A stretch of DNA of 45,116 nucleotides, taken from the IMG/VR virus record IMGVR_UViG_3300025030_002032, positions 1-45,116 of that record. One strand, given 5' to 3'. Shown here in pieces: positions 1-45,116 of the stretch (position 1 is the stretch's first letter; each line of letters starts with the position of its first letter). The DNA comes from a virus. Below the pieces are notes generated by a model. It saw only the letters and a program-made list of their open reading frames with translations, ran no database searches and was not told where the DNA came from. The position numbers and the translations under genes were made by a program.

Positions 1-14
1 GTTGGACGCTAAAC

Positions 15-140
15 AATACTTACGTATATGCCAATATATGTAACTAATGCCTGAAAAACCATGAAAACACAAAATGCGCTTACCCCAGTTCGACAAGTTG
101 ATCTCGCCGCGATCGATCGCGCCGACTTACAGCCGAGAAC
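15..140. repeat. Terminal direct repeat, left copy
   Basis: These 126 bases recur without change at 44991-45116. The repeat covers the upstream region and the first 80 bases of the recombinase gene, so it is best read as the overlap of a circular assembly and not as a biological terminal repeat. The 14 bases to its left (1-14) do not match the bases left of the other copy, because an insertion sequence sits there. Confidence 0.9.
20..43. other. Dyad next to the recombinase gene, possible recombination site or operator
   Basis: Two 10-bp arms, TTACGTATAT (20-29) and ATATATGTAA (34-43), are inverted repeats with one mismatch around a 4-bp centre, GCCA. The site ends 17 bp before the recombinase start codon and is present again at 44996-45019. 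Inverted arms around a short spacer are the layout of a tyrosine recombinase core site, but an autoregulatory operator would look the same. Confidence 0.4.
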
Positions 141-984
141 CAAATATAAGTACAAGCGCGAGATCACGAACCTCGTCCAGGCCGGCGTCAATCCGTTCGA
201 TATGGAGGCGCTGGCCGATTATGCCGACCGGCTGAAATCATCGAGGAAGTCCTTTTTGAAATCTGCGCTGAGGATCCTCTCGGCCGGTGAGGAGATGCGA
301 CTCAAAGGGAGAGCCACGCCCGAGAATATCGCCCAAGTGCAGGCGGGTATCTATCGCATCGAGGCCATGCGCGCGGCCGTTCACGCGGGAAAGCAGAAGG
401 GCACAAAGGCGCATACGTGGCTTTCCCCGGCTCAGGTGAAACGGATCACGTCCCTGTGCAATGACGATATCGAAGGCCGACGTGACTGGATACTACTGGC
501 CGTGCTATTGGGTGCTGGCCTGCGACGCGAGGAACTGGCAAGCCTGACATTCGAGGCATTGAAGCAAATGCCGCTTCGAGGCGGACGGACTCGTGATGTG
601 ATCGAGGTGAAAGGCAAGGGAGCGAAGAGCCGCGTCATCCCGATCAGTGCGGCGCTTGCAAAACGTCTGCGCGAATGGAAGGTGATCACCGGCGGCGGGC
701 GCGTGGCGCGGTCGCTGGGACGAAAGAAGCAATTGCGCGAGAGTCTGTCGGCGGTGGCCATCTTCAAGATCGTGAGACGGTATGGCGTGTTGATCGGGAA
801 ACCCGAGCTGGCCCCGCACGATTGCCGCCGCACGTTTGCCCAATTGGCCTACGAGGCAGGAATCCCGATCACGCAGATCAGCCGATTACTCGGCCATGAG
901 AATGTCGCTACGACGCAACGCTACCTGGACCTGGAACTCAACCTCGAAACAACGGCCAGCGATTTCATTCCGCTTTCAGTATAA
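61..984 (+). CDS. Tyrosine recombinase (XerC/D- or integrase-like)
   Basis: This 307-aa protein has a SAM-like N-terminal DNA-binding region (about 15-105) and a complete catalytic domain. The visible catalytic residues are R155 in GLRREEL, K185 in the KGKGAKSR hairpin, H253 and R256 in PHDCRRTF, H279 in LLGHE and nucleophile Y288 in TTQRYLDLE. It would cut and rejoin DNA at a short dyad site, and one lies immediately upstream (20-43). The genome has a second recombinase at 26053-26991 next to the tRNA-derived attP, so this one may resolve multimers of the circular form instead of integrating; that is inference. No clear Shine-Dalgarno is seen before the ATG. A LuxR-type HTH gene follows after 8 bp. 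Confidence 0.93.
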   Translation: MKTQNALTPVRQVDLAAIDRADLQPRTKYKYKREITNLVQAGVNPFDMEALADYADRLKSSRKSFLKSALRILSAGEEMRLKGRATPENIAQVQAGIYRIEAMRAAVHAGKQKGTKAHTWLSPAQVKRITSLCNDDIEGRRDWILLAVLLGAGLRREELASLTFEALKQMPLRGGRTRDVIEVKGKGAKSRVIPISAALAKRLREWKVITGGGRVARSLGRKKQLRESLSAVAIFKIVRRYGVLIGKPELAPHDCRRTFAQLAYEAGIPITQISRLLGHENVATTQRYLDLELNLETTASDFIPLSV

Positions 985-992
985 TAATCTTT

Positions 993-1226
993 ATGAACAC
1001 GCCTCCCAACCTTGAATTGACGCCGCGGCAAAAGCAAGTTTTGCAGTTGTTGGTAGATGGGAATACGTTCGATCAAATCGCGGTTCATCTGGGAATCTGT
1101 AAATCCACGATCGTCAAGCACACTATCGCCATGCGTCGGAAGTATGGCGTAGCCACTCGTTACGAGATGATTGCCCATGCGGTGGCGCTGGGCGATGCGC
1201 ATGTTTTCATGGGGAAACAATCGTAG
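993..1226 (+). CDS. Stand-alone LuxR/GerE-type HTH regulator
   Basis: This 77-aa protein is almost entirely a LuxR C-terminal helix-turn-helix. It starts LTPRQKQVLQLLVDGNT, followed by the recognition region around IAVHLGICKSTIVKHT and a final scaffold helix. There is no receiver or ligand domain, as in GerE-type regulators. It lies directly upstream of the first copy of the duplicated late promoter (element from 1233), with only 6 bp between its stop codon and that element. It is therefore a good candidate for the late-gene activator that binds the identical element at both promoters. The domain assignment is firm; the target is inference. Confidence 0.85.
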   Translation: MNTPPNLELTPRQKQVLQLLVDGNTFDQIAVHLGICKSTIVKHTIAMRRKYGVATRYEMIAHAVALGDAHVFMGKQS

Positions 1227-1232
1227 AAAATC

Positions 1233-1281
1233 AGGGTATTGGTTTTCGTACCTTGTTCTGAATTTAGCCTGCTCCTATGAT
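1233..1281 (+). promoter_or_regulatory. Late promoter 1 with shared activator-type element
   Basis: The -35 box is TTGTTC (1253-1258), the spacer is 17 bp and the -10 box is TATGAT (1276-1281). A 23-bp block at 1233-1255 and a 15-bp block at 1267-1281 are identical in sequence and spacing to 8738-8760 and 8772-8786; only the 11 bp between the blocks differ. The 23-bp block has a dyad, AGGGTA and TACCTT separated by 10 bp, which overlaps the -35 box, the position of a class II activator site. Transcription would start near 1288 with a leader of about 12 nt before the ATG at 1300. Confidence 0.75.
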
Positions 1282-1299
1282 GGGGATAAGGAGACTCCT

Positions 1300-1809
1300 A
1301 TGAAACTCACAACCTCTCGTTTTCTTGTCCTCGTTACCATCGTAACGCTCATGCTGGCGACATCCATGTTTCCCGTGCTCGCGCAGGGAGCGACCGCCCA
1401 GGGTCCCGGCCCGGAGCCGACGGATATTGATTTCCTCGTTCAGCTGCTATTTGGGCTGGCGGTCACGGTGCCGGGCTTTACCGCCCTGGGCGTCATGCTC
1501 GTGAACCTGCTCAAAATCCCCGGCTGGGTCACGGACGGGAACGCACAAATTGCGCTGAATATTTTCAACATACTCTCGGCGGTTGTGATCGGTTTGGTGA
1601 CTTTATTCCTTCCCAACGTGGACGTAACCGGCTTCGACCTGACGTTTGGAAAATTGGCCGGTGCGCTGACCGTTCTTCTGCCGACGTTTGTGTTGCTCTA
1701 TAAATGGCTGGCTCCCTACTTCTATCAGGCCATCCGCGGCGTCCCGGTTGTCGGCTATTCCCATACCTTGATGGATAAAGCCGGAGCATCCAAAAATTTA
1801 ATCCAATGA
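1300..1809 (+). CDS. Secreted or membrane protein with signal peptide, possibly holin-like
   Basis: The start at 1300 is chosen because AAGGAG lies 6 bp upstream and it gives a classic signal peptide: MKLTTSR, a hydrophobic core (LVLVTIVTLMLATS) and a cleavage-like PVLAQG near residue 25. The rest of the 169-aa protein has three hydrophobic segments, around residues 45-70, 85-110 and 120-145. It is the first gene after late promoter 1. Two more small membrane proteins follow, so this may be a lysis or envelope cassette separate from the endolysin at 24039. No specific family was recognised. Confidence 0.8.
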   Translation: MKLTTSRFLVLVTIVTLMLATSMFPVLAQGATAQGPGPEPTDIDFLVQLLFGLAVTVPGFTALGVMLVNLLKIPGWVTDGNAQIALNIFNILSAVVIGLVTLFLPNVDVTGFDLTFGKLAGALTVLLPTFVLLYKWLAPYFYQAIRGVPVVGYSHTLMDKAGASKNLIQ

Positions 1810-1813
1810 ATTG

Positions 1814-1842
1814 CAGGCAGGGATATTGCAAATCCCTGCCTG
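1814..1842 (+). terminator. Strong intergenic hairpin, weak or partial terminator
   Basis: CAGGCAGGGAT (1814-1824) pairs perfectly with ATCCCTGCCTG (1832-1842) around a 7-nt loop. An outer pairing of AATCC with GGATT adds to it. The following bases are only moderately T-rich, so it is more likely an attenuating or RNA-stabilising hairpin than a full stop. It separates the first late gene from the next. Confidence 0.55.
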
Positions 1843-1854
1843 ATTGGATTTAGG

Positions 1855-2148
1855 ATGCCCAATATTCCCGCTGAAGCAGTCGCTCTTGGGTGCGGTCTGG
1901 CCGCCCTGGCTTGGATATTTTTTGCGCGTTCACAGAGGGGACGAATGCAGAGCAAAGCGCTGATTTGGTTGAGTGTTCCCTTCATGGCTATGTCAGCGTT
2001 GTATTTATGGTTTTCGATCTGCGATGTGCCGATTGAATCGCGCGGCCTTCCTGCGCGCATCGGCATTCTTGCCGTCTCCGTTTCGCAGGCCATCATCCTA
2101 TCATTGTTATCCTACCTGCAAAGGGGGACGCATGGACGCAACCAGTAA
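1855..2148 (+). CDS. Small multi-span membrane protein
   Basis: This 97-aa protein has three predicted membrane segments, around residues 5-23, 35-52 and 68-88, joined by short charged loops, and ends in a basic tail. It lies between two other membrane proteins of the same cassette and overlaps the next gene by 17 bp. The size and topology fit a phage holin, but no family-specific motif was recognised. Confidence 0.65.
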   Translation: MPNIPAEAVALGCGLAALAWIFFARSQRGRMQSKALIWLSVPFMAMSALYLWFSICDVPIESRGLPARIGILAVSVSQAIILSLLSYLQRGTHGRNQ

Positions 2149-2566
2149 CGATCTCACCCTCTCTGCCATTGTATCCATCATCAGCGCCATTGTGACAGTG
2201 ATCGGCGCGTCCCTAGCGCTTTATAAAGCCAAGCCCGAGCGCAGAAAACTGGATGCCGACAGCAATGCGTCCATGGCGGAAGCGGCAGAGAGCCTCGCCA
2301 GCGGGACGAAGCTCATCAATGATCCATTAATGAATCGTATTATGGATTTGGAGAAGCGCGAGAAGAAACGAGATGAAAGCGAACGCGCCTGGAAACTGGC
2401 CTGGAATGCAGAGATGACCGACTTGAAACAAAAGTTCGAGGAAATGCGCCTGGAATTGGACGCCTATAAGGATTGGGCGCTGAGGCTGGACAGCCAACGA
2501 CGTAAGGCCGGGCTCGACCCGGTGCCATTCAAACCGAAAGAAACTGGAACGGCAAAACTCATTTAA
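2132..2566 (+). CDS. Membrane-anchored coiled-coil protein (holin or spanin-like)
   Basis: The ATG at 2132 is chosen because AAGGGGG lies just upstream and the longer frame would overlap the previous gene heavily. The 144-aa product has one N-terminal membrane helix (about residues 8-28). It is followed by a highly charged, helical, coiled-coil-like region (about 65-125, rich in KREKKRDESE). Such a single-anchor and coiled-coil build is frequent in phage lysis accessory proteins. Function is inferred only from architecture and neighbours. Confidence 0.7.
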   Translation: MDATSNDLTLSAIVSIISAIVTVIGASLALYKAKPERRKLDADSNASMAEAAESLASGTKLINDPLMNRIMDLEKREKKRDESERAWKLAWNAEMTDLKQKFEEMRLELDAYKDWALRLDSQRRKAGLDPVPFKPKETGTAKLI

Positions 2567-2586
2567 GTTGCTTTAAGGAGTTGCTT

Positions 2587-3933
2587 TTGAAGTCATACAA
2601 GAAAAACCCACGCACAATCAACGACCGCCAATTGCAGGACCTGGCGGAGTGGTTGCGCGAGTTGGGGGATCTGAGTGGCGTGGTGCATGACCTGAATTCA
2701 GATCAAGTCATTGGCGGCAACCAGCGTTCGAAGGTATTCGACATCAATAACTGCGAGATCGTGGTCGATCACAAAATGCGCCGGCCAGACTCTCAGGGAA
2801 CGGTAGGGCTTGGATATGTGATCTGGGAAGGCAAGCGATATTCCTACCGCCAGGTGCGCTGGACGCCGAGGCAGTGTGAGAAGACGAACATCATTGCCAA
2901 CAAAGCCGGCGGAGACTGGGATAACGATCTGCTCGGCAAGTACTTTAAAGCGGATGATCTTGCAAGCTGGGGATTCACGGAGGATGAATTAGGCGATCTC
3001 TTCGATGAGCCGGAACACAAGAAAGTGGATGCGCCGGCACGTTTCGACGAGGCCGACAAGTTGTTTTGGGGCGTGAAGCGCGGCGATCTCTGGGCGATCG
3101 AGGAACACCGTTTGATCTGCGGAGATAGTTCACAGGAAGAAACCATCGCGCGGTTGGTCATTAGCCAGAACGAGAAACAAGGAGATGGACAGCCTGGTCA
3201 TCTCTTCTCGACGGATGCGCCTTACATGGTGGATTACGACGGCACAGCCAGGCCGGGCGGCGGCAAGGACTGGAGCGCCAAATATAAAGAGTCCACCATC
3301 AAGGATAAACAGAAGTTCCTGACGGATGTTTTCCGCATTTGGCATGGATATTTGAAGCCCAATGCCGCCTGGTTCATCTGGCATGCGAGCGCGACACGCT
3401 TCCTATTCGAGCAGGCAATGATCGATTGCGGAATCTTGATACATCAGGAAATCATTTGGGTGAAGCCGGTCTTCGTAATCGGGTTCGCCACCTACTACTT
3501 CCAGCATGAGCCGTGTCTTTTTGGCTGGCCGCGCGGCAAGAAGCCATATCTGCGAAAACGTTTTTTTGACGGCAAGGAGTCCACGGTCTGGAACGAAGCG
3601 GATTGGAGTGAGAAGCAGGCGGATATCCTCGCCGAGATTCACCAGAACTCATCCGTCTGGTTTCTCGATTGGCAGGGGAAGAAGCGCCAGTCAAAAGGTC
3701 TTCATCCCACCGAAAAGCCGGTCGAGATATTTGCGCGCCCGATGCGGAATCACACCCGATCAGGCGAGATCTGCCTCGAACCGTTCTGCGGTTCCGGGAG
3801 CCAGATTCTGGCCGGCCAGCAGGAAGGCCGACGCGTCTATGCGGCAGAGATCGAGCCGGCATTCGTGGCCGTAGCCTTGCAGAGGTTCGAGGATGCAACA
3901 GGCATCGAGCCGAAAAGACTGGAGCGCGCGTAA
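2587..3933 (+). CDS. ParB-domain DNA methyltransferase (beta class, N6-adenine or N4-cytosine)
   Basis: The TTG at 2587 is preferred: AAGGAG (2575-2580) lies 6 bp upstream, whereas the TTG at 2581 abuts it. The 448-aa protein has an N-terminal ParB/sulfiredoxin-like region (LKSYKKNPRT and the GGNQRSK box) and a C-terminal SAM-dependent methylase. The catalytic motif IV reads DAPY (about 210-213) where DPPY is usual. HPTEKPVEI and the SAM-binding motif FCGSG (about 400-404) follow. Motif IV before motif I defines the beta class. It probably modifies phage DNA, for example against host restriction. The stop overlaps the next start as TAATG, ahead of the terminase genes. Confidence 0.9.
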   Translation: MKSYKKNPRTINDRQLQDLAEWLRELGDLSGVVHDLNSDQVIGGNQRSKVFDINNCEIVVDHKMRRPDSQGTVGLGYVIWEGKRYSYRQVRWTPRQCEKTNIIANKAGGDWDNDLLGKYFKADDLASWGFTEDELGDLFDEPEHKKVDAPARFDEADKLFWGVKRGDLWAIEEHRLICGDSSQEETIARLVISQNEKQGDGQPGHLFSTDAPYMVDYDGTARPGGGKDWSAKYKESTIKDKQKFLTDVFRIWHGYLKPNAAWFIWHASATRFLFEQAMIDCGILIHQEIIWVKPVFVIGFATYYFQHEPCLFGWPRGKKPYLRKRFFDGKESTVWNEADWSEKQADILAEIHQNSSVWFLDWQGKKRQSKGLHPTEKPVEIFARPMRNHTRSGEICLEPFCGSGSQILAGQQEGRRVYAAEIEPAFVAVALQRFEDATGIEPKRLERA

Positions 3934-4595
3934 TGACCACCACTAAGAAAGGCGCAACTCAGAAAGAGAAAAAGAAATCAATCAAGCAGAATCGACATCC
4001 GCTGCCGTCTGAGGTATCCAGCGCGCGCAAATATAAGGCGTGGGAAATGCGCGTGATGAATCCCCACATGACATTTGCTGAGATCACGAAAAAACTCAAT
4101 GAACTGTTTCCCAATTATCCACTGAGGTCCCACCACCAGGCCGTTGAGAAGATGATTAAGGAGGCGGAGAAGGAATATATTGCGGCGCATAAGGTGGAGG
4201 TGGACACGATCAAGGCTGAGGCCGGCATCGCAATGGATTGGGTGCGACACGAAGCGGCTGAAGCCTGGGAAAGAAGCAAGGAATTGGTGCGTGTTGTAAA
4301 AAAACGCGAAGAGCATCCTATCGAGCAAATCCTGAAAGGATCGGCGGGTGAACCACAATTTTTGAAGCGCATTACCGAATCCGTCGAGGTGAAGGCCAAG
4401 GTTTTCGGCGCGTTGGCTCCGAAGAAGCATGAAGTGACCGGAAGAGATGGAGCGCCTCTTCTGCATCAGCCATACGATTTGAAGGTATTAGGAAAATACC
4501 TAAGCAATGACGATCTTGACAAAATCCAGGAAGCGGTACAAATCCTCGAGCGCACCAAACTCGATCACGATACTGCCATCCATCAAGGAGATTGA
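3933..4595 (+). CDS. Putative terminase small subunit
   Basis: This 220-aa protein starts with a very basic tail (KKGATQKEKKKSIKQ). A putative HTH follows around residues 40-75 (NPHMTFAEITKKLNELFPN), then a long helical charged region. It overlaps the methylase stop by one base and the large terminase start by 89 bases. The position directly before the large terminase and the HTH plus helical build fit the DNA-recognition subunit of the packaging motor. Sequence identity to a named family was not recognised, so the call rests on context. Confidence 0.7.
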   Translation: MTTTKKGATQKEKKKSIKQNRHPLPSEVSSARKYKAWEMRVMNPHMTFAEITKKLNELFPNYPLRSHHQAVEKMIKEAEKEYIAAHKVEVDTIKAEAGIAMDWVRHEAAEAWERSKELVRVVKKREEHPIEQILKGSAGEPQFLKRITESVEVKAKVFGALAPKKHEVTGRDGAPLLHQPYDLKVLGKYLSNDDLDKIQEAVQILERTKLDHDTAIHQGD

Positions 4596-6060
4596 AGCAG
4601 AGAAGTGCAATCGTAGTCTGCACTTCTATGTGCAGTCTGCATGGCCGATTGTGGAGCAGGCGGCGGAGTTCATTGACAATTGGCACATCGGATTTATCTG
4701 CGAATATCTGGAGGCGCTTTATTCCCTCCAGATCCAGAACCTTATCATCAATATACCCCCGGGACATGCAAAAAGCATGATCTGCTCCGTGTTCTTCCCC
4801 ACGTGGGTGTGGATCAAGACGCCGGCGGCGCGCTTCCTCGGCGGCAGTCATGCCCACGACCTGGCCGTGCGCGACGCGGTGCGAAGCCGACGCTTGATCC
4901 AATCCAGTTGGTATCAAGATTGCTTTTCCGATCTCTTCCAGATGACTGGCGACCAGAACGTGAAGAGCCGCTATGAGAACGAAAAGACCGGGCATCGCGT
5001 CAGCATTTCAGTGGACAGCGGTTGGACCGGCCACCGCGGCAATTACATCGTCTGGGATGATCCGCTGGACAAGAACAAGAAGGATTCGGACGCGGCGCGG
5101 GAATTGTCCAACGAGGCGGTCAAGTCCACGTTTGGCACGCGCGGTGACAACCCCAAGGAAATGCGGAGGCTGTTGATCATGCAGAGACTGCATGATAACG
5201 ATCCAACGGGACACCTGCTCGAGGAGATGAAAAATAATCCGAAGTTCCCACGCTTCGAGCACCTGGTCTTGCCGGCACGTTATGAACCGAAGCGATTCTT
5301 CTCGTCCATCGGGCTGAGCGATCCACGTACCACGCCGGGCGAATTGCTCTTTCCCCAACTCTTCGATGAAAAGGTTGTTTCGGACACGGAGACGCTGTTG
5401 GGGGACGGGGCGGCCGGCGAACTGCAACAACGACCAGCGCCCAAAGGTGGAGCGATCTACCTGCGGGAATGGTTCGATGGAAAGAACCGATACGACGCGA
5501 CGGATAAAAAATTCTTTAATCGAATCGTGGCGCGGTGGCTTTCGTTCGATACAGCTTTTGTGGACACCAACGCCGCCGACACAACGGGTATGAATGTACT
5601 CGAATTGACACCCGATTATCACCTGGCATTGCGCCTGGCTGAGTGGAAGAAACTGCAATACCCGGCGCTCGTGAGCGAGGTAAGCGACCAGGCGAAGCGA
5701 TGGAACTATGACGGCAAACTGCGCGGGATCATCATCGAGAATAAAGGCTCTGGCATCTCGCTCATCCAGACCTTGCGGCAGACCGATGAAACCGCCCCGC
5801 TGATCCTGTCATTCAATCCAGGCAGTGACAATAAGCCGGCACGGGCACGGCAGGCTAGCACGTGGTGTGCCAGGGATTGCATCCTCCTACCAATGCCGAG
5901 CGAGCATGTCCCGTGGTTGTTTGATTTCGAGGAGTTGTTGTTCAAGTTTCCGAACGCGAAGATTGACGATCCCATTGACGCATTCTCGCAGGCAATCCTG
6001 CATCTGGTCAACCTGATTGCGGAAGGCTGGCAGTTCAGGACAGGAAAAACGAAGAGGTAA
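4507..6060 (+). CDS. terL: Terminase large subunit
   Basis: This 517-aa packaging motor has an ATPase and a nuclease domain. Walker A is PPGHAKS (84-90) and Walker B is IVWDDP (181-186), followed by the coupling region around MQRLHDNDPTG. The RNase H-like nuclease shows D348 (SFDTAF), E411 (IIENKGSG) and an aspartate cluster ending at D491 (KIDDPIDAFSQA). It would translocate DNA into the prohead and cut it. The ATG at 4507 lies inside the small subunit gene; the ribosome site there is weak, so the true start could be slightly downstream. Confidence 0.96.
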   Translation: MTILTKSRKRYKSSSAPNSITILPSIKEIEAEKCNRSLHFYVQSAWPIVEQAAEFIDNWHIGFICEYLEALYSLQIQNLIINIPPGHAKSMICSVFFPTWVWIKTPAARFLGGSHAHDLAVRDAVRSRRLIQSSWYQDCFSDLFQMTGDQNVKSRYENEKTGHRVSISVDSGWTGHRGNYIVWDDPLDKNKKDSDAARELSNEAVKSTFGTRGDNPKEMRRLLIMQRLHDNDPTGHLLEEMKNNPKFPRFEHLVLPARYEPKRFFSSIGLSDPRTTPGELLFPQLFDEKVVSDTETLLGDGAAGELQQRPAPKGGAIYLREWFDGKNRYDATDKKFFNRIVARWLSFDTAFVDTNAADTTGMNVLELTPDYHLALRLAEWKKLQYPALVSEVSDQAKRWNYDGKLRGIIIENKGSGISLIQTLRQTDETAPLILSFNPGSDNKPARARQASTWCARDCILLPMPSEHVPWLFDFEELLFKFPNAKIDDPIDAFSQAILHLVNLIAEGWQFRTGKTKR

Positions 6061-6062
6061 AT

Positions 6063-7586
6063 ATGGCTACTGTTTTTGGCGATACTGCTCAATCCTATTG
6101 GCAGAAGGTGACATTGATGATGTCGCTGGCCAACGCTTCGAGTTTCAATTCCTGGGACTTCGAGGATATGCTGGATGCGTATTACTTGAACAACGGGCTT
6201 TATGACACTGTTCAACAGGCACTTTATGAAGGCGCAATCTGGACGGAGGGCATGAAGCCGTTACGCAACCCAGCCCACCGCGCGGTGGAATTCCACGTCT
6301 CGCATCTGTGGCCAGGTAAACTCGAAACTGCCCTGCCGATCGTGGTAGACGATGCCAACAAGAAGATCGTGCCGGCCATCCAGCAGGTATGGACCTGGTC
6401 AAACTGGGGGGCGAAGAAGCAGCTTGCAACGCGTTGGCTGGCGAATAAAGGCACGATGTACGTCAAGGTCGTGACCCGCAAGGATAACGCTGGCGCGGTG
6501 AACCGCGTCCGCTTCCAGTTGCTCAGGTCGCAGAGCGTGAGCGAACTGGTCAGTGATGATAGCGATTTCCTAATCTATATTCGTCTCGATACGACCGTAA
6601 CGGGCGAGGACGGGACGGCGAAGACACGCACCGAGATCTGGGACAAGTCGTCTGGAGATTGCAAGGTCTATGAGCATGGACATGGGCGGACCGCCGACGT
6701 GGACAGGATGGGAAATCCCATCAAGGTGTTGACGTTCGAGGAGATGAAGATTGATTTCATTCCCATCGCTCATGCGAAGTTCCAGGACATCGGCGAGGAG
6801 CGCGGGCTGGGCGTCTTCGTCCACGCGCTGGATAAGATTGACGAGGCGGCGCGTATGGCCACCCGCCTGCATCAAATCCTATTCAGGTACAACAAGCCGA
6901 CCAAGGCGATTTCGGCGAATGGTTTGGATGCGCAGGGGAAACCGCTTCCTCCGCCGCGCCTGACAGACACGGATGGGAATCTTGTCGAGAGCGGCCAGAC
7001 GGCGGAATCTACCGACGAGGATATCGTGACCCTGCCTGGCATGGCGCAGATGCAATACCTGATTCCAAACATCAATTACGCCGCGGCGCTCAGCATCCTA
7101 CAGGATCAGATGGCGGAGCTGGAGGAAGACCTGCCAGAGATCGCCTATTATCGCCTGAAGGCGGATGCGAACGTTTCGGGGAAGGCCTTGCGGACGAAGA
7201 TTGCCGGTGCCATTGACCGCTGTCTCGATGCGCGTGGGAATGCGGAGGCGGCTTTGGTGCGCGCCGACCAGATGGCGCTGACGATCGGCAAGGTTCACAA
7301 TCTTGAAAGATTCAGCGAATTGGGCAAGTATGAGAATGGCGATTTCAATCATTCGTTTGCCGAGCGGGACGTGATTCCCATGGACAAATCCGAGAAGGCG
7401 GAGATATTCCGCTCGTTCACTTCAGGAGGTATGCCGAAGGGGAGCGCAGGGAAGCAGGCAGGATTATCTCAGGCAGAGATTGATGAGATGATGGTCGAGG
7501 AGGATGCCGAGCACAAGAAACAACAGGCATCCCTGGGACAGACATTATTGGAAATGCAGAGGCAAAGGGATCAGGGTAAGCAGTAA
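6063..7586 (+). CDS. Portal protein
   Basis: This 507-aa protein follows the large terminase by 2 bp and precedes the MuF-like protein, the standard place for the portal. Its size, a mixed alpha/beta core with a long helical segment (about 330-440), a conserved-looking YYRLKADANVSGKALR stretch and a charged helical C-terminus fit the dodecameric vertex protein of siphoviruses. It would form the channel for DNA and dock the terminase. No single diagnostic motif is visible; the call rests on length, composition and synteny. Confidence 0.85.
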   Translation: MATVFGDTAQSYWQKVTLMMSLANASSFNSWDFEDMLDAYYLNNGLYDTVQQALYEGAIWTEGMKPLRNPAHRAVEFHVSHLWPGKLETALPIVVDDANKKIVPAIQQVWTWSNWGAKKQLATRWLANKGTMYVKVVTRKDNAGAVNRVRFQLLRSQSVSELVSDDSDFLIYIRLDTTVTGEDGTAKTRTEIWDKSSGDCKVYEHGHGRTADVDRMGNPIKVLTFEEMKIDFIPIAHAKFQDIGEERGLGVFVHALDKIDEAARMATRLHQILFRYNKPTKAISANGLDAQGKPLPPPRLTDTDGNLVESGQTAESTDEDIVTLPGMAQMQYLIPNINYAAALSILQDQMAELEEDLPEIAYYRLKADANVSGKALRTKIAGAIDRCLDARGNAEAALVRADQMALTIGKVHNLERFSELGKYENGDFNHSFAERDVIPMDKSEKAEIFRSFTSGGMPKGSAGKQAGLSQAEIDEMMVEEDAEHKKQQASLGQTLLEMQRQRDQGKQ

Positions 7587-8611
7587 TGCCGACGGCTTCG
7601 CTTCCTCTCGTCGTTCTCGAAGGTCTTGAATTCAAAGCCAATCTGCTGGCGCGGGAAGACGCGCAGACAGAAAAATTGACCAGACGCTGGCTGGCCATGG
7701 AACGCCGGCTCTTGCCGCGCTTCGAAGCCCTTGCACTGGAAGCCGCCAATTGGCAGGCGGCAGGCGGAATTGTGACACGCTCGACATTGACATCCACGCC
7801 GGGCTATCAAATATTCCTGGCACAGACGACGGACGAATTAAACCAATACACCGCCGAGACCGACGAGACGATCACGGATGAGCAGAAAATCCTGATTGCG
7901 CTTGGAATTCTGTATGCCATTCTCCTCATCCGCACGTATTACGAAACGTTTGGATTGCCTATCCTCCCCTTCCCTGCCCTGACGCCAGCCGTGTTGGAAT
8001 ATTTGGCCGGGCTGGCTGGGAACGGGTCGGCCTTGCGAATCCTTCTGGCTGAAGCGTTCCCTGAAGCGGTGGATGCGATGATCGAGATGTTGGTGCAGGG
8101 GATCGCCCTGGGAAAGCCGCCGGCGCAGATCGCCAAGGAGATGGCTGAAGCCTTTGGAATCGGACTGACGCGCGCCCTCAACATCGCGCGCACGGAGCAG
8201 TTGCGAGTCTATCGGGAAGCGAGCCTGGCGCAGTACCGCGAGAGCGGCGTTGTGGCAGGCTATATGCGTCTGTCTGCGAGAGACAACCGCGTTTGCCCGG
8301 CCTGTCTCTTCCTGGATGATGGGAAAACCGTTTACCCATTGAATGTTCCTTTCGAGGAGCATCCGCAGGGACGGTGCATCCCGATCCCGGTTTTGATCGG
8401 CGTGCCAGTTGTGCAGTGGCAAAATGGCATGGACTGGTATCTCGCACAAAATGAGCAGATGCAGAAGAGCATCCTCGGCAAAGGCCGCTGGGAGGCCTGG
8501 CAGGCCGGCGAATTTGAACTGGCCGACGTGATCAAACATGTGGATGATGAAACATGGGGCGGATCATTTGTTCCGAAAGCCTTGCGCGACCTGATAGGGA
8601 AAATCGAATGA
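7586..8611 (+). CDS. MuF-like minor head protein
   Basis: This 341-aa protein carries the Phage Mu F-type head morphogenesis signature: IARTEQLRVYREASLAQY (about 200-217), then RDNRVCPACLFLDDG and a final HPQGRCIPIPV. The C-x2-C, histidine and cysteine form a likely metal site. Such proteins bind the portal and act early in head assembly, sometimes being injected. The start overlaps the portal stop as TAATG. Confidence 0.88.
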   Translation: MPTASLPLVVLEGLEFKANLLAREDAQTEKLTRRWLAMERRLLPRFEALALEAANWQAAGGIVTRSTLTSTPGYQIFLAQTTDELNQYTAETDETITDEQKILIALGILYAILLIRTYYETFGLPILPFPALTPAVLEYLAGLAGNGSALRILLAEAFPEAVDAMIEMLVQGIALGKPPAQIAKEMAEAFGIGLTRALNIARTEQLRVYREASLAQYRESGVVAGYMRLSARDNRVCPACLFLDDGKTVYPLNVPFEEHPQGRCIPIPVLIGVPVVQWQNGMDWYLAQNEQMQKSILGKGRWEAWQAGEFELADVIKHVDDETWGGSFVPKALRDLIGKIE

Positions 8612-8739
8612 ACGATCAGCCACGTCCCCCCATCTTCGATGAACGCAACCGCTTTTTCTGGGAGGCGGCGCGCCGTTTTATGATCTTTATCCTACACGAG
8701 TTGGATAAATGGTATGGATGGGAGACATTCAAGCGGTAG
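8608..8739 (+). CDS. Small hypothetical protein
   Basis: This 43-aa ORF begins at an ATGA overlap with the MuF-like gene, which supports translational coupling. It is rich in aromatic residues (NRFFWEAARRFMIFILHEL) and may form an amphipathic or membrane-associated helix. Its stop codon overlaps the first bases of the late promoter 2 element. Function unknown. Confidence 0.55.
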   Translation: MNDQPRPPIFDERNRFFWEAARRFMIFILHELDKWYGWETFKR

Positions 8740-8786
8740 GGTATTGGTTTTCGTACCTTGCCCTTCCCCCTGCCTGCTCCTATGAT
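8738..8786 (+). promoter_or_regulatory. Late promoter 2 with shared activator-type element
   Basis: The -35 box is TTGCCC (8758-8763), the spacer 17 bp and the -10 box TATGAT (8781-8786). The 23-bp block 8738-8760 and the 15-bp block 8772-8786 are identical to those of the promoter at 1233-1281. It lies before the scaffold and capsid genes and would boost structural protein expression. Transcription would start near 8793. Confidence 0.78.
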
Positions 8787-8792
8787 CGCATT

Positions 8793-8883
8793 GAATAACA
8801 AGGGTCTCCTGCCAACCGGCAGCGCACCCGCCCTGCGAAGGCTACGCAGAAATGCCCGCCTTTCAGTGGCGGGTTTTGTTTTG
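8793..8883 (+). ncRNA. Structured leader RNA or small RNA with three hairpins
   Basis: From the predicted start of late promoter 2 to a canonical terminator there are about 90 nt with almost no unpaired space. Hairpin 1 pairs CTGCC (8809-8813) with GGCAG (8818-8822). Hairpin 2 pairs CTGCG (8833-8837) with CGCAG (8845-8849). Hairpin 3 is the terminator at 8855-8883. The promoter thus drives an RNA that should stop before the scaffold gene unless termination is overcome. It could be a small RNA, an attenuator, or a cis-acting antitermination RNA in the manner of HK022 put. No known family was recognised. Confidence 0.6.
8855..8883 (+). terminator. Intrinsic terminator in the capsid operon leader
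   Basis: CCCGCC (8855-8860) pairs with GGCGGG (8868-8873) around TTTCAGT, followed by TTTTGTTTTG. It lies between promoter 2 and the scaffold ribosome site, 48 bp before the scaffold ATG. Confidence 0.8.
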
Positions 8884-8930
8884 ACCCAATCCCTACGCCA
8901 ACGTGCGGCGGAAAAAACACGGAGGAACAC

Positions 8931-9593
8931 ATGCTTGACTCCTTGAGAACGCGTCCGCTTTTCCTGTTCGATCAGACCGATGGAGGCGGGTCCGCAACGG
9001 ATACCGATGCCGGGGCAGATGACGAAGCCAAAGCGAAAGCCGAGGCGGATGTCAAAGCTAAAAAGACCGGGGATGATGCGAAAGATGAAAAGAAGGCGGT
9101 CAAGTGGACGCCTGAACAGCAAGAGGAAATCAATCGCCTCGTCGGTGAGACCCGCAAGGAAGAACGCAAGAAAGCCAAATCGGAATTCGAGAAGGAGACC
9201 GAGAAGGCCAAAAAGGACGCGGACGACAAAGCACTTGTAGGGAAGCAGGAGTTCAAAACGTTAGCCGAAAATCGGCTGACTGAGATTGAACAACTGAAGT
9301 CCCAGGTTGCCGAACTGACCCCGGTCAAAGAGCAAGGCGAGAAGTACAAAGCCGCGCTCGAAGCGCACCTCAAGATGCAAATCGAGAAGTTGTCGAAGCC
9401 CTACCAGGCTTTGATTTCCAAACTCGACCCGCTCGAGCAGATCAAGTTCCTGACCGACCACGCCAAGGAATTGGGCGTCACGAACGCGGCCGGCATTGAT
9501 GAAACGCCCGAGGGCGATCCTGCCAAACTCTCGAAAGAACAACAGGAGAGAGGTCAGAAGCAGACCGCCCTTCACATTCACAAAACCTTTTAG
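8931..9593 (+). CDS. Capsid scaffolding protein
   Basis: This 220-aa protein is highly charged and largely helical. Its acidic, alanine-rich N-terminus leads into a lysine/glutamate-rich coiled coil (about 55-150) and a more compact C-terminal segment (KPYQALISKLDPLEQIKFL). That is the build of phage scaffold proteins, which template prohead assembly through the C-terminal part and are then lost. GGAGG lies 7 bp before the ATG. It is directly upstream of decoration and major capsid genes. Confidence 0.85.
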   Translation: MLDSLRTRPLFLFDQTDGGGSATDTDAGADDEAKAKAEADVKAKKTGDDAKDEKKAVKWTPEQQEEINRLVGETRKEERKKAKSEFEKETEKAKKDADDKALVGKQEFKTLAENRLTEIEQLKSQVAELTPVKEQGEKYKAALEAHLKMQIEKLSKPYQALISKLDPLEQIKFLTDHAKELGVTNAAGIDETPEGDPAKLSKEQQERGQKQTALHIHKTF

Positions 9594-9601
9594 GAGGCAC
9601 T

Positions 9602-10321
9602 ATGACCGATCTAACATTGGTCACTGCTGGCAAGATCGAAATCGTCCAGAGCCTGCAACAGATGACTCTGGGCTTTGCCGAGTCCATGACCCCCGGCCAG
9701 GCTGCACGCCTGGATACCAGCGTCGGGAAGTGGACGAAATCCAACGCCACCAGCGAGGCAGAAGCCCGCATGTGGGGCGTGTTGGCAAGCAAAGACGGCG
9801 CAGGAGCGGCAGGCACCGTGGTACACCGCGGTTTGCTGGATGGCTACGATCTGTCCGGGCTGGATTATGACGCCGACGTATGGCTCAGCGGCACAGACGG
9901 CGGACTCTCGGACACCAAGCCGGGTGCGAACGAGATCCAGACCGTCACCATCGGCGGCTCGCCCACCGGTGGCACGTTTGACTTGATCTTCGACGGTCAA
10001 ACAGCGGCCGGCATCGCGTATAACGCGACTGCGGCGGCTGTGGAAGCGGCGCTCGAACTGCTCTCGACCATCGGCCAGGGCAACGTCCAGGTGACTGGCT
10101 CCGCAGGCGGACCGTACACCGTTGAATTTGTCGGCGCGTTGGCTGGGAAGAACCAGCCCGCCATGACCATTGACATCACCGACCTGACCGGCGGAACCCC
10201 GACCGGAACGATTGCGACCGCGACCGCCGGCGTTTCCGCTGTGCGAGTCGGACGCGTTGTCCCCGGCACGGCCGTCAATCTCGGCACCGCCTACGACAAG
10301 CTCCTGTCGGTGGAACTGTAA
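9602..10321 (+). CDS. Head decoration protein with inserted Ig-like domain
   Basis: Two parts of this 239-aa protein form a small head-stabilising fold. Residues 1-109 contain ADVWLSGTDGGL, and residues 212-239 carry VRVGRVVPGTAV and LLSVEL, as in gpD-like cement proteins. Residues 110-211 are a separate beta-rich module: EIQTVTIGGSPTGGTF at its start, a YNATAAAVEAALELL helix, then GGPYTVEFVGALAG. This resembles Ig-like or beta-sandwich repeats often grafted onto phage structural proteins. The cement part would bind the capsid surface and the inserted module would project outward. It lies just before the major capsid gene. Confidence 0.78.
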   Translation: MTDLTLVTAGKIEIVQSLQQMTLGFAESMTPGQAARLDTSVGKWTKSNATSEAEARMWGVLASKDGAGAAGTVVHRGLLDGYDLSGLDYDADVWLSGTDGGLSDTKPGANEIQTVTIGGSPTGGTFDLIFDGQTAAGIAYNATAAAVEAALELLSTIGQGNVQVTGSAGGPYTVEFVGALAGKNQPAMTIDITDLTGGTPTGTIATATAGVSAVRVGRVVPGTAVNLGTAYDKLLSVEL

Positions 10322-10336
10322 GGCGAGGATGAACAC

Positions 10337-11407
10337 ATGGCTAACCAATTGCTTTACGGTTTCATGACCCTGGCTGATGTGGCGGACCGCCGCGTCACCG
10401 AAGTTGGCACATCCGTCGTGTGGGATGCGATCAATCGCACCGTGGCAGAACACAACCGCCAGATCGAGGCGTTGATGGGACTCTTCGTCTCCAAGACGAC
10501 CGAGTTCAAGCAGACCTTCGCCACCCCGACGATTGCCCGTCTCCAGCCGTTGGACGACAACGGCCGCGCCCTGCCGATCAAGCCGAGCGGCAAGTATGAC
10601 GTTGCCTTTCCGCTCCAGGCGGGCGGAACGGCCTGGGGTGCGAACTATCGCATGAGCAAGAAGATGACCGTGCAGGAAGCCAACGACCTGACGGCGGCTT
10701 TGATCAGCGCCGACATCCGCTGGATGCGCGATCACATCCTGGCCGCTCTGTACGCGAACGCGTCCTGGGCGTTTACCGATGAGCTTCACGGCGCGCTGAC
10801 CATTCAAGGCCTCGCCAACAGCGACGCGGTGAAATACCTGCTCCTGAGCGGGGCGGACGCCGGCGCGACGGACACGCACTACCTGGCGCAGGCAGCGGCC
10901 ATCGCCGACGCGACCAACCCGTTCCCGACCATCCACGATGAGCTGCTGGAACATCCCGAAAACGACGGCGACGTGGTAGCGCTCATCCCCACCGCGCTCA
11001 AGGCGACCACCCAGGCGCTGGCCGAGTTCCACCCGATTGCGGATGCCAACATCCGCCAGGGTTCCGGCTCGGACGTGCTGGTTGGCGCGCTCGGCGTGGC
11101 GACACCCGGCGAGCTGTTCGGTTATACCGACAGCAAGGTCTGGCTGGCGGAGTGGCGCTCCCTGCCGTCTACCCATATCGTCGGCGTGACCACCGGCGGC
11201 GAACGCCCGCTGAAGATGCGTGAGGAACCTGAGGCAGACCTCCAAGGCTTCAACCTGGTGGCCCGCCGCGACGACCATCCGTTCTACGAGAGTCAGTGGC
11301 TGCGCTACGCCGGCTTCGGCGCGTACAACCGCGTCGGCGCGGTTGTGTATCGCATCGGCGACGCGGCCTACGCTGTGCCGACCAACTACGGCGTCCCGAT
11401 GCCGTAG
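10337..11407 (+). CDS. Major capsid protein
   Basis: This 356-aa protein is preceded by AGGCGAGGATGAACAC and lies between decoration protein and connector genes. Its length and order of features fit an HK97-fold capsid protein without a cleaved delta domain. There is a helical N-terminus, an extended-loop region rich in TFATPTIARLQPL, a long spine-like helix (about 108-135) and a C-terminal A-domain (GERPLKMREEPEADLQGF and YAVPTNYGVPMP). The separate scaffold gene is consistent with the missing delta domain. Confidence 0.85.
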   Translation: MANQLLYGFMTLADVADRRVTEVGTSVVWDAINRTVAEHNRQIEALMGLFVSKTTEFKQTFATPTIARLQPLDDNGRALPIKPSGKYDVAFPLQAGGTAWGANYRMSKKMTVQEANDLTAALISADIRWMRDHILAALYANASWAFTDELHGALTIQGLANSDAVKYLLLSGADAGATDTHYLAQAAAIADATNPFPTIHDELLEHPENDGDVVALIPTALKATTQALAEFHPIADANIRQGSGSDVLVGALGVATPGELFGYTDSKVWLAEWRSLPSTHIVGVTTGGERPLKMREEPEADLQGFNLVARRDDHPFYESQWLRYAGFGAYNRVGAVVYRIGDAAYAVPTNYGVPMP

Positions 11408-11429
11408 GGATCACCTACCTCACTTCCTA

Positions 11430-11462
11430 CCCCTCTCCCGGTCTCGATACACGGGAGAGGGG
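11430..11462. terminator. Perfect 11-bp stem after the capsid gene
   Basis: CCCCTCTCCCG (11430-11440) pairs with CGGGAGAGGGG (11452-11462) around an 11-nt loop. There is no T-run, so it may be an RNA-stabilising or processing hairpin that sets capsid mRNA apart from the connector genes. Similar C/T-rich inverted repeats occur at 15687-15710 and 31173-31225. Confidence 0.6.
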
Positions 11463-11479
11463 TCTTCCGAGGAAATCCC

Positions 11480-11896
11480 ATGCACCCTACTCTTTTAGTT
11501 GTCAAACGATCCCAGGCCATCGAGCGCATCGAGCGCGCGGCGCGTCTCCTGGCGGAGCGTGCGCAGATTGACCCGTCCCGCGTGGATGCGTTGACCAGCG
11601 TCGGCAATCATCCCCAGGTCCGCGAGTTGCGGAAATTGGAATGCATCGCCGATGTTCTGGATATGGCGCTGGCCGAGGCGGGCGTTACGGCCGTCACGGA
11701 GACGCCCGTCCCTGCACAAAATGTGCAGACCGACGCGCAGAATGAAGAAGCTGTACTAGCCAACACCTTTCCGCCAGCCGGCATGATATTCACTGAATCG
11801 TCCACGGAAGCGGTCGTGCCCGCCGCCGAACTGCCTCTGCCCAGCCTGTCGGACGATCCGGCTGCGAAGCCCAAAACGAAGCGGAGCCGCAAATAG
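11480..11896 (+). CDS. Hypothetical head-region protein
   Basis: This 138-aa protein has a helical N-terminal part (about 8-60, SQAIERIERAARLLAERA) and a low-complexity, acidic and proline-rich C-terminal half ending in a basic KTKRSRK tail. It lies between the capsid and connector genes. It may be a minor virion or assembly protein; no family was recognised. Confidence 0.65.
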   Translation: MHPTLLVVKRSQAIERIERAARLLAERAQIDPSRVDALTSVGNHPQVRELRKLECIADVLDMALAEAGVTAVTETPVPAQNVQTDAQNEEAVLANTFPPAGMIFTESSTEAVVPAAELPLPSLSDDPAAKPKTKRSRK

Positions 11897-12331
11897 ATGG
11901 CCGCCCCCACTTCCTACACTGAAGAGACGCTGGCTACGTTCATGCACACGAAGCTCGGAAAAATTGCGAGCGCGCTGGGCTATGCCGCCGCGTCGAGTTA
12001 CAGCGAGGAAGTGTCCGATACGTTGCTGGCCTATGGCACGGACGATATCAGCACGATCAGCGGGCCAGCCAACATCATCAAACTGCGAACGCTGGCCGAG
12101 ATGTACGCCTGGCGCAAGGCCGTGGGCGACCTGAGCACGAAGTACAAGTTCAGCGCCGATGGCGGCACCTACGACCGTCAGCAAATGTTCGAGAACGCCC
12201 AGAAAGCACTGGCGACGCTCGAATTGACGGTGACCATAACCTACGACACGGCGTATGCCGTGCAGACCACGAAGGGACGAAGCAAGCACGATCCTTATGC
12301 CTACATCCCGGAAGATGAGGCGGGCCTGTAA
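11897..12331 (+). CDS. Head-tail connector (adaptor-like)
   Basis: This 144-aa protein starts directly after the previous stop. It is helix-rich (LRTLAEMYAWRKAVGDLSTKY, about 57-77, and a second helix QQMFENAQKALATLE). The small helical build two genes after the capsid fits the adaptor ring below the portal. The stop overlaps the next start as TAATG. Confidence 0.65.
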   Translation: MAAPTSYTEETLATFMHTKLGKIASALGYAAASSYSEEVSDTLLAYGTDDISTISGPANIIKLRTLAEMYAWRKAVGDLSTKYKFSADGGTYDRQQMFENAQKALATLELTVTITYDTAYAVQTTKGRSKHDPYAYIPEDEAGL

Positions 12332-12735
12332 TGGCGCTCTTTGCATTTTTGCAGGAAGAACTCGACTCGATGCGTATTGACCAGGAAGGTCACATGATGG
12401 ATACATGCGCGATCATCACGGTCGAGGAAGGCGCGCTGAACGAGTTTAACGAAGCCGATTCGCCCAACCCGACCGAACAGGAAGCCATTGATTGCGGGCT
12501 GGATATGCGGCCTTCGGATCGGTCTTCGGATGAACGTCACACCGGCCAGATGACCATCGTCCAATATGACGCGACGATCCGCCTGCCGATCACTACCGTG
12601 GTGAAGGAAACCAACCAGGTCAAGATACTGACGCGGTTCGGCGAAACGGTGGATAACCTGGTGTACGAGATCGTGTCGCCGATTCAGCGCGGTCCCAGCG
12701 GGATCCGCTTGCGATTGCGAAAGGTGGTCATATGA
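12331..12735 (+). CDS. Head-tail joining protein (stopper-like)
   Basis: This 134-aa protein has a helical N-terminal stretch and a beta-rich second half (ATIRLPITTVVKETNQVKIL, then RLRLRKVVI). The order connector, this gene, gp10-like protein and tail terminator matches the neck of siphoviruses, where a beta-barrel stopper closes the channel. Assignment is from position and fold impression. Confidence 0.6.
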   Translation: MALFAFLQEELDSMRIDQEGHMMDTCAIITVEEGALNEFNEADSPNPTEQEAIDCGLDMRPSDRSSDERHTGQMTIVQYDATIRLPITTVVKETNQVKILTRFGETVDNLVYEIVSPIQRGPSGIRLRLRKVVI

Positions 12736-13190
12736 GCGGCAGAACCTACACCATCCCGCAATTTGCGCAGGCACTGAAGAAGATGGGCAAGGATATGCGC
12801 GGCAAGACGATCAATCGTGCGGCCGATGCCGGCGCATTCGTGATCCAGTCATACGCGCGCATCAATGTCCGCGATAAGTTGAACCGGGATAGTGTTGGCA
12901 CATTGGCCAACAGCATCCAAGTGGAAATCGTGGAAGCGACGGACGTGCGTGTGGAAAAGGCCGTCGGTCCCCTTGTGATCTACGGACGAATCCACGAACT
13001 GGGCGGCGTGATCAAAGCCAAGAACAAGCCCTACCTGCACTGGGTGGACCGGGAAGGCCATCATCACCAGGCCAAGCAAGTGACCATTCCCGCCCGGCCA
13101 TACCTGCGCCCTACCATTGACGAGCACGGAGACGAGATTATTGATGCGGTGACGATCACGCTTGGGCGTGAGATCGAGGCGGCGCTATGA
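12732..13190 (+). CDS. HK97 gp10-like tail completion protein
   Basis: This 152-aa protein shows the gp10-like pattern: a helical start with alternating lysines, VIYGRIHELGG in the middle, then IPARPYLRPTIDEHGDEI near the C-terminus. It belongs to the neck/tail joining apparatus. It overlaps the genes on both sides by 4 bp, fitting a tightly coupled operon. Confidence 0.82.
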   Translation: MSGRTYTIPQFAQALKKMGKDMRGKTINRAADAGAFVIQSYARINVRDKLNRDSVGTLANSIQVEIVEATDVRVEKAVGPLVIYGRIHELGGVIKAKNKPYLHWVDREGHHHQAKQVTIPARPYLRPTIDEHGDEIIDAVTITLGREIEAAL

Positions 13191-13600
13191 GCGATATCCT
13201 GGCTTCGATGGCGACCTACCTCCTGACATCGAGCGAACTGACGGACTTGATCGGGACGCGGTTACGTCCCATGCGCCTGCCGGCAGGATCCACATCCAAC
13301 CCGACCGTCATGCCTTATGTGACGTATCAGTTGGTGGATGAGCCGGTGCATTCCACCCACGACAAAAAGACCACATTCAAGGCGAGAGTGCAGGTGGATG
13401 TTTGGTCGGATTCGTATAAGAGCGCTCATGCGGTCGGCGATGTACTGTTTTGGTTGTTGCACGGGTTTAGCGGCGCGTGGGACCCATTCACGATTGGTTT
13501 CGTGTTCCGTGGATTGAAGCAGGATGATAACGGCGCGTCGGACGTTGGCCTGGAGCATTTGATCCAGGATTTCACGATCGGTTATGCGGAGGCAGGATGA
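13187..13600 (+). CDS. Tail terminator (DUF3168-like)
   Basis: This 137-aa protein resembles DUF3168 tail terminators: an N-terminal helix, then YVTYQLVDEPVHST, ARVQVDVWSDSYKSAHAVGDVL and a C-terminal strand HLIQDFTIGY. It would cap the tail tube and set its length with the tape measure. Start and stop overlap neighbours by 4 bp. Confidence 0.82.
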   Translation: MSDILASMATYLLTSSELTDLIGTRLRPMRLPAGSTSNPTVMPYVTYQLVDEPVHSTHDKKTTFKARVQVDVWSDSYKSAHAVGDVLFWLLHGFSGAWDPFTIGFVFRGLKQDDNGASDVGLEHLIQDFTIGYAEAG

Positions 13601-13875
13601 CAAAGAAAAAGAATGATCCGCAAGAAGAACAACCCCGGGAAGATTTGCGAAAGGAATATACCCGGGATTATCAAAATGCAACGCCACCCGCGCCGGATGC
13701 AGAAATAGAAACATTCTATGAAACGGCCACCTGGAAGGGTGTGAAGACAGTATTCAAATGCACAAAATGCGGGACGTTTCGGGATACGCGCGATGAAATG
13801 ATCGAGCATGTCTTACTCCACGTCCCGAAGGCCGAGCAAGAAGAAGTTTTGAATCTACTTTTGAAGGAGAAATGA
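13597..13875 (+). CDS. Small C2H2 zinc-finger protein
   Basis: This 92-aa protein has an acidic, flexible N-terminus followed by a complete C2H2 motif: C55-x2-C58-x12-H71-x3-H75 (FKCTKCGTFRDTRDEMIEHV). Such a finger in the middle of a tail operon is unusual. It may be a minor structural protein, or a regulator expressed late. Another C2H2 pair occurs in the replication initiator at 38073. Confidence 0.7.
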   Translation: MTKKKNDPQEEQPREDLRKEYTRDYQNATPPAPDAEIETFYETATWKGVKTVFKCTKCGTFRDTRDEMIEHVLLHVPKAEQEEVLNLLLKEK

Positions 13876-13876
13876 A

Positions 13877-14254
13877 ATGGCACAAACAGCATTGACCGTT
13901 CAAGATGTCAAAGCGCCGTTTGCGGCAGTCGCGGCGAATGGGCTGGACATCACATTCGCCGCGGCCGACGTGACAAATGGTAACTCGTTCCAGTGTACGG
14001 GCAGGGAACTCCTGATCGCCCAAAACAGCGATCCGACCAACCCCTACACCTTTGGCGTGACCAGCGTGGACGATGAGAAGGGCCGCGCGGAGGATATCGC
14101 CACGTATTCCCTGGCGGCCGGCGAATATGCCGCCGTAGGTGTGGGCCTAACCAACGCCAAAGGCTGGAAACAGACCAGCGGCTTGATCCACCTGGTGGCG
14201 AGCAACGCGGCGATCAAATTCGCAGTGTTGCGATTGCCGGCCGGATATCCGTAA
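13877..14254 (+). CDS. Small beta-rich virion-region protein
   Basis: This 125-aa protein is predicted beta-rich and lacks charged coiled coils. Its middle part (GRELLIAQNSDPTNPYTFGV) and end (AAIKFAVLRLP) look like a compact jelly-roll or sandwich. It is placed between the tail terminator and the tail tube. Small proteins of this type are common there in related phages; the function is unknown. Confidence 0.65.
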   Translation: MAQTALTVQDVKAPFAAVAANGLDITFAAADVTNGNSFQCTGRELLIAQNSDPTNPYTFGVTSVDDEKGRAEDIATYSLAAGEYAAVGVGLTNAKGWKQTSGLIHLVASNAAIKFAVLRLPAGYP

Positions 14255-14266
14255 ACGGAGGATGAT

Positions 14267-14701
14267 ATGGCATCAAACGCATTTTGGGCATATGGCTCAA
14301 TACTCCAATTAGGCGATGGAGCCACCAGTGAAGTATTTACCGCGATCGCGGAGCTTACTGAATTGACTCCACCGCAGATGAGCCGGGATGACATTGACGT
14401 AACCTCCCACCAGTCTCCCGATGGTCACCGAGAATTCATTCCCGGTATGCGGGATGGCGGTGAAGTTTCCGCCAAAGCCAATTGGCTGCCGACCAACGCC
14501 ACACACGATGAAACAACCGGGTTGCTTTCCAGTTTCAACAACGATGATGTGCACAATTGGCGGCTTTATATCCCGGTAATCGGTAAGACTCTTCCATTCC
14601 GTGGATTCCTGACCGCTTTCGAACCTGACCTGCCGATAGAAGAACAGGCTCAATTGAGCTTCACGATCAAGGTGTCTGGGAAACCGGGCGCGTTGTTCTA
14701 G
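14267..14701 (+). CDS. Major tail (tube) protein
   Basis: This 144-aa protein precedes the tail chaperone pair. It has the usual tail tube layout: FTAIAELTELTPPQMSRDDI, a loop with HQSPDGHREFIPGM, a helix-containing centre, and beta strands near the end (GKTLPFRGFLTAFEPDLP, QLSFTIKVSG). It would polymerise into the hollow tail. GGAGG precedes the start. Confidence 0.85.
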   Translation: MASNAFWAYGSILQLGDGATSEVFTAIAELTELTPPQMSRDDIDVTSHQSPDGHREFIPGMRDGGEVSAKANWLPTNATHDETTGLLSSFNNDDVHNWRLYIPVIGKTLPFRGFLTAFEPDLPIEEQAQLSFTIKVSGKPGALF

Positions 14702-14703
14702 CC

Positions 14704-14874
14704 ATGCAATCCGTCGTTCAGTTCAAAGCCGGCGAAGCCGCGAAGAATCTCACGGTCACTGTGCACCTGAAAGGTTTTCGCGGCTTGAAACTGCGCCTGT
14801 GGGTCGGACAGATCGTTATGCGGATTGCGATCTGGATCGTTGGATGCAACATCAAATTTGACACGGAGACATAG
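14704..14874 (+). CDS. Small conserved-looking tail-operon protein
   Basis: This 56-aa protein lies between tail tube and chaperone genes, 2 bp from each. It has a basic centre and a hydrophobic C-terminal helix (LRLWVGQIVMRIAIWIVGCN). Short proteins with this pattern are often seen at this place in siphovirus operons. The reading frame is intact and tightly packed, which supports it; the role is unknown. Confidence 0.65.
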   Translation: MQSVVQFKAGEAAKNLTVTVHLKGFRGLKLRLWVGQIVMRIAIWIVGCNIKFDTET

Positions 14875-14876
14875 CC

Positions 14877-15329
14877 ATGGAAGAACAAACAATCCTTTCG
14901 CGTGACGACTTTTTTGCAGTTGACGATTCGCTTGTTGTTAAAGAAGTCACCGTTCCAGACACCATCCCAGTGTGGGCGGGAAAGAAGTTTTTCATTCGTT
15001 GCCTTTCCCGTGGCGAGCAGGATGAATACTCGAAGCGTCAGATGGGCGATTCACGCATCCGCATGGGACGGAAGAGCGAGGGCGGAGAAATGGCGATCTC
15101 TTCGATGTTTGGGCATGACGCGTACCTGGTGGTCTGCGGTGTGTGCGATCCAAATGGAAAACGTCTCTTCCAATTGAAGGACACGTCTAAAATTGACGAG
15201 AAGCTTGGTGAGCTGGTCGGCTGGCTGGCCAAGGAAATTGCGATCTTCTCTGGAATGGGAGAGGATGAGCGCGTTGCCAAAGGCGAAATCACCGAAGAAG
15301 AGGCGCTCCAGGAAGAAATAAAAAATTAA
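14877..15329 (+). CDS. Tail assembly chaperone, short form (gpG-like)
   Basis: This 150-aa protein has the usual chaperone layout. A beta-like start (VKEVTVPDTIPVWAGKKFFI) and FIRCLSRGEQDEYSKR lead to a helical end rich in glutamate. It would bind the tape measure during tail assembly. The last codons before the TAA contain the slippery heptamer A AAA AAT, which allows a minor longer product (see 15326-15667). Confidence 0.85.
   Translation: MEEQTILSRDDFFAVDDSLVVKEVTVPDTIPVWAGKKFFIRCLSRGEQDEYSKRQMGDSRIRMGRKSEGGEMAISSMFGHDAYLVVCGVCDPNGKRLFQLKDTSKIDEKLGELVGWLAKEIAIFSGMGEDERVAKGEITEEEALQEEIKN
15320..15326 (+). promoter_or_regulatory. Slippery site for -1 ribosomal frameshifting
   Basis: The zero-frame codons ATA AAA AAT TAA contain the heptamer A-AAA-AAT (15320-15326) directly before the stop. 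It follows the X-XXY-YYZ rule for -1 slippage. The -1 frame is open from here into the downstream ORF, which has no ATG. This is the same arrangement as lambda G/GT. Confidence 0.85.
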
Positions 15330-15667
15330 GTGCCAACTCCAACGGGATATTCGATCATCGTTTGGGGTTGGCGCTTCATAAGGATCTCGCCGAAGTACGG
15401 GCGATGCCATATCGCGATTGGTATGCCTGGCGACTGTATGACCTGCTCGAGCCGATCGGCTGGCCGAATGAAGAATTTCACTTTGCCACCCTGTTGGCTA
15501 TGATCTTTAACGCCAATCGCGGGAAGGGCAAGGCGAAAGATGCAAAAGATTTCATGCGCGACACATTGAAAAGTGTGATTGAAGCGTTGAAGAAACAGCC
15601 CGATATTTCCGAGATGACGAAAGAGCAAATCATCGTACTGGTGAAAAAGGATTTTGGCCTAGTTTAG
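15326..15667 (+). CDS. Tail assembly chaperone, frameshift extension (T part)
   Basis: Read in the -1 frame after the slippery site, this segment adds about 113 aa to the 150-aa chaperone to give a product near 263 aa. The first in-frame start codon is a TTG at 15362 without a good ribosome site, so independent translation is unlikely. The helical sequence around MPYRDWYAWRLYDLLEPIGW and a lysine-rich helix fit the T domain that recruits tail tube subunits. It lies directly before the tape measure gene. Confidence 0.82.
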   Translation, partial: LSANSNGIFDHRLGLALHKDLAEVRAMPYRDWYAWRLYDLLEPIGWPNEEFHFATLLAMIFNANRGKGKAKDAKDFMRDTLKSVIEALKKQPDISEMTKEQIIVLVKKDFGLV

Positions 15668-15686
15668 ATATCCATCCCTGCCTATT

Positions 15687-15710
15687 CCCCCTCCCCATTT
15701 GGGAAGGGGG
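15687..15710. terminator. C-rich hairpin before the tape measure gene
   Basis: CCCCCT (15687-15692) pairs with AGGGGG (15705-15710) and CCC (15694-15696) with GGG (15701-15703). There is one C/A mismatch and a 4-nt loop. No clear T-run follows. It probably attenuates transcription or protects mRNA ends. Confidence 0.5.
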
Positions 15711-15731
15711 TGAAAATTAGAAGGTCTTTTG

Positions 15732-17180
15732 ATGACGACAGCCGCCACGATCACAGCGAATCTGGTTTTAAACAGCAAAGATTTCCAGAGCAACGTCAAA
15801 AAAGCCGAGAATACATTCTCGACGTTCTCGAAACGTGTTGGAAGCCAAATTAAATATTTGAGGGAAGAGTTTAGGGAATTAAATCTTCGGGTAATGATGA
15901 GCAGTCTGAATTTCAACAAGATGGGGAATACATTTATAGCGGCAGGAAATAGAATGACAATGTTTATCTCTGTTCCAATCATCGGCTTTTTTGCCTTGCT
16001 TATTAAAAAAGCAATGGATGCCGACACGGCTATTTCAAAATTAGCAAAAGAGTCTGTAGACAAGTTGAACACGTCACTGGCACAATTGGGAGAGAAGTTC
16101 CTGCCGCTGTTCATCAAATTCATTGACTACATCATAAAACTGGTGGATGGCTTCCTGGCGCTTCCACCAGGGACACAGGCATTTATTACAAAGTTGGTTC
16201 TTCTGGCAGCTATGGCTGGTCCGTTGACCTCATTTGCCGGCGTATTGATGAAGATTTTCTTTTTCTTTAGTGCCGCGGGCGTAGGCGGAAAGGCTGTTGA
16301 TTTTATTATCGGCGTGCTGATACCTTCATTGAAAATAATCGGAAGCACGATATGGACTTCACTGGTGCCTTCGATCGGCGCGGCCGGCACTGCAATTTGG
16401 GGAGCGTTGCTTCCATTGTTGCCTGTTCTGGCATTGATTGCCGCGTCGGTTTTACTCGTATACCTGTTATGGAAAAACTGGGGTCAGTTGAGCGTAATCG
16501 TCTCGCAGCTGTGGGCCATTATCAAATGGGAATTTAGTCAGGGTTGGGCCGACATCAAGCAAAAAACAAAGCAAGGATTGGACTGGTTCAATGCGGAATG
16601 GAAGAAATCCAACAAGACCTGGGAGAACAACCAAAAGCAATGGAATCAGATCCAGACAAAACTATTTCAACTGGCCATGGATGCCATGCACAAGGCAGTG
16701 ATGGATGTGGTGGCAAAAATGAGTGCGAAGTTTATGGAATTTCGCAACCGGGCAATCAATACCTGGAATTCCATTTCCAGCGCGTTCAGGTCCGTATTTT
16801 CCGGAATCGCCAATTATGCTACTAGTGTTTTCAAATCCATCATCTCCGGGATCGGGTCGGTGATTGATGCGGTAGATGCGTTGATCACCTCGCTGGGCAA
16901 TATCGTTTTTCCGGATGAATTGACGCCAGGCTCACCGACGCCGTTCGAGATGGGCCTGCGCGGGATCACGAAGGCGATGGATATTCTGTCGAAGCAGAGT
17001 ATCCCTGAATTGAATCATTCATTTGCCACTCCGAGCGGTGTGTCCACGGTGGGGACTGGCAAGACGATCAACATCACAGACAATCGCCGCTTCGCCGGCG
17101 GGCTGGATGCGAAAACTTTGCGGACGGCGCTGGACGAGAGATTCCTCGGCCTGGCAGAAGCGTTAGAGGCGGCGGCATAA
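15732..17180 (+). CDS. Tape measure protein
   Basis: The ATG at 15732 has AGAAGG upstream. The 482-aa protein has an N-terminal coiled-coil part (about 15-60), several hydrophobic segments (about 78-95, 150-180, 190-250) and a long helical tryptophan/lysine-rich middle. A C-terminal FPDELTPGSPTPFEMGLRG motif is typical of tape measures. At roughly 0.15 nm per residue it predicts a tail of about 70 nm. The hydrophobic segments would insert into the host membrane during DNA entry. Its place after the frameshift pair is diagnostic. Confidence 0.92.
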   Translation: MTTAATITANLVLNSKDFQSNVKKAENTFSTFSKRVGSQIKYLREEFRELNLRVMMSSLNFNKMGNTFIAAGNRMTMFISVPIIGFFALLIKKAMDADTAISKLAKESVDKLNTSLAQLGEKFLPLFIKFIDYIIKLVDGFLALPPGTQAFITKLVLLAAMAGPLTSFAGVLMKIFFFFSAAGVGGKAVDFIIGVLIPSLKIIGSTIWTSLVPSIGAAGTAIWGALLPLLPVLALIAASVLLVYLLWKNWGQLSVIVSQLWAIIKWEFSQGWADIKQKTKQGLDWFNAEWKKSNKTWENNQKQWNQIQTKLFQLAMDAMHKAVMDVVAKMSAKFMEFRNRAINTWNSISSAFRSVFSGIANYATSVFKSIISGIGSVIDAVDALITSLGNIVFPDELTPGSPTPFEMGLRGITKAMDILSKQSIPELNHSFATPSGVSTVGTGKTINITDNRRFAGGLDAKTLRTALDERFLGLAEALEAAA

Positions 17181-17605
17181 TGGCTGAAATTACTTTTCTA
17201 ATTGCGGCGCTGGCGACCGGAAGCAACCCCGATAACTGGTCAATAGTGGAAACTCTGCTTTCCTCGGTTTCGGCTGATATTACGTTGCGGACGCTGGATT
17301 GGGGTTATCAGTCATATTCTTCTTATGACGAATTGGGAAACGGGGCGAGGTTAGGAAAGGGTTATCCGCGAGCGCGCTGGACGTTTCGCGGGACGCGCCC
17401 AGAGCAGAGGGAAAATTTGAAGGATTTTTGCCCCAGTCTTTCCGCACAAGTCTATATCCGCACGCCAACCAACGAGACGGCGGCAGGAGTCCGGATATGG
17501 GGTGACTTCCTATGCTGGATGCACTGGACGGTAGGCGAGGAATTGGTGGGATTGGAAGTGGTTGAAATGGTAGAGCTCACGTTCACGCATTTGGAGGCGA
17601 TCTAA
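17180..17605 (+). CDS. Putative distal tail protein
   Basis: This 141-aa protein overlaps the tape measure stop as TAATG and precedes the large tail protein. It is beta-rich and looks like a compact single domain (DITLRTLDWGYQSYSSYDEL, then ARWTFRGTRPEQRENL). The position fits a distal tail or tail-tip hub component. No family motif was recognised. Confidence 0.6.
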   Translation: MAEITFLIAALATGSNPDNWSIVETLLSSVSADITLRTLDWGYQSYSSYDELGNGARLGKGYPRARWTFRGTRPEQRENLKDFCPSLSAQVYIRTPTNETAAGVRIWGDFLCWMHWTVGEELVGLEVVEMVELTFTHLEAI

Positions 17606-17607
17606 CA

Positions 17608-20514
17608 ATGGGCATCAGCGCCCCCAATTTAGCGTTGTTACGCGCTCCCGGCCGGCGGAGTAAATTGTATTTGGCGATCCGAAAGCCGAACACGATCTAC
17701 ACGGCTGTGCTGGCGGCGGTGCCAACTTCGACAGACATGGTGAGCGAGGTCACGTATAACACCGGCTCGGGGACGCTGGCAAACGTGAAAACGGGCATGA
17801 CTCTTTATGTGGGCACGTCCGCGGGGGCGCATGATGTGGGGATGGTGCGCATCCGCAAGGACCCGGACGCCACGAATTTCTATTTTTGCGCGACGAGCGA
17901 GATTGACTGGTCCGCGGCGGCGACGATTTATCTCACGATCGTGGACGATTTTCAGTTGCGAGTCAAACCGCCGAAGGTCACGGGCGGGGCGCTGCTGATG
18001 GATACGGACGTGGCGTACAGCGATCAGCATACTGTTTTTGACCCCATGCCTGTTTTGGGTCTCCATGCGGTGCTATGGTTGACGGGTGCGACGGTGAACG
18101 CGCTGTTCGACGCGTCGGCCTCGTGGGTGTTCGGCTCGACGATTTCGGGATACGCGTGGACCGCGCCGGGCGCGTCTGCATCGAGCGGGATGACGACGGC
18201 CACGCCCACGATCACGTACAACGCGGCAGGACAGTATTGCGTGTATTGCACGGTCACAGCCGCCAATGGTAAAACGTTCATGGGGGTGCGCTATGTGTTT
18301 GTGTACAGCGCCGCGTCCATGCCCGTCACAGCATTCGCGCTTAAGGAAAATCCACGCGGAGATAACGAGAGCGGCGGGTGGAATTTTGGCGTGACGATGT
18401 TTGCGGAGGCGGACAAGGCGGACGTGCAGGAGGGGGCGCTGGTAATCCTGTTCTCGGAGGATTGGTATGGGGGGACGAAGCAATCCATTGGTCCGGTGGC
18501 TAACCGGGAAAACATCGTTGCGTGGGGCTGGATCGCAGGCGAGTCCATCGTTTGGGATCCGGAAGCAGGATCCGTTGATTTCTCCGTGCAAGGCGCGGCG
18601 GCCTGGATGCAGAAGTTGGCGAGCGATCCGCTGGATTTGAAATTTTCCATTGCGACTACAACGTGGAACAAAATTCCGCAAATGACAGTGGACAAGGCGC
18701 TATTCCATCTTCTGCACTGGCGCACGTCTGTGACACAGATCATGGACGTGGCGCTGACATCGGATACGCGGTTGCTGCCAGAGGCGGCCACGACCGGCGA
18801 TTCGCCGTGGGAGCAATTGACGGAGATCGGCAAGAAAATATTTGCGCGGCCTGGCGTTGATCCCTATGGACGGCTGTTCATCGAGATTGATCCGCAGATG
18901 GTGCCAGAAGCGGACCGGACGTGGGATACGGTGATGACGATCACGAAACAGGACTGGAAGGATCAGATCGTTTGGCGCAAGCAAAAGCCATCCCCAGCCT
19001 CATCGCTGGCCACCAGCGCTATCAATCTATTGGCGAGTGGTGGGCACAATATGTTTTACAGCCTGGCGATGGGTCACATCCAGGCGCGGCACGGCAAATC
19101 GGATACGCTCGACATGCTGTTATGCTCATCGCAGGCGCAGGCCAATACGCAGGCCGGGTTGCTGCTTGGATGGAAGATCAATGAGTGGCCGGATATTCCA
19201 ATTGTCCTGGCGCAGAATAATAGATTCATCACATTGTGGCCGCGCCAGAAACTGGCGATCTCGATGGTGGCAGGGGATACGCCGCGTGGGGATGCTTATT
19301 CGGGCAACCCGGTGCCGCGTGCGTGCGAGTTGGTTTGGGATCCGGAGGCGGGCTGTTTCTCGACGAGCGTGATCTGCGAGGCCGAGACGTTCCCGACGCT
19401 TGTCATAGATGGAGATATTCCGGCTGACCCCGAAGATCCCGACGATCCGATAGATCCGCCAGATGATCCAGATCCGCCAGATCCGCCAGATCCACCAATT
19501 GGTGCGCCAACCGATGTGTTGATCGCGGGCTACAACTCGCAGACGACCGATAAACACGCCGGGTTGTATTACACGCAGAATTTTGACGACGATTCTCCTG
19601 AATGGTTTGAAATGAACGAGGGATTGACGGAGGCGGAATACACTAATGTGCAACGCATTAAGCTTTGTCCAAGCGGATTAATCGTTATCCTGGTCGGTGT
19701 AACCGACAGTTTTTCCGCAGTTTTTTGTGCCAACATGTTGGGATCTGTATGGACAAAACTGATAGATGGAACTGAAATAGGCGGGCATATTACTGCAATT
19801 GGTGTGAACCCAAATACCAGTGAGGAGATTATGGTGGCGGGAGGAGAGAATAGTCCTACAAGGTGGATAAAATTAATGAAGGGTTCTCGTGGTGGATTGA
19901 CAGAATTGTCTCCCCACATTGACAATGGCAGGCCCAGATATTGGGGAGACATTTCTTATGGCATGGGGTCCTGGATTTTGACCTCTTCAAGAGATAATGT
20001 TTTCGAGGCCGAACATTGGTGGAAAATTTCTCCGACGGGGGCAGTAATCTCAGAAGGCGATCTGCCTAATGCCACTAATGCACGCCATCATTGGCACATT
20101 CGTGGGGGTGGGGGCATAGTATATACGTGGCAGAATGGAAATAAAACGCTTGACAAATCCATAGATAATGGCGATACATTCGTTGGTTTGACCGCTCCAC
20201 CATCAGATACAACGAAAGCATGCGCATTGGCATGTTCTCCCTCCGGCGCAAATTTAATCGCGGGAGGCGCAGGAACCAGCGCAGAATACTCATCACCGGA
20301 TTACGGCGAAAGTTGGGAAGTGTTGGGCAATGGACTTCCAGTCGGTTTTAGCGTTTGGGACAACTGCAATACGGAGGAAGGTTTTATTGGTTCGGGTGGA
20401 CAGAACATTTTCTATACACCGGATCTTGGTGCGTCCTGGCAGGCGAAAAATGGAATGCTGGCCAGCGTCAATGGTTTTCTAATTATCACGCATATGAAAT
20501 ATATAGCAGGATAA
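17608..20514 (+). CDS. Large tail-tip protein with C-terminal BNR-like propeller region
   Basis: This 968-aa protein has two distinct halves. Residues 1-600 are tail-like, with a PKD/Ig-like stretch (about 155-232, FDASASWVFGSTISGYAW) and a hub-like middle. A proline/aspartate-rich linker follows at about 604-632 (DDPDPPDPPDPP), encoded by 9-bp near-repeats around 19447-19493. The C-terminal 330 residues contain BNR/propeller-like repeats such as SPDYGESWEVL and YTPDLGASWQA. This half is also more AT-rich than the first. It is a good candidate for the receptor-binding or sugar-binding part of the tail tip. Confidence 0.78.
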   Translation: MGISAPNLALLRAPGRRSKLYLAIRKPNTIYTAVLAAVPTSTDMVSEVTYNTGSGTLANVKTGMTLYVGTSAGAHDVGMVRIRKDPDATNFYFCATSEIDWSAAATIYLTIVDDFQLRVKPPKVTGGALLMDTDVAYSDQHTVFDPMPVLGLHAVLWLTGATVNALFDASASWVFGSTISGYAWTAPGASASSGMTTATPTITYNAAGQYCVYCTVTAANGKTFMGVRYVFVYSAASMPVTAFALKENPRGDNESGGWNFGVTMFAEADKADVQEGALVILFSEDWYGGTKQSIGPVANRENIVAWGWIAGESIVWDPEAGSVDFSVQGAAAWMQKLASDPLDLKFSIATTTWNKIPQMTVDKALFHLLHWRTSVTQIMDVALTSDTRLLPEAATTGDSPWEQLTEIGKKIFARPGVDPYGRLFIEIDPQMVPEADRTWDTVMTITKQDWKDQIVWRKQKPSPASSLATSAINLLASGGHNMFYSLAMGHIQARHGKSDTLDMLLCSSQAQANTQAGLLLGWKINEWPDIPIVLAQNNRFITLWPRQKLAISMVAGDTPRGDAYSGNPVPRACELVWDPEAGCFSTSVICEAETFPTLVIDGDIPADPEDPDDPIDPPDDPDPPDPPDPPIGAPTDVLIAGYNSQTTDKHAGLYYTQNFDDDSPEWFEMNEGLTEAEYTNVQRIKLCPSGLIVILVGVTDSFSAVFCANMLGSVWTKLIDGTEIGGHITAIGVNPNTSEEIMVAGGENSPTRWIKLMKGSRGGLTELSPHIDNGRPRYWGDISYGMGSWILTSSRDNVFEAEHWWKISPTGAVISEGDLPNATNARHHWHIRGGGGIVYTWQNGNKTLDKSIDNGDTFVGLTAPPSDTTKACALACSPSGANLIAGGAGTSAEYSSPDYGESWEVLGNGLPVGFSVWDNCNTEEGFIGSGGQNIFYTPDLGASWQAKNGMLASVNGFLIITHMKYIAG

Positions 20515-20515
20515 C

Positions 20516-21586
20516 ATGCAGACCAACCGCGATATTGTCCGCGCCGTGAAAGCGGCCATCAAAAAAGCTACCACCATCAAACGGGTTCCAGCGACGATTG
20601 TCAGCGCGGGAAGTTTGGCGGGGATGACAACTATCCGTTATACAAATGGGCAGACTGCGGACGTGCTGAATTACCGGATGGGCAGCGTCCCCAACTTGCG
20701 GGTGTACATTGGGCGTGATCCGATATTCCCGGAAATTTTGCAAGTGCTTGGGCCCAGATTTAGCTATAAAAATATGGGGGCACTTTTCAAATATTTCATT
20801 TTGGACCATCATGCAAACCACGAGTGGCCAGGACATGATACGGTTTGGGTGCAAGCACAGCAGATTCTCCCATTACTTGTGCTGCCAGAAACATTATTTA
20901 CGGTAAAAATTCTTGAAGGATGGTTTCCGACCCCAACTACTTATGTGCATGTATTGGAACAATTAGTTGATTTATCGGCCAGCCAGCCAACAGCAGGCGC
21001 ATTGTATGCGTTATTGCAAATAGATGATACCGGAATCGCAACTGCTAAAATCGGAACGCAGGTGGATGCGAAAGAATTGCTCATGGGTGGGGACATTCCA
21101 ATGGCGGACGAGGAAAAATACCCATTGGCGGCAGTGCGCTTGTATGATGGACAAACAAAAATCACGGCAGATTTGCGTTCGACGCTAAATGATATTGTTG
21201 ATCTGCGTTTTGGCGGTTATTCGCTGGCGGGAGGCGCGGGAGGCTTGAAACCTGTCAACCCATCCATAACTGGAAATTTTGTTTCTTTTGCAGATACCGT
21301 AGGAGTGTTGGCCGATAGCGGATTTTCAGAAGCGAGTTTTGTTCACGTTGAAACCCTGCCAACCATCAGCCACGATCATGTTTTATTTCGCTGGTCAGGC
21401 GCAGTGAGTCAAACAACGTTTGATTTGCTGGATTATGTAGATACGATTGAGAGCCTGGAAATCAATGGACTTGTGGAAGATCCAACGGTTTATTCGCTTT
21501 CATCGGATGGCGGGCAGATTGTGCTGGACAATGCACTGACCACTGCCGCGCTGATAACAGCTCATTGTTTATCGGCGACTATATGA
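20516..21586 (+). CDS. Tail or baseplate structural protein
   Basis: This 356-aa protein starts with a basic helix (VRAVKAAIKKATTIK) and continues as beta-rich sequence. The middle carries a long segment ending in MGGDIPMADEEKYPLAAVRL. The last 100 residues look like a separate beta domain (HDHVLFRWSGAVSQTTFDLL). It starts 1 bp after the tail-tip gene and precedes two fibre genes. It is probably a structural adaptor of the tail tip; no named family is recognised. Confidence 0.65.
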   Translation: MQTNRDIVRAVKAAIKKATTIKRVPATIVSAGSLAGMTTIRYTNGQTADVLNYRMGSVPNLRVYIGRDPIFPEILQVLGPRFSYKNMGALFKYFILDHHANHEWPGHDTVWVQAQQILPLLVLPETLFTVKILEGWFPTPTTYVHVLEQLVDLSASQPTAGALYALLQIDDTGIATAKIGTQVDAKELLMGGDIPMADEEKYPLAAVRLYDGQTKITADLRSTLNDIVDLRFGGYSLAGGAGGLKPVNPSITGNFVSFADTVGVLADSGFSEASFVHVETLPTISHDHVLFRWSGAVSQTTFDLLDYVDTIESLEINGLVEDPTVYSLSSDGGQIVLDNALTTAALITAHCLSATI

Positions 21587-21598
21587 TAAAGAGGACAA

Positions 21599-22675
21599 AT
21601 GAACACAGCGCTTAATAGAACAATCTCGTCATTTTTGCAGAATAAATCCGGCGTTGCAGTTGCACAGGGAGATGTGGTTATCATCTCATCAGGAACTGCG
21701 AGTGCATTTACCATTACCGGAACATCCGGCTATGTCAATGGTCAAATCGGGGTGGTGCTCGAGCCAAACGGGATCGCAGACAACGCTTATGGCATGGTTG
21801 CGTTTTGTGGGTATGTTCCAAAAATATCTTTGTCTGCGTCTGCGACGTTGGGAGATTTATTCAAAACGCACACAACTGCCAAGCAGGCCATTCCGCACGC
21901 CGCCCCGGCGGTTGAAGGTGATTTTGGAGTTGTGTTGGCTACTGGAACAAGTCCCGCTGCTCTGCTATATGGCTCTGCACGGGACGGGGTAGGGGTTGCG
22001 TATGACATGCTGTCCACGCTGACAGGCGAAGAAATTGTGATAAATGTATCTGGCGAAGCAACGTTGAACCGAATGCATCTCATCAGTTCGGGGCAATCTG
22101 GCATGACATTGGCGTTTCCCGCAGCGGCAGGAAATGCCGGAAAATTTATAGGAGTCCGAGTAACTGGTTTTTATACGACGTTAACGGTTAATGGAGAAAG
22201 TTTCTATCATGACCAAAGCGCAATATATTTGTGCGACGGCTCCACGTGGTACGCCGTCTCCAAAAAACAGGCGCCTTTGTATGTAAAACTATTTGTGGAT
22301 GATATGAAATCCAGCGGCGCTCTTTCAATGACCTTCGACGCCGCACAGAAATTCGGATATTACATCAGACAAACATCCCCTGCCGACGGGACGACGCTGT
22401 ATCAAAATAAAATTTTCTTGAACGCCGGAGGCTACCTTGTTCGTGTGGTCGGTCTCCTGAGAACGACAAACGGGCGCATTGATTGGTCGTTTGATGGTGT
22501 AATGCAAACGGAGGGTCAGGATTGGTACTCGGCATCCGAAAGCCACAATATAGAAAAAACTTTTTCGCTTGCGTGTACCTTTACAGGCTATCATGATTTG
22601 TTGGGAACAATTAATGGAACCAGCGGCGCTGGATATGATTTTTCGTTGAATACCATTTGGATTGGTGAAGCATGA
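21599..22675 (+). CDS. Tail fibre or receptor-binding protein with C-terminal sandwich domain
   Basis: This 358-aa protein has a repeated beta-rich N-terminal half (GDVVIISSGTASAFTITG and similar strands). The C-terminal domain (about 225-358, YVKLFVDDMKSSGALSMTFD to YDFSLNTIWIGEA) resembles a C1q/TNF-like jelly roll used as a receptor-binding head. It overlaps the next fibre gene by 4 bp (ATGA). The fold is judged from sequence appearance only. Confidence 0.65.
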   Translation: MNTALNRTISSFLQNKSGVAVAQGDVVIISSGTASAFTITGTSGYVNGQIGVVLEPNGIADNAYGMVAFCGYVPKISLSASATLGDLFKTHTTAKQAIPHAAPAVEGDFGVVLATGTSPAALLYGSARDGVGVAYDMLSTLTGEEIVINVSGEATLNRMHLISSGQSGMTLAFPAAAGNAGKFIGVRVTGFYTTLTVNGESFYHDQSAIYLCDGSTWYAVSKKQAPLYVKLFVDDMKSSGALSMTFDAAQKFGYYIRQTSPADGTTLYQNKIFLNAGGYLVRVVGLLRTTNGRIDWSFDGVMQTEGQDWYSASESHNIEKTFSLACTFTGYHDLLGTINGTSGAGYDFSLNTIWIGEA

Positions 22676-23724
22676 GCGCAAATAAAATTCACGGCGGCGA
22701 ACAAATTCAGCCAGGGACGGTGACTCCTGCAATGCTTGCACCCGCATCGGCGCAATACAAATTTCTCGTAGCAGGCGCGACGCCGTTTGCGTATGGCGAA
22801 TCCGTAGGCGGGATGAATATCGCGGTGGGCAAAATATTGACGGTATCCGAGAGTGTGACGATAACGGCGCCCGGGGCGGGTTATGTACTGATCGTGCCTG
22901 AATCGCTCACAGCCGCGGGGCGGGATGTAGTGAATGAGTTTTCGGCGGGGCAGAAAATCAATGTCAACTCGACCACCGCATTACTCGTAGAGCAGAATGG
23001 GGTAAAAAATAATGTGTTGATAGTGAACACGACAAGTGGGGCAGTGGGAGTTAATCGCGTTCCAATAACGTCTAATTTAGAAGTGGATGGAAATTTAAAT
23101 TCGTATGGGACAGATAAATATAATGGCGTGAACGCGCGAACTTTTTCCAACACGACGTCTGCCTATTTTTTATTACAGCGTGCCGGAGGAACCGAGGCCC
23201 TGCCAACAAAATCATTGAGCGGGTTTTCTTTTGGATCGTTTGCCTTTCGCGGGCATGACGGGAGCAATTTTTTTACATTAGATTCTGCGCGTATCTCTGC
23301 ATTTGCGGAGGAGAATGGCGATGTTGGCAATGGCGCGAGACTTGTAATTTTAGTTGCGCCACTCGGCGGATCGCCCGTGGAGAGAATAAGATTTTGCAGT
23401 ACGGGTAGCGTACTTGTCGGTACAACGACAGATGGGATGACCGCTGCCGGGTCGCTGGCAATCGCGAAGGATTTGGCGCATCGGGGAACGCTGGCCGGAT
23501 TTTTCAATGTCGCGCCTTCCACCAGACCGTCAGCGTTTACGCAAACATATGCAACTGCGAGCAAAACCATCGCGGTATTGACGTATGCCGCGCCTTCGGG
23601 CGGTGCAGTAGTGGACACAGAATGCCGTGCGTCGTTGGCGCAGTTGGCGGCAGACGTGTTGGCGATGAAGCAGAACGATAATGCCATCATTGATGATGGA
23701 CAGATTTTAGGATTGCTACAATAG
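22672..23724 (+). CDS. Tail fibre or spike protein
   Basis: This 350-aa protein begins with a common fibre N-terminus (IQPGTVTPAMLAPASAQYKF). Low-complexity beta repeats follow (LEVDGNLNSYGTDKYNGVNA), then a C-terminal trimerisation-like end. The final stretch has LAQLAADVLAMKQ and IIDDGQILGLL. The pattern fits trimeric fibres whose tip touches the host. It is followed by a small gene and the endolysin. Confidence 0.75.
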   Translation: MSANKIHGGEQIQPGTVTPAMLAPASAQYKFLVAGATPFAYGESVGGMNIAVGKILTVSESVTITAPGAGYVLIVPESLTAAGRDVVNEFSAGQKINVNSTTALLVEQNGVKNNVLIVNTTSGAVGVNRVPITSNLEVDGNLNSYGTDKYNGVNARTFSNTTSAYFLLQRAGGTEALPTKSLSGFSFGSFAFRGHDGSNFFTLDSARISAFAEENGDVGNGARLVILVAPLGGSPVERIRFCSTGSVLVGTTTDGMTAAGSLAIAKDLAHRGTLAGFFNVAPSTRPSAFTQTYATASKTIAVLTYAAPSGGAVVDTECRASLAQLAADVLAMKQNDNAIIDDGQILGLLQ

Positions 23725-23734
23725 GAGAATTATT

Positions 23735-23944
23735 ATGGACGAAAACATCATTCCCGAATCCAAAGATGCATTATCTGCGGCGCAAGCGCAGGCGATTGTC
23801 GAAGGAGATCGCCGGCGGCGCATCCAGCATACGCTGGCGGAGATGAATAAATTGTTTGACGCCGACCAAACCGAGATCACGATTGTGATGATTTTGCGAC
23901 CTGGTCAGTATCCCACAGCGGAGATTCAGGTGGTGGCGAAATGA
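23735..23944 (+). CDS. Small hypothetical protein before the lysis genes
   Basis: This 69-aa protein has a charged helical first half (AQAIVEGDRRRRIQHTLAEM) and a beta-like second half (EITIVMILRPGQYPTAEIQV). AGGAG precedes the start. It overlaps the next small membrane protein gene by 4 bp, so it may be part of the lysis cassette. Confidence 0.6.
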   Translation: MDENIIPESKDALSAAQAQAIVEGDRRRRIQHTLAEMNKLFDADQTEITIVMILRPGQYPTAEIQVVAK

Positions 23945-24042
23945 TTTGGATCATCGCCTACCTGCTCTTCCTGTTTTTCGCCTATTGCCTGGCGCGGGCG
24001 GCTGGGCGTGAGTGTCCGAAGCCGTTGGAGAGAAAACGATGA
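23941..24042 (+). CDS. 33-aa single-span membrane peptide, possible holin
   Basis: The ORF overlaps both neighbours by ATGA, so it is translationally coupled to the endolysin. The peptide is one hydrophobic helix (MIWIIAYLLFLFFAYCLARA) followed by a short basic tail. Its location directly before the endolysin and its topology fit a tiny holin or holin regulator; this is inferred. Confidence 0.55.
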   Translation: MIWIIAYLLFLFFAYCLARAAGRECPKPLERKR

Positions 24043-24773
24043 TAATTGGAAGTGACCATTCGCGTTGGGACTGGCAGAACGATGACCAGGGCTACTGCCC
24101 GATAGACTGGGCAAGAAGTCAATCTGTTTTTGTATTCCTGAAAGCCTTTGACGGCCCCAATGCCGCTTTGTATTATCTCGATGAAATCATAGCCGCAAGA
24201 ATGGCGGGTAAACTAGCCGCACCCTATGTCTGGTGTCATGGTCGGAATTGGTACGACCCGCGTCGCCAGGCAGAGGCGTGGTATGCGCGGTTGAAAGATG
24301 AGCCGCTGATTGCGGTTGATTTTGAGAGTTATTCAACGTCTATTCCGGATTATGACGATCTCTACAATGCAGTCAATCGCCTTCGGGAACTTGGCTATAC
24401 TGGCAAATTGTTGCTGTACACAAATTGGGGATATTGGTTGTCATATGGCACGTCCGCCGCGCTATGGTTGCGATTGTTTGATGGCGGCATCTGGTTGTCC
24501 GACCCTGACGATGATCCGCCCGTTGCGCCGTTCTGGGCATCGGCGGACGAGAAACTTCGCAAAGCACCGACACCCTTTCCCGACTTGGACCCCCATCAGT
24601 ACGGTTTTAGCGGGAATCCGAATGATTACGGGATAACCAATGGGAAAAGCGCCGTTGACGAAAATAAATTTATGGGCACACAAGCAGAACTCGAAGAACT
24701 CTTCGGTGGAACGGTTGTCGTCCCGCCAGAACCACAAAATAAAATCGTTATCAAAATAAGGAGCAACCTATGA
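24039..24773 (+). CDS. Endolysin, glycoside hydrolase family 25-like muramidase
   Basis: The start at 24039 is chosen because of the ATGA overlap. The 244-aa protein begins with the GH25-type strand IIGSDHSRWDW (D6), then VFLKAFDG, YVWCHGRNWYDP and the catalytic DxE pair D94/E96 in AVDFES. A later strand LLLYTNWGYWL and HQYGFSG complete the barrel pattern. It would cleave the peptidoglycan glycan chain to release phage. There is no signal peptide, so it needs a holin. Confidence 0.85.
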   Translation: MIIGSDHSRWDWQNDDQGYCPIDWARSQSVFVFLKAFDGPNAALYYLDEIIAARMAGKLAAPYVWCHGRNWYDPRRQAEAWYARLKDEPLIAVDFESYSTSIPDYDDLYNAVNRLRELGYTGKLLLYTNWGYWLSYGTSAALWLRLFDGGIWLSDPDDDPPVAPFWASADEKLRKAPTPFPDLDPHQYGFSGNPNDYGITNGKSAVDENKFMGTQAELEELFGGTVVVPPEPQNKIVIKIRSNL

Positions 24774-25132
24774 ACGGAACAGTTTTGGCATACAGTCTCT
24801 ATATTCGCGACAATCCCAATCCAAACGCAAACGCGCTTGGCGGTCTCAGTAGAGACGACAAAGTAACCGCCGATTTCAAGACCAACGGATGGTGGCATCT
24901 GACCAGCATCATGCGGGCTGGCGTGTCAATTCCATTGCCCGGCGCGGAGAACTATTCCTACGAAGGCGCAACCAATGGATTCATCCATCTGGACCCTGAG
25001 GGTGGTAGCGGCGGCAAGAAGACTGTCGAAATTTGGGTAGATGACGTGCTTGTGCAGTCCGCCGAAGTTGACGTCCTCACCGCCAACGGCCTACTCGCAG
25101 GCACACAGACAATTAATTATCAATACCCATGA
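24770..25132 (+). CDS. SH3-like domain protein next to the endolysin
   Basis: This 120-aa protein has a bacterial SH3-like pattern in its first half (LYIRDNPNPNANALGGLSRD, then WWHLTSI). A beta-rich C-terminal part follows (GGKKTVEIWVDDVLV). It overlaps the endolysin stop by ATGA. It may be a wall-binding partner made separately from the catalytic enzyme. Confidence 0.65.
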   Translation: MNGTVLAYSLYIRDNPNPNANALGGLSRDDKVTADFKTNGWWHLTSIMRAGVSIPLPGAENYSYEGATNGFIHLDPEGGSGGKKTVEIWVDDVLVQSAEVDVLTANGLLAGTQTINYQYP

Positions 25133-25833
25133 TTAAAATCATTGTAAAAAACACATCGCAGTATCGGCGTGTCTTGCATGATTATGAGCGCGCATCCGGC
25201 TTGCCGCGCTCTCTAGATCCGGCGTATGACCTGGATGATTACCAGGGATTCCCTGAGATGTGTCCGTGTAAAGATTACTGGTTTATGCCGATGACAGATG
25301 CGTGGCAAGAGTATCAGTTTGCCCTGTTGACCGAGTACTCTCCCGCGAGTATGACCATCGCGGAGAGAAAAAAGGCGTGGCGCAATTTTTATGATACCGG
25401 CAAGGCGATTTGCAACAATCACGGATTCTCTGCCAAGCCTAAAAGCGACCATCGGGATTACATCAACGGGACTGGCGACGACAAAGGGCTGCCCGCCTTG
25501 CAATCTATTACGATGGGGGGCAACGTGGTTAAGGTGATTGGGGACATTACGGGCGATTGGGTGCAAGTCGAGACACTGGATGGCAACAAGCCCCCGCCAG
25601 CATTTGCGGATTGCAATCGTGAGACGCATCCCTGGTTGATTCACATTGCTACAAACTCCACTCCGTTTGGCTATGACGGTTTGTGGACGAAGACGGGACC
25701 ATGGCGCGTGGATCCGTTTCCCCATAACAAAGGCAGACACTGCTGTTTTCCGTTCGTTTCTCGCGGTCCGCAATTTATTTGGGCTGACAGGCTGGGAGCA
25801 GTGGTGTTGCCGCATCATCCATATAATCCATAA
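25129..25833 (+). CDS. Hypothetical protein at the end of the late operon
   Basis: This 234-aa protein has several cysteines in its first third (MCPCKDYWFMPM and ICNNHGF). An SH3-like strand group lies in the middle (GNVVKVIGDITGDWVQVE) and the C-terminus is rich in aromatic residues. It overlaps the SH3-like gene by 4 bp and is the last gene before the convergent integrase. It may be another wall-associated or lysis protein; the family is not recognised. Confidence 0.65.
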   Translation: MIKIIVKNTSQYRRVLHDYERASGLPRSLDPAYDLDDYQGFPEMCPCKDYWFMPMTDAWQEYQFALLTEYSPASMTIAERKKAWRNFYDTGKAICNNHGFSAKPKSDHRDYINGTGDDKGLPALQSITMGGNVVKVIGDITGDWVQVETLDGNKPPPAFADCNRETHPWLIHIATNSTPFGYDGLWTKTGPWRVDPFPHNKGRHCCFPFVSRGPQFIWADRLGAVVLPHHPYNP

Positions 25834-25840
25834 ATAAAGC

Positions 25841-25870
25841 GACATCCCCCGCCCTGCCGAGGGGGATGTC
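25841..25870. terminator. Late operon terminator hairpin
   Basis: GACATCCCCC (25841-25850) and GGGGGATGTC (25861-25870) form a perfect 10-bp stem with a 10-nt loop, 8 bp after the last late gene. There is no long T-run on the plus strand. On the minus strand the exit is moderately T-rich, so it may act both ways between convergent operons. Confidence 0.65.
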
Positions 25871-25977
25871 TGGTATGCAGTGTGGTTGCGCTGGGCTTCG
25901 CGGGCTGTGGTCAACCAGGAACTGCTGACGGGTCGCATGCGGGCGGCGGAGGGCTTGCCGCTGTACGAGATTATTAT

Positions 25978-26008
25978 AATCCAAAATTCAGTGGTTGAAT
26001 TTTGGATT
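25978..26008. repeat. Perfect 13-bp inverted repeat in the convergent region
   Basis: AATCCAAAATTCA (25978-25990) and TGAATTTTGGATT (25996-26008) form a perfect stem with a 5-nt loop. It lies between the late operon and the 3' end of the integrase gene. The 220 bp between these genes hold only this, the hairpins at 25841-25870 and 26025-26048, and no convincing ORF. Confidence 0.7.
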
Positions 26009-26024
26009 GATAGAAGTGTTCCAT

Positions 26025-26048
26025 GGAGCGTTACGCTGGTAACGCTCC
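26025..26048 (-). terminator. Hairpin directly after the integrase gene
   Basis: GGAGCGTTAC (26025-26034) pairs with GTAACGCTCC (26039-26048) around GCTG, 4 bp beyond the integrase stop. It is probably the integrase terminator, although the T-run is poor. Confidence 0.55.
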
Positions 26049-26052
26049 TTGT

Positions 26053-26991
26053 CTATAGCCTCCAATTATCCACAGGGGAGGCGCGGCGATGGGCGTTGTC
26101 GAGATCCACCTGAGCCAGGGCAAGATATTCTTTCACCATGTCAAGCGAGGAATGGCCGAGCAGTCGCTGTAATGTGTAGGGGTCGCCGCCGTTCCGCAAA
26201 TATTGGATCGCAAACGTATGACGGAAACGATGAGGATGCACATCCGTGACGCCGGCACGTTGGCCAATGCCCTCGACCAGGTTGAGGAGCTGGCCGCGGT
26301 CGAGGGGACGATTGAGCGCAGTCACGAACACCGGGTCGGAGGGAAGCGCGTTTGGCCGGCGAGCCAGATATCGCCAGAGCGCCTGTCCTGTGCGCGGGGA
26401 GAATGGGATCGAGCGTTCGACCGCACCTTTCCCCAGGACCTGAACGCGCGAATTGCGCTGGTCAACCTGGTGGAGCATCAGTCTGCAGAGTTCCGAGGCG
26501 CGCAGGCCTGTATCCACGAGGAGCAGAAGGATCGCACGATTGCGGTCTGCATTGGGGACGGCATGGTCGCTCCTGCGTTTGCCGGGGCGGTCGTAAGCCT
26601 TCGAGCGCGCAACCACCGACAACATAACTTTGACCTCGGACTCGGTGAATGGAATGATCTCGCGCTTTTCGGGCTTGGGGGGATGCACCGCTCTCACTAC
26701 ATGAGTCTCGGCGAGTTTCTCGCTTAGGGCCCACGTCCACAGGGCGGCCAGGCCGGTGTGATAGTTGAGCAGGGTTTTATTGGTCAGTCCCTGTTTGCTG
26801 GCGAGGAATGCCTCGATATGTTTATTCGTGATGTCGCTGAAAATGGTATCCTGCCCGGCGTGCGCGGCGAACATTTTGAATGTATTGGCGTAGTCGGCCA
26901 ATGTGTTCGGGCTCAGGTGGCGCGCATTCGCAGCCAGTGTATACCCATGGACAACTTGCTGAAACGTGAATTTTGGAAGGGTGGATTTCAT
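26053..26991 (-). CDS. int: Phage integrase (tyrosine recombinase)
   Basis: This 312-aa protein has an N-terminal SAM-like core-binding domain (about 12-105) and a full catalytic domain. The residues are R164 in TGLRASEL, K188 in LGKGA, H254 and R257 in HPHRFRHTF, H280 in LLGHSS and Y289 in VKEYLAL. The attP core derived from tRNA-Pro lies about 200 bp upstream of its start, with paired 16-bp direct repeats between. This is the standard layout for the enzyme that inserts the phage into the host tRNA gene. AGGAG precedes the start on the minus strand. Confidence 0.94.
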   Translation of the reverse strand: MKSTLPKFTFQQVVHGYTLAANARHLSPNTLADYANTFKMFAAHAGQDTIFSDITNKHIEAFLASKQGLTNKTLLNYHTGLAALWTWALSEKLAETHVVRAVHPPKPEKREIIPFTESEVKVMLSVVARSKAYDRPGKRRSDHAVPNADRNRAILLLLVDTGLRASELCRLMLHQVDQRNSRVQVLGKGAVERSIPFSPRTGQALWRYLARRPNALPSDPVFVTALNRPLDRGQLLNLVEGIGQRAGVTDVHPHRFRHTFAIQYLRNGGDPYTLQRLLGHSSLDMVKEYLALAQVDLDNAHRRASPVDNWRL

Positions 26992-27013
26992 CTGTGTGGC
27001 TCCTGGTTACAAA

Positions 27014-27050
27014 AAAAGTCTTTCGATTCATGCGAAAAGTCTTTCGATTC
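27014..27050. repeat. Paired 16-bp direct repeats upstream of integrase
   Basis: AAAAGTCTTTCGATTC occurs at 27014-27029 and again at 27035-27050, a period of 21 bp or two helical turns. The pair lies between the integrase start and the attP core. It could be arm-type sites for integrase, sites for an excisionase, or an integrase operator. Confidence 0.75.
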
Positions 27051-27131
27051 GCAGTGGACAGAGTTTTTTTTATTCCAGAAAGCCTCGAGATATGAAGTTG
27101 TTGACAGAGGATGAATCCCCTTTTTCGCCTG

Positions 27132-27179
27132 CCTCCCATAGCATGGATGAATAGATTTCCATATCCATGCTATGGGAGG
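27132..27179. repeat. Perfect 17-bp inverted repeat beside attP
   Basis: CCTCCCATAGCATGGAT (27132-27148) and ATCCATGCTATGGGAGG (27163-27179) are exact inverted repeats around 14 nt. The right arm ends 10 bp before the attP core. There is no T-run on either side, so it is more likely a protein-binding or cruciform element than a terminator. Confidence 0.75.
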
Positions 27180-27189
27180 TTCCGTTTTG

Positions 27190-27231
27190 TCGGGGCGAAA
27201 GGATTTGAACCTTCGACCTCACGGTCCCGAA
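27190..27231 (-). other. attP core: 3' part of tRNA-Pro(CGG)
   Basis: Read on the minus strand, this 42-bp block is the 3' part of a tRNA. The anticodon loop TTCGGGA (anticodon CGG) comes first, then CCGTG, a variable loop and a T-arm with loop TTCAAAT. The acceptor strand CGCCCCG and discriminator A end it. Sequence further 5' lacks the D-arm and acceptor partner, so it is not a whole tRNA. Temperate phages often carry such a segment so that integration restores the host gene. It implies insertion into a host tRNA-Pro(CGG) gene. Confidence 0.85.
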
Positions 27232-27322
27232 CTAAGAAGGCTTTCTGGCAGACCACACCCGCATAGTGGCTGTTTTACGCTATCCTTGCTATGGCGGGTT
27301 GGCTTATCTGTGGGTGTACGGG

Positions 27323-27646
27323 TTATGTTTCCAGAGCGGGATCACTCGCTCGTATCCAGTGGTATTGGGGACGCGGAAAAGTAGACGACCATACGATCAG
27401 GCCGACGATCGTAAAGGTGCCGGCGGCAAAGAAATACAGGCCCCGCCCTGCCCCACCAAACTGCATGGAGACCAGGAGTAGCACAATTTGTGCGAGTGTG
27501 GCTGGAATGAGCAGGCGCCGCGGGTGTGTGCGTTGCATGACCGTGTAGACGCGCCCGGCCAGCACAAAGGCAGACAGGATCACGCCGACGGCGACGCGAC
27601 GCCAGTGGGAACGGATGTAGCCAAGATTCTTCGTGACTTTTTCCAT
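27323..27646 (-). CDS. Small membrane protein, putative lysogenic conversion gene
   Basis: The ATG at 27646 is chosen because it follows the upstream gene by 16 bp; a longer frame would overlap that gene. The 107-aa protein has a basic N-terminus (YIRSHWRRVAV) and three hydrophobic segments (about 15-38, 48-68 and 73-93). It is the last gene before attP, so it would lie at the prophage end. That is a typical place for genes expressed from the lysogen. Confidence 0.6.
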   Translation of the reverse strand: MEKVTKNLGYIRSHWRRVAVGVILSAFVLAGRVYTVMQRTHPRRLLIPATLAQIVLLLVSMQFGGAGRGLYFFAAGTFTIVGLIVWSSTFPRPQYHWIRASDPALET

Positions 27647-27662
27647 GATGTCAGCGATCAAT

Positions 27663-28355
27663 TTACGGCAATAATTCACAGGCAGAGCCGTCGTTATCGT
27701 TGTCGAGCTTATGGATATCACCGCGGCCTTGTGCGATGCAATAATTGAAACAGGCCTGCGCCTGGGCATGCACAGAAAAGTCGGGACAATTATAGTGATC
27801 GTCGCTACAGGAACATATTACATCTCCGGCAGCCGGCTGAGTCAGAAGAATGGGAGGGGCGAGAGTGGAAGCGGGTTCCTGCGCAACAGGCGTAGACGTG
27901 GAGATGGAATTAATATCGGGAAGAAGCGCGCCGAGAATGCAGATCAAAAGAATGCAAACGATAAACCCACCCACGCCGACGATCAGGTAATTTTGGATCG
28001 GATTATTGGATTTGGCTGTTTTGCCCTTTGCGGTTTGTTTGGCGTATGGTACCGGAGACGGAGGTTGTTGCAAAATCGGAGTAGAAACAGGCAATGGTGC
28101 GGCGGCCGCCGGCGGGTGCATGAAACGGTTGATCAACTTTTTGGCATCGGAGTTATTCGGGTTGATGCGAAGTACCTGTTGGAGGCAAAACAAGCGCTGG
28201 TCATCGTTCTCAGCGACGTTGAACATCCAGCCCCAAGCACGTTCGTTATCTGGGTTCTCCTGGATGGCGCGGCTCAAGAGTTGACGAGCCAATACCAGAT
28301 CACCTTTTTTGTAAGCGACAATGCCTTGTTGAACGATGTCCGAGGGATCTGTCAT
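27663..28355 (-). CDS. TPR membrane protein with Excalibur-like C-terminus
   Basis: This 230-aa protein has TPR-like helices (about 8-75, GIVAYKKGDLVLARQLL and RAWGWMFNVAENDDQRLFCL) and a proline-rich linker. One membrane helix follows (about 125-150), then an outside domain with cysteines and the calcium-binding-like DNDNDGSACE at the end, as in Excalibur domains. Such fusions are typical of bacterial chromosomes, including Anaerolineae. Its place beside attP and downstream of the repressor points to a lysogenic conversion gene that alters the host surface. Confidence 0.78.
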   Translation of the reverse strand: MTDPSDIVQQGIVAYKKGDLVLARQLLSRAIQENPDNERAWGWMFNVAENDDQRLFCLQQVLRINPNNSDAKKLINRFMHPPAAAAPLPVSTPILQQPPSPVPYAKQTAKGKTAKSNNPIQNYLIVGVGGFIVCILLICILGALLPDINSISTSTPVAQEPASTLAPPILLTQPAAGDVICSCSDDHYNCPDFSVHAQAQACFNYCIAQGRGDIHKLDNDNDGSACELLP

Positions 28356-28380
28356 TTCCTCTCACGGGTATAATGGAGAT

Positions 28381-28495
28381 GGACTGAGGGGAAAGAGCCG
28401 GCTGCGGACCCACCACTTAAGGCAGTTCCCAAAGTCATACTCTTTCCCTTCAGTTCACCTCTGACCGCCCCTCATCCGGGCGGTCTTCGTTTTTT
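28381..28495 (+). ncRNA. Antisense structured RNA opposite the repressor operon
   Basis: On the plus strand a TATAAT box (28369-28374) is followed by a long stem: 28376-28397 pairs with 28440-28461. The 22 positions contain one A/C mismatch and two G-U pairs. A 42-nt apical region lies between. The intrinsic terminator at 28463-28495 follows directly. The G-U pairs and the terminator favour plus-strand transcription. The RNA would be antisense to the end of a 46-aa gene and to the leader of the TPR gene. The -35 box is poor. It is comparable in position to lambda OOP RNA; no known family was recognised. Confidence 0.55.
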
Positions 28496-28590
28496 AATTT
28501 ACGCTCATCTTCTCTATCGAGAAGCCACATGGCTAAAGCGCCCAAAAGTATTAAGGGAATCCAGGCGACGGAAATAACGTTGTTGTTCAT
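28450..28590 (-). CDS. 46-aa membrane protein coupled to the repressor
   Basis: The ATG overlaps the repressor stop as ATGA. The peptide has one membrane helix (VAWIPLILLGALAMWLL) and a charged cytoplasmic tail (DREDERKLKNEDRPDEGRS). It would be made in the lysogen together with the repressor. Small membrane proteins in that place sometimes act in superinfection exclusion; here this is inference only. Confidence 0.6.
   Translation of the reverse strand: MNNNVISVAWIPLILLGALAMWLLDREDERKLKNEDRPDEGRSEVN
28463..28495 (+). terminator. Canonical intrinsic terminator, plus strand
   Basis: GACCGCCC (28463-28470) pairs with GGGCGGTC (28478-28485), then TTCGTTTTTT. No plus-strand protein gene lies upstream, so it must end an RNA. 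On the other strand the same bases encode residues of a 46-aa protein. Confidence 0.8.
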
Positions 28591-28970
28591 GATTTTACCG
28601 GGCTGGCTTTTGGCTCACGCCTGGCGGGCCGTGAGACTTTGGTTTCTTCTTCCACAAAACCAGCGATGACGCGGCCGGCCGTTGGCCGAAGTTCGGGAGG
28701 AATTTGGCTGATCTTATATTTCATCTCTTCAACCCATTCATCCGATTCCGTTTTAGTTGGCAAACCCGCCGCGGCACGAAATACAACTTCGGGAGGAATT
28801 TTCAATACATTGGCAATACCTTCGAGAACTTCGATACTGGTTCCTCGATCACCTGAAATAATCCTAGATATTTGAGGAGGTTGAAGACCTATTTTCAGCG
28901 CCAAATCAGTTTGATTAATTCGCGCTTTTATTAGTTCATCTTTTAGCCAAGAACCGAATTTTATTTTCAT
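28587..28970 (-). CDS. XRE-family repressor
   Basis: This 127-aa protein has an N-terminal XRE/Cro-type HTH (about 10-62, INQTDLALKIGLQPPQISRI as the HTH core). A short C-terminal tail follows, with no peptidase domain, so it is not a LexA-like self-cleaving repressor. It is divergent from the early operon and separated from it by 136 bp that hold a consensus promoter and operator-like sites. It is the likely lysogeny repressor. Confidence 0.85.
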   Translation of the reverse strand: MKIKFGSWLKDELIKARINQTDLALKIGLQPPQISRIISGDRGTSIEVLEGIANVLKIPPEVVFRAAAGLPTKTESDEWVEEMKYKISQIPPELRPTAGRVIAGFVEEETKVSRPARREPKASPVKS

Positions 28971-28998
28971 GGGCAGATAGATATTATCAAAAGCGATT

Positions 28999-29091
28999 TT
29001 CCTAAGGGGTAATAGACAATTTCCTACTTGACATTATTATATAAATGAGTATAATGTTCCTGTACGGAATAACTTATTTCCCGTTTGGAAA
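28999..29091. promoter_or_regulatory. Operator-like TTCC sites in the switch region
   Basis: Two inverted TTCC-N5-GGAA sites lie just downstream of the early -10 box: TTCCTGTACGGAA (29057-29069) and TTTCCCGTTTGGAAA (29077-29091). Their centres are 21 bp apart. Half or degenerate sites start at 28999 and 29021, the latter next to the -35 box. This is the pattern of a cooperative repressor operator array. Confidence 0.6.
29028..29055 (+). promoter_or_regulatory. Early rightward promoter
   Basis: TTGACA (29028-29033), a 16-bp spacer and TATAAT (29050-29055) match the sigma-70 consensus exactly in both boxes. It drives the early operon that begins at 29107 and runs to about 43.9 kb. The flanking TTCC sites would place it under repressor control. 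Confidence 0.85.
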
Positions 29092-29106
29092 CAGGAGTTA
29101 GCGACG

Positions 29107-29316
29107 ATGACAGATGAACCCAAACCCCTACAAGTAAATGTGAACTTCGATAAGGACCCGGAGCTGTTGAAGGATTTGGATCGTATGGTGAAGGACGACG
29201 ACACCGACCGCTCGAAGTTTATTCGCCGACTGATCCGCCAGGAAGCGGCTAGCCGGCAACAACTGCCGCTCTTCCCGGTAGCGAAGAACCAGAAGAGCCG
29301 CGCGGTAGCGGCATAG
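29107..29316 (+). CDS. Ribbon-helix-helix (CopG/Arc-like) regulator
   Basis: This 69-aa protein has the RHH pattern: a beta strand near the start (LQVNVNFDK), helix A (PELLKDLDRMVKDD) and helix B (TDRSKFIRRLIRQEAA). As the first early gene it could play a Cro-like role or control the early operon. AGGAG lies 9 bp before the start. Confidence 0.75.
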   Translation: MTDEPKPLQVNVNFDKDPELLKDLDRMVKDDDTDRSKFIRRLIRQEAASRQQLPLFPVAKNQKSRAVAA

Positions 29317-29329
29317 CGAGGAGTCTGAC

Positions 29330-29707
29330 ATGGGACGCCAGATGATTTCTGATTTGGATATGATCTTCTCGATTGTAGAGACAGGAGCGGGAAAGGTTTC
29401 GCCCTGGAAGCAGAACGTGAGGCCGTGCAAGTGCGCGGCCTGCGCCAAAGCATTGGAACCCGGTCGGGGAAAAAGATTTACGAAAGCCCGCCATAGCGAC
29501 GAGGAATATGGATACAGCGGTTATCTGTGCGACGCATGCGTTGCGACTATGCTGCAACGCGTCGAGCGTTGGCATTGGAACCGCTTTTTTTTCATCCTGC
29601 AACCCTCCGAATACTATATTGGCACATTGAACGGCACGGTGCTGGCCGCGGCCTGGAAGCGCGGCGGATTGCCCCGATTGGCTCAGTGTCTGCAAAGGTC
29701 GGTCTGA
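29330..29707 (+). CDS. Small cysteine-rich hypothetical protein
   Basis: This 125-aa protein contains CKCAAC (about 33-38) and CDAC (about 68-71), which could together bind zinc. A basic/aromatic C-terminal half follows (WHWNRFFFILQPSEYYIG). It lies 13 bp after the RHH gene with a good ribosome site (GAGGAG). Function unknown. Confidence 0.65.
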   Translation: MGRQMISDLDMIFSIVETGAGKVSPWKQNVRPCKCAACAKALEPGRGKRFTKARHSDEEYGYSGYLCDACVATMLQRVERWHWNRFFFILQPSEYYIGTLNGTVLAAAWKRGGLPRLAQCLQRSV

Positions 29708-29708
29708 C

Positions 29709-30374
29709 ATGAAAACCATCCTTTCCATCGAGCAATGCAAGGTTCTGATGAACCACATGAAGAATGCCGACCAGGCGCTATTCCTCTCGCTTCTATTGTG
29801 CGGCGCGGAGGCGCGGACATGGACGTGGGAAGCGGCGCTGGAGAAGGTTCTGGACCTGCCGACGGCGGTCTACGAGGCATTGCGGGCGCTGGCCATGGAA
29901 CGCCAGTTGGCGCTCTTCCCATCCAGCTTTGCGGGGTTTACCCAGGCGCATTGGGTTCGGCAAGAGACGAAATTGCAGACGCCCATCTTCAAGGCGTCCC
30001 TGCCCCTGTCTTCGAGCAGGACCTCCTCGCCGCAAGTGCGGAACGCCCTGCGCAGCCAGGCATTGACGACCCAGGAAGTGACACGGCGGATGAAACGCTA
30101 CGCCCGGCTGGCGGGCTTGGAAGAGAACCAGATGAACCTGCGGACTGCGCTGAATACTCATCGGTGGCTGTTGAAATCCTACGGGAGCGCGGAGTCGGCC
30201 TCGGATGCGATCGGGCCTGTGACGCGGGACCCGGCCAAACGTCCAACGCGGGTGGCGACGATCACCGTCTCGTGGAAACCGATCTCTACTTCGACAGCAG
30301 GCCTGCCTTCATCGCGCGATTTACGTCTGCATGGGATCGGTCGGCGGAATCGCCGCGCGTCCATACCAGCGTAG
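29709..30374 (+). CDS. Hypothetical protein, possibly frameshifted at its end
   Basis: The first 170 residues of this 221-aa ORF look like a real helical protein (LFLSLLLCGAEARTWTWEAA and TTQEVTRRMKRYARLAGL). They faintly recall the core of a tyrosine recombinase without its catalytic residues. After about residue 175 the sequence becomes serine/threonine/arginine-rich. Meanwhile another frame (30254-30380) gives a more protein-like TDLYFDSRPAFIARF. A frameshift near 30240 is possible, either real or a sequencing error. Confidence 0.5.
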   Translation: MKTILSIEQCKVLMNHMKNADQALFLSLLLCGAEARTWTWEAALEKVLDLPTAVYEALRALAMERQLALFPSSFAGFTQAHWVRQETKLQTPIFKASLPLSSSRTSSPQVRNALRSQALTTQEVTRRMKRYARLAGLEENQMNLRTALNTHRWLLKSYGSAESASDAIGPVTRDPAKRPTRVATITVSWKPISTSTAGLPSSRDLRLHGIGRRNRRASIPA

Positions 30375-30390
30375 CACGGAGAAAACAGAG

Positions 30391-30714
30391 ATGCAATCAA
30401 TGGATTTCTTTTGGACGCTTTTAGGCAGGGTTTTGGCTGTGGAGTTTATTTTCGGAATTTTATATGCCGCCCTGGTGCGCTGGTTCTCGAAGAAGGAAGT
30501 CGAAGGGCAGACGGCCTATCTGGTTGCCCTGGGCGTGTTGGTGACTGTGGTGATCTCCATGCCTGTGCTCGGTTTGCCGGCCTTGCTGATCCTGCTGGTT
30601 TGTTTCGGAGCCAGTGGAGCGCCGATGATCATTGAGTACGTGGCGCGGGTACATCAGGAACGGCGCGAGGACAAGGAGGGTGCGCAGGCGGTAGTGAAGG
30701 AACTATTGAAGTGA
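30391..30714 (+). CDS. Small membrane protein
   Basis: This 107-aa protein has three hydrophobic segments (about 8-28, 42-60 and 62-80) and a charged C-terminal tail (RVHQERREDKEGAQAVVKE). GGAG precedes the ATG. It overlaps the next gene by 4 bp (GTGA). No family was recognised. Confidence 0.65.
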   Translation: MQSMDFFWTLLGRVLAVEFIFGILYAALVRWFSKKEVEGQTAYLVALGVLVTVVISMPVLGLPALLILLVCFGASGAPMIIEYVARVHQERREDKEGAQAVVKELLK

Positions 30715-30950
30715 CCTCGCCTCCCGCCGTCGGCAAGACCATTTATCACCAGGCGCTGACGAGAGGACGGAACGGAGCGAACGCAATACGGACTGCGCTC
30801 CATAGATTGGCAGACGATCAGCCTGGGCCGCAGACGACGACGCTCCTGGTTGCAAAGATGGCGCTGGCATTGATCGAGATCGAGCGGGCGCTGAACGAAC
30901 TGGACGAGATCGGCCGCAAGGCAAAGAACTTTGACAAATCCAACGATTGA
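30711..30950 (+). CDS. Small helical hypothetical protein
   Basis: This 79-aa protein starts at a GTG that overlaps the previous stop. It is mostly helical (TTLLVAKMALALIEIERALN, then DEIGRKAKNFDKSND). It is part of the run of small early genes before the tRNA. Confidence 0.6.
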   Translation: MTSPPAVGKTIYHQALTRGRNGANAIRTALHRLADDQPGPQTTTLLVAKMALALIEIERALNELDEIGRKAKNFDKSND

Positions 30951-31084
30951 ACGTGCGATTGCGTCGGCGAACGGAATCGCACTTCATGGCCGAGGCGATT
31001 TATTGGTTGCAAAACGCCGCGGCCGGGGTCCGGGAAGAGTTCCACTCCCTGCTCACCCGGACCCCCACCCCAACGCCGGTGTAG
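30947..31084 (+). CDS. Possible 45-aa protein running into the tRNA
   Basis: A TTG overlaps the previous stop (TTGA) and opens a frame with a reasonable sequence from the internal ATG at 30986: MAEAIYWLQNAAAG, then VREEFHSLLTRTPTPTP. It ends inside the first bases of tRNA-Thr. The same DNA forms a perfect 10-bp RNA stem, 31025-31034 with 31056-31065, so the region may instead serve as a structured 5' flank of the tRNA. Confidence 0.35.
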   Translation: MNVRLRRRTESHFMAEAIYWLQNAAAGVREEFHSLLTRTPTPTPV

Positions 31085-31146
31085 CTCAATGGCAGAGCGA
31101 TCACTTCGTAAGCGATAGGTTAGTGGTTCGAGTCCACTCACTGGCT
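31075..31146 (+). tRNA. tRNA-Thr(CGU)
   Basis: The cloverleaf is complete. Acceptor GCCGGTG pairs with CACTGGC, the D-stem is GCTC/GAGC, and the anticodon loop TTCGTAA gives anticodon CGT. The T-arm is AGTGG-TTCGAGT-CCACT and the discriminator is T. The anticodon stem has one A/C mismatch. CCA is not encoded and TTTT follows. It reads ACG codons. The tRNA lies inside the early operon and is probably released from that transcript. Confidence 0.93.
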
Positions 31147-31172
31147 TTTGCCGCCTAGCTCAGGCCGCATTC

Positions 31173-31225
31173 TCTTCCTCCACCCCTCCCCATTTCAAAA
31201 ACAGAAATGGGGAGGGAGAGGAAGA
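31173..31225. repeat. Long C/T-rich inverted repeat after the tRNA
   Basis: CCCTCCCCATTTC (31184-31196) pairs perfectly with GAAATGGGGAGGG (31204-31216). TCTTCCTC (31173-31180) pairs with GAGGAAGA (31218-31225) below a small bulge. It separates tRNA-Thr from the next genes and may attenuate or process the transcript. It is similar in composition to the hairpins at 11430 and 15687. Confidence 0.65.
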
Positions 31226-31252
31226 AGGAAAGCCCAAGAAAAGGTCAATTAC

Positions 31253-31372
31253 ATGGACCAAAACGAAAAAAACAAGAATGAGATACCGACGGTCCTGGAT
31301 GCAATCATTTCCCTGTCTTTTATGGTGGTCGGCGCGTGCATCGTATTGGCGCTTGTCGAGTTGTTCCGATGA
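31253..31372 (+). CDS. 39-aa single-span membrane peptide
   Basis: The peptide has a charged start (MDQNEKNKNEIPT) and one membrane helix (IISLSFMVVGACIVLALVEL). AAGG lies before the ATG at 31253. The stop overlaps the next start (ATGA). Confidence 0.55.
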   Translation: MDQNEKNKNEIPTVLDAIISLSFMVVGACIVLALVELFR

Positions 31373-31563
31373 ACATGAAACAGGTTATAGCGGTCGGCAA
31401 ACTTTACCGCGGCGTGCTGATCAACGAGGATGAGAACGGATTCGCGATCTTCGGCGAAGCCGGCCAGCGGTTCGAGTTCGGTTCATGGAAGGAGGCGTGC
31501 GGGTTCGTGGATGCCTGGTACGTGATGCAATACGCAGAACAGGAAATGATTTTCACCCTGTAG
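31369..31563 (+). CDS. Small hypothetical protein
   Basis: This 64-aa protein is coupled to the previous gene by ATGA. It has a compact alpha/beta look (VGKLYRGVLINEDENGFAIF, then a helix and a final EMIFTL strand). Function unknown. A perfect 8-bp hairpin (31573-31594) follows the stop. Confidence 0.6.
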   Translation: MNMKQVIAVGKLYRGVLINEDENGFAIFGEAGQRFEFGSWKEACGFVDAWYVMQYAEQEMIFTL

Positions 31564-31615
31564 AAAGCGACAGCCGACCTCGTGGAAGGTCGGCCATCAA
31601 AAAGGCGCTGATGTT

Positions 31616-31626
31616 GGGACGCCAGC
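31616..31626. repeat. 11-bp direct repeat flanking the HNH gene, left copy
   Basis: GGGACGCCAGC here and at 32143-32153 bracket the HNH endonuclease gene. The pair could mark the target site copied during insertion of a 527-bp segment. Confidence 0.6.
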
Positions 31627-31655
31627 TTGATTATTGTAACACAAGGATAAACAAC

Positions 31656-32123
31656 GTGTCTGCTTATATCAAACTTAGCCAAGGAAAAGAATCAATTATT
31701 GATGAAGATATGTTTGATTATCTCAATCAATGGAAATGGCATGTCAGAAATGGCTATGCCGCTCGAACAATGGAAGGTTCGCGAAATCAAGGATTGATTT
31801 TCATGCACAGATTGATTGCGGGAACCAAGAAAGGCATGGAAACAGATCATATCAACAGAAACACACTTGACAATCGTCGATCCAATCTTCGCAATTGCAC
31901 AAAATCGCAGAATCAGGCAAACAGCAAATTACGTTCGGACAATAGTAGCTGTTTCAGGGGTGTGCACTGGGATAAAGTAAATCGAAAATATCGTTCCTCG
32001 ATTCGTTTTTCTGGAAAGCGAATCTGTCTCGGATGTTTTGATGATCCTGGGGACGCGGCGCGTGCTTATGATGATGCCGCTAAAAAATATTTCGGAGAGT
32101 TTGCAAATTTGAATTTCAAATAA
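31656..32123 (+). CDS. HNH endonuclease with AP2 DNA-binding domain
   Basis: The GTG at 31656 is preferred, with AAGGA 8 bp upstream and a usual N-terminus (VSAYIKLSQGKESIIDEDMF). The 155-aa protein has an HNH nuclease core (FMHRLIAG, then METDHINRNTLDNRRSNLR) and a C-terminal AP2 domain (CFRGVHWDKVNRKYRSSIRF to GDAARAYDDAAKKYFG). Free-standing homing endonucleases of this type invade phage genomes. The gene is more AT-rich than its neighbours and is flanked by an 11-bp direct repeat. Confidence 0.9.
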   Translation: MSAYIKLSQGKESIIDEDMFDYLNQWKWHVRNGYAARTMEGSRNQGLIFMHRLIAGTKKGMETDHINRNTLDNRRSNLRNCTKSQNQANSKLRSDNSSCFRGVHWDKVNRKYRSSIRFSGKRICLGCFDDPGDAARAYDDAAKKYFGEFANLNFK

Positions 32124-32142
32124 TCTAAATTGGCGACTGACA

Positions 32143-32153
32143 GGGACGCCAGC
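32143..32153. repeat. 11-bp direct repeat flanking the HNH gene, right copy
   Basis: Second copy of GGGACGCCAGC, located 19 bp after the HNH stop and just before the ribosome site of the next gene. Confidence 0.6.
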
Positions 32154-32181
32154 CGCCTTCCAAAACTAAACTGGAGGACGT

Positions 32182-32649
32182 ATGTTAACGAATGAAAAGA
32201 AGAATGAGATCGTGCGCTCGCCGATCCTGGCGAAGGCAATCCTGAAACGTGAAAATGGAAATTGCGAGGCGCTGGTGGTATTTGCTGGCTCGACCCGATA
32301 CGAGTTCTACTGGACCTTCCGCCTGCGCTCGCCCCGCTCGCCGCGGCGCTCATGGAAACCGACGAATTGCCAGATGAGACCGACGACGAACATCGTCGCA
32401 CGCCCGGACTTTCAGGAACACGTGGCTAACCAGGCGTTACTCAGCAAGGCGGAAGTGATCTCGTTGCGAATACCGCACGCGAAGCGGCTGAAGGCGCTGA
32501 TGACGATGGGCGATATCGAATTCGACCGGATGATCGCCGGCCCGATGAAGGAAGTCCAGCCGTGGGAGCAGGATATGGTGCGCCGCAAGATACAGAGCCA
32601 GATGCGCGGCAGAACCTCCCAGCCGGCATGGAATTGGAGGACACGATGA
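32182..32649 (+). CDS. Hypothetical protein, possibly two genes or a frameshift
   Basis: GGAGG precedes the ATG. The first 45 residues of the 155-aa ORF look normal. The centre (about 45-75) is an odd run rich in R, S and P. In the -1 frame the same DNA gives LLDLPPALAPLAAALMETDE and an acidic tail that ends at a TAA near 32428, where a GTG (32421) could restart the original frame. This suggests either a frameshift or two small overlapping genes. The C-terminal part (MGDIEFDRMIAGPMKEVQPW) overlaps the next gene by ATGA. Confidence 0.45.
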   Translation: MLTNEKKNEIVRSPILAKAILKRENGNCEALVVFAGSTRYEFYWTFRLRSPRSPRRSWKPTNCQMRPTTNIVARPDFQEHVANQALLSKAEVISLRIPHAKRLKALMTMGDIEFDRMIAGPMKEVQPWEQDMVRRKIQSQMRGRTSQPAWNWRTR

Positions 32650-33245
32650 TCATGCAGATGGCTTTTGCCAAAGTTTCGTCCGTTGGTGCCTGTTCGAAGT
32701 GCCATCGTCCCCTGAGCAATCCGATCAGCGTTCAACTTGGAATTGGACCGGTTTGTCGTGGTCATCACGACAGAAATGGATCAAACGACATGGATATTTG
32801 CAAGAACGATGAATTTGCGGATGAGACAGACTTTTCCATAAACCTGCGCGAGGGGCTTGTTCTGCGGCGGAAATTGGAATTCCAAAACAAGGACAGAGTC
32901 GGCGGTGTTGTCACGAATATTCCGCACCTGGTCACGCATCATTCGCCATCGGGCTTTGAATGGGGTTATGGAGGCTCAGGACCTGCCGACCTGTTGCTCA
33001 ACACCTGCCAACTCTATCTCAATATCACCGGCTACAGCGGGCGGAAAACGAAATGCTTCGACGGCTCCTGTTGGGAACTGGCATGGTATTTGCATCAGGA
33101 TTTCAAGCGCGATTTCATCGCCGGCGTGCCGAGGGCATCGTCCATCGTCATTCCCTTCGAGACGATTGATAACTGGTTCCAAATGCGCATGACGGATGCT
33201 CTGCTGGCTCAATGCCGGGAGTGGGTGGAAGCGGAGGATCAATGA
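32646..33245 (+). CDS. Zinc-ribbon and DUF6166-like protein
   Basis: The start at 32646 is set by the ATGA overlap. The 199-aa protein begins with a short zinc-binding-like module (CSKCHRPLSNPISVQLGIGP, then VC) of the DUF6011 type. It continues with a DUF6166-like domain (HHSPSGFEWGYGGSGPADLL). Both are common in phage and plasmid accessory genes and have no settled function. Confidence 0.7.
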   Translation: MIMQMAFAKVSSVGACSKCHRPLSNPISVQLGIGPVCRGHHDRNGSNDMDICKNDEFADETDFSINLREGLVLRRKLEFQNKDRVGGVVTNIPHLVTHHSPSGFEWGYGGSGPADLLLNTCQLYLNITGYSGRKTKCFDGSCWELAWYLHQDFKRDFIAGVPRASSIVIPFETIDNWFQMRMTDALLAQCREWVEAEDQ

Positions 33246-33448
33246 CATATTATTTCAAGAAGGGACCTAATCAGACGGTCATCATTGCGGATGAGAAGCG
33301 CGAAACGGCGTATGACGAAGCGAACTTAAAGAAGGAAATCCTGTACACGCGATTAAATCAAGAGTTATTCGTCAAAGAGGAATTCTATCAAAATACGCTT
33401 TCGATGTACGAGTCCGCCCTGAAATTTCTACTGGAGGAGCAAGCATGA
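33242..33448 (+). CDS. Small charged hypothetical protein
   Basis: This 68-aa protein overlaps both neighbours by ATGA. It is beta-like at the start (MTYYFKKGPNQTVIIA) and helical afterwards (YDEANLKKEILYTRLNQELF). Function unknown. Confidence 0.6.
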   Translation: MTYYFKKGPNQTVIIADEKRETAYDEANLKKEILYTRLNQELFVKEEFYQNTLSMYESALKFLLEEQA

Positions 33449-33621
33449 ACATCTATCGAGTCCGATATTGGCCTATGTCAGATGGCCAGGCGAAGGAAGT
33501 GGAAGTGCCGGCAGAGGACCTCATCCAGGCGCGGAAAATCGTGCAGGACGATTTCGACAAGTATCTCTGCGCTCAAATCATGTCCGTTGTTTTCGTGAGA
33601 GAAGAGGAAACGCAGGCATGA
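33445..33621 (+). CDS. Small hypothetical protein upstream of the resolvase
   Basis: This 58-aa protein starts MNIYRVRYWPM and has an alpha/beta pattern (AEDLIQARKIVQDDFDKY, then IMSVVFVREEE). GGAGG lies 9 bp before the ATG and both ends overlap neighbours by ATGA, which supports a real coupled gene. Confidence 0.6.
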   Translation: MNIYRVRYWPMSDGQAKEVEVPAEDLIQARKIVQDDFDKYLCAQIMSVVFVREEETQA

Positions 33622-34025
33622 CTAATGCTCCCGCATTGATCGCTTTCTTCGTGGAAGGCGAGCCGAGGCCGAAACAGTCGTTCCGCGTGGCCGGGCACGG
33701 CAGGGGATTTACGCCGGCGCGCGTGAAGGCCTGGCAGACGGACGTGGCGTGCGAGGCTCAGCGAGCCATGCGAGAGATCGGCCGTTTCAATGAGCCGTTC
33801 GACATGAGACTGCTGGTCGTGCGTCTGATCTTCTTCCTCGGCGATCACCGCCGCGTGGACCTGGATAACCTGAGCAAGGCCGTGCTCGATGGCCTGAACG
33901 GGATCTGCTACGACGATGACCGTCAGATCGTGGAACTGAAGTTGAAGAAGACCGTCGTGAGCGACAAAAATCAAAGGCTGGGCGTGAACGTTTTCGTCCA
34001 TGCCTATCAGGAGAAAGAAGGATAA
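33618..34025 (+). CDS. RusA-like Holliday junction resolvase
   Basis: The start at 33618 is set by the ATGA overlap. The 135-aa protein has the RusA pattern: FFVEGEPRPKQSFR at the start, then the metal-binding DLDNLSKAVLDGLNG (D81, D83, K87, D91) and YDDDRQIVELKLKK. It would cut four-way junctions or branched DNA during recombination and before packaging. Its length is typical for the family. Confidence 0.88.
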   Translation: MTNAPALIAFFVEGEPRPKQSFRVAGHGRGFTPARVKAWQTDVACEAQRAMREIGRFNEPFDMRLLVVRLIFFLGDHRRVDLDNLSKAVLDGLNGICYDDDRQIVELKLKKTVVSDKNQRLGVNVFVHAYQEKEG

Positions 34026-34027
34026 CC

Positions 34028-35824
34028 ATGAAAGCAACCGCTACCCCTGTTACCGCCGTAACACAAAACATTGTCTTCATCCCGCTGGAGAAGACGATTG
34101 ACAACCTCGACCAGGCCGGCGTAATTGACAACGATAAGGTTTTGGAGATCGCCGAGAGTCTGCAACGAAACCGCGACAATGGCACGAAGGGTCTGCTTCA
34201 AGTGCCGGTCGCACGTTCCACCGCAGATGGCAATTACGAGCTGGCCTTTGGCCGCCACCGCCGCGCGGCGTTTTTCTATTTGATGGCGCAGGGGGACAAG
34301 TTCTTCGAGTCCATGCCGTTGATCGTGCGCGAGATGGACGACCTGGCCATGTTCGAGGCGCTGGCAACGGAAAATTTCAAGCGGCGTGACATCAACGCTC
34401 TCGAAGCGGCGGAGATTCTCCATGCCTACATGACCAAATACCACAAGACCAGCGTGGAAGCGGCAGCGTTCTTCGGGAAGACGGAAGAATACATCCGCAG
34501 TACGGTGCGCTTCCTGAACCTGGCGGCGCCGGCCAAGGAAATGCTTCGAAGCGGAGAGATGAACATCTCCACGGCGCGCCTGATCCTGAGCGTGCAGAAG
34601 ATCATCCCCGCGGATGATCTGGAAGGCGTCCTCGAAGATATCAAGTCCAACATCTACGATTCTCCGCATGATTGTATCGAGAATGCAGCCACGGTCAACG
34701 CGCAACAACTGAGTAATCAAAACGCACCCTGGCTTAATAGCACGAAATTCCCGGTGAAGTTTTTGGCCCCGGTGCAGGGAAAAGATATCGCCGAGCTGCT
34801 GGACGTGGAAAAGGCCGACAAGGCGCGCAAAGAATTGCTCAATGAGATCATGAAGTTGATCGCCAGCGGGATGGAGATCACGGACGACCAGTTCCCGGCC
34901 TTTACGCACGATCAACTGGAAGATGTCCGCATCCTGGTCAACCCGCCGGAGTGCGCGGCATGCGCGCGCTTTGTCCAGCTGGACGGCTCGAAATATTGCG
35001 GCTTCAAACGATGCTTCGAGCGCAAGACCCAGGCATGGAAACGCGCCGAGATGGCCAAGGTCTCGAAGGAAACGGGAATCCCGCTCTATGCCAACGAGGC
35101 GCAGGATGGAAAGGCAGTGCCGCTCGCCCATTACAGCGAGACGGACGAGAAACTGTTCGAGGCGCGGCATGCCGACCTGAGATTGATGCCGACCCGCGGC
35201 AACGAGACGATGTACCGCAATTTCAAGGGACTGCCAGGCAACCTGAAACTGGTGGCTGTGGGAAAAACTGCGGAAAAGCGCCTGAAAGGGGATGCGGAGA
35301 AGTCGGCAGGCAAACAGGCCGGCTCTACCGATCTCAAGCGCGCCGAGGAGCAGGCTCACATGCAGATGCTCGTCCGCGAGCTGAAGGACGACTTCCTAAA
35401 CCGCTTTACCTACCACGTGATCGCGCCGGCCTTCGAAGCGCTCTTCGAGGGACTGACTAACCTTCCATTTGCCGTCTACCTATTCGATGAGATTTTCGAC
35501 AATATGGGTGAGCCGGATATCCCGCAGGGAGTGGACGATCTCCGTGATCAAATGGCCCAAATCCGCGCCATGATCGGCACGAAGCTAAAAGCGGGCGGCT
35601 TGAAACAACTGCATCACGTGTGCGCGTTTCAGGTTATGGATTGGCGGATCAAGGATTTTAGCAGTCGTTTCTACAAGGCCAAAAAACCGTTGATCGAAAT
35701 AGCCAAGGCGGCGCAGAAGATCGCCGAGGAATGGTCCGTGAAACTGCCAAAGAACTTCATGGATCAGGCTGAAACCTACCAGGCCGACTTCGAGAAGGAA
35801 GTCAAAGCGCTGGGGAAGGCATAA
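34028..35824 (+). CDS. ParB-like protein with long C-terminal extension and Cys cluster
   Basis: This 598-aa protein has a ParB N-terminal domain with the CTP-binding-like box LAFGRHRRAAFF and the ENFKRRDINALEAAE motif. An HTH region follows (SVEAAAFFGKTEEYIRSTVR). The long C-terminal part has a Cys cluster (CAACARFVQLDGSKYC, then C after FKR). ParB proteins are usually near 300 aa, so the extension is unusual. It could act in partition or in regulation of replication. A second ParB-like protein is encoded at 36317. Confidence 0.85.
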   Translation: MKATATPVTAVTQNIVFIPLEKTIDNLDQAGVIDNDKVLEIAESLQRNRDNGTKGLLQVPVARSTADGNYELAFGRHRRAAFFYLMAQGDKFFESMPLIVREMDDLAMFEALATENFKRRDINALEAAEILHAYMTKYHKTSVEAAAFFGKTEEYIRSTVRFLNLAAPAKEMLRSGEMNISTARLILSVQKIIPADDLEGVLEDIKSNIYDSPHDCIENAATVNAQQLSNQNAPWLNSTKFPVKFLAPVQGKDIAELLDVEKADKARKELLNEIMKLIASGMEITDDQFPAFTHDQLEDVRILVNPPECAACARFVQLDGSKYCGFKRCFERKTQAWKRAEMAKVSKETGIPLYANEAQDGKAVPLAHYSETDEKLFEARHADLRLMPTRGNETMYRNFKGLPGNLKLVAVGKTAEKRLKGDAEKSAGKQAGSTDLKRAEEQAHMQMLVRELKDDFLNRFTYHVIAPAFEALFEGLTNLPFAVYLFDEIFDNMGEPDIPQGVDDLRDQMAQIRAMIGTKLKAGGLKQLHHVCAFQVMDWRIKDFSSRFYKAKKPLIEIAKAAQKIAEEWSVKLPKNFMDQAETYQADFEKEVKALGKA

Positions 35825-35884
35825 CCATAGGTCCGCCATGAAAAGCATCTCCGAAAAATACCAGGAACGAATCCGCGTGCCGTG

Positions 35885-36079
35885 ATGAATATAATTACCC
35901 TGGCAAGCATCAAGGAACTGATTAGGAAATGTACGGCCTGGCATGAATGCCACTGGTCGAAAGCCAGCACGGACGCGGGCGCGGAGAAATATTTCCAGGG
36001 CCGCGGCTTGAAGACCGCAGGCATTACGGTCTACCGCCTGCCGTTCGGGTATTGCTACCCGGTCAATGTGGAGGCGTGA
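35885..36079 (+). CDS. Small hypothetical protein
   Basis: This 64-aa protein has a helix (TLASIKELIRKCTAWHE) and a compact C-terminus (GRGLKTAGITVYRLPFGYCY). The frame could also start at the GTG just before. It lies between the two ParB-like genes. Function unknown. Confidence 0.55.
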   Translation: MNIITLASIKELIRKCTAWHECHWSKASTDAGAEKYFQGRGLKTAGITVYRLPFGYCYPVNVEA

Positions 36080-36080
36080 T

Positions 36081-36320
36081 ATGAAACTACCTATTTCGGC
36101 GATTCAAAATCCATCTGTAAAAATGGCCTGGTATATCCAGGATGCCGACGGACAGAGTCTTGCCGTCGGCGCAGAGAACGAAATCAAAGAGATTTGTACT
36201 TTGATCAATTGCTTTGGTGATGCGAAATTCTTGTGGGAATTTATTTCAGAGGGAGGCGACCCCGAAGGTGTGGACTTTGTGGCTGCACGCATTCTTGCAA
36301 TTGATGGAGATAAACCATGA
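36081..36320 (+). CDS. Small hypothetical protein
   Basis: This 79-aa protein has GGAGG upstream and overlaps the second ParB-like gene by 4 bp. It is alpha/beta (VKMAWYIQDADGQSLAVGAE, then KEICTLINCFGDAKFLWEF). Function unknown; it may be translated together with the ParB-like protein. Confidence 0.6.
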   Translation: MKLPISAIQNPSVKMAWYIQDADGQSLAVGAENEIKEICTLINCFGDAKFLWEFISEGGDPEGVDFVAARILAIDGDKP

Positions 36321-37204
36321 GCGCCATCCTCGAGATTCCCGTCACGAAGATCCGCACCGGGCGCAACCCGCGCAAGACGTTCAACGAGGAGACCCTGAAG
36401 GAACTGGCGGGGAGCATCCGCGAGCACGGCGTGATCGAGCCGATCCTTGTGGAGCCTGACGGCAAAGGTTATCTCCTGGTAGCGGGGGAACGCCGCTTGC
36501 GGGCGACGCAACTGGCCGGCCTGGCGACGATCCGCGCCATCGTGCAGGCTTCGAGCAACCACGATGGCCGGGAGCGCTTCCTCATCTCCATTGTGGAGAA
36601 CGACCAGCGCGAGAACATGAACGCCATGGACCGGGCCGAGGCGTACCAGGCATTGCATGACGAGTTCGGCATGTCGGTACGCGAAATCAGCATAAAGGTC
36701 GGGAAGGCCAAGATCGTTGTCCGCAACTTCATGCTGTTGAACAAGCTGGATGACCCGATCAAGGAGATGGTCCGCAAGGGCTGGTGGAAGGATGCGCGCC
36801 TGGCAAACGCACTGCTGGCCATCCCGGACACTGAAACACGCATCGGCCTGGCGAAAAGACTGCATACGAACAAGGTCAGCCTTTACGGGTGCCTGAAAGC
36901 GTGTGCGCGTACCCTCGAACAACTGGCAATCTCGAAGCGCACAACGGGCCGCCCTTCGATGGGGAAAACTCCGTCGCTTTCGCTGGCTGCCCGCCAGTCC
37001 GGGGTGGAGGCGGACGAGTCCACTGCGCCGCCGCGCTGGAACATGCTGAAGCAGATCGGCGCGGTACCGGCATGGAGCGAGGTGATCCTCAGCGCCGCTG
37101 AGACGTGTTCGGCCTGTGTATTGAGGGATATCGCATCCCCGGCCAATTGCGGAGATTGCGGGGCCGTGACCCTGCTGCAATTGCTCATGGAGCGCGCAAA
37201 ATGA
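36317..37204 (+). CDS. ParB-like partition or regulatory protein
   Basis: This 295-aa protein has the canonical ParB order. TKIRTGRNPRKTF comes first, then IREHGVIEPILV, the CTP-binding box LVAGERRLRATQLAG and ISIVENDQRENMNAMDRAEA. An HTH follows (MSVREISIKVGKAKIVVRNF). Near the C-terminus there is a Cys cluster (CSACVLRD and CGDCG) that may bind metal. No ParA gene is seen nearby. It could partition the circular form, or regulate transcription. Confidence 0.9.
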   Translation: MSAILEIPVTKIRTGRNPRKTFNEETLKELAGSIREHGVIEPILVEPDGKGYLLVAGERRLRATQLAGLATIRAIVQASSNHDGRERFLISIVENDQRENMNAMDRAEAYQALHDEFGMSVREISIKVGKAKIVVRNFMLLNKLDDPIKEMVRKGWWKDARLANALLAIPDTETRIGLAKRLHTNKVSLYGCLKACARTLEQLAISKRTTGRPSMGKTPSLSLAARQSGVEADESTAPPRWNMLKQIGAVPAWSEVILSAAETCSACVLRDIASPANCGDCGAVTLLQLLMERAK

Positions 37205-38076
37205 CCCAATCAACCGACGCCTTCATGGATCATTTGGTACGCCAGGCGGTTGCGGAAGATGCGGCCAACAACGGACGGCGCACTTGGACGCCGGCGGACG
37301 ATCAATTCGTCCGTGATCACCTGGGCTGGCTGACCGATGAGGAGATGGCCGAGGCGCTGGGGCGGACGCCGATCGCAGTCCATTTGCACTGGGATCGGGA
37401 CCTGCAACTGCCCGGGCCATCCAAAGCCCCGGACGTGATCACGGCGAATAAGGCCGCCGACCTGCTCGCCATCGACACGCATAAGGTCGCGCATTGGGTT
37501 GACGTGGGTCTCATCCCCGGGCGGCTGATGGCCGGGGGACGGAAGATCAGGTTGATCCAGCGCGAGACGCTGAGGCGCTGGGTGCTGAACCCGATGAACT
37601 GGGTGTACTTCGATATTGACCTGGTGCGCGACCCCGAACTGAGACGGATGCTATGGAAGCGTGCGAAACGCTGGAACGATGAATGGTGGCCGACCGAGAA
37701 GGTGGCGCAATACAACGGCGTCGAGACGAGCGACGTAAAACGCTATATTAAAGCGCATCAGATCCGGGCGTTCCAGCCGCAGGTTTCCCTGGGGGGCCGG
37801 CATCCCCTGCGCGGGTGGGCGCGCTGGTTCGTGCTGAAATCGGAGGCGACCCGCGCCGACCTGCATTTCGTCCATAACGGCGACGATCGCACCGGCCTGA
37901 CGCCACGCGGTAAAGCCTGGCTGAAAAAGGCGCTCCGCATGGGATGGAACGCCACATGGATCGGGCGCTCGATGAAGCGCAATCCGCAAACGATCCTGAA
38001 TTGGATTCAGAGATATGACCTGGCTTACGATCCGGTGAAAGGGCGACCATTTTCCAGGAAGGCGGCGAAGAGATGA
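37201..38076 (+). CDS. Multi-HTH DNA-binding protein
   Basis: The start at 37201 is set by the ATGA overlap. The 291-aa protein contains a Myb/SANT-like module (RTWTPADDQFVRDHLGW), then a MerR/excisionase-like module (ITANKAADLLAIDTHKVAHW and RLIQRETLRRWV). Two more HTH-like segments follow (TEKVAQYNGVETSDVKRYI and MGWNATWIGRSMKRNPQTIL). It overlaps the replication initiator gene and may assist in origin recognition or late control. Confidence 0.75.
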   Translation: MTQSTDAFMDHLVRQAVAEDAANNGRRTWTPADDQFVRDHLGWLTDEEMAEALGRTPIAVHLHWDRDLQLPGPSKAPDVITANKAADLLAIDTHKVAHWVDVGLIPGRLMAGGRKIRLIQRETLRRWVLNPMNWVYFDIDLVRDPELRRMLWKRAKRWNDEWWPTEKVAQYNGVETSDVKRYIKAHQIRAFQPQVSLGGRHPLRGWARWFVLKSEATRADLHFVHNGDDRTGLTPRGKAWLKKALRMGWNATWIGRSMKRNPQTILNWIQRYDLAYDPVKGRPFSRKAAKR

Positions 38077-39365
38077 CGACCCTGCTCACACGCGACCAGG
38101 TGGATACCCTGCGATCCATCGGCGACAGTGCGCTGGTACTGATGGCGCTCTGGATGATTGACTGCAATTATCCGGGCCGCGCTTCGAAGGCGCAGGAAAT
38201 CGCCATGTGCATCCGCAAGGATGTTCGAACGGTGGAGAAACAATTGAACGAGTTATGCGCCTGTAACCGAGCGGCGAACACATCGGCCGGCTATATCCTG
38301 CTGGAAGGCGGGCGGGCGCTGATCCTTGGAATGAACCATCAAGAAGCCCTGGCACTAAGCCCTGTCTCTGGACAGGCACATGCTACAGAAGCCCAGGCAC
38401 AGACCCCCCTGTTGGCGATTACGCCGACATCCCCCCATTTGGAAGAGCACAAAATGGAGGGAGAGATTTACGCACACAATGCGCGCGACTCTAGGAGTCT
38501 AGGAGGAGGAGGAAGTGATCTTAACTTAATTAAAGTTAAAGAGAGTCTTCCTCCTACTTCTGAGTCTTCCGCACAAAATGTGCGAACCGTGCAGGCGCTG
38601 ACGACCCTGCAAATTCTCGAAGCAAGCGCGATCCTGTTCGGCGAAGGTCATGAGGTGGTGGCGCATCGGTTGTGCCTGGAATTGCTGGACAAGGATTCCA
38701 AGTACGTCCTGGCGTGCCTGGCGCATTGCTATGACAACCGCCTGACACTGGATAATCCTCGCGGCCTGCATACGCCGGCGGGAGTGGCGTATCGCATGTT
38801 ACAGGCATTCCCGGTGGATCCAAAATCGAATGAGAAATCGAAAAAACCGCGGCGGGAATACCTGCTGGACCCGTGGGCATACCTTCCCGATGAGTTCAAG
38901 GAGGTCTTTGGGCTGGTCGCTTATGAATGCGATATCTGCGAGATGAATTTCGACCGCAAGGCCGACCACGTGGCGCACATGAAGGCGGAGCATCCGATCA
39001 CGATTAGTTGCGATGATTGCGGAAAGAGATTTATCAGCACGCAATTACTCGATGCGCACACCGAGAAAGAGCATCCTGAGCCAGAGACGCCCGAGCCACT
39101 GCGAGCGACCGATGACGAGGAAACCGTCCATGCTTGGCATACAGTACTGGGGCTACTTCAGGCAGAAATGCCGAAGGTTTCCTTCGAGACCTGGGTGCGG
39201 GACACAGTTGCGGTCCGTTACGACGGTCACACGCTGACCGTGGGCGTGTGGAATGAGTATTGCCGCGATTGGATGGAGAGCCGGCTGGCGGGGACGGTCG
39301 AGCGGATGCTGCTCGGCGTCCTGAATGCGGACGTGAGAATTGAATTCGTGGTGATGAACGCATGA
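38073..39365 (+). CDS. Replication initiator: winged helix, two C2H2 fingers and DnaA N-terminal-like domain
   Basis: This 430-aa protein joins several modules. Residues 1-90 form a winged-helix-like domain (LVLMALWMID, then IRKDVRTVEKQLNEL). Residues 100-170 are a low-complexity linker encoded by the origin-like DNA. Residues 175-250 are helical. Two C2H2 fingers follow: C286-x2-C289-x12-H302-x4-H307 and C313-x2-C316-x12-H329-x4-H334. Residues 353-430 match a DnaA N-terminal domain (WHTVLGLLQAEMPKVSFETW, then LTVGVWNEYCRDWMESRL). The last domain could recruit the host DnaB helicase, since the phage encodes none. Confidence 0.8.
   Translation: MTTLLTRDQVDTLRSIGDSALVLMALWMIDCNYPGRASKAQEIAMCIRKDVRTVEKQLNELCACNRAANTSAGYILLEGGRALILGMNHQEALALSPVSGQAHATEAQAQTPLLAITPTSPHLEEHKMEGEIYAHNARDSRSLGGGGSDLNLIKVKESLPPTSESSAQNVRTVQALTTLQILEASAILFGEGHEVVAHRLCLELLDKDSKYVLACLAHCYDNRLTLDNPRGLHTPAGVAYRMLQAFPVDPKSNEKSKKPRREYLLDPWAYLPDEFKEVFGLVAYECDICEMNFDRKADHVAHMKAEHPITISCDDCGKRFISTQLLDAHTEKEHPEPETPEPLRATDDEETVHAWHTVLGLLQAEMPKVSFETWVRDTVAVRYDGHTLTVGVWNEYCRDWMESRLAGTVERMLLGVLNADVRIEFVVMNA
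38487..38584. other. Candidate replication origin inside the initiator gene
   Basis: Nested inverted repeats share one centre. AGGAGGAAG (38507-38515) pairs with CTTCCTCCT (38547-38555), and the AT-rich TTAACTT (38521-38527) with AAGTTAA (38533-38539). GAGTC motifs flank it: GACTC-TAG-GAGTC at 38487-38499 and GAGTCTTCC at 38543-38551 and 38562-38570. A dyad, CGCACA-AAA-TGTGCG, closes it at 38570-38584. An AT-rich core with iterons inside the initiator gene is the layout of the lambda origin in gene O. Confidence 0.6.
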
Positions 39366-39586
39366 AGGATGACATGGTAGCGAAAGCAAAGGCAAAAGCG
39401 CAGAAACTTCCACCGCCGACCCCGGGGTTATCGCTTCGAGGATTATCGCTGGAAGTGTTGCACGAATATCTGCAACTGCACGGGTTGGAGGTGGATCACT
39501 GGTACGGTGGGCAGGTGGTTGTTCGCAAGGTACAGAGTGATTCGCTGGTCGAGATGGCTGAGAGTCTGGCGAAAATAGGAAATTAA
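39362..39586 (+). CDS. Small hypothetical protein
   Basis: This 74-aa protein overlaps the initiator stop by ATGA. A basic start (MVAKAKAKAQKLPPP) leads to a compact helical/beta end (LSLEVLHEYLQLHGLEVDHW, then GGQVVVRKV). It may be a small DNA-binding accessory factor; this is not established. Confidence 0.6.
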   Translation: MKDDMVAKAKAKAQKLPPPTPGLSLRGLSLEVLHEYLQLHGLEVDHWYGGQVVVRKVQSDSLVEMAESLAKIGN

Positions 39587-39597
39587 GGAGCAGAAGA

Positions 39598-39765
39598 ATG
39601 AATCGAAAACTTTGCATCGTGGTTGTTTGTGGTCGTCTGGTTTCGCCCAAATTCGGCGCGGAGTGCAGGAAGTGCAGACGGAAGCGCATCCATGCCGGCT
39701 TGAAGCGCTTGTTGCGTGTGAAGCGCGGGACCGTGCCTGGCGGCGTTCGAGAAAAACGGCATTAG
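39598..39765 (+). CDS. Small basic Cys-containing protein
   Basis: This 55-aa protein has AAGGAG 6 bp before the ATG. It is strongly basic with a C-x2-C pair (AECRKCRRKRIHAGLKRLLR). The make-up suggests nucleic acid binding. No family was recognised. Confidence 0.5.
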   Translation: MNRKLCIVVVCGRLVSPKFGAECRKCRRKRIHAGLKRLLRVKRGTVPGGVREKRH

Positions 39766-39784
39766 AAAACTTGGAGATTGCAAC

Positions 39785-40249
39785 ATGGATGATGATACAA
39801 AAAGTTTAGCAGTTTTTATCATAATCTTCCTGGTGTTGATCGCGGCAGGAATCGGTCTCGCAAACCAGAACCAGATCATGCCGATTGTTGCGGAGGCGGA
39901 AGCCGGGGCGGCGATCGGAACAGGATCGGTGATCGCTTTGGAAAAAGGCGTGGCTTTGTTGTTGAAATTGTTGTTAGGCGCAACGGTCGCCGGTGTGGCC
40001 GCGGCGGTGTTCGCCGAAACAAAGAAAGCATATCGCGCCTGGAAGAAAAGCGCGCAGGCAGGACGCTGGCAGGCGGGACCGGGAGCGAAGTGGCAGACGA
40101 AGCAAACTGTCGAACCGAAGTTGACGCGCCAGGACTTGATGCTGTTAGCGCTTTCTGGTAAGTATCCCGTCGATAAATTGGCGGGCAGGCCGAGGGTAAG
40201 TCGGATGCGATCCGAGTCCAATGATGACGAGCTGAACATATCCATGTAG
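39785..40249 (+). CDS. Membrane protein of the FtsK-like cluster
   Basis: This 154-aa protein has an N-terminal membrane helix (LAVFIIIFLVLIAAGIGL), a second hydrophobic region (about 50-77) and a basic cytoplasmic-type tail. It lies 8 bp before the lipoprotein and is read in the same operon as the FtsK-like ATPase. It may help anchor a membrane complex. Confidence 0.65.
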   Translation: MDDDTKSLAVFIIIFLVLIAAGIGLANQNQIMPIVAEAEAGAAIGTGSVIALEKGVALLLKLLLGATVAGVAAAVFAETKKAYRAWKKSAQAGRWQAGPGAKWQTKQTVEPKLTRQDLMLLALSGKYPVDKLAGRPRVSRMRSESNDDELNISM

Positions 40250-40257
40250 GAGGCCGC

Positions 40258-41337
40258 GTGAAAAAAATCATCATCACCTTTCTTATTTTGGCTGGGTCTT
40301 TGACCGCTTGCGGGGTGTATGACCAGGTGGAAGCGGAGGCAGTGGCTACGTTTGCGGCGATGGGAACTGCACCGCCGCCCAAATATCAGACCGCGGCGGC
40401 GATCTATCTGGGATTGACATTGACGCCAACACCGACGCCCTATAGCGGTACACCCACGACGAGCATGGAACAATATTCCCTGACGTTGATCGCTCAACAG
40501 CAGGCCAATGGACTGACTCAATCTGCCCAGGAGTTGGAGCTGGAACGGGAGAAGATCGCCGCAGAGCAGAAGGCGGAGGCTGGCAAGGCAACCGCGGCCG
40601 CGGCGGAACGGACATCGGCGGCGATTGACGCGATACGCACCGCACAAGCGCAGGAAACGCGGCAGATGGCTACGGCGCAACAAAATGCGACGGCCACTCA
40701 GGACGCGCTGATCTACATCCAGCAGACGCAGGCGGCGCATGGGGTGGAGACACAGCAATCAGGACAACAGACGGCGGCGGTGGAACCGACTCATGCGATG
40801 TGGACGATGACGGCGGTTTCGATCCAACAACGCATTTCAGAGGGACAGGCGCGGGATATGGAGCTGGCGGTGCGGCGTCAGGAAATGAAAAACGTATTCG
40901 ATGCCTACGGGCCGTGGTTGATGGTGATCTTTGTTGCCGTTGTTTCATCGGAAGGATTTCGGAAGTGGCTGAAGACGCGCGTGTTCAAACGGGACGAGCA
41001 TGGCAAACTGCCGGTTGTTTCCACGGAAACCGAGAATGGAAAGAAGGTATTCGCAAAACTGGATCAACTTCCCCTACCGATCTTTACAGTGGATAAAGAT
41101 GGACAGGTGGAACAGCCGAAGCCACCCGACCCCGCCGAACAATCGGATGTGACGCGCAGGACGCAAGCTATCGAGGCGATCTCATTCCTGCCGACACCGT
41201 ATGCACAGCAAGGCACGAAGATCATGAACGCTGAGTTTGGCAGGCAAGCAAGCACGCCGAACATTTTCACTCGAAACAACCCGGCCATGAATCCCATCCT
41301 GGACGAGGCCGAGGCGCAGTTCCTGGAGGAAGCATGA
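40258..41337 (+). CDS. Coiled-coil lipoprotein with an internal membrane span
   Basis: AGGAGG precedes the GTG start. The 359-aa protein has a lipoprotein signal with lipobox LTAC (C18). A proline/threonine-rich segment (TPTPTPYSGTPTT) is followed by a long alanine/glutamine-rich coiled coil (about 85-205). A membrane helix comes next (about 218-232, GPWLMVIFVAVVSS), then about 125 cytoplasmic-type residues. It overlaps the FtsK-like gene by ATGA. The topology implies an outside coiled coil linked through the membrane to an inside partner, plausibly the ATPase. Confidence 0.75.
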   Translation: MKKIIITFLILAGSLTACGVYDQVEAEAVATFAAMGTAPPPKYQTAAAIYLGLTLTPTPTPYSGTPTTSMEQYSLTLIAQQQANGLTQSAQELELEREKIAAEQKAEAGKATAAAAERTSAAIDAIRTAQAQETRQMATAQQNATATQDALIYIQQTQAAHGVETQQSGQQTAAVEPTHAMWTMTAVSIQQRISEGQARDMELAVRRQEMKNVFDAYGPWLMVIFVAVVSSEGFRKWLKTRVFKRDEHGKLPVVSTETENGKKVFAKLDQLPLPIFTVDKDGQVEQPKPPDPAEQSDVTRRTQAIEAISFLPTPYAQQGTKIMNAEFGRQASTPNIFTRNNPAMNPILDEAEAQFLEEA

Positions 41338-42719
41338 CTGACCTGCAGAGACTCTATCCGATTGTCGTCAAAGTGGCGGAAGTTCTGGAATACATGATGG
41401 TGGAAGAAATGGGACTGATGCCCCCCGAAACCTACGAGGTAGGCGAGCGGGACGATCGTGTTTATATCGTCGCGTCTTTCAACCCGATGGCATTGGGAAG
41501 AAGTTTGAAGGCTTACGAAAATGAGGATGTGGCGCGGCGCTTGAAGATGGCGCTGGGCGGGTTGCCCATTACGATCACGCGCAAGACGGGAACTCATTAC
41601 GTGGTTCTGTTGACCGGATCGCTGAGCCTGCCGCGCTCGATCCCCTTTCCTGGTTTCGGCGAGCGTGACACATTTCGCCTGGGCATGGGACTGCGGAGCG
41701 AAGTGAAATTGCACGCCAACCAGTTGAAGAACGTGATTATCGGCGCGGGGCAGGGAGCGGGCAAGAGCAACGTGCAGGCCTTGCTGATTCACCAGGCACG
41801 CGCTTTCGGCTGGAAACTTTTCCTGGCCGACCCGGACGGGCACACGTTCAACCCGGATATCTGGAATAGCCTGGCGGCGGCACCTGTGGCCAGTTCCCCT
41901 TCCGACGTTTTTCAGGTTCTGGACCGTATTGCGGCGGAACTGGCTGACCGTGTCGCGCTCTTTCGTGCGGCGGCTGATCGTGGGATCCCGCCCGCGGACA
42001 TTGACGCGTACAACCTAATGGTGGCTGATGCCACGTTGCCGCGTCTGGCATTTGCAGTAGACGAGGCGAATTCGTACCTGGGTGAAAAAAAGATTTTTGC
42101 CCAGATGGCTGATCTCCTGCGCCGCGGTCGGAAGTGGGGATTGCATATCTTCCTATCGGGCCACGAATGGCATAAGGACACTGTACCCGCCGAAGTCAAT
42201 GACATGCTTCAGACACGCATCGGGATGACGGTGGCCGCCGAGCAAACGAGCGCGGTGGTGTTGCGTTCCTCACACTGGGGGCGCTGGGTGATCGGGAAGC
42301 CTGCCGGCCGTGGTGTGTTGCGGACAAACCATTATCAGCCGATGCAGTTCTTTCTGGTGACGGAAGAGATGGAGCGTGAATGGCTGGGACAGACGGTGGT
42401 GGTGCCGGCGCCATTACCAGAATGGGAAGCAGTGCTGGTAAGACGATCTATACAGGAAGCCGACGGCAGGATGACCATTGCAATGCTGATGGGATGGGGC
42501 GTGGACGCATGGAAGGCGCGCACTATGCTGGAACGATATGAGGTGTGTGGCTGGTTGACTAAGGATGGAACTCAGAAGAATGCACGTTGCATAACCCCAA
42601 AATTGGCTGGTTTGGTCTCAAACGCTCAAACTGCTCAAACTGCATCAAACACCCACCCGTTGGCTCAAACTGGTCTCAAACTGTCTCAAACACAAAATAT
42701 GGGATTGGCTGCCGATTGA
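41334..42719 (+). CDS. FtsK/SpoIIIE/TraB-like DNA translocase ATPase
   Basis: This 461-aa protein has a RecA-like motor domain. Walker A is GAGQGAGKSN (137-146, K144) and Walker B is LAFAVDEAN (about 238-246). The FtsK-type segment LLRRGRKWGLHIFLSGHEW follows. The N-terminal 120 residues replace the usual FtsK membrane domain, so the anchor is probably one of the two upstream membrane proteins. A C-terminal part with a winged-helix look (MTIAMLMGWGVDAWKARTML) may read DNA sequence. Related single ATPases move double-stranded DNA between cells or between cell compartments. The last codons overlie a TCAAAC repeat array. Confidence 0.85.
   Translation: MTDLQRLYPIVVKVAEVLEYMMVEEMGLMPPETYEVGERDDRVYIVASFNPMALGRSLKAYENEDVARRLKMALGGLPITITRKTGTHYVVLLTGSLSLPRSIPFPGFGERDTFRLGMGLRSEVKLHANQLKNVIIGAGQGAGKSNVQALLIHQARAFGWKLFLADPDGHTFNPDIWNSLAAAPVASSPSDVFQVLDRIAAELADRVALFRAAADRGIPPADIDAYNLMVADATLPRLAFAVDEANSYLGEKKIFAQMADLLRRGRKWGLHIFLSGHEWHKDTVPAEVNDMLQTRIGMTVAAEQTSAVVLRSSHWGRWVIGKPAGRGVLRTNHYQPMQFFLVTEEMEREWLGQTVVVPAPLPEWEAVLVRRSIQEADGRMTIAMLMGWGVDAWKARTMLERYEVCGWLTKDGTQKNARCITPKLAGLVSNAQTAQTASNTHPLAQTGLKLSQTQNMGLAAD
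42618..42691. repeat. Array of seven TCAAAC repeats
   Basis: TCAAAC begins at 42618, 42626, 42635, 42645, 42665, 42676 and 42686, at intervals of 8-11 bp with one double gap. The near-helical period suggests protein binding along one face. It is placed at the 3' end of the FtsK-like gene and before an HTH gene. It could be a centromere-like or translocase-loading site. Confidence 0.7.
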
Positions 42720-43114
42720 TGAGTAGTCAGTCACAAGGATTCTTTGGAATGCAAAAACCAGCCACTGGTACGCCACCTACCACACCGCCACAGACGAGCG
42801 CACGGTGCAGGGATATGATTACCATCCGGCGGGCGCAGAAGCGCCTTTTACGGACTTATCGCCGGCTCGGGAAATCCAGGTCATGGCGCGCGGTTGCGAA
42901 GAGTTTGGGCATCAATCATGGCGACATTAGCGCATTCATCAATCACGGACACGTCCCGCGCAGTGAGCATCTTCGCCTGGCGCTTGGTCTGCCGCGTATC
43001 ATGCCGTCGGAACGGAAACCCGTCCAGCATAAGTTCATCCCATTGATCGGGACGGAGGGGTGGGAGATGGCATTTTTCAAATTGCTCCGACCGAGGAAAT
43101 GGAAGATCGAATGA
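42719..43114 (+). CDS. HTH DNA-binding protein
   Basis: The start at 42719 overlaps the ATPase stop (TGATG). The 131-aa protein has a basic region (IRRAQKRLLRTYRRLGKSRS) and an HTH-like segment (WRAVAKSLGINHGDISAFIN). It lies directly next to the TCAAAC array and is a candidate to bind it. Confidence 0.65.
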   Translation: MSSQSQGFFGMQKPATGTPPTTPPQTSARCRDMITIRRAQKRLLRTYRRLGKSRSWRAVAKSLGINHGDISAFINHGHVPRSEHLRLALGLPRIMPSERKPVQHKFIPLIGTEGWEMAFFKLLRPRKWKIE

Positions 43115-43569
43115 ATGAATTCATCGAGTGGTATTTGAACGAACGTCATCATCTCTGGCCGCGCAACGTGTGGTGCGGAATTTCGGTTACATCGCAAGCC
43201 ACGACGCCGCGTATCGCTGCGTTGTGGTCAATTCGACAGATGATCAAGCTGCGCCTGGCGTCCACCATGCCGACATTCTTCGTGAGTTATGGTCCCGCGC
43301 TGGAATCGGTCAACTTCAATTCGTATGAAGACGCGTTCGACTGGATGATCATCGAGGGGGAATCGGGGCGCGGCGATACGGCTATGCTGGAAACGGAAAC
43401 AGTTCTGAACACCCTGGCGTGGTGCAGGATGAATGGTATCGCTCCATTCGTAAAGCAAATGGGGACGCGCTGGGCGCAACAGACAGAGGCGGATAGTTTC
43501 CACTTCAAAGGCGGGGACGTGAATGCCTGGCCTGAACAGATCCGCGTGCGGGAGATGCCGAAAGGGTAA
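43111..43569 (+). CDS. DUF5131-like (phage Gp37/Gp68) protein, shortened
   Basis: The start at 43111 is set by an ATGA overlap. The 152-aa protein matches the C-terminal half of the Gp37/Gp68 family in appearance: WPRNVWCGISVTSQ, then FDWMIIEGESGRGDTAML and GIAPFVKQMGTRW. Full members are near 250 aa and have an N-terminal cysteine-containing part that is missing here. It may be a trimmed, still coding, version. Biochemical function of the family is not known to me. Confidence 0.65.
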   Translation: MNEFIEWYLNERHHLWPRNVWCGISVTSQATTPRIAALWSIRQMIKLRLASTMPTFFVSYGPALESVNFNSYEDAFDWMIIEGESGRGDTAMLETETVLNTLAWCRMNGIAPFVKQMGTRWAQQTEADSFHFKGGDVNAWPEQIRVREMPKG

Positions 43570-43572
43570 CCA

Positions 43573-43653
43573 ATGGCTGAGAAAAAATTACTCGATCAGT
43601 TGGCGGATACGCTCCGAATGAAACACTATTGGAGAGTCTTATTCGTCGGTAGA
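43573..43653 (+). pseudogene. Possible remnant of an IntI-like integrase N-terminus
   Basis: The first residues of this frame (KLLDQLADTLRMKHY) look like the start of the SAM-like domain of integron-type or related tyrosine recombinases. After this the expected sequence is lost and the frame runs into an overlap with the next gene. The catalytic domain is absent. It may be a decayed fragment, and the similarity is short. Confidence 0.35.
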
Positions 43654-43679
43654 TGGATAAGGATAGTTAGAAGGCTATC

Positions 43680-43940
43680 ATGCGAACAGTCACGGTTGAG
43701 AATAATAAAATTGTTGTTGAAGCTGATGGCGCAAAAGTCCGCTATGATCTGCGTATTGTGCGAAAGAGAATCGCAAGCCTTTTGCAAGATCTTGAAGAAT
43801 GGCGCAAATATGAAAGCCTTCTAACACAACGGCACTGGACTTTGAAGCAAGCCTGTCCCGCTTATGTTCACGATTTTTTGCGAGACAAGGCTGGACACGC
43901 GTATTGTTTTCATTGCGGCGAACGGCTTCAAAGCCAGTAA
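43680..43940 (+). CDS. Small hypothetical protein with C-terminal zinc-ribbon-like pair
   Basis: This 86-aa protein has a beta start (RTVTVENNKIVVEADGAKVR), a helix (RIVRKRIASLLQDLEEWRKY) and ends with CFHCGERL. A cysteine and histidines earlier in the C-terminal third (QACPAYVHDF) could complete a metal site. It is the last phage gene before the insertion sequence. Confidence 0.6.
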   Translation: MRTVTVENNKIVVEADGAKVRYDLRIVRKRIASLLQDLEEWRKYESLLTQRHWTLKQACPAYVHDFLRDKAGHAYCFHCGERLQSQ

Positions 43941-43961
43941 TGCAAACTTTCGACGCTAAAT

Positions 43962-43964
43962 AAT
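43962..43964. repeat. Target site duplication AAT, left copy
   Basis: AAT directly before the left inverted repeat matches AAT directly after the right one (44991-44993). A 3-bp duplication is usual for this IS group. Confidence 0.65.
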
Positions 43965-44000
43965 AGACGTTATCACACTTTAAATTGCGAAGATAGAAAA

Positions 44001-44052
44001 AGAGGGGTATCCTTCCGAAGTTGCATCACCAGACTTAAGAAGGATCCCCTCT
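44001..44052 (+). promoter_or_regulatory. Hairpin hiding the transposase ribosome site
   Basis: AGAGGGGTATCCTTC (44001-44015) pairs with GAAGGATCCCCTCT (44039-44052) with a single bulged base. The right arm contains the GAAGGA ribosome site and ends at the base before the transposase ATG. A read-through transcript from the phage early operon would fold and block translation. Such protection is known for IS10 and IS50. Confidence 0.65.
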
Positions 44053-44985
44053 ATGAACTATTATGCCAGATTTTCCCGGAACGGGACACAGTTTCTCGCA
44101 TTGACTGGATACACACGGGAAGAATTCCAGGCACTGTTGCCCGCCTTTCGCACCTGCTTTTTGAAGCGGATGGAGCGCTACACGCTGAAAAAGAAGAAGC
44201 GTGGTAAACGTCGTTACGCGGATTATTGCAACAGTCCTCTGCCGACGATGGAAGACAAACTTGTGTTTATCCTGATGTATCTGCGCAAAGCGACCACCCA
44301 GGATATTTTTGGAGAAGTTTTCAGAATGTCGCAACCGGTAGCCAATAAGTGGATCCATATTCTACATCCTTGCTTGAACCGAGCACTGGCAGAGTTGGGC
44401 GAAAAACCGGCCCGCAATGTCACGGAGTTGCATCTGGCGTCTAAAAAAGGGCAGATTTTCTTCCAGGATGGCACAGAACGACCCATCGAGAGGCCCAAAA
44501 ACCAGAAAATCCAAGGCTTTTTCTATAGCGGCAAGAAAAAACGGCATTGCGTCAAGAACAATGTGCTGATCAATCAACAGGCCAAGATCCTCTTGCTGAC
44601 CCCGACCTGCGAAGGCAAGAAGCACGACAAGAAAATAGCAGATGAAACCGACCTGGTCTTGCCGAAGGGGAGCCGCCTATGTCAGGACACCGGCTTTCAA
44701 GGTTTTGCTTTGCCAGGCGTGACCATCATCCAACCTATGAAGAAACCGCGCGGCAAAGAACTCGCTCCTGAGCAAAAAGAGAGCAATCGCCAGATATCCC
44801 GCTTGCACATCCGCGTCGAACATGCCATCGGAGGAGTGAAACGCTATCGGATTGTCAAAGATCAAGTGCGAGCCCGGAAAGATAACTTCCGAGATCGGGC
44901 CATGGAAACCTGTTGCGGCTTGCACAATTTCCGCTTGAACTTCAGACCATGGCGCTACAAGTCCGATTCTGTTAAAGTGTTATAA
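44053..44985 (+). CDS. IS5-type DDE transposase
   Basis: This 310-aa protein has an N-terminal HTH region (GYTREEFQALLPAF and TTQDIFGEVFRMSQPVANKW) and a DDE_Tnp_4-like catalytic domain. The catalytic residues are probably D139 (FFQDGTERP), D212 (LCQDTGFQG) and E256 (RVEHAIGGVKRY). The reading frame is intact and ends within the right inverted repeat, so the element may still be mobile. Confidence 0.9.
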   Translation: MNYYARFSRNGTQFLALTGYTREEFQALLPAFRTCFLKRMERYTLKKKKRGKRRYADYCNSPLPTMEDKLVFILMYLRKATTQDIFGEVFRMSQPVANKWIHILHPCLNRALAELGEKPARNVTELHLASKKGQIFFQDGTERPIERPKNQKIQGFFYSGKKKRHCVKNNVLINQQAKILLLTPTCEGKKHDKKIADETDLVLPKGSRLCQDTGFQGFALPGVTIIQPMKKPRGKELAPEQKESNRQISRLHIRVEHAIGGVKRYRIVKDQVRARKDNFRDRAMETCCGLHNFRLNFRPWRYKSDSVKVL

Positions 44986-44990
44986 CGTCT

Positions 44991-45116
44991 AATACTTACG
45001 TATATGCCAATATATGTAACTAATGCCTGAAAAACCATGAAAACACAAAATGCGCTTACCCCAGTTCGACAAGTTGATCTCGCCGCGATCGATCGCGCCG
45101 ACTTACAGCCGAGAAC
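44991..45116. repeat. Terminal direct repeat, right copy
   Basis: Identical to 15-140. It begins exactly at the right end of the insertion sequence, so the phage sequence continues from the element straight into the recombinase gene when the circle is closed. Confidence 0.9.

Follow-up and report, generated by a model that had tools for sequence, protein, structure and literature searches.

The gene at positions 38073-39365 of the window (the whole stretch analysed, 45,116 nucleotides of the IMG/VR virus record IMGVR_UViG_3300025030_002032) very probably encodes a phage replication initiator, as an earlier note on this DNA had proposed. The best evidence for this role, absent from that note, is a putative origin of paired iterons and an AT-rich region lying within the gene itself. 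The 430-residue product is composed, in order, of a winged helix, a disordered linker, a helical domain, two C2H2 fingers and a DnaA domain I (Table 1). We consider it likely that the protein is a lambda O-like initiator, whose winged helix would bind the in-gene iterons and whose domain I would dock onto host DnaD; the binding, melting and loading steps, the role of the fingers and the Anaerolineae host are what we infer in this reading. It would let a phage start replication with one gene, which encodes an origin-binding domain of its own and a host DnaA docking domain as a plug and holds the origin in its linker. It also gives a candidate origin open to testing, a site at which each family member probably binds DNA, and an approach to how the Chloroflexota load their helicase.

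The record ends overlap by 126 bp (15-140 is identical to 44991-45116) and a separate record, L002, reads through the end junction, so the genome is circular, about 45.0 kb long and essentially complete. It encodes a terminase, portal, major head protein, tape measure, endolysin, two tyrosine integrases, RusA, two ParB-like proteins and an FtsK-like ATPase. Domain searches of the closed genome found no DnaB_C, IstB/DnaC, DnaD (DnaB_2), Toprim_2 or DNA_pol_A; nor were these domains present in the records of related viruses that we searched and that may be fragments. Among the ORFs scanned, none matched a PHROG helicase, primase or polymerase. The earlier claim that no helicase, primase or polymerase is encoded thus holds in the circularly closed genome, and these searches revealed no phage helicase gene. 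A non-homologous P-like helicase loader in the genome is possible. Such a layout would allow a phage that has no replication enzymes of its own to borrow those of its host by simple means.

Table 1. Features of the initiator gene, its putative origin and two neighbouring genes (window coordinates)
Feature	Position	Strand	Evidence
RusA-like Holliday junction resolvase, upstream of initiator	33468-34025	+	PF05866, E=6e-15; homologue near initiator of G004
Replication initiator gene (very probable), 430 aa	38073-39365	+	ATG to stop; ORF and domain searches, AlphaFold model
N-terminal winged helix, residues 1-88	38073-38336	+	pLDDT 74-92 over residues 11-80; Foldseek, OhrR/MarR-type regulators
Disordered linker, residues 89-173, hosting putative origin	38337-38591	+	pLDDT < 50 over 88-173; repeats and palindromes
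Iteron 1, CGCACACAATGCGCG, imperfect palindrome	38471-38485		Repeat search; codon shuffles
Left arm of core palindrome, AGGAGGAGGAGGAAG, triplet repeats	38501-38515		Inverted repeat with 38547-38561, 87% complementary
AT-rich core, 77% AT, candidate unwinding region, near-palindrome TTAACTTAATTAAAGTTAA inside	38516-38546		Composition; equivalent homologue cores
Right arm of core palindrome, CTTCCTCCTACTTCT	38547-38561		Inverted repeat with left arm; hairpin test
Iteron 2, CGCACAAAATGTGCG, palindrome, 99 bp from iteron 1	38570-38584		Repeat search, homologue comparison
Helical middle domain, residues 175-281	38595-38915	+	AlphaFold of aligned fragment, pLDDT 92.7, pTM 0.86
C2H2 finger 1, residues 286-307	38928-38993	+	Pfam zf-C2H2_4; position conserved in homologues
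C2H2 finger 2, residues 313-334	39009-39074	+	Pfam zf-C2H2; also L019, L020, altered form in L025
DnaA domain I, residues 351-428	39123-39356	+	PF11638, PDB sequence matches, Foldseek, identity to Anaerolineae DnaA
FtsK/SpoIIIE-like ATPase, neighbour common to several relatives	41334-42719	+	phrog_1358

Domain architecture and the C-terminal DnaA domain I

Residues 354-411 match DnaA_N (PF11638) in Pfam with an E value of 1.3e-8 (34.9 bits against the curated cut-off of 24.6), and phmmer relates the C-terminus to DnaA domain I of B. subtilis (4tps, E=9e-11; 8btg, 4e-9) and E. coli (2e0g, 1e-3). The modelled domain shows the helix-helix-strand-strand-helix-helix-strand fold of DnaA domain I; Foldseek ranks B. 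subtilis DnaA domain I 4tps at the top (E=9e-7, target TM 0.88-0.91, rmsd 1.0-1.1 Å) and also returns the E. coli, H. pylori and M. genitalium domains. The DnaA N-terminal pattern that the earlier note had recognised in residues 353-430 is therefore borne out by PF11638, phmmer and the predicted structure, residues 350-430 having a structural match to DnaA domain I (4tps) at a TM of 0.9. Two further proposals of that note also stood: the N-terminal winged helix is present in the AlphaFold model at residues 1-88, though its Foldseek match is weak (E about 0.03), and both canonical C-x2-C-x12-H-x4-H fingers score above the Pfam cut-offs of zf-C2H2_4 and zf-C2H2. The finger ligands are C286-x2-C289-x12-H302-x4-H307 and C313-x2-C316-x12-H329-x4-H334.

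The protein is not a DnaA, because domain I is present while the AAA+ domain and domain IV are absent: Pfam gave no Bac_DnaA (AAA+) or domain IV match, and the score was far below the TIGR00362 cut-off. A DnaB_2/DnaD C-terminal domain, as in DnaD-type phage replisome organisers, was looked for in the initiator and not found. Comparison of the middle domain (175-281) with PDB folds produced no match (best E 4.5).

By sequence identity, the window's domain I is closest to DnaA of the Anaerolineae: it averages 54.6% (up to 64%) with 67 Anaerolineae-type DnaA domains, taken from the best 80 of 204 bacterial loci, against 32.5% for B. subtilis and 26.5% for E. coli. In a tree of 89 columns, which does not distinguish one from several acquisitions within Chloroflexota viruses, the viral domains group with Anaerolineae DnaA (support 91/88). 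Because domain I both resembles and groups with Anaerolineae DnaA, the host is probably a member of the Anaerolineae (Chloroflexota).

A putative origin within the linker

The iteron pair at 38471-38584 flanks a long AT-rich palindrome, and the whole lies in the part of the gene that encodes the disordered linker. As a sequence pattern, this looks like a putative lambda-like origin within the initiator linker. It emerged only from comparison of the linker between homologues; a default-setting repeat search around the initiator gene gave no iteron family, and the GC skew of the window pointed to no clear origin. Most homologues have an equal layout in the same place with iterons of their own, such as GTGCGGAAAATCGCAC in L019 and L020, GAGGGGGGAAATCCCCCC in L023, AGATTCGAGGAATCCTCGAATCT in L027, AGAATCGTCCTGAGAACGATTCT in L028, and others. 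The 13-nt GCACAAAATGTGC of iteron 2 is present twice in L131, whose initiator is 29% identical to that of the window overall and 38% in the N-terminal part, yet has the same 13-nt iteron.

The combined repeat and palindrome score exceeded 200/200 codon shuffles in the window and in 7 of 9 close homologues. The window iteron score (S=26) compares with a shuffle maximum of 25, which is modest for the window alone, while 3 of the 39 control ORFs and 8 of the 10 initiators reached a score of 26 (Fisher p=1.4e-5); this statistic was designed after the pattern had been noticed, and it is the family evidence that carries the origin claim. All three C-terminal-type members found later (L131, L135, L138) passed the iteron-pair test; L021, L025, L031 and L032 failed it. 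The localised hairpin test of the core, made post hoc after a whole-ORF hairpin test had not been significant for the window alone, gave z = -3.4 in the window (0/200 shuffles reached it), -2.5 to -8.3 in 7 homologues and -4.3 in L131, with weak core hairpins in L021 and L022. The sequence of the core arms differs among viruses and their complementarity is kept.

Similarity of the iterons follows that of the winged helices (Mantel r 0.70, p 0.0008), and it is probable that the winged helix is the iteron-binding domain. Iteron-like sites are found at 7 distinct places in the genome against about 2 expected, and the winged helix may thus have a second role in regulating transcription. Sites similar to iteron CGCACAAAATGTGCG elsewhere in the window are located at 1542, 8443, 11713, 13759 and 27480.

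The number of fingers varies among relatives, which carry two, one (C2H2 or C2HC) or none, and we therefore judge the fingers an accessory part of the initiator. The arm triplets are GGA repeats where there are two canonical fingers, other triplets in several relatives with a finger, and none in the fingerless L021. It is conceivable, though in our estimate improbable, that the C2H2/C2HC fingers read the triplet-repeat arms, making the winged helix, fingers and domain I a one-protein machine for origin recognition, melting and recruitment of host DnaD.

Route to the host helicase

DnaA domain I recruits the helicase directly in E. coli and via DnaD in B. subtilis (PMC10201431); in the latter, domain I binds DnaD through a surface for which T26 and W27 are needed and of which F49 is also a contact site (PMC6393240, PMC10201431). 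The counterparts in the initiator are T373, W374 and Y396. The T26 and W27 positions are kept in 15/15 viral domains, position 49 is Y or F in all 15, and the domain I interface columns are conserved above random columns (p 0.0045), a conservation of contact residues that may be due in part to folding. At the position of E. coli E21 the initiator has Ser. Twenty Chloroflexota genomes (mostly Anaerolineae), which are metagenomic and were drawn from bacterial loci chosen for their similarity to the viral domain I, contained DciA in no case and a DnaD-domain protein in 18, and the gene order in the host clusters read is dnaB - dnaD-like - DnaI/DnaC-like AAA+ ATPase. A literature search on helicase loading in the Chloroflexota gave nothing.

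Since DciA is absent, the dnaB-dnaD-DnaI-like cluster is present and the DnaD-contact residues are kept, capture of host DnaD seems likelier than direct capture of DnaB. The earlier note had the C-terminal domain capturing host DnaB, which is not the best guess for hosts that appear to follow a Bacillus-type route. It is possible that the true loading partner is a protein other than the DnaD-like ones of these metagenomic genomes.

In the mechanism we propose, the winged helix, probably as a dimer, would bind the palindromic iterons in its own gene, and the bound initiator would help to open the AT-rich palindrome between them, with the zinc finger or fingers adjoining domain I probably adding DNA contact at the origin. 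The C-terminal domain I, matched to host DnaA, would then offer the docking surface of the host protein, its most likely partner being host DnaD, which would bring the DnaI-like loader and the DnaB helicase; host primase and polymerase would carry out the remaining replication.

The same initiator and origin could be combined with a domain I that contacts host DnaB directly, as E. coli domain I does. That one surface serves both systems (PMC10201431) and that no phage loader was found in the genome are consistent with such contact, but the viral domain is more B. subtilis-like, in its T-W pair as in the Ser at the E21 position, and the probable hosts carry the dnaD-dnaI-like cluster; we regard this variant as unlikely. 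Rather less probable is that domain I recruits host DnaA by domain I-domain I contact and that host DnaA melts the phage origin. Domain I self-associates in some DnaAs (Actinomycetes, PMC13270200), and the triplet-repeat arms at the AT-rich core recall DnaA-trios (PMC10721633). However, DnaA boxes are not enriched in the window (2 found against 2.5 expected). We also rejected the trio reading of the arms: by our reading of the layout, the NAG-type arms, relative to the nearest iteron, point the wrong way for an unwinding element of the B. subtilis type, and the arms of L022 and L023 break the trio rule.

Two other explanations dispense with a role in initiation, and we hold both to be very improbable. 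In one, the protein serves chiefly to regulate transcription, and the palindromes act as operators or form RNA hairpins instead of being an origin. Its winged helix is indeed MarR-like, iteron-like sites occur elsewhere in the genome and the core is able to fold as a hairpin, but a host-type DnaA domain I would be needless for such a role, most homologues have the sites in the middle of the gene, around an AT-rich core, and the search of the genome found no other initiator. This last point also counts against the least probable reading of all, a host-takeover factor whose domain I decoy occupies DnaD or DnaA and blocks host initiation in a SirA-like way. SirA does bind domain I and block DnaD recruitment (PMC10201431), and a free domain I could titrate DnaD. 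Against it, the in-gene iterons and AT-rich element together with the winged helix fit an initiator, and the divergent relative L030 has an N-terminal part in common with annotated phage replication initiation proteins.

Relatives, known systems and genome neighbourhood

Domain I, used as the query, picked out 14 viral contigs and 204 bacterial loci, and the best 80 of the latter, which were kept, are nearly all from Chloroflexota and mostly genuine DnaA with an AAA+ part. The domain I alignment succeeded where single-protein and finger-based scans had returned only G004 or nothing, and where the middle domain was too variable to be used as a query. About a dozen IMG/VR contigs share the architecture of the initiator, with zero, one or two fingers: domain I is C-terminal, the N-terminal part is mostly a winged helix, and in the closer relatives the middle domain is shared as well. 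L131, L135 and L138 came from a second scan. The reverse order, an N-terminal DnaA domain I followed by an apparent winged helix, was observed in a Leptolinea plasmid protein (L012:11944-12831) and in the viral L136:3974-4858. Proteins of 618-705 aa with an N-terminal DnaA domain I, no Walker motif and, save weak matches, no other Pfam domain occur in bacterial contigs, nearly all Chloroflexota (L067:6172-8283, L071:8839-10902, L082:2355-4208, L095:8965-10929, L099:3514-5460 and L104:2285-4399); they may serve plasmids or integrated elements as replication initiators.

In lambda, the origin lies within the O gene, where inverted repeats bind O dimers and the adjoining AT-rich region is opened (PMC5043065). 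The pattern described here is similar in its putative origin within the initiator gene, its palindromic iterons and its AT-rich region, a likeness of sequence pattern only. It differs in that the AT-rich region lies between the iterons, within a long palindrome, and in that lambda has a separate loader, P, whereas the window yielded no loader and the initiator ends in a DnaA domain I. No Pfam, PHROG or phage tblastn match relates the initiator to lambda O, and we propose that it would work like lambda O without being a member of that family by homology. With bacterial DnaA it shares the sequence, fold and contact residues of domain I, closest to those of the Anaerolineae; unlike DnaA, it has neither AAA+ domain nor domain IV, and its domain I is C-terminal instead of N-terminal.

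The earlier note had suggested a little-described initiator family. Little described it is, and our literature search found no description of phage DnaA domain I fusions or C2H2-finger initiators, but the combination of a winged helix with a C-terminal DnaA domain I is also found in Bacillota plasmids. These plasmid proteins (Niallia, Thermobacillus, Terribacillus), some of them annotated by their DnaA_N domain, have an N-terminal winged helix (HTH_36) and a C-terminal DnaA_N; they differ from the window initiator in lacking fingers and a recognisable middle domain and in having a B. subtilis-type domain I, which groups with B. subtilis DnaA in the same tree (support 98/80). Bacillota plasmids carry a Bacillota-type domain I plug, which points to repeated borrowing or tracking of host DnaA domain I by mobile elements. 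Staphylococcal phage initiation proteins (e.g. phage 37) have an N-terminal part related to the divergent member L030 and a RusA gene near; unlike the window initiator, they end in Phg_2220_C and are followed by a DnaC-like loader gene. Weak sequence or fold similarity was also detected to phrog_26369 (over the C-terminal domain), Brevibacillus phage SecTim467 and the uncultured Caudovirales protein A0A6J5SN45, a group annotated as replication initiation protein or 'DnaA N-terminal domain containing'; no C2H2 fingers are reported for these hits, and full-length structural overlap is poor (TM about 0.2).

Near the initiator lies a cassette (39785-42719) of a 154-aa protein, a 359-aa protein with a lipoprotein-like N-terminus and a TPTPTP stretch, and the FtsK-like ATPase, which is common to L022 and partly to L026 and L021 and recalls modules of conjugative elements. 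Elsewhere in the window, the two tyrosine integrases of this one phage genome are located at 61-984 and 26053-26991, and an HNH endonuclease with an AP2-like domain at 31485-32123. A truncated DUF5131 protein (43060-43569) and a DDE_Tnp_4 transposase (44053-44985) are found near the record end.
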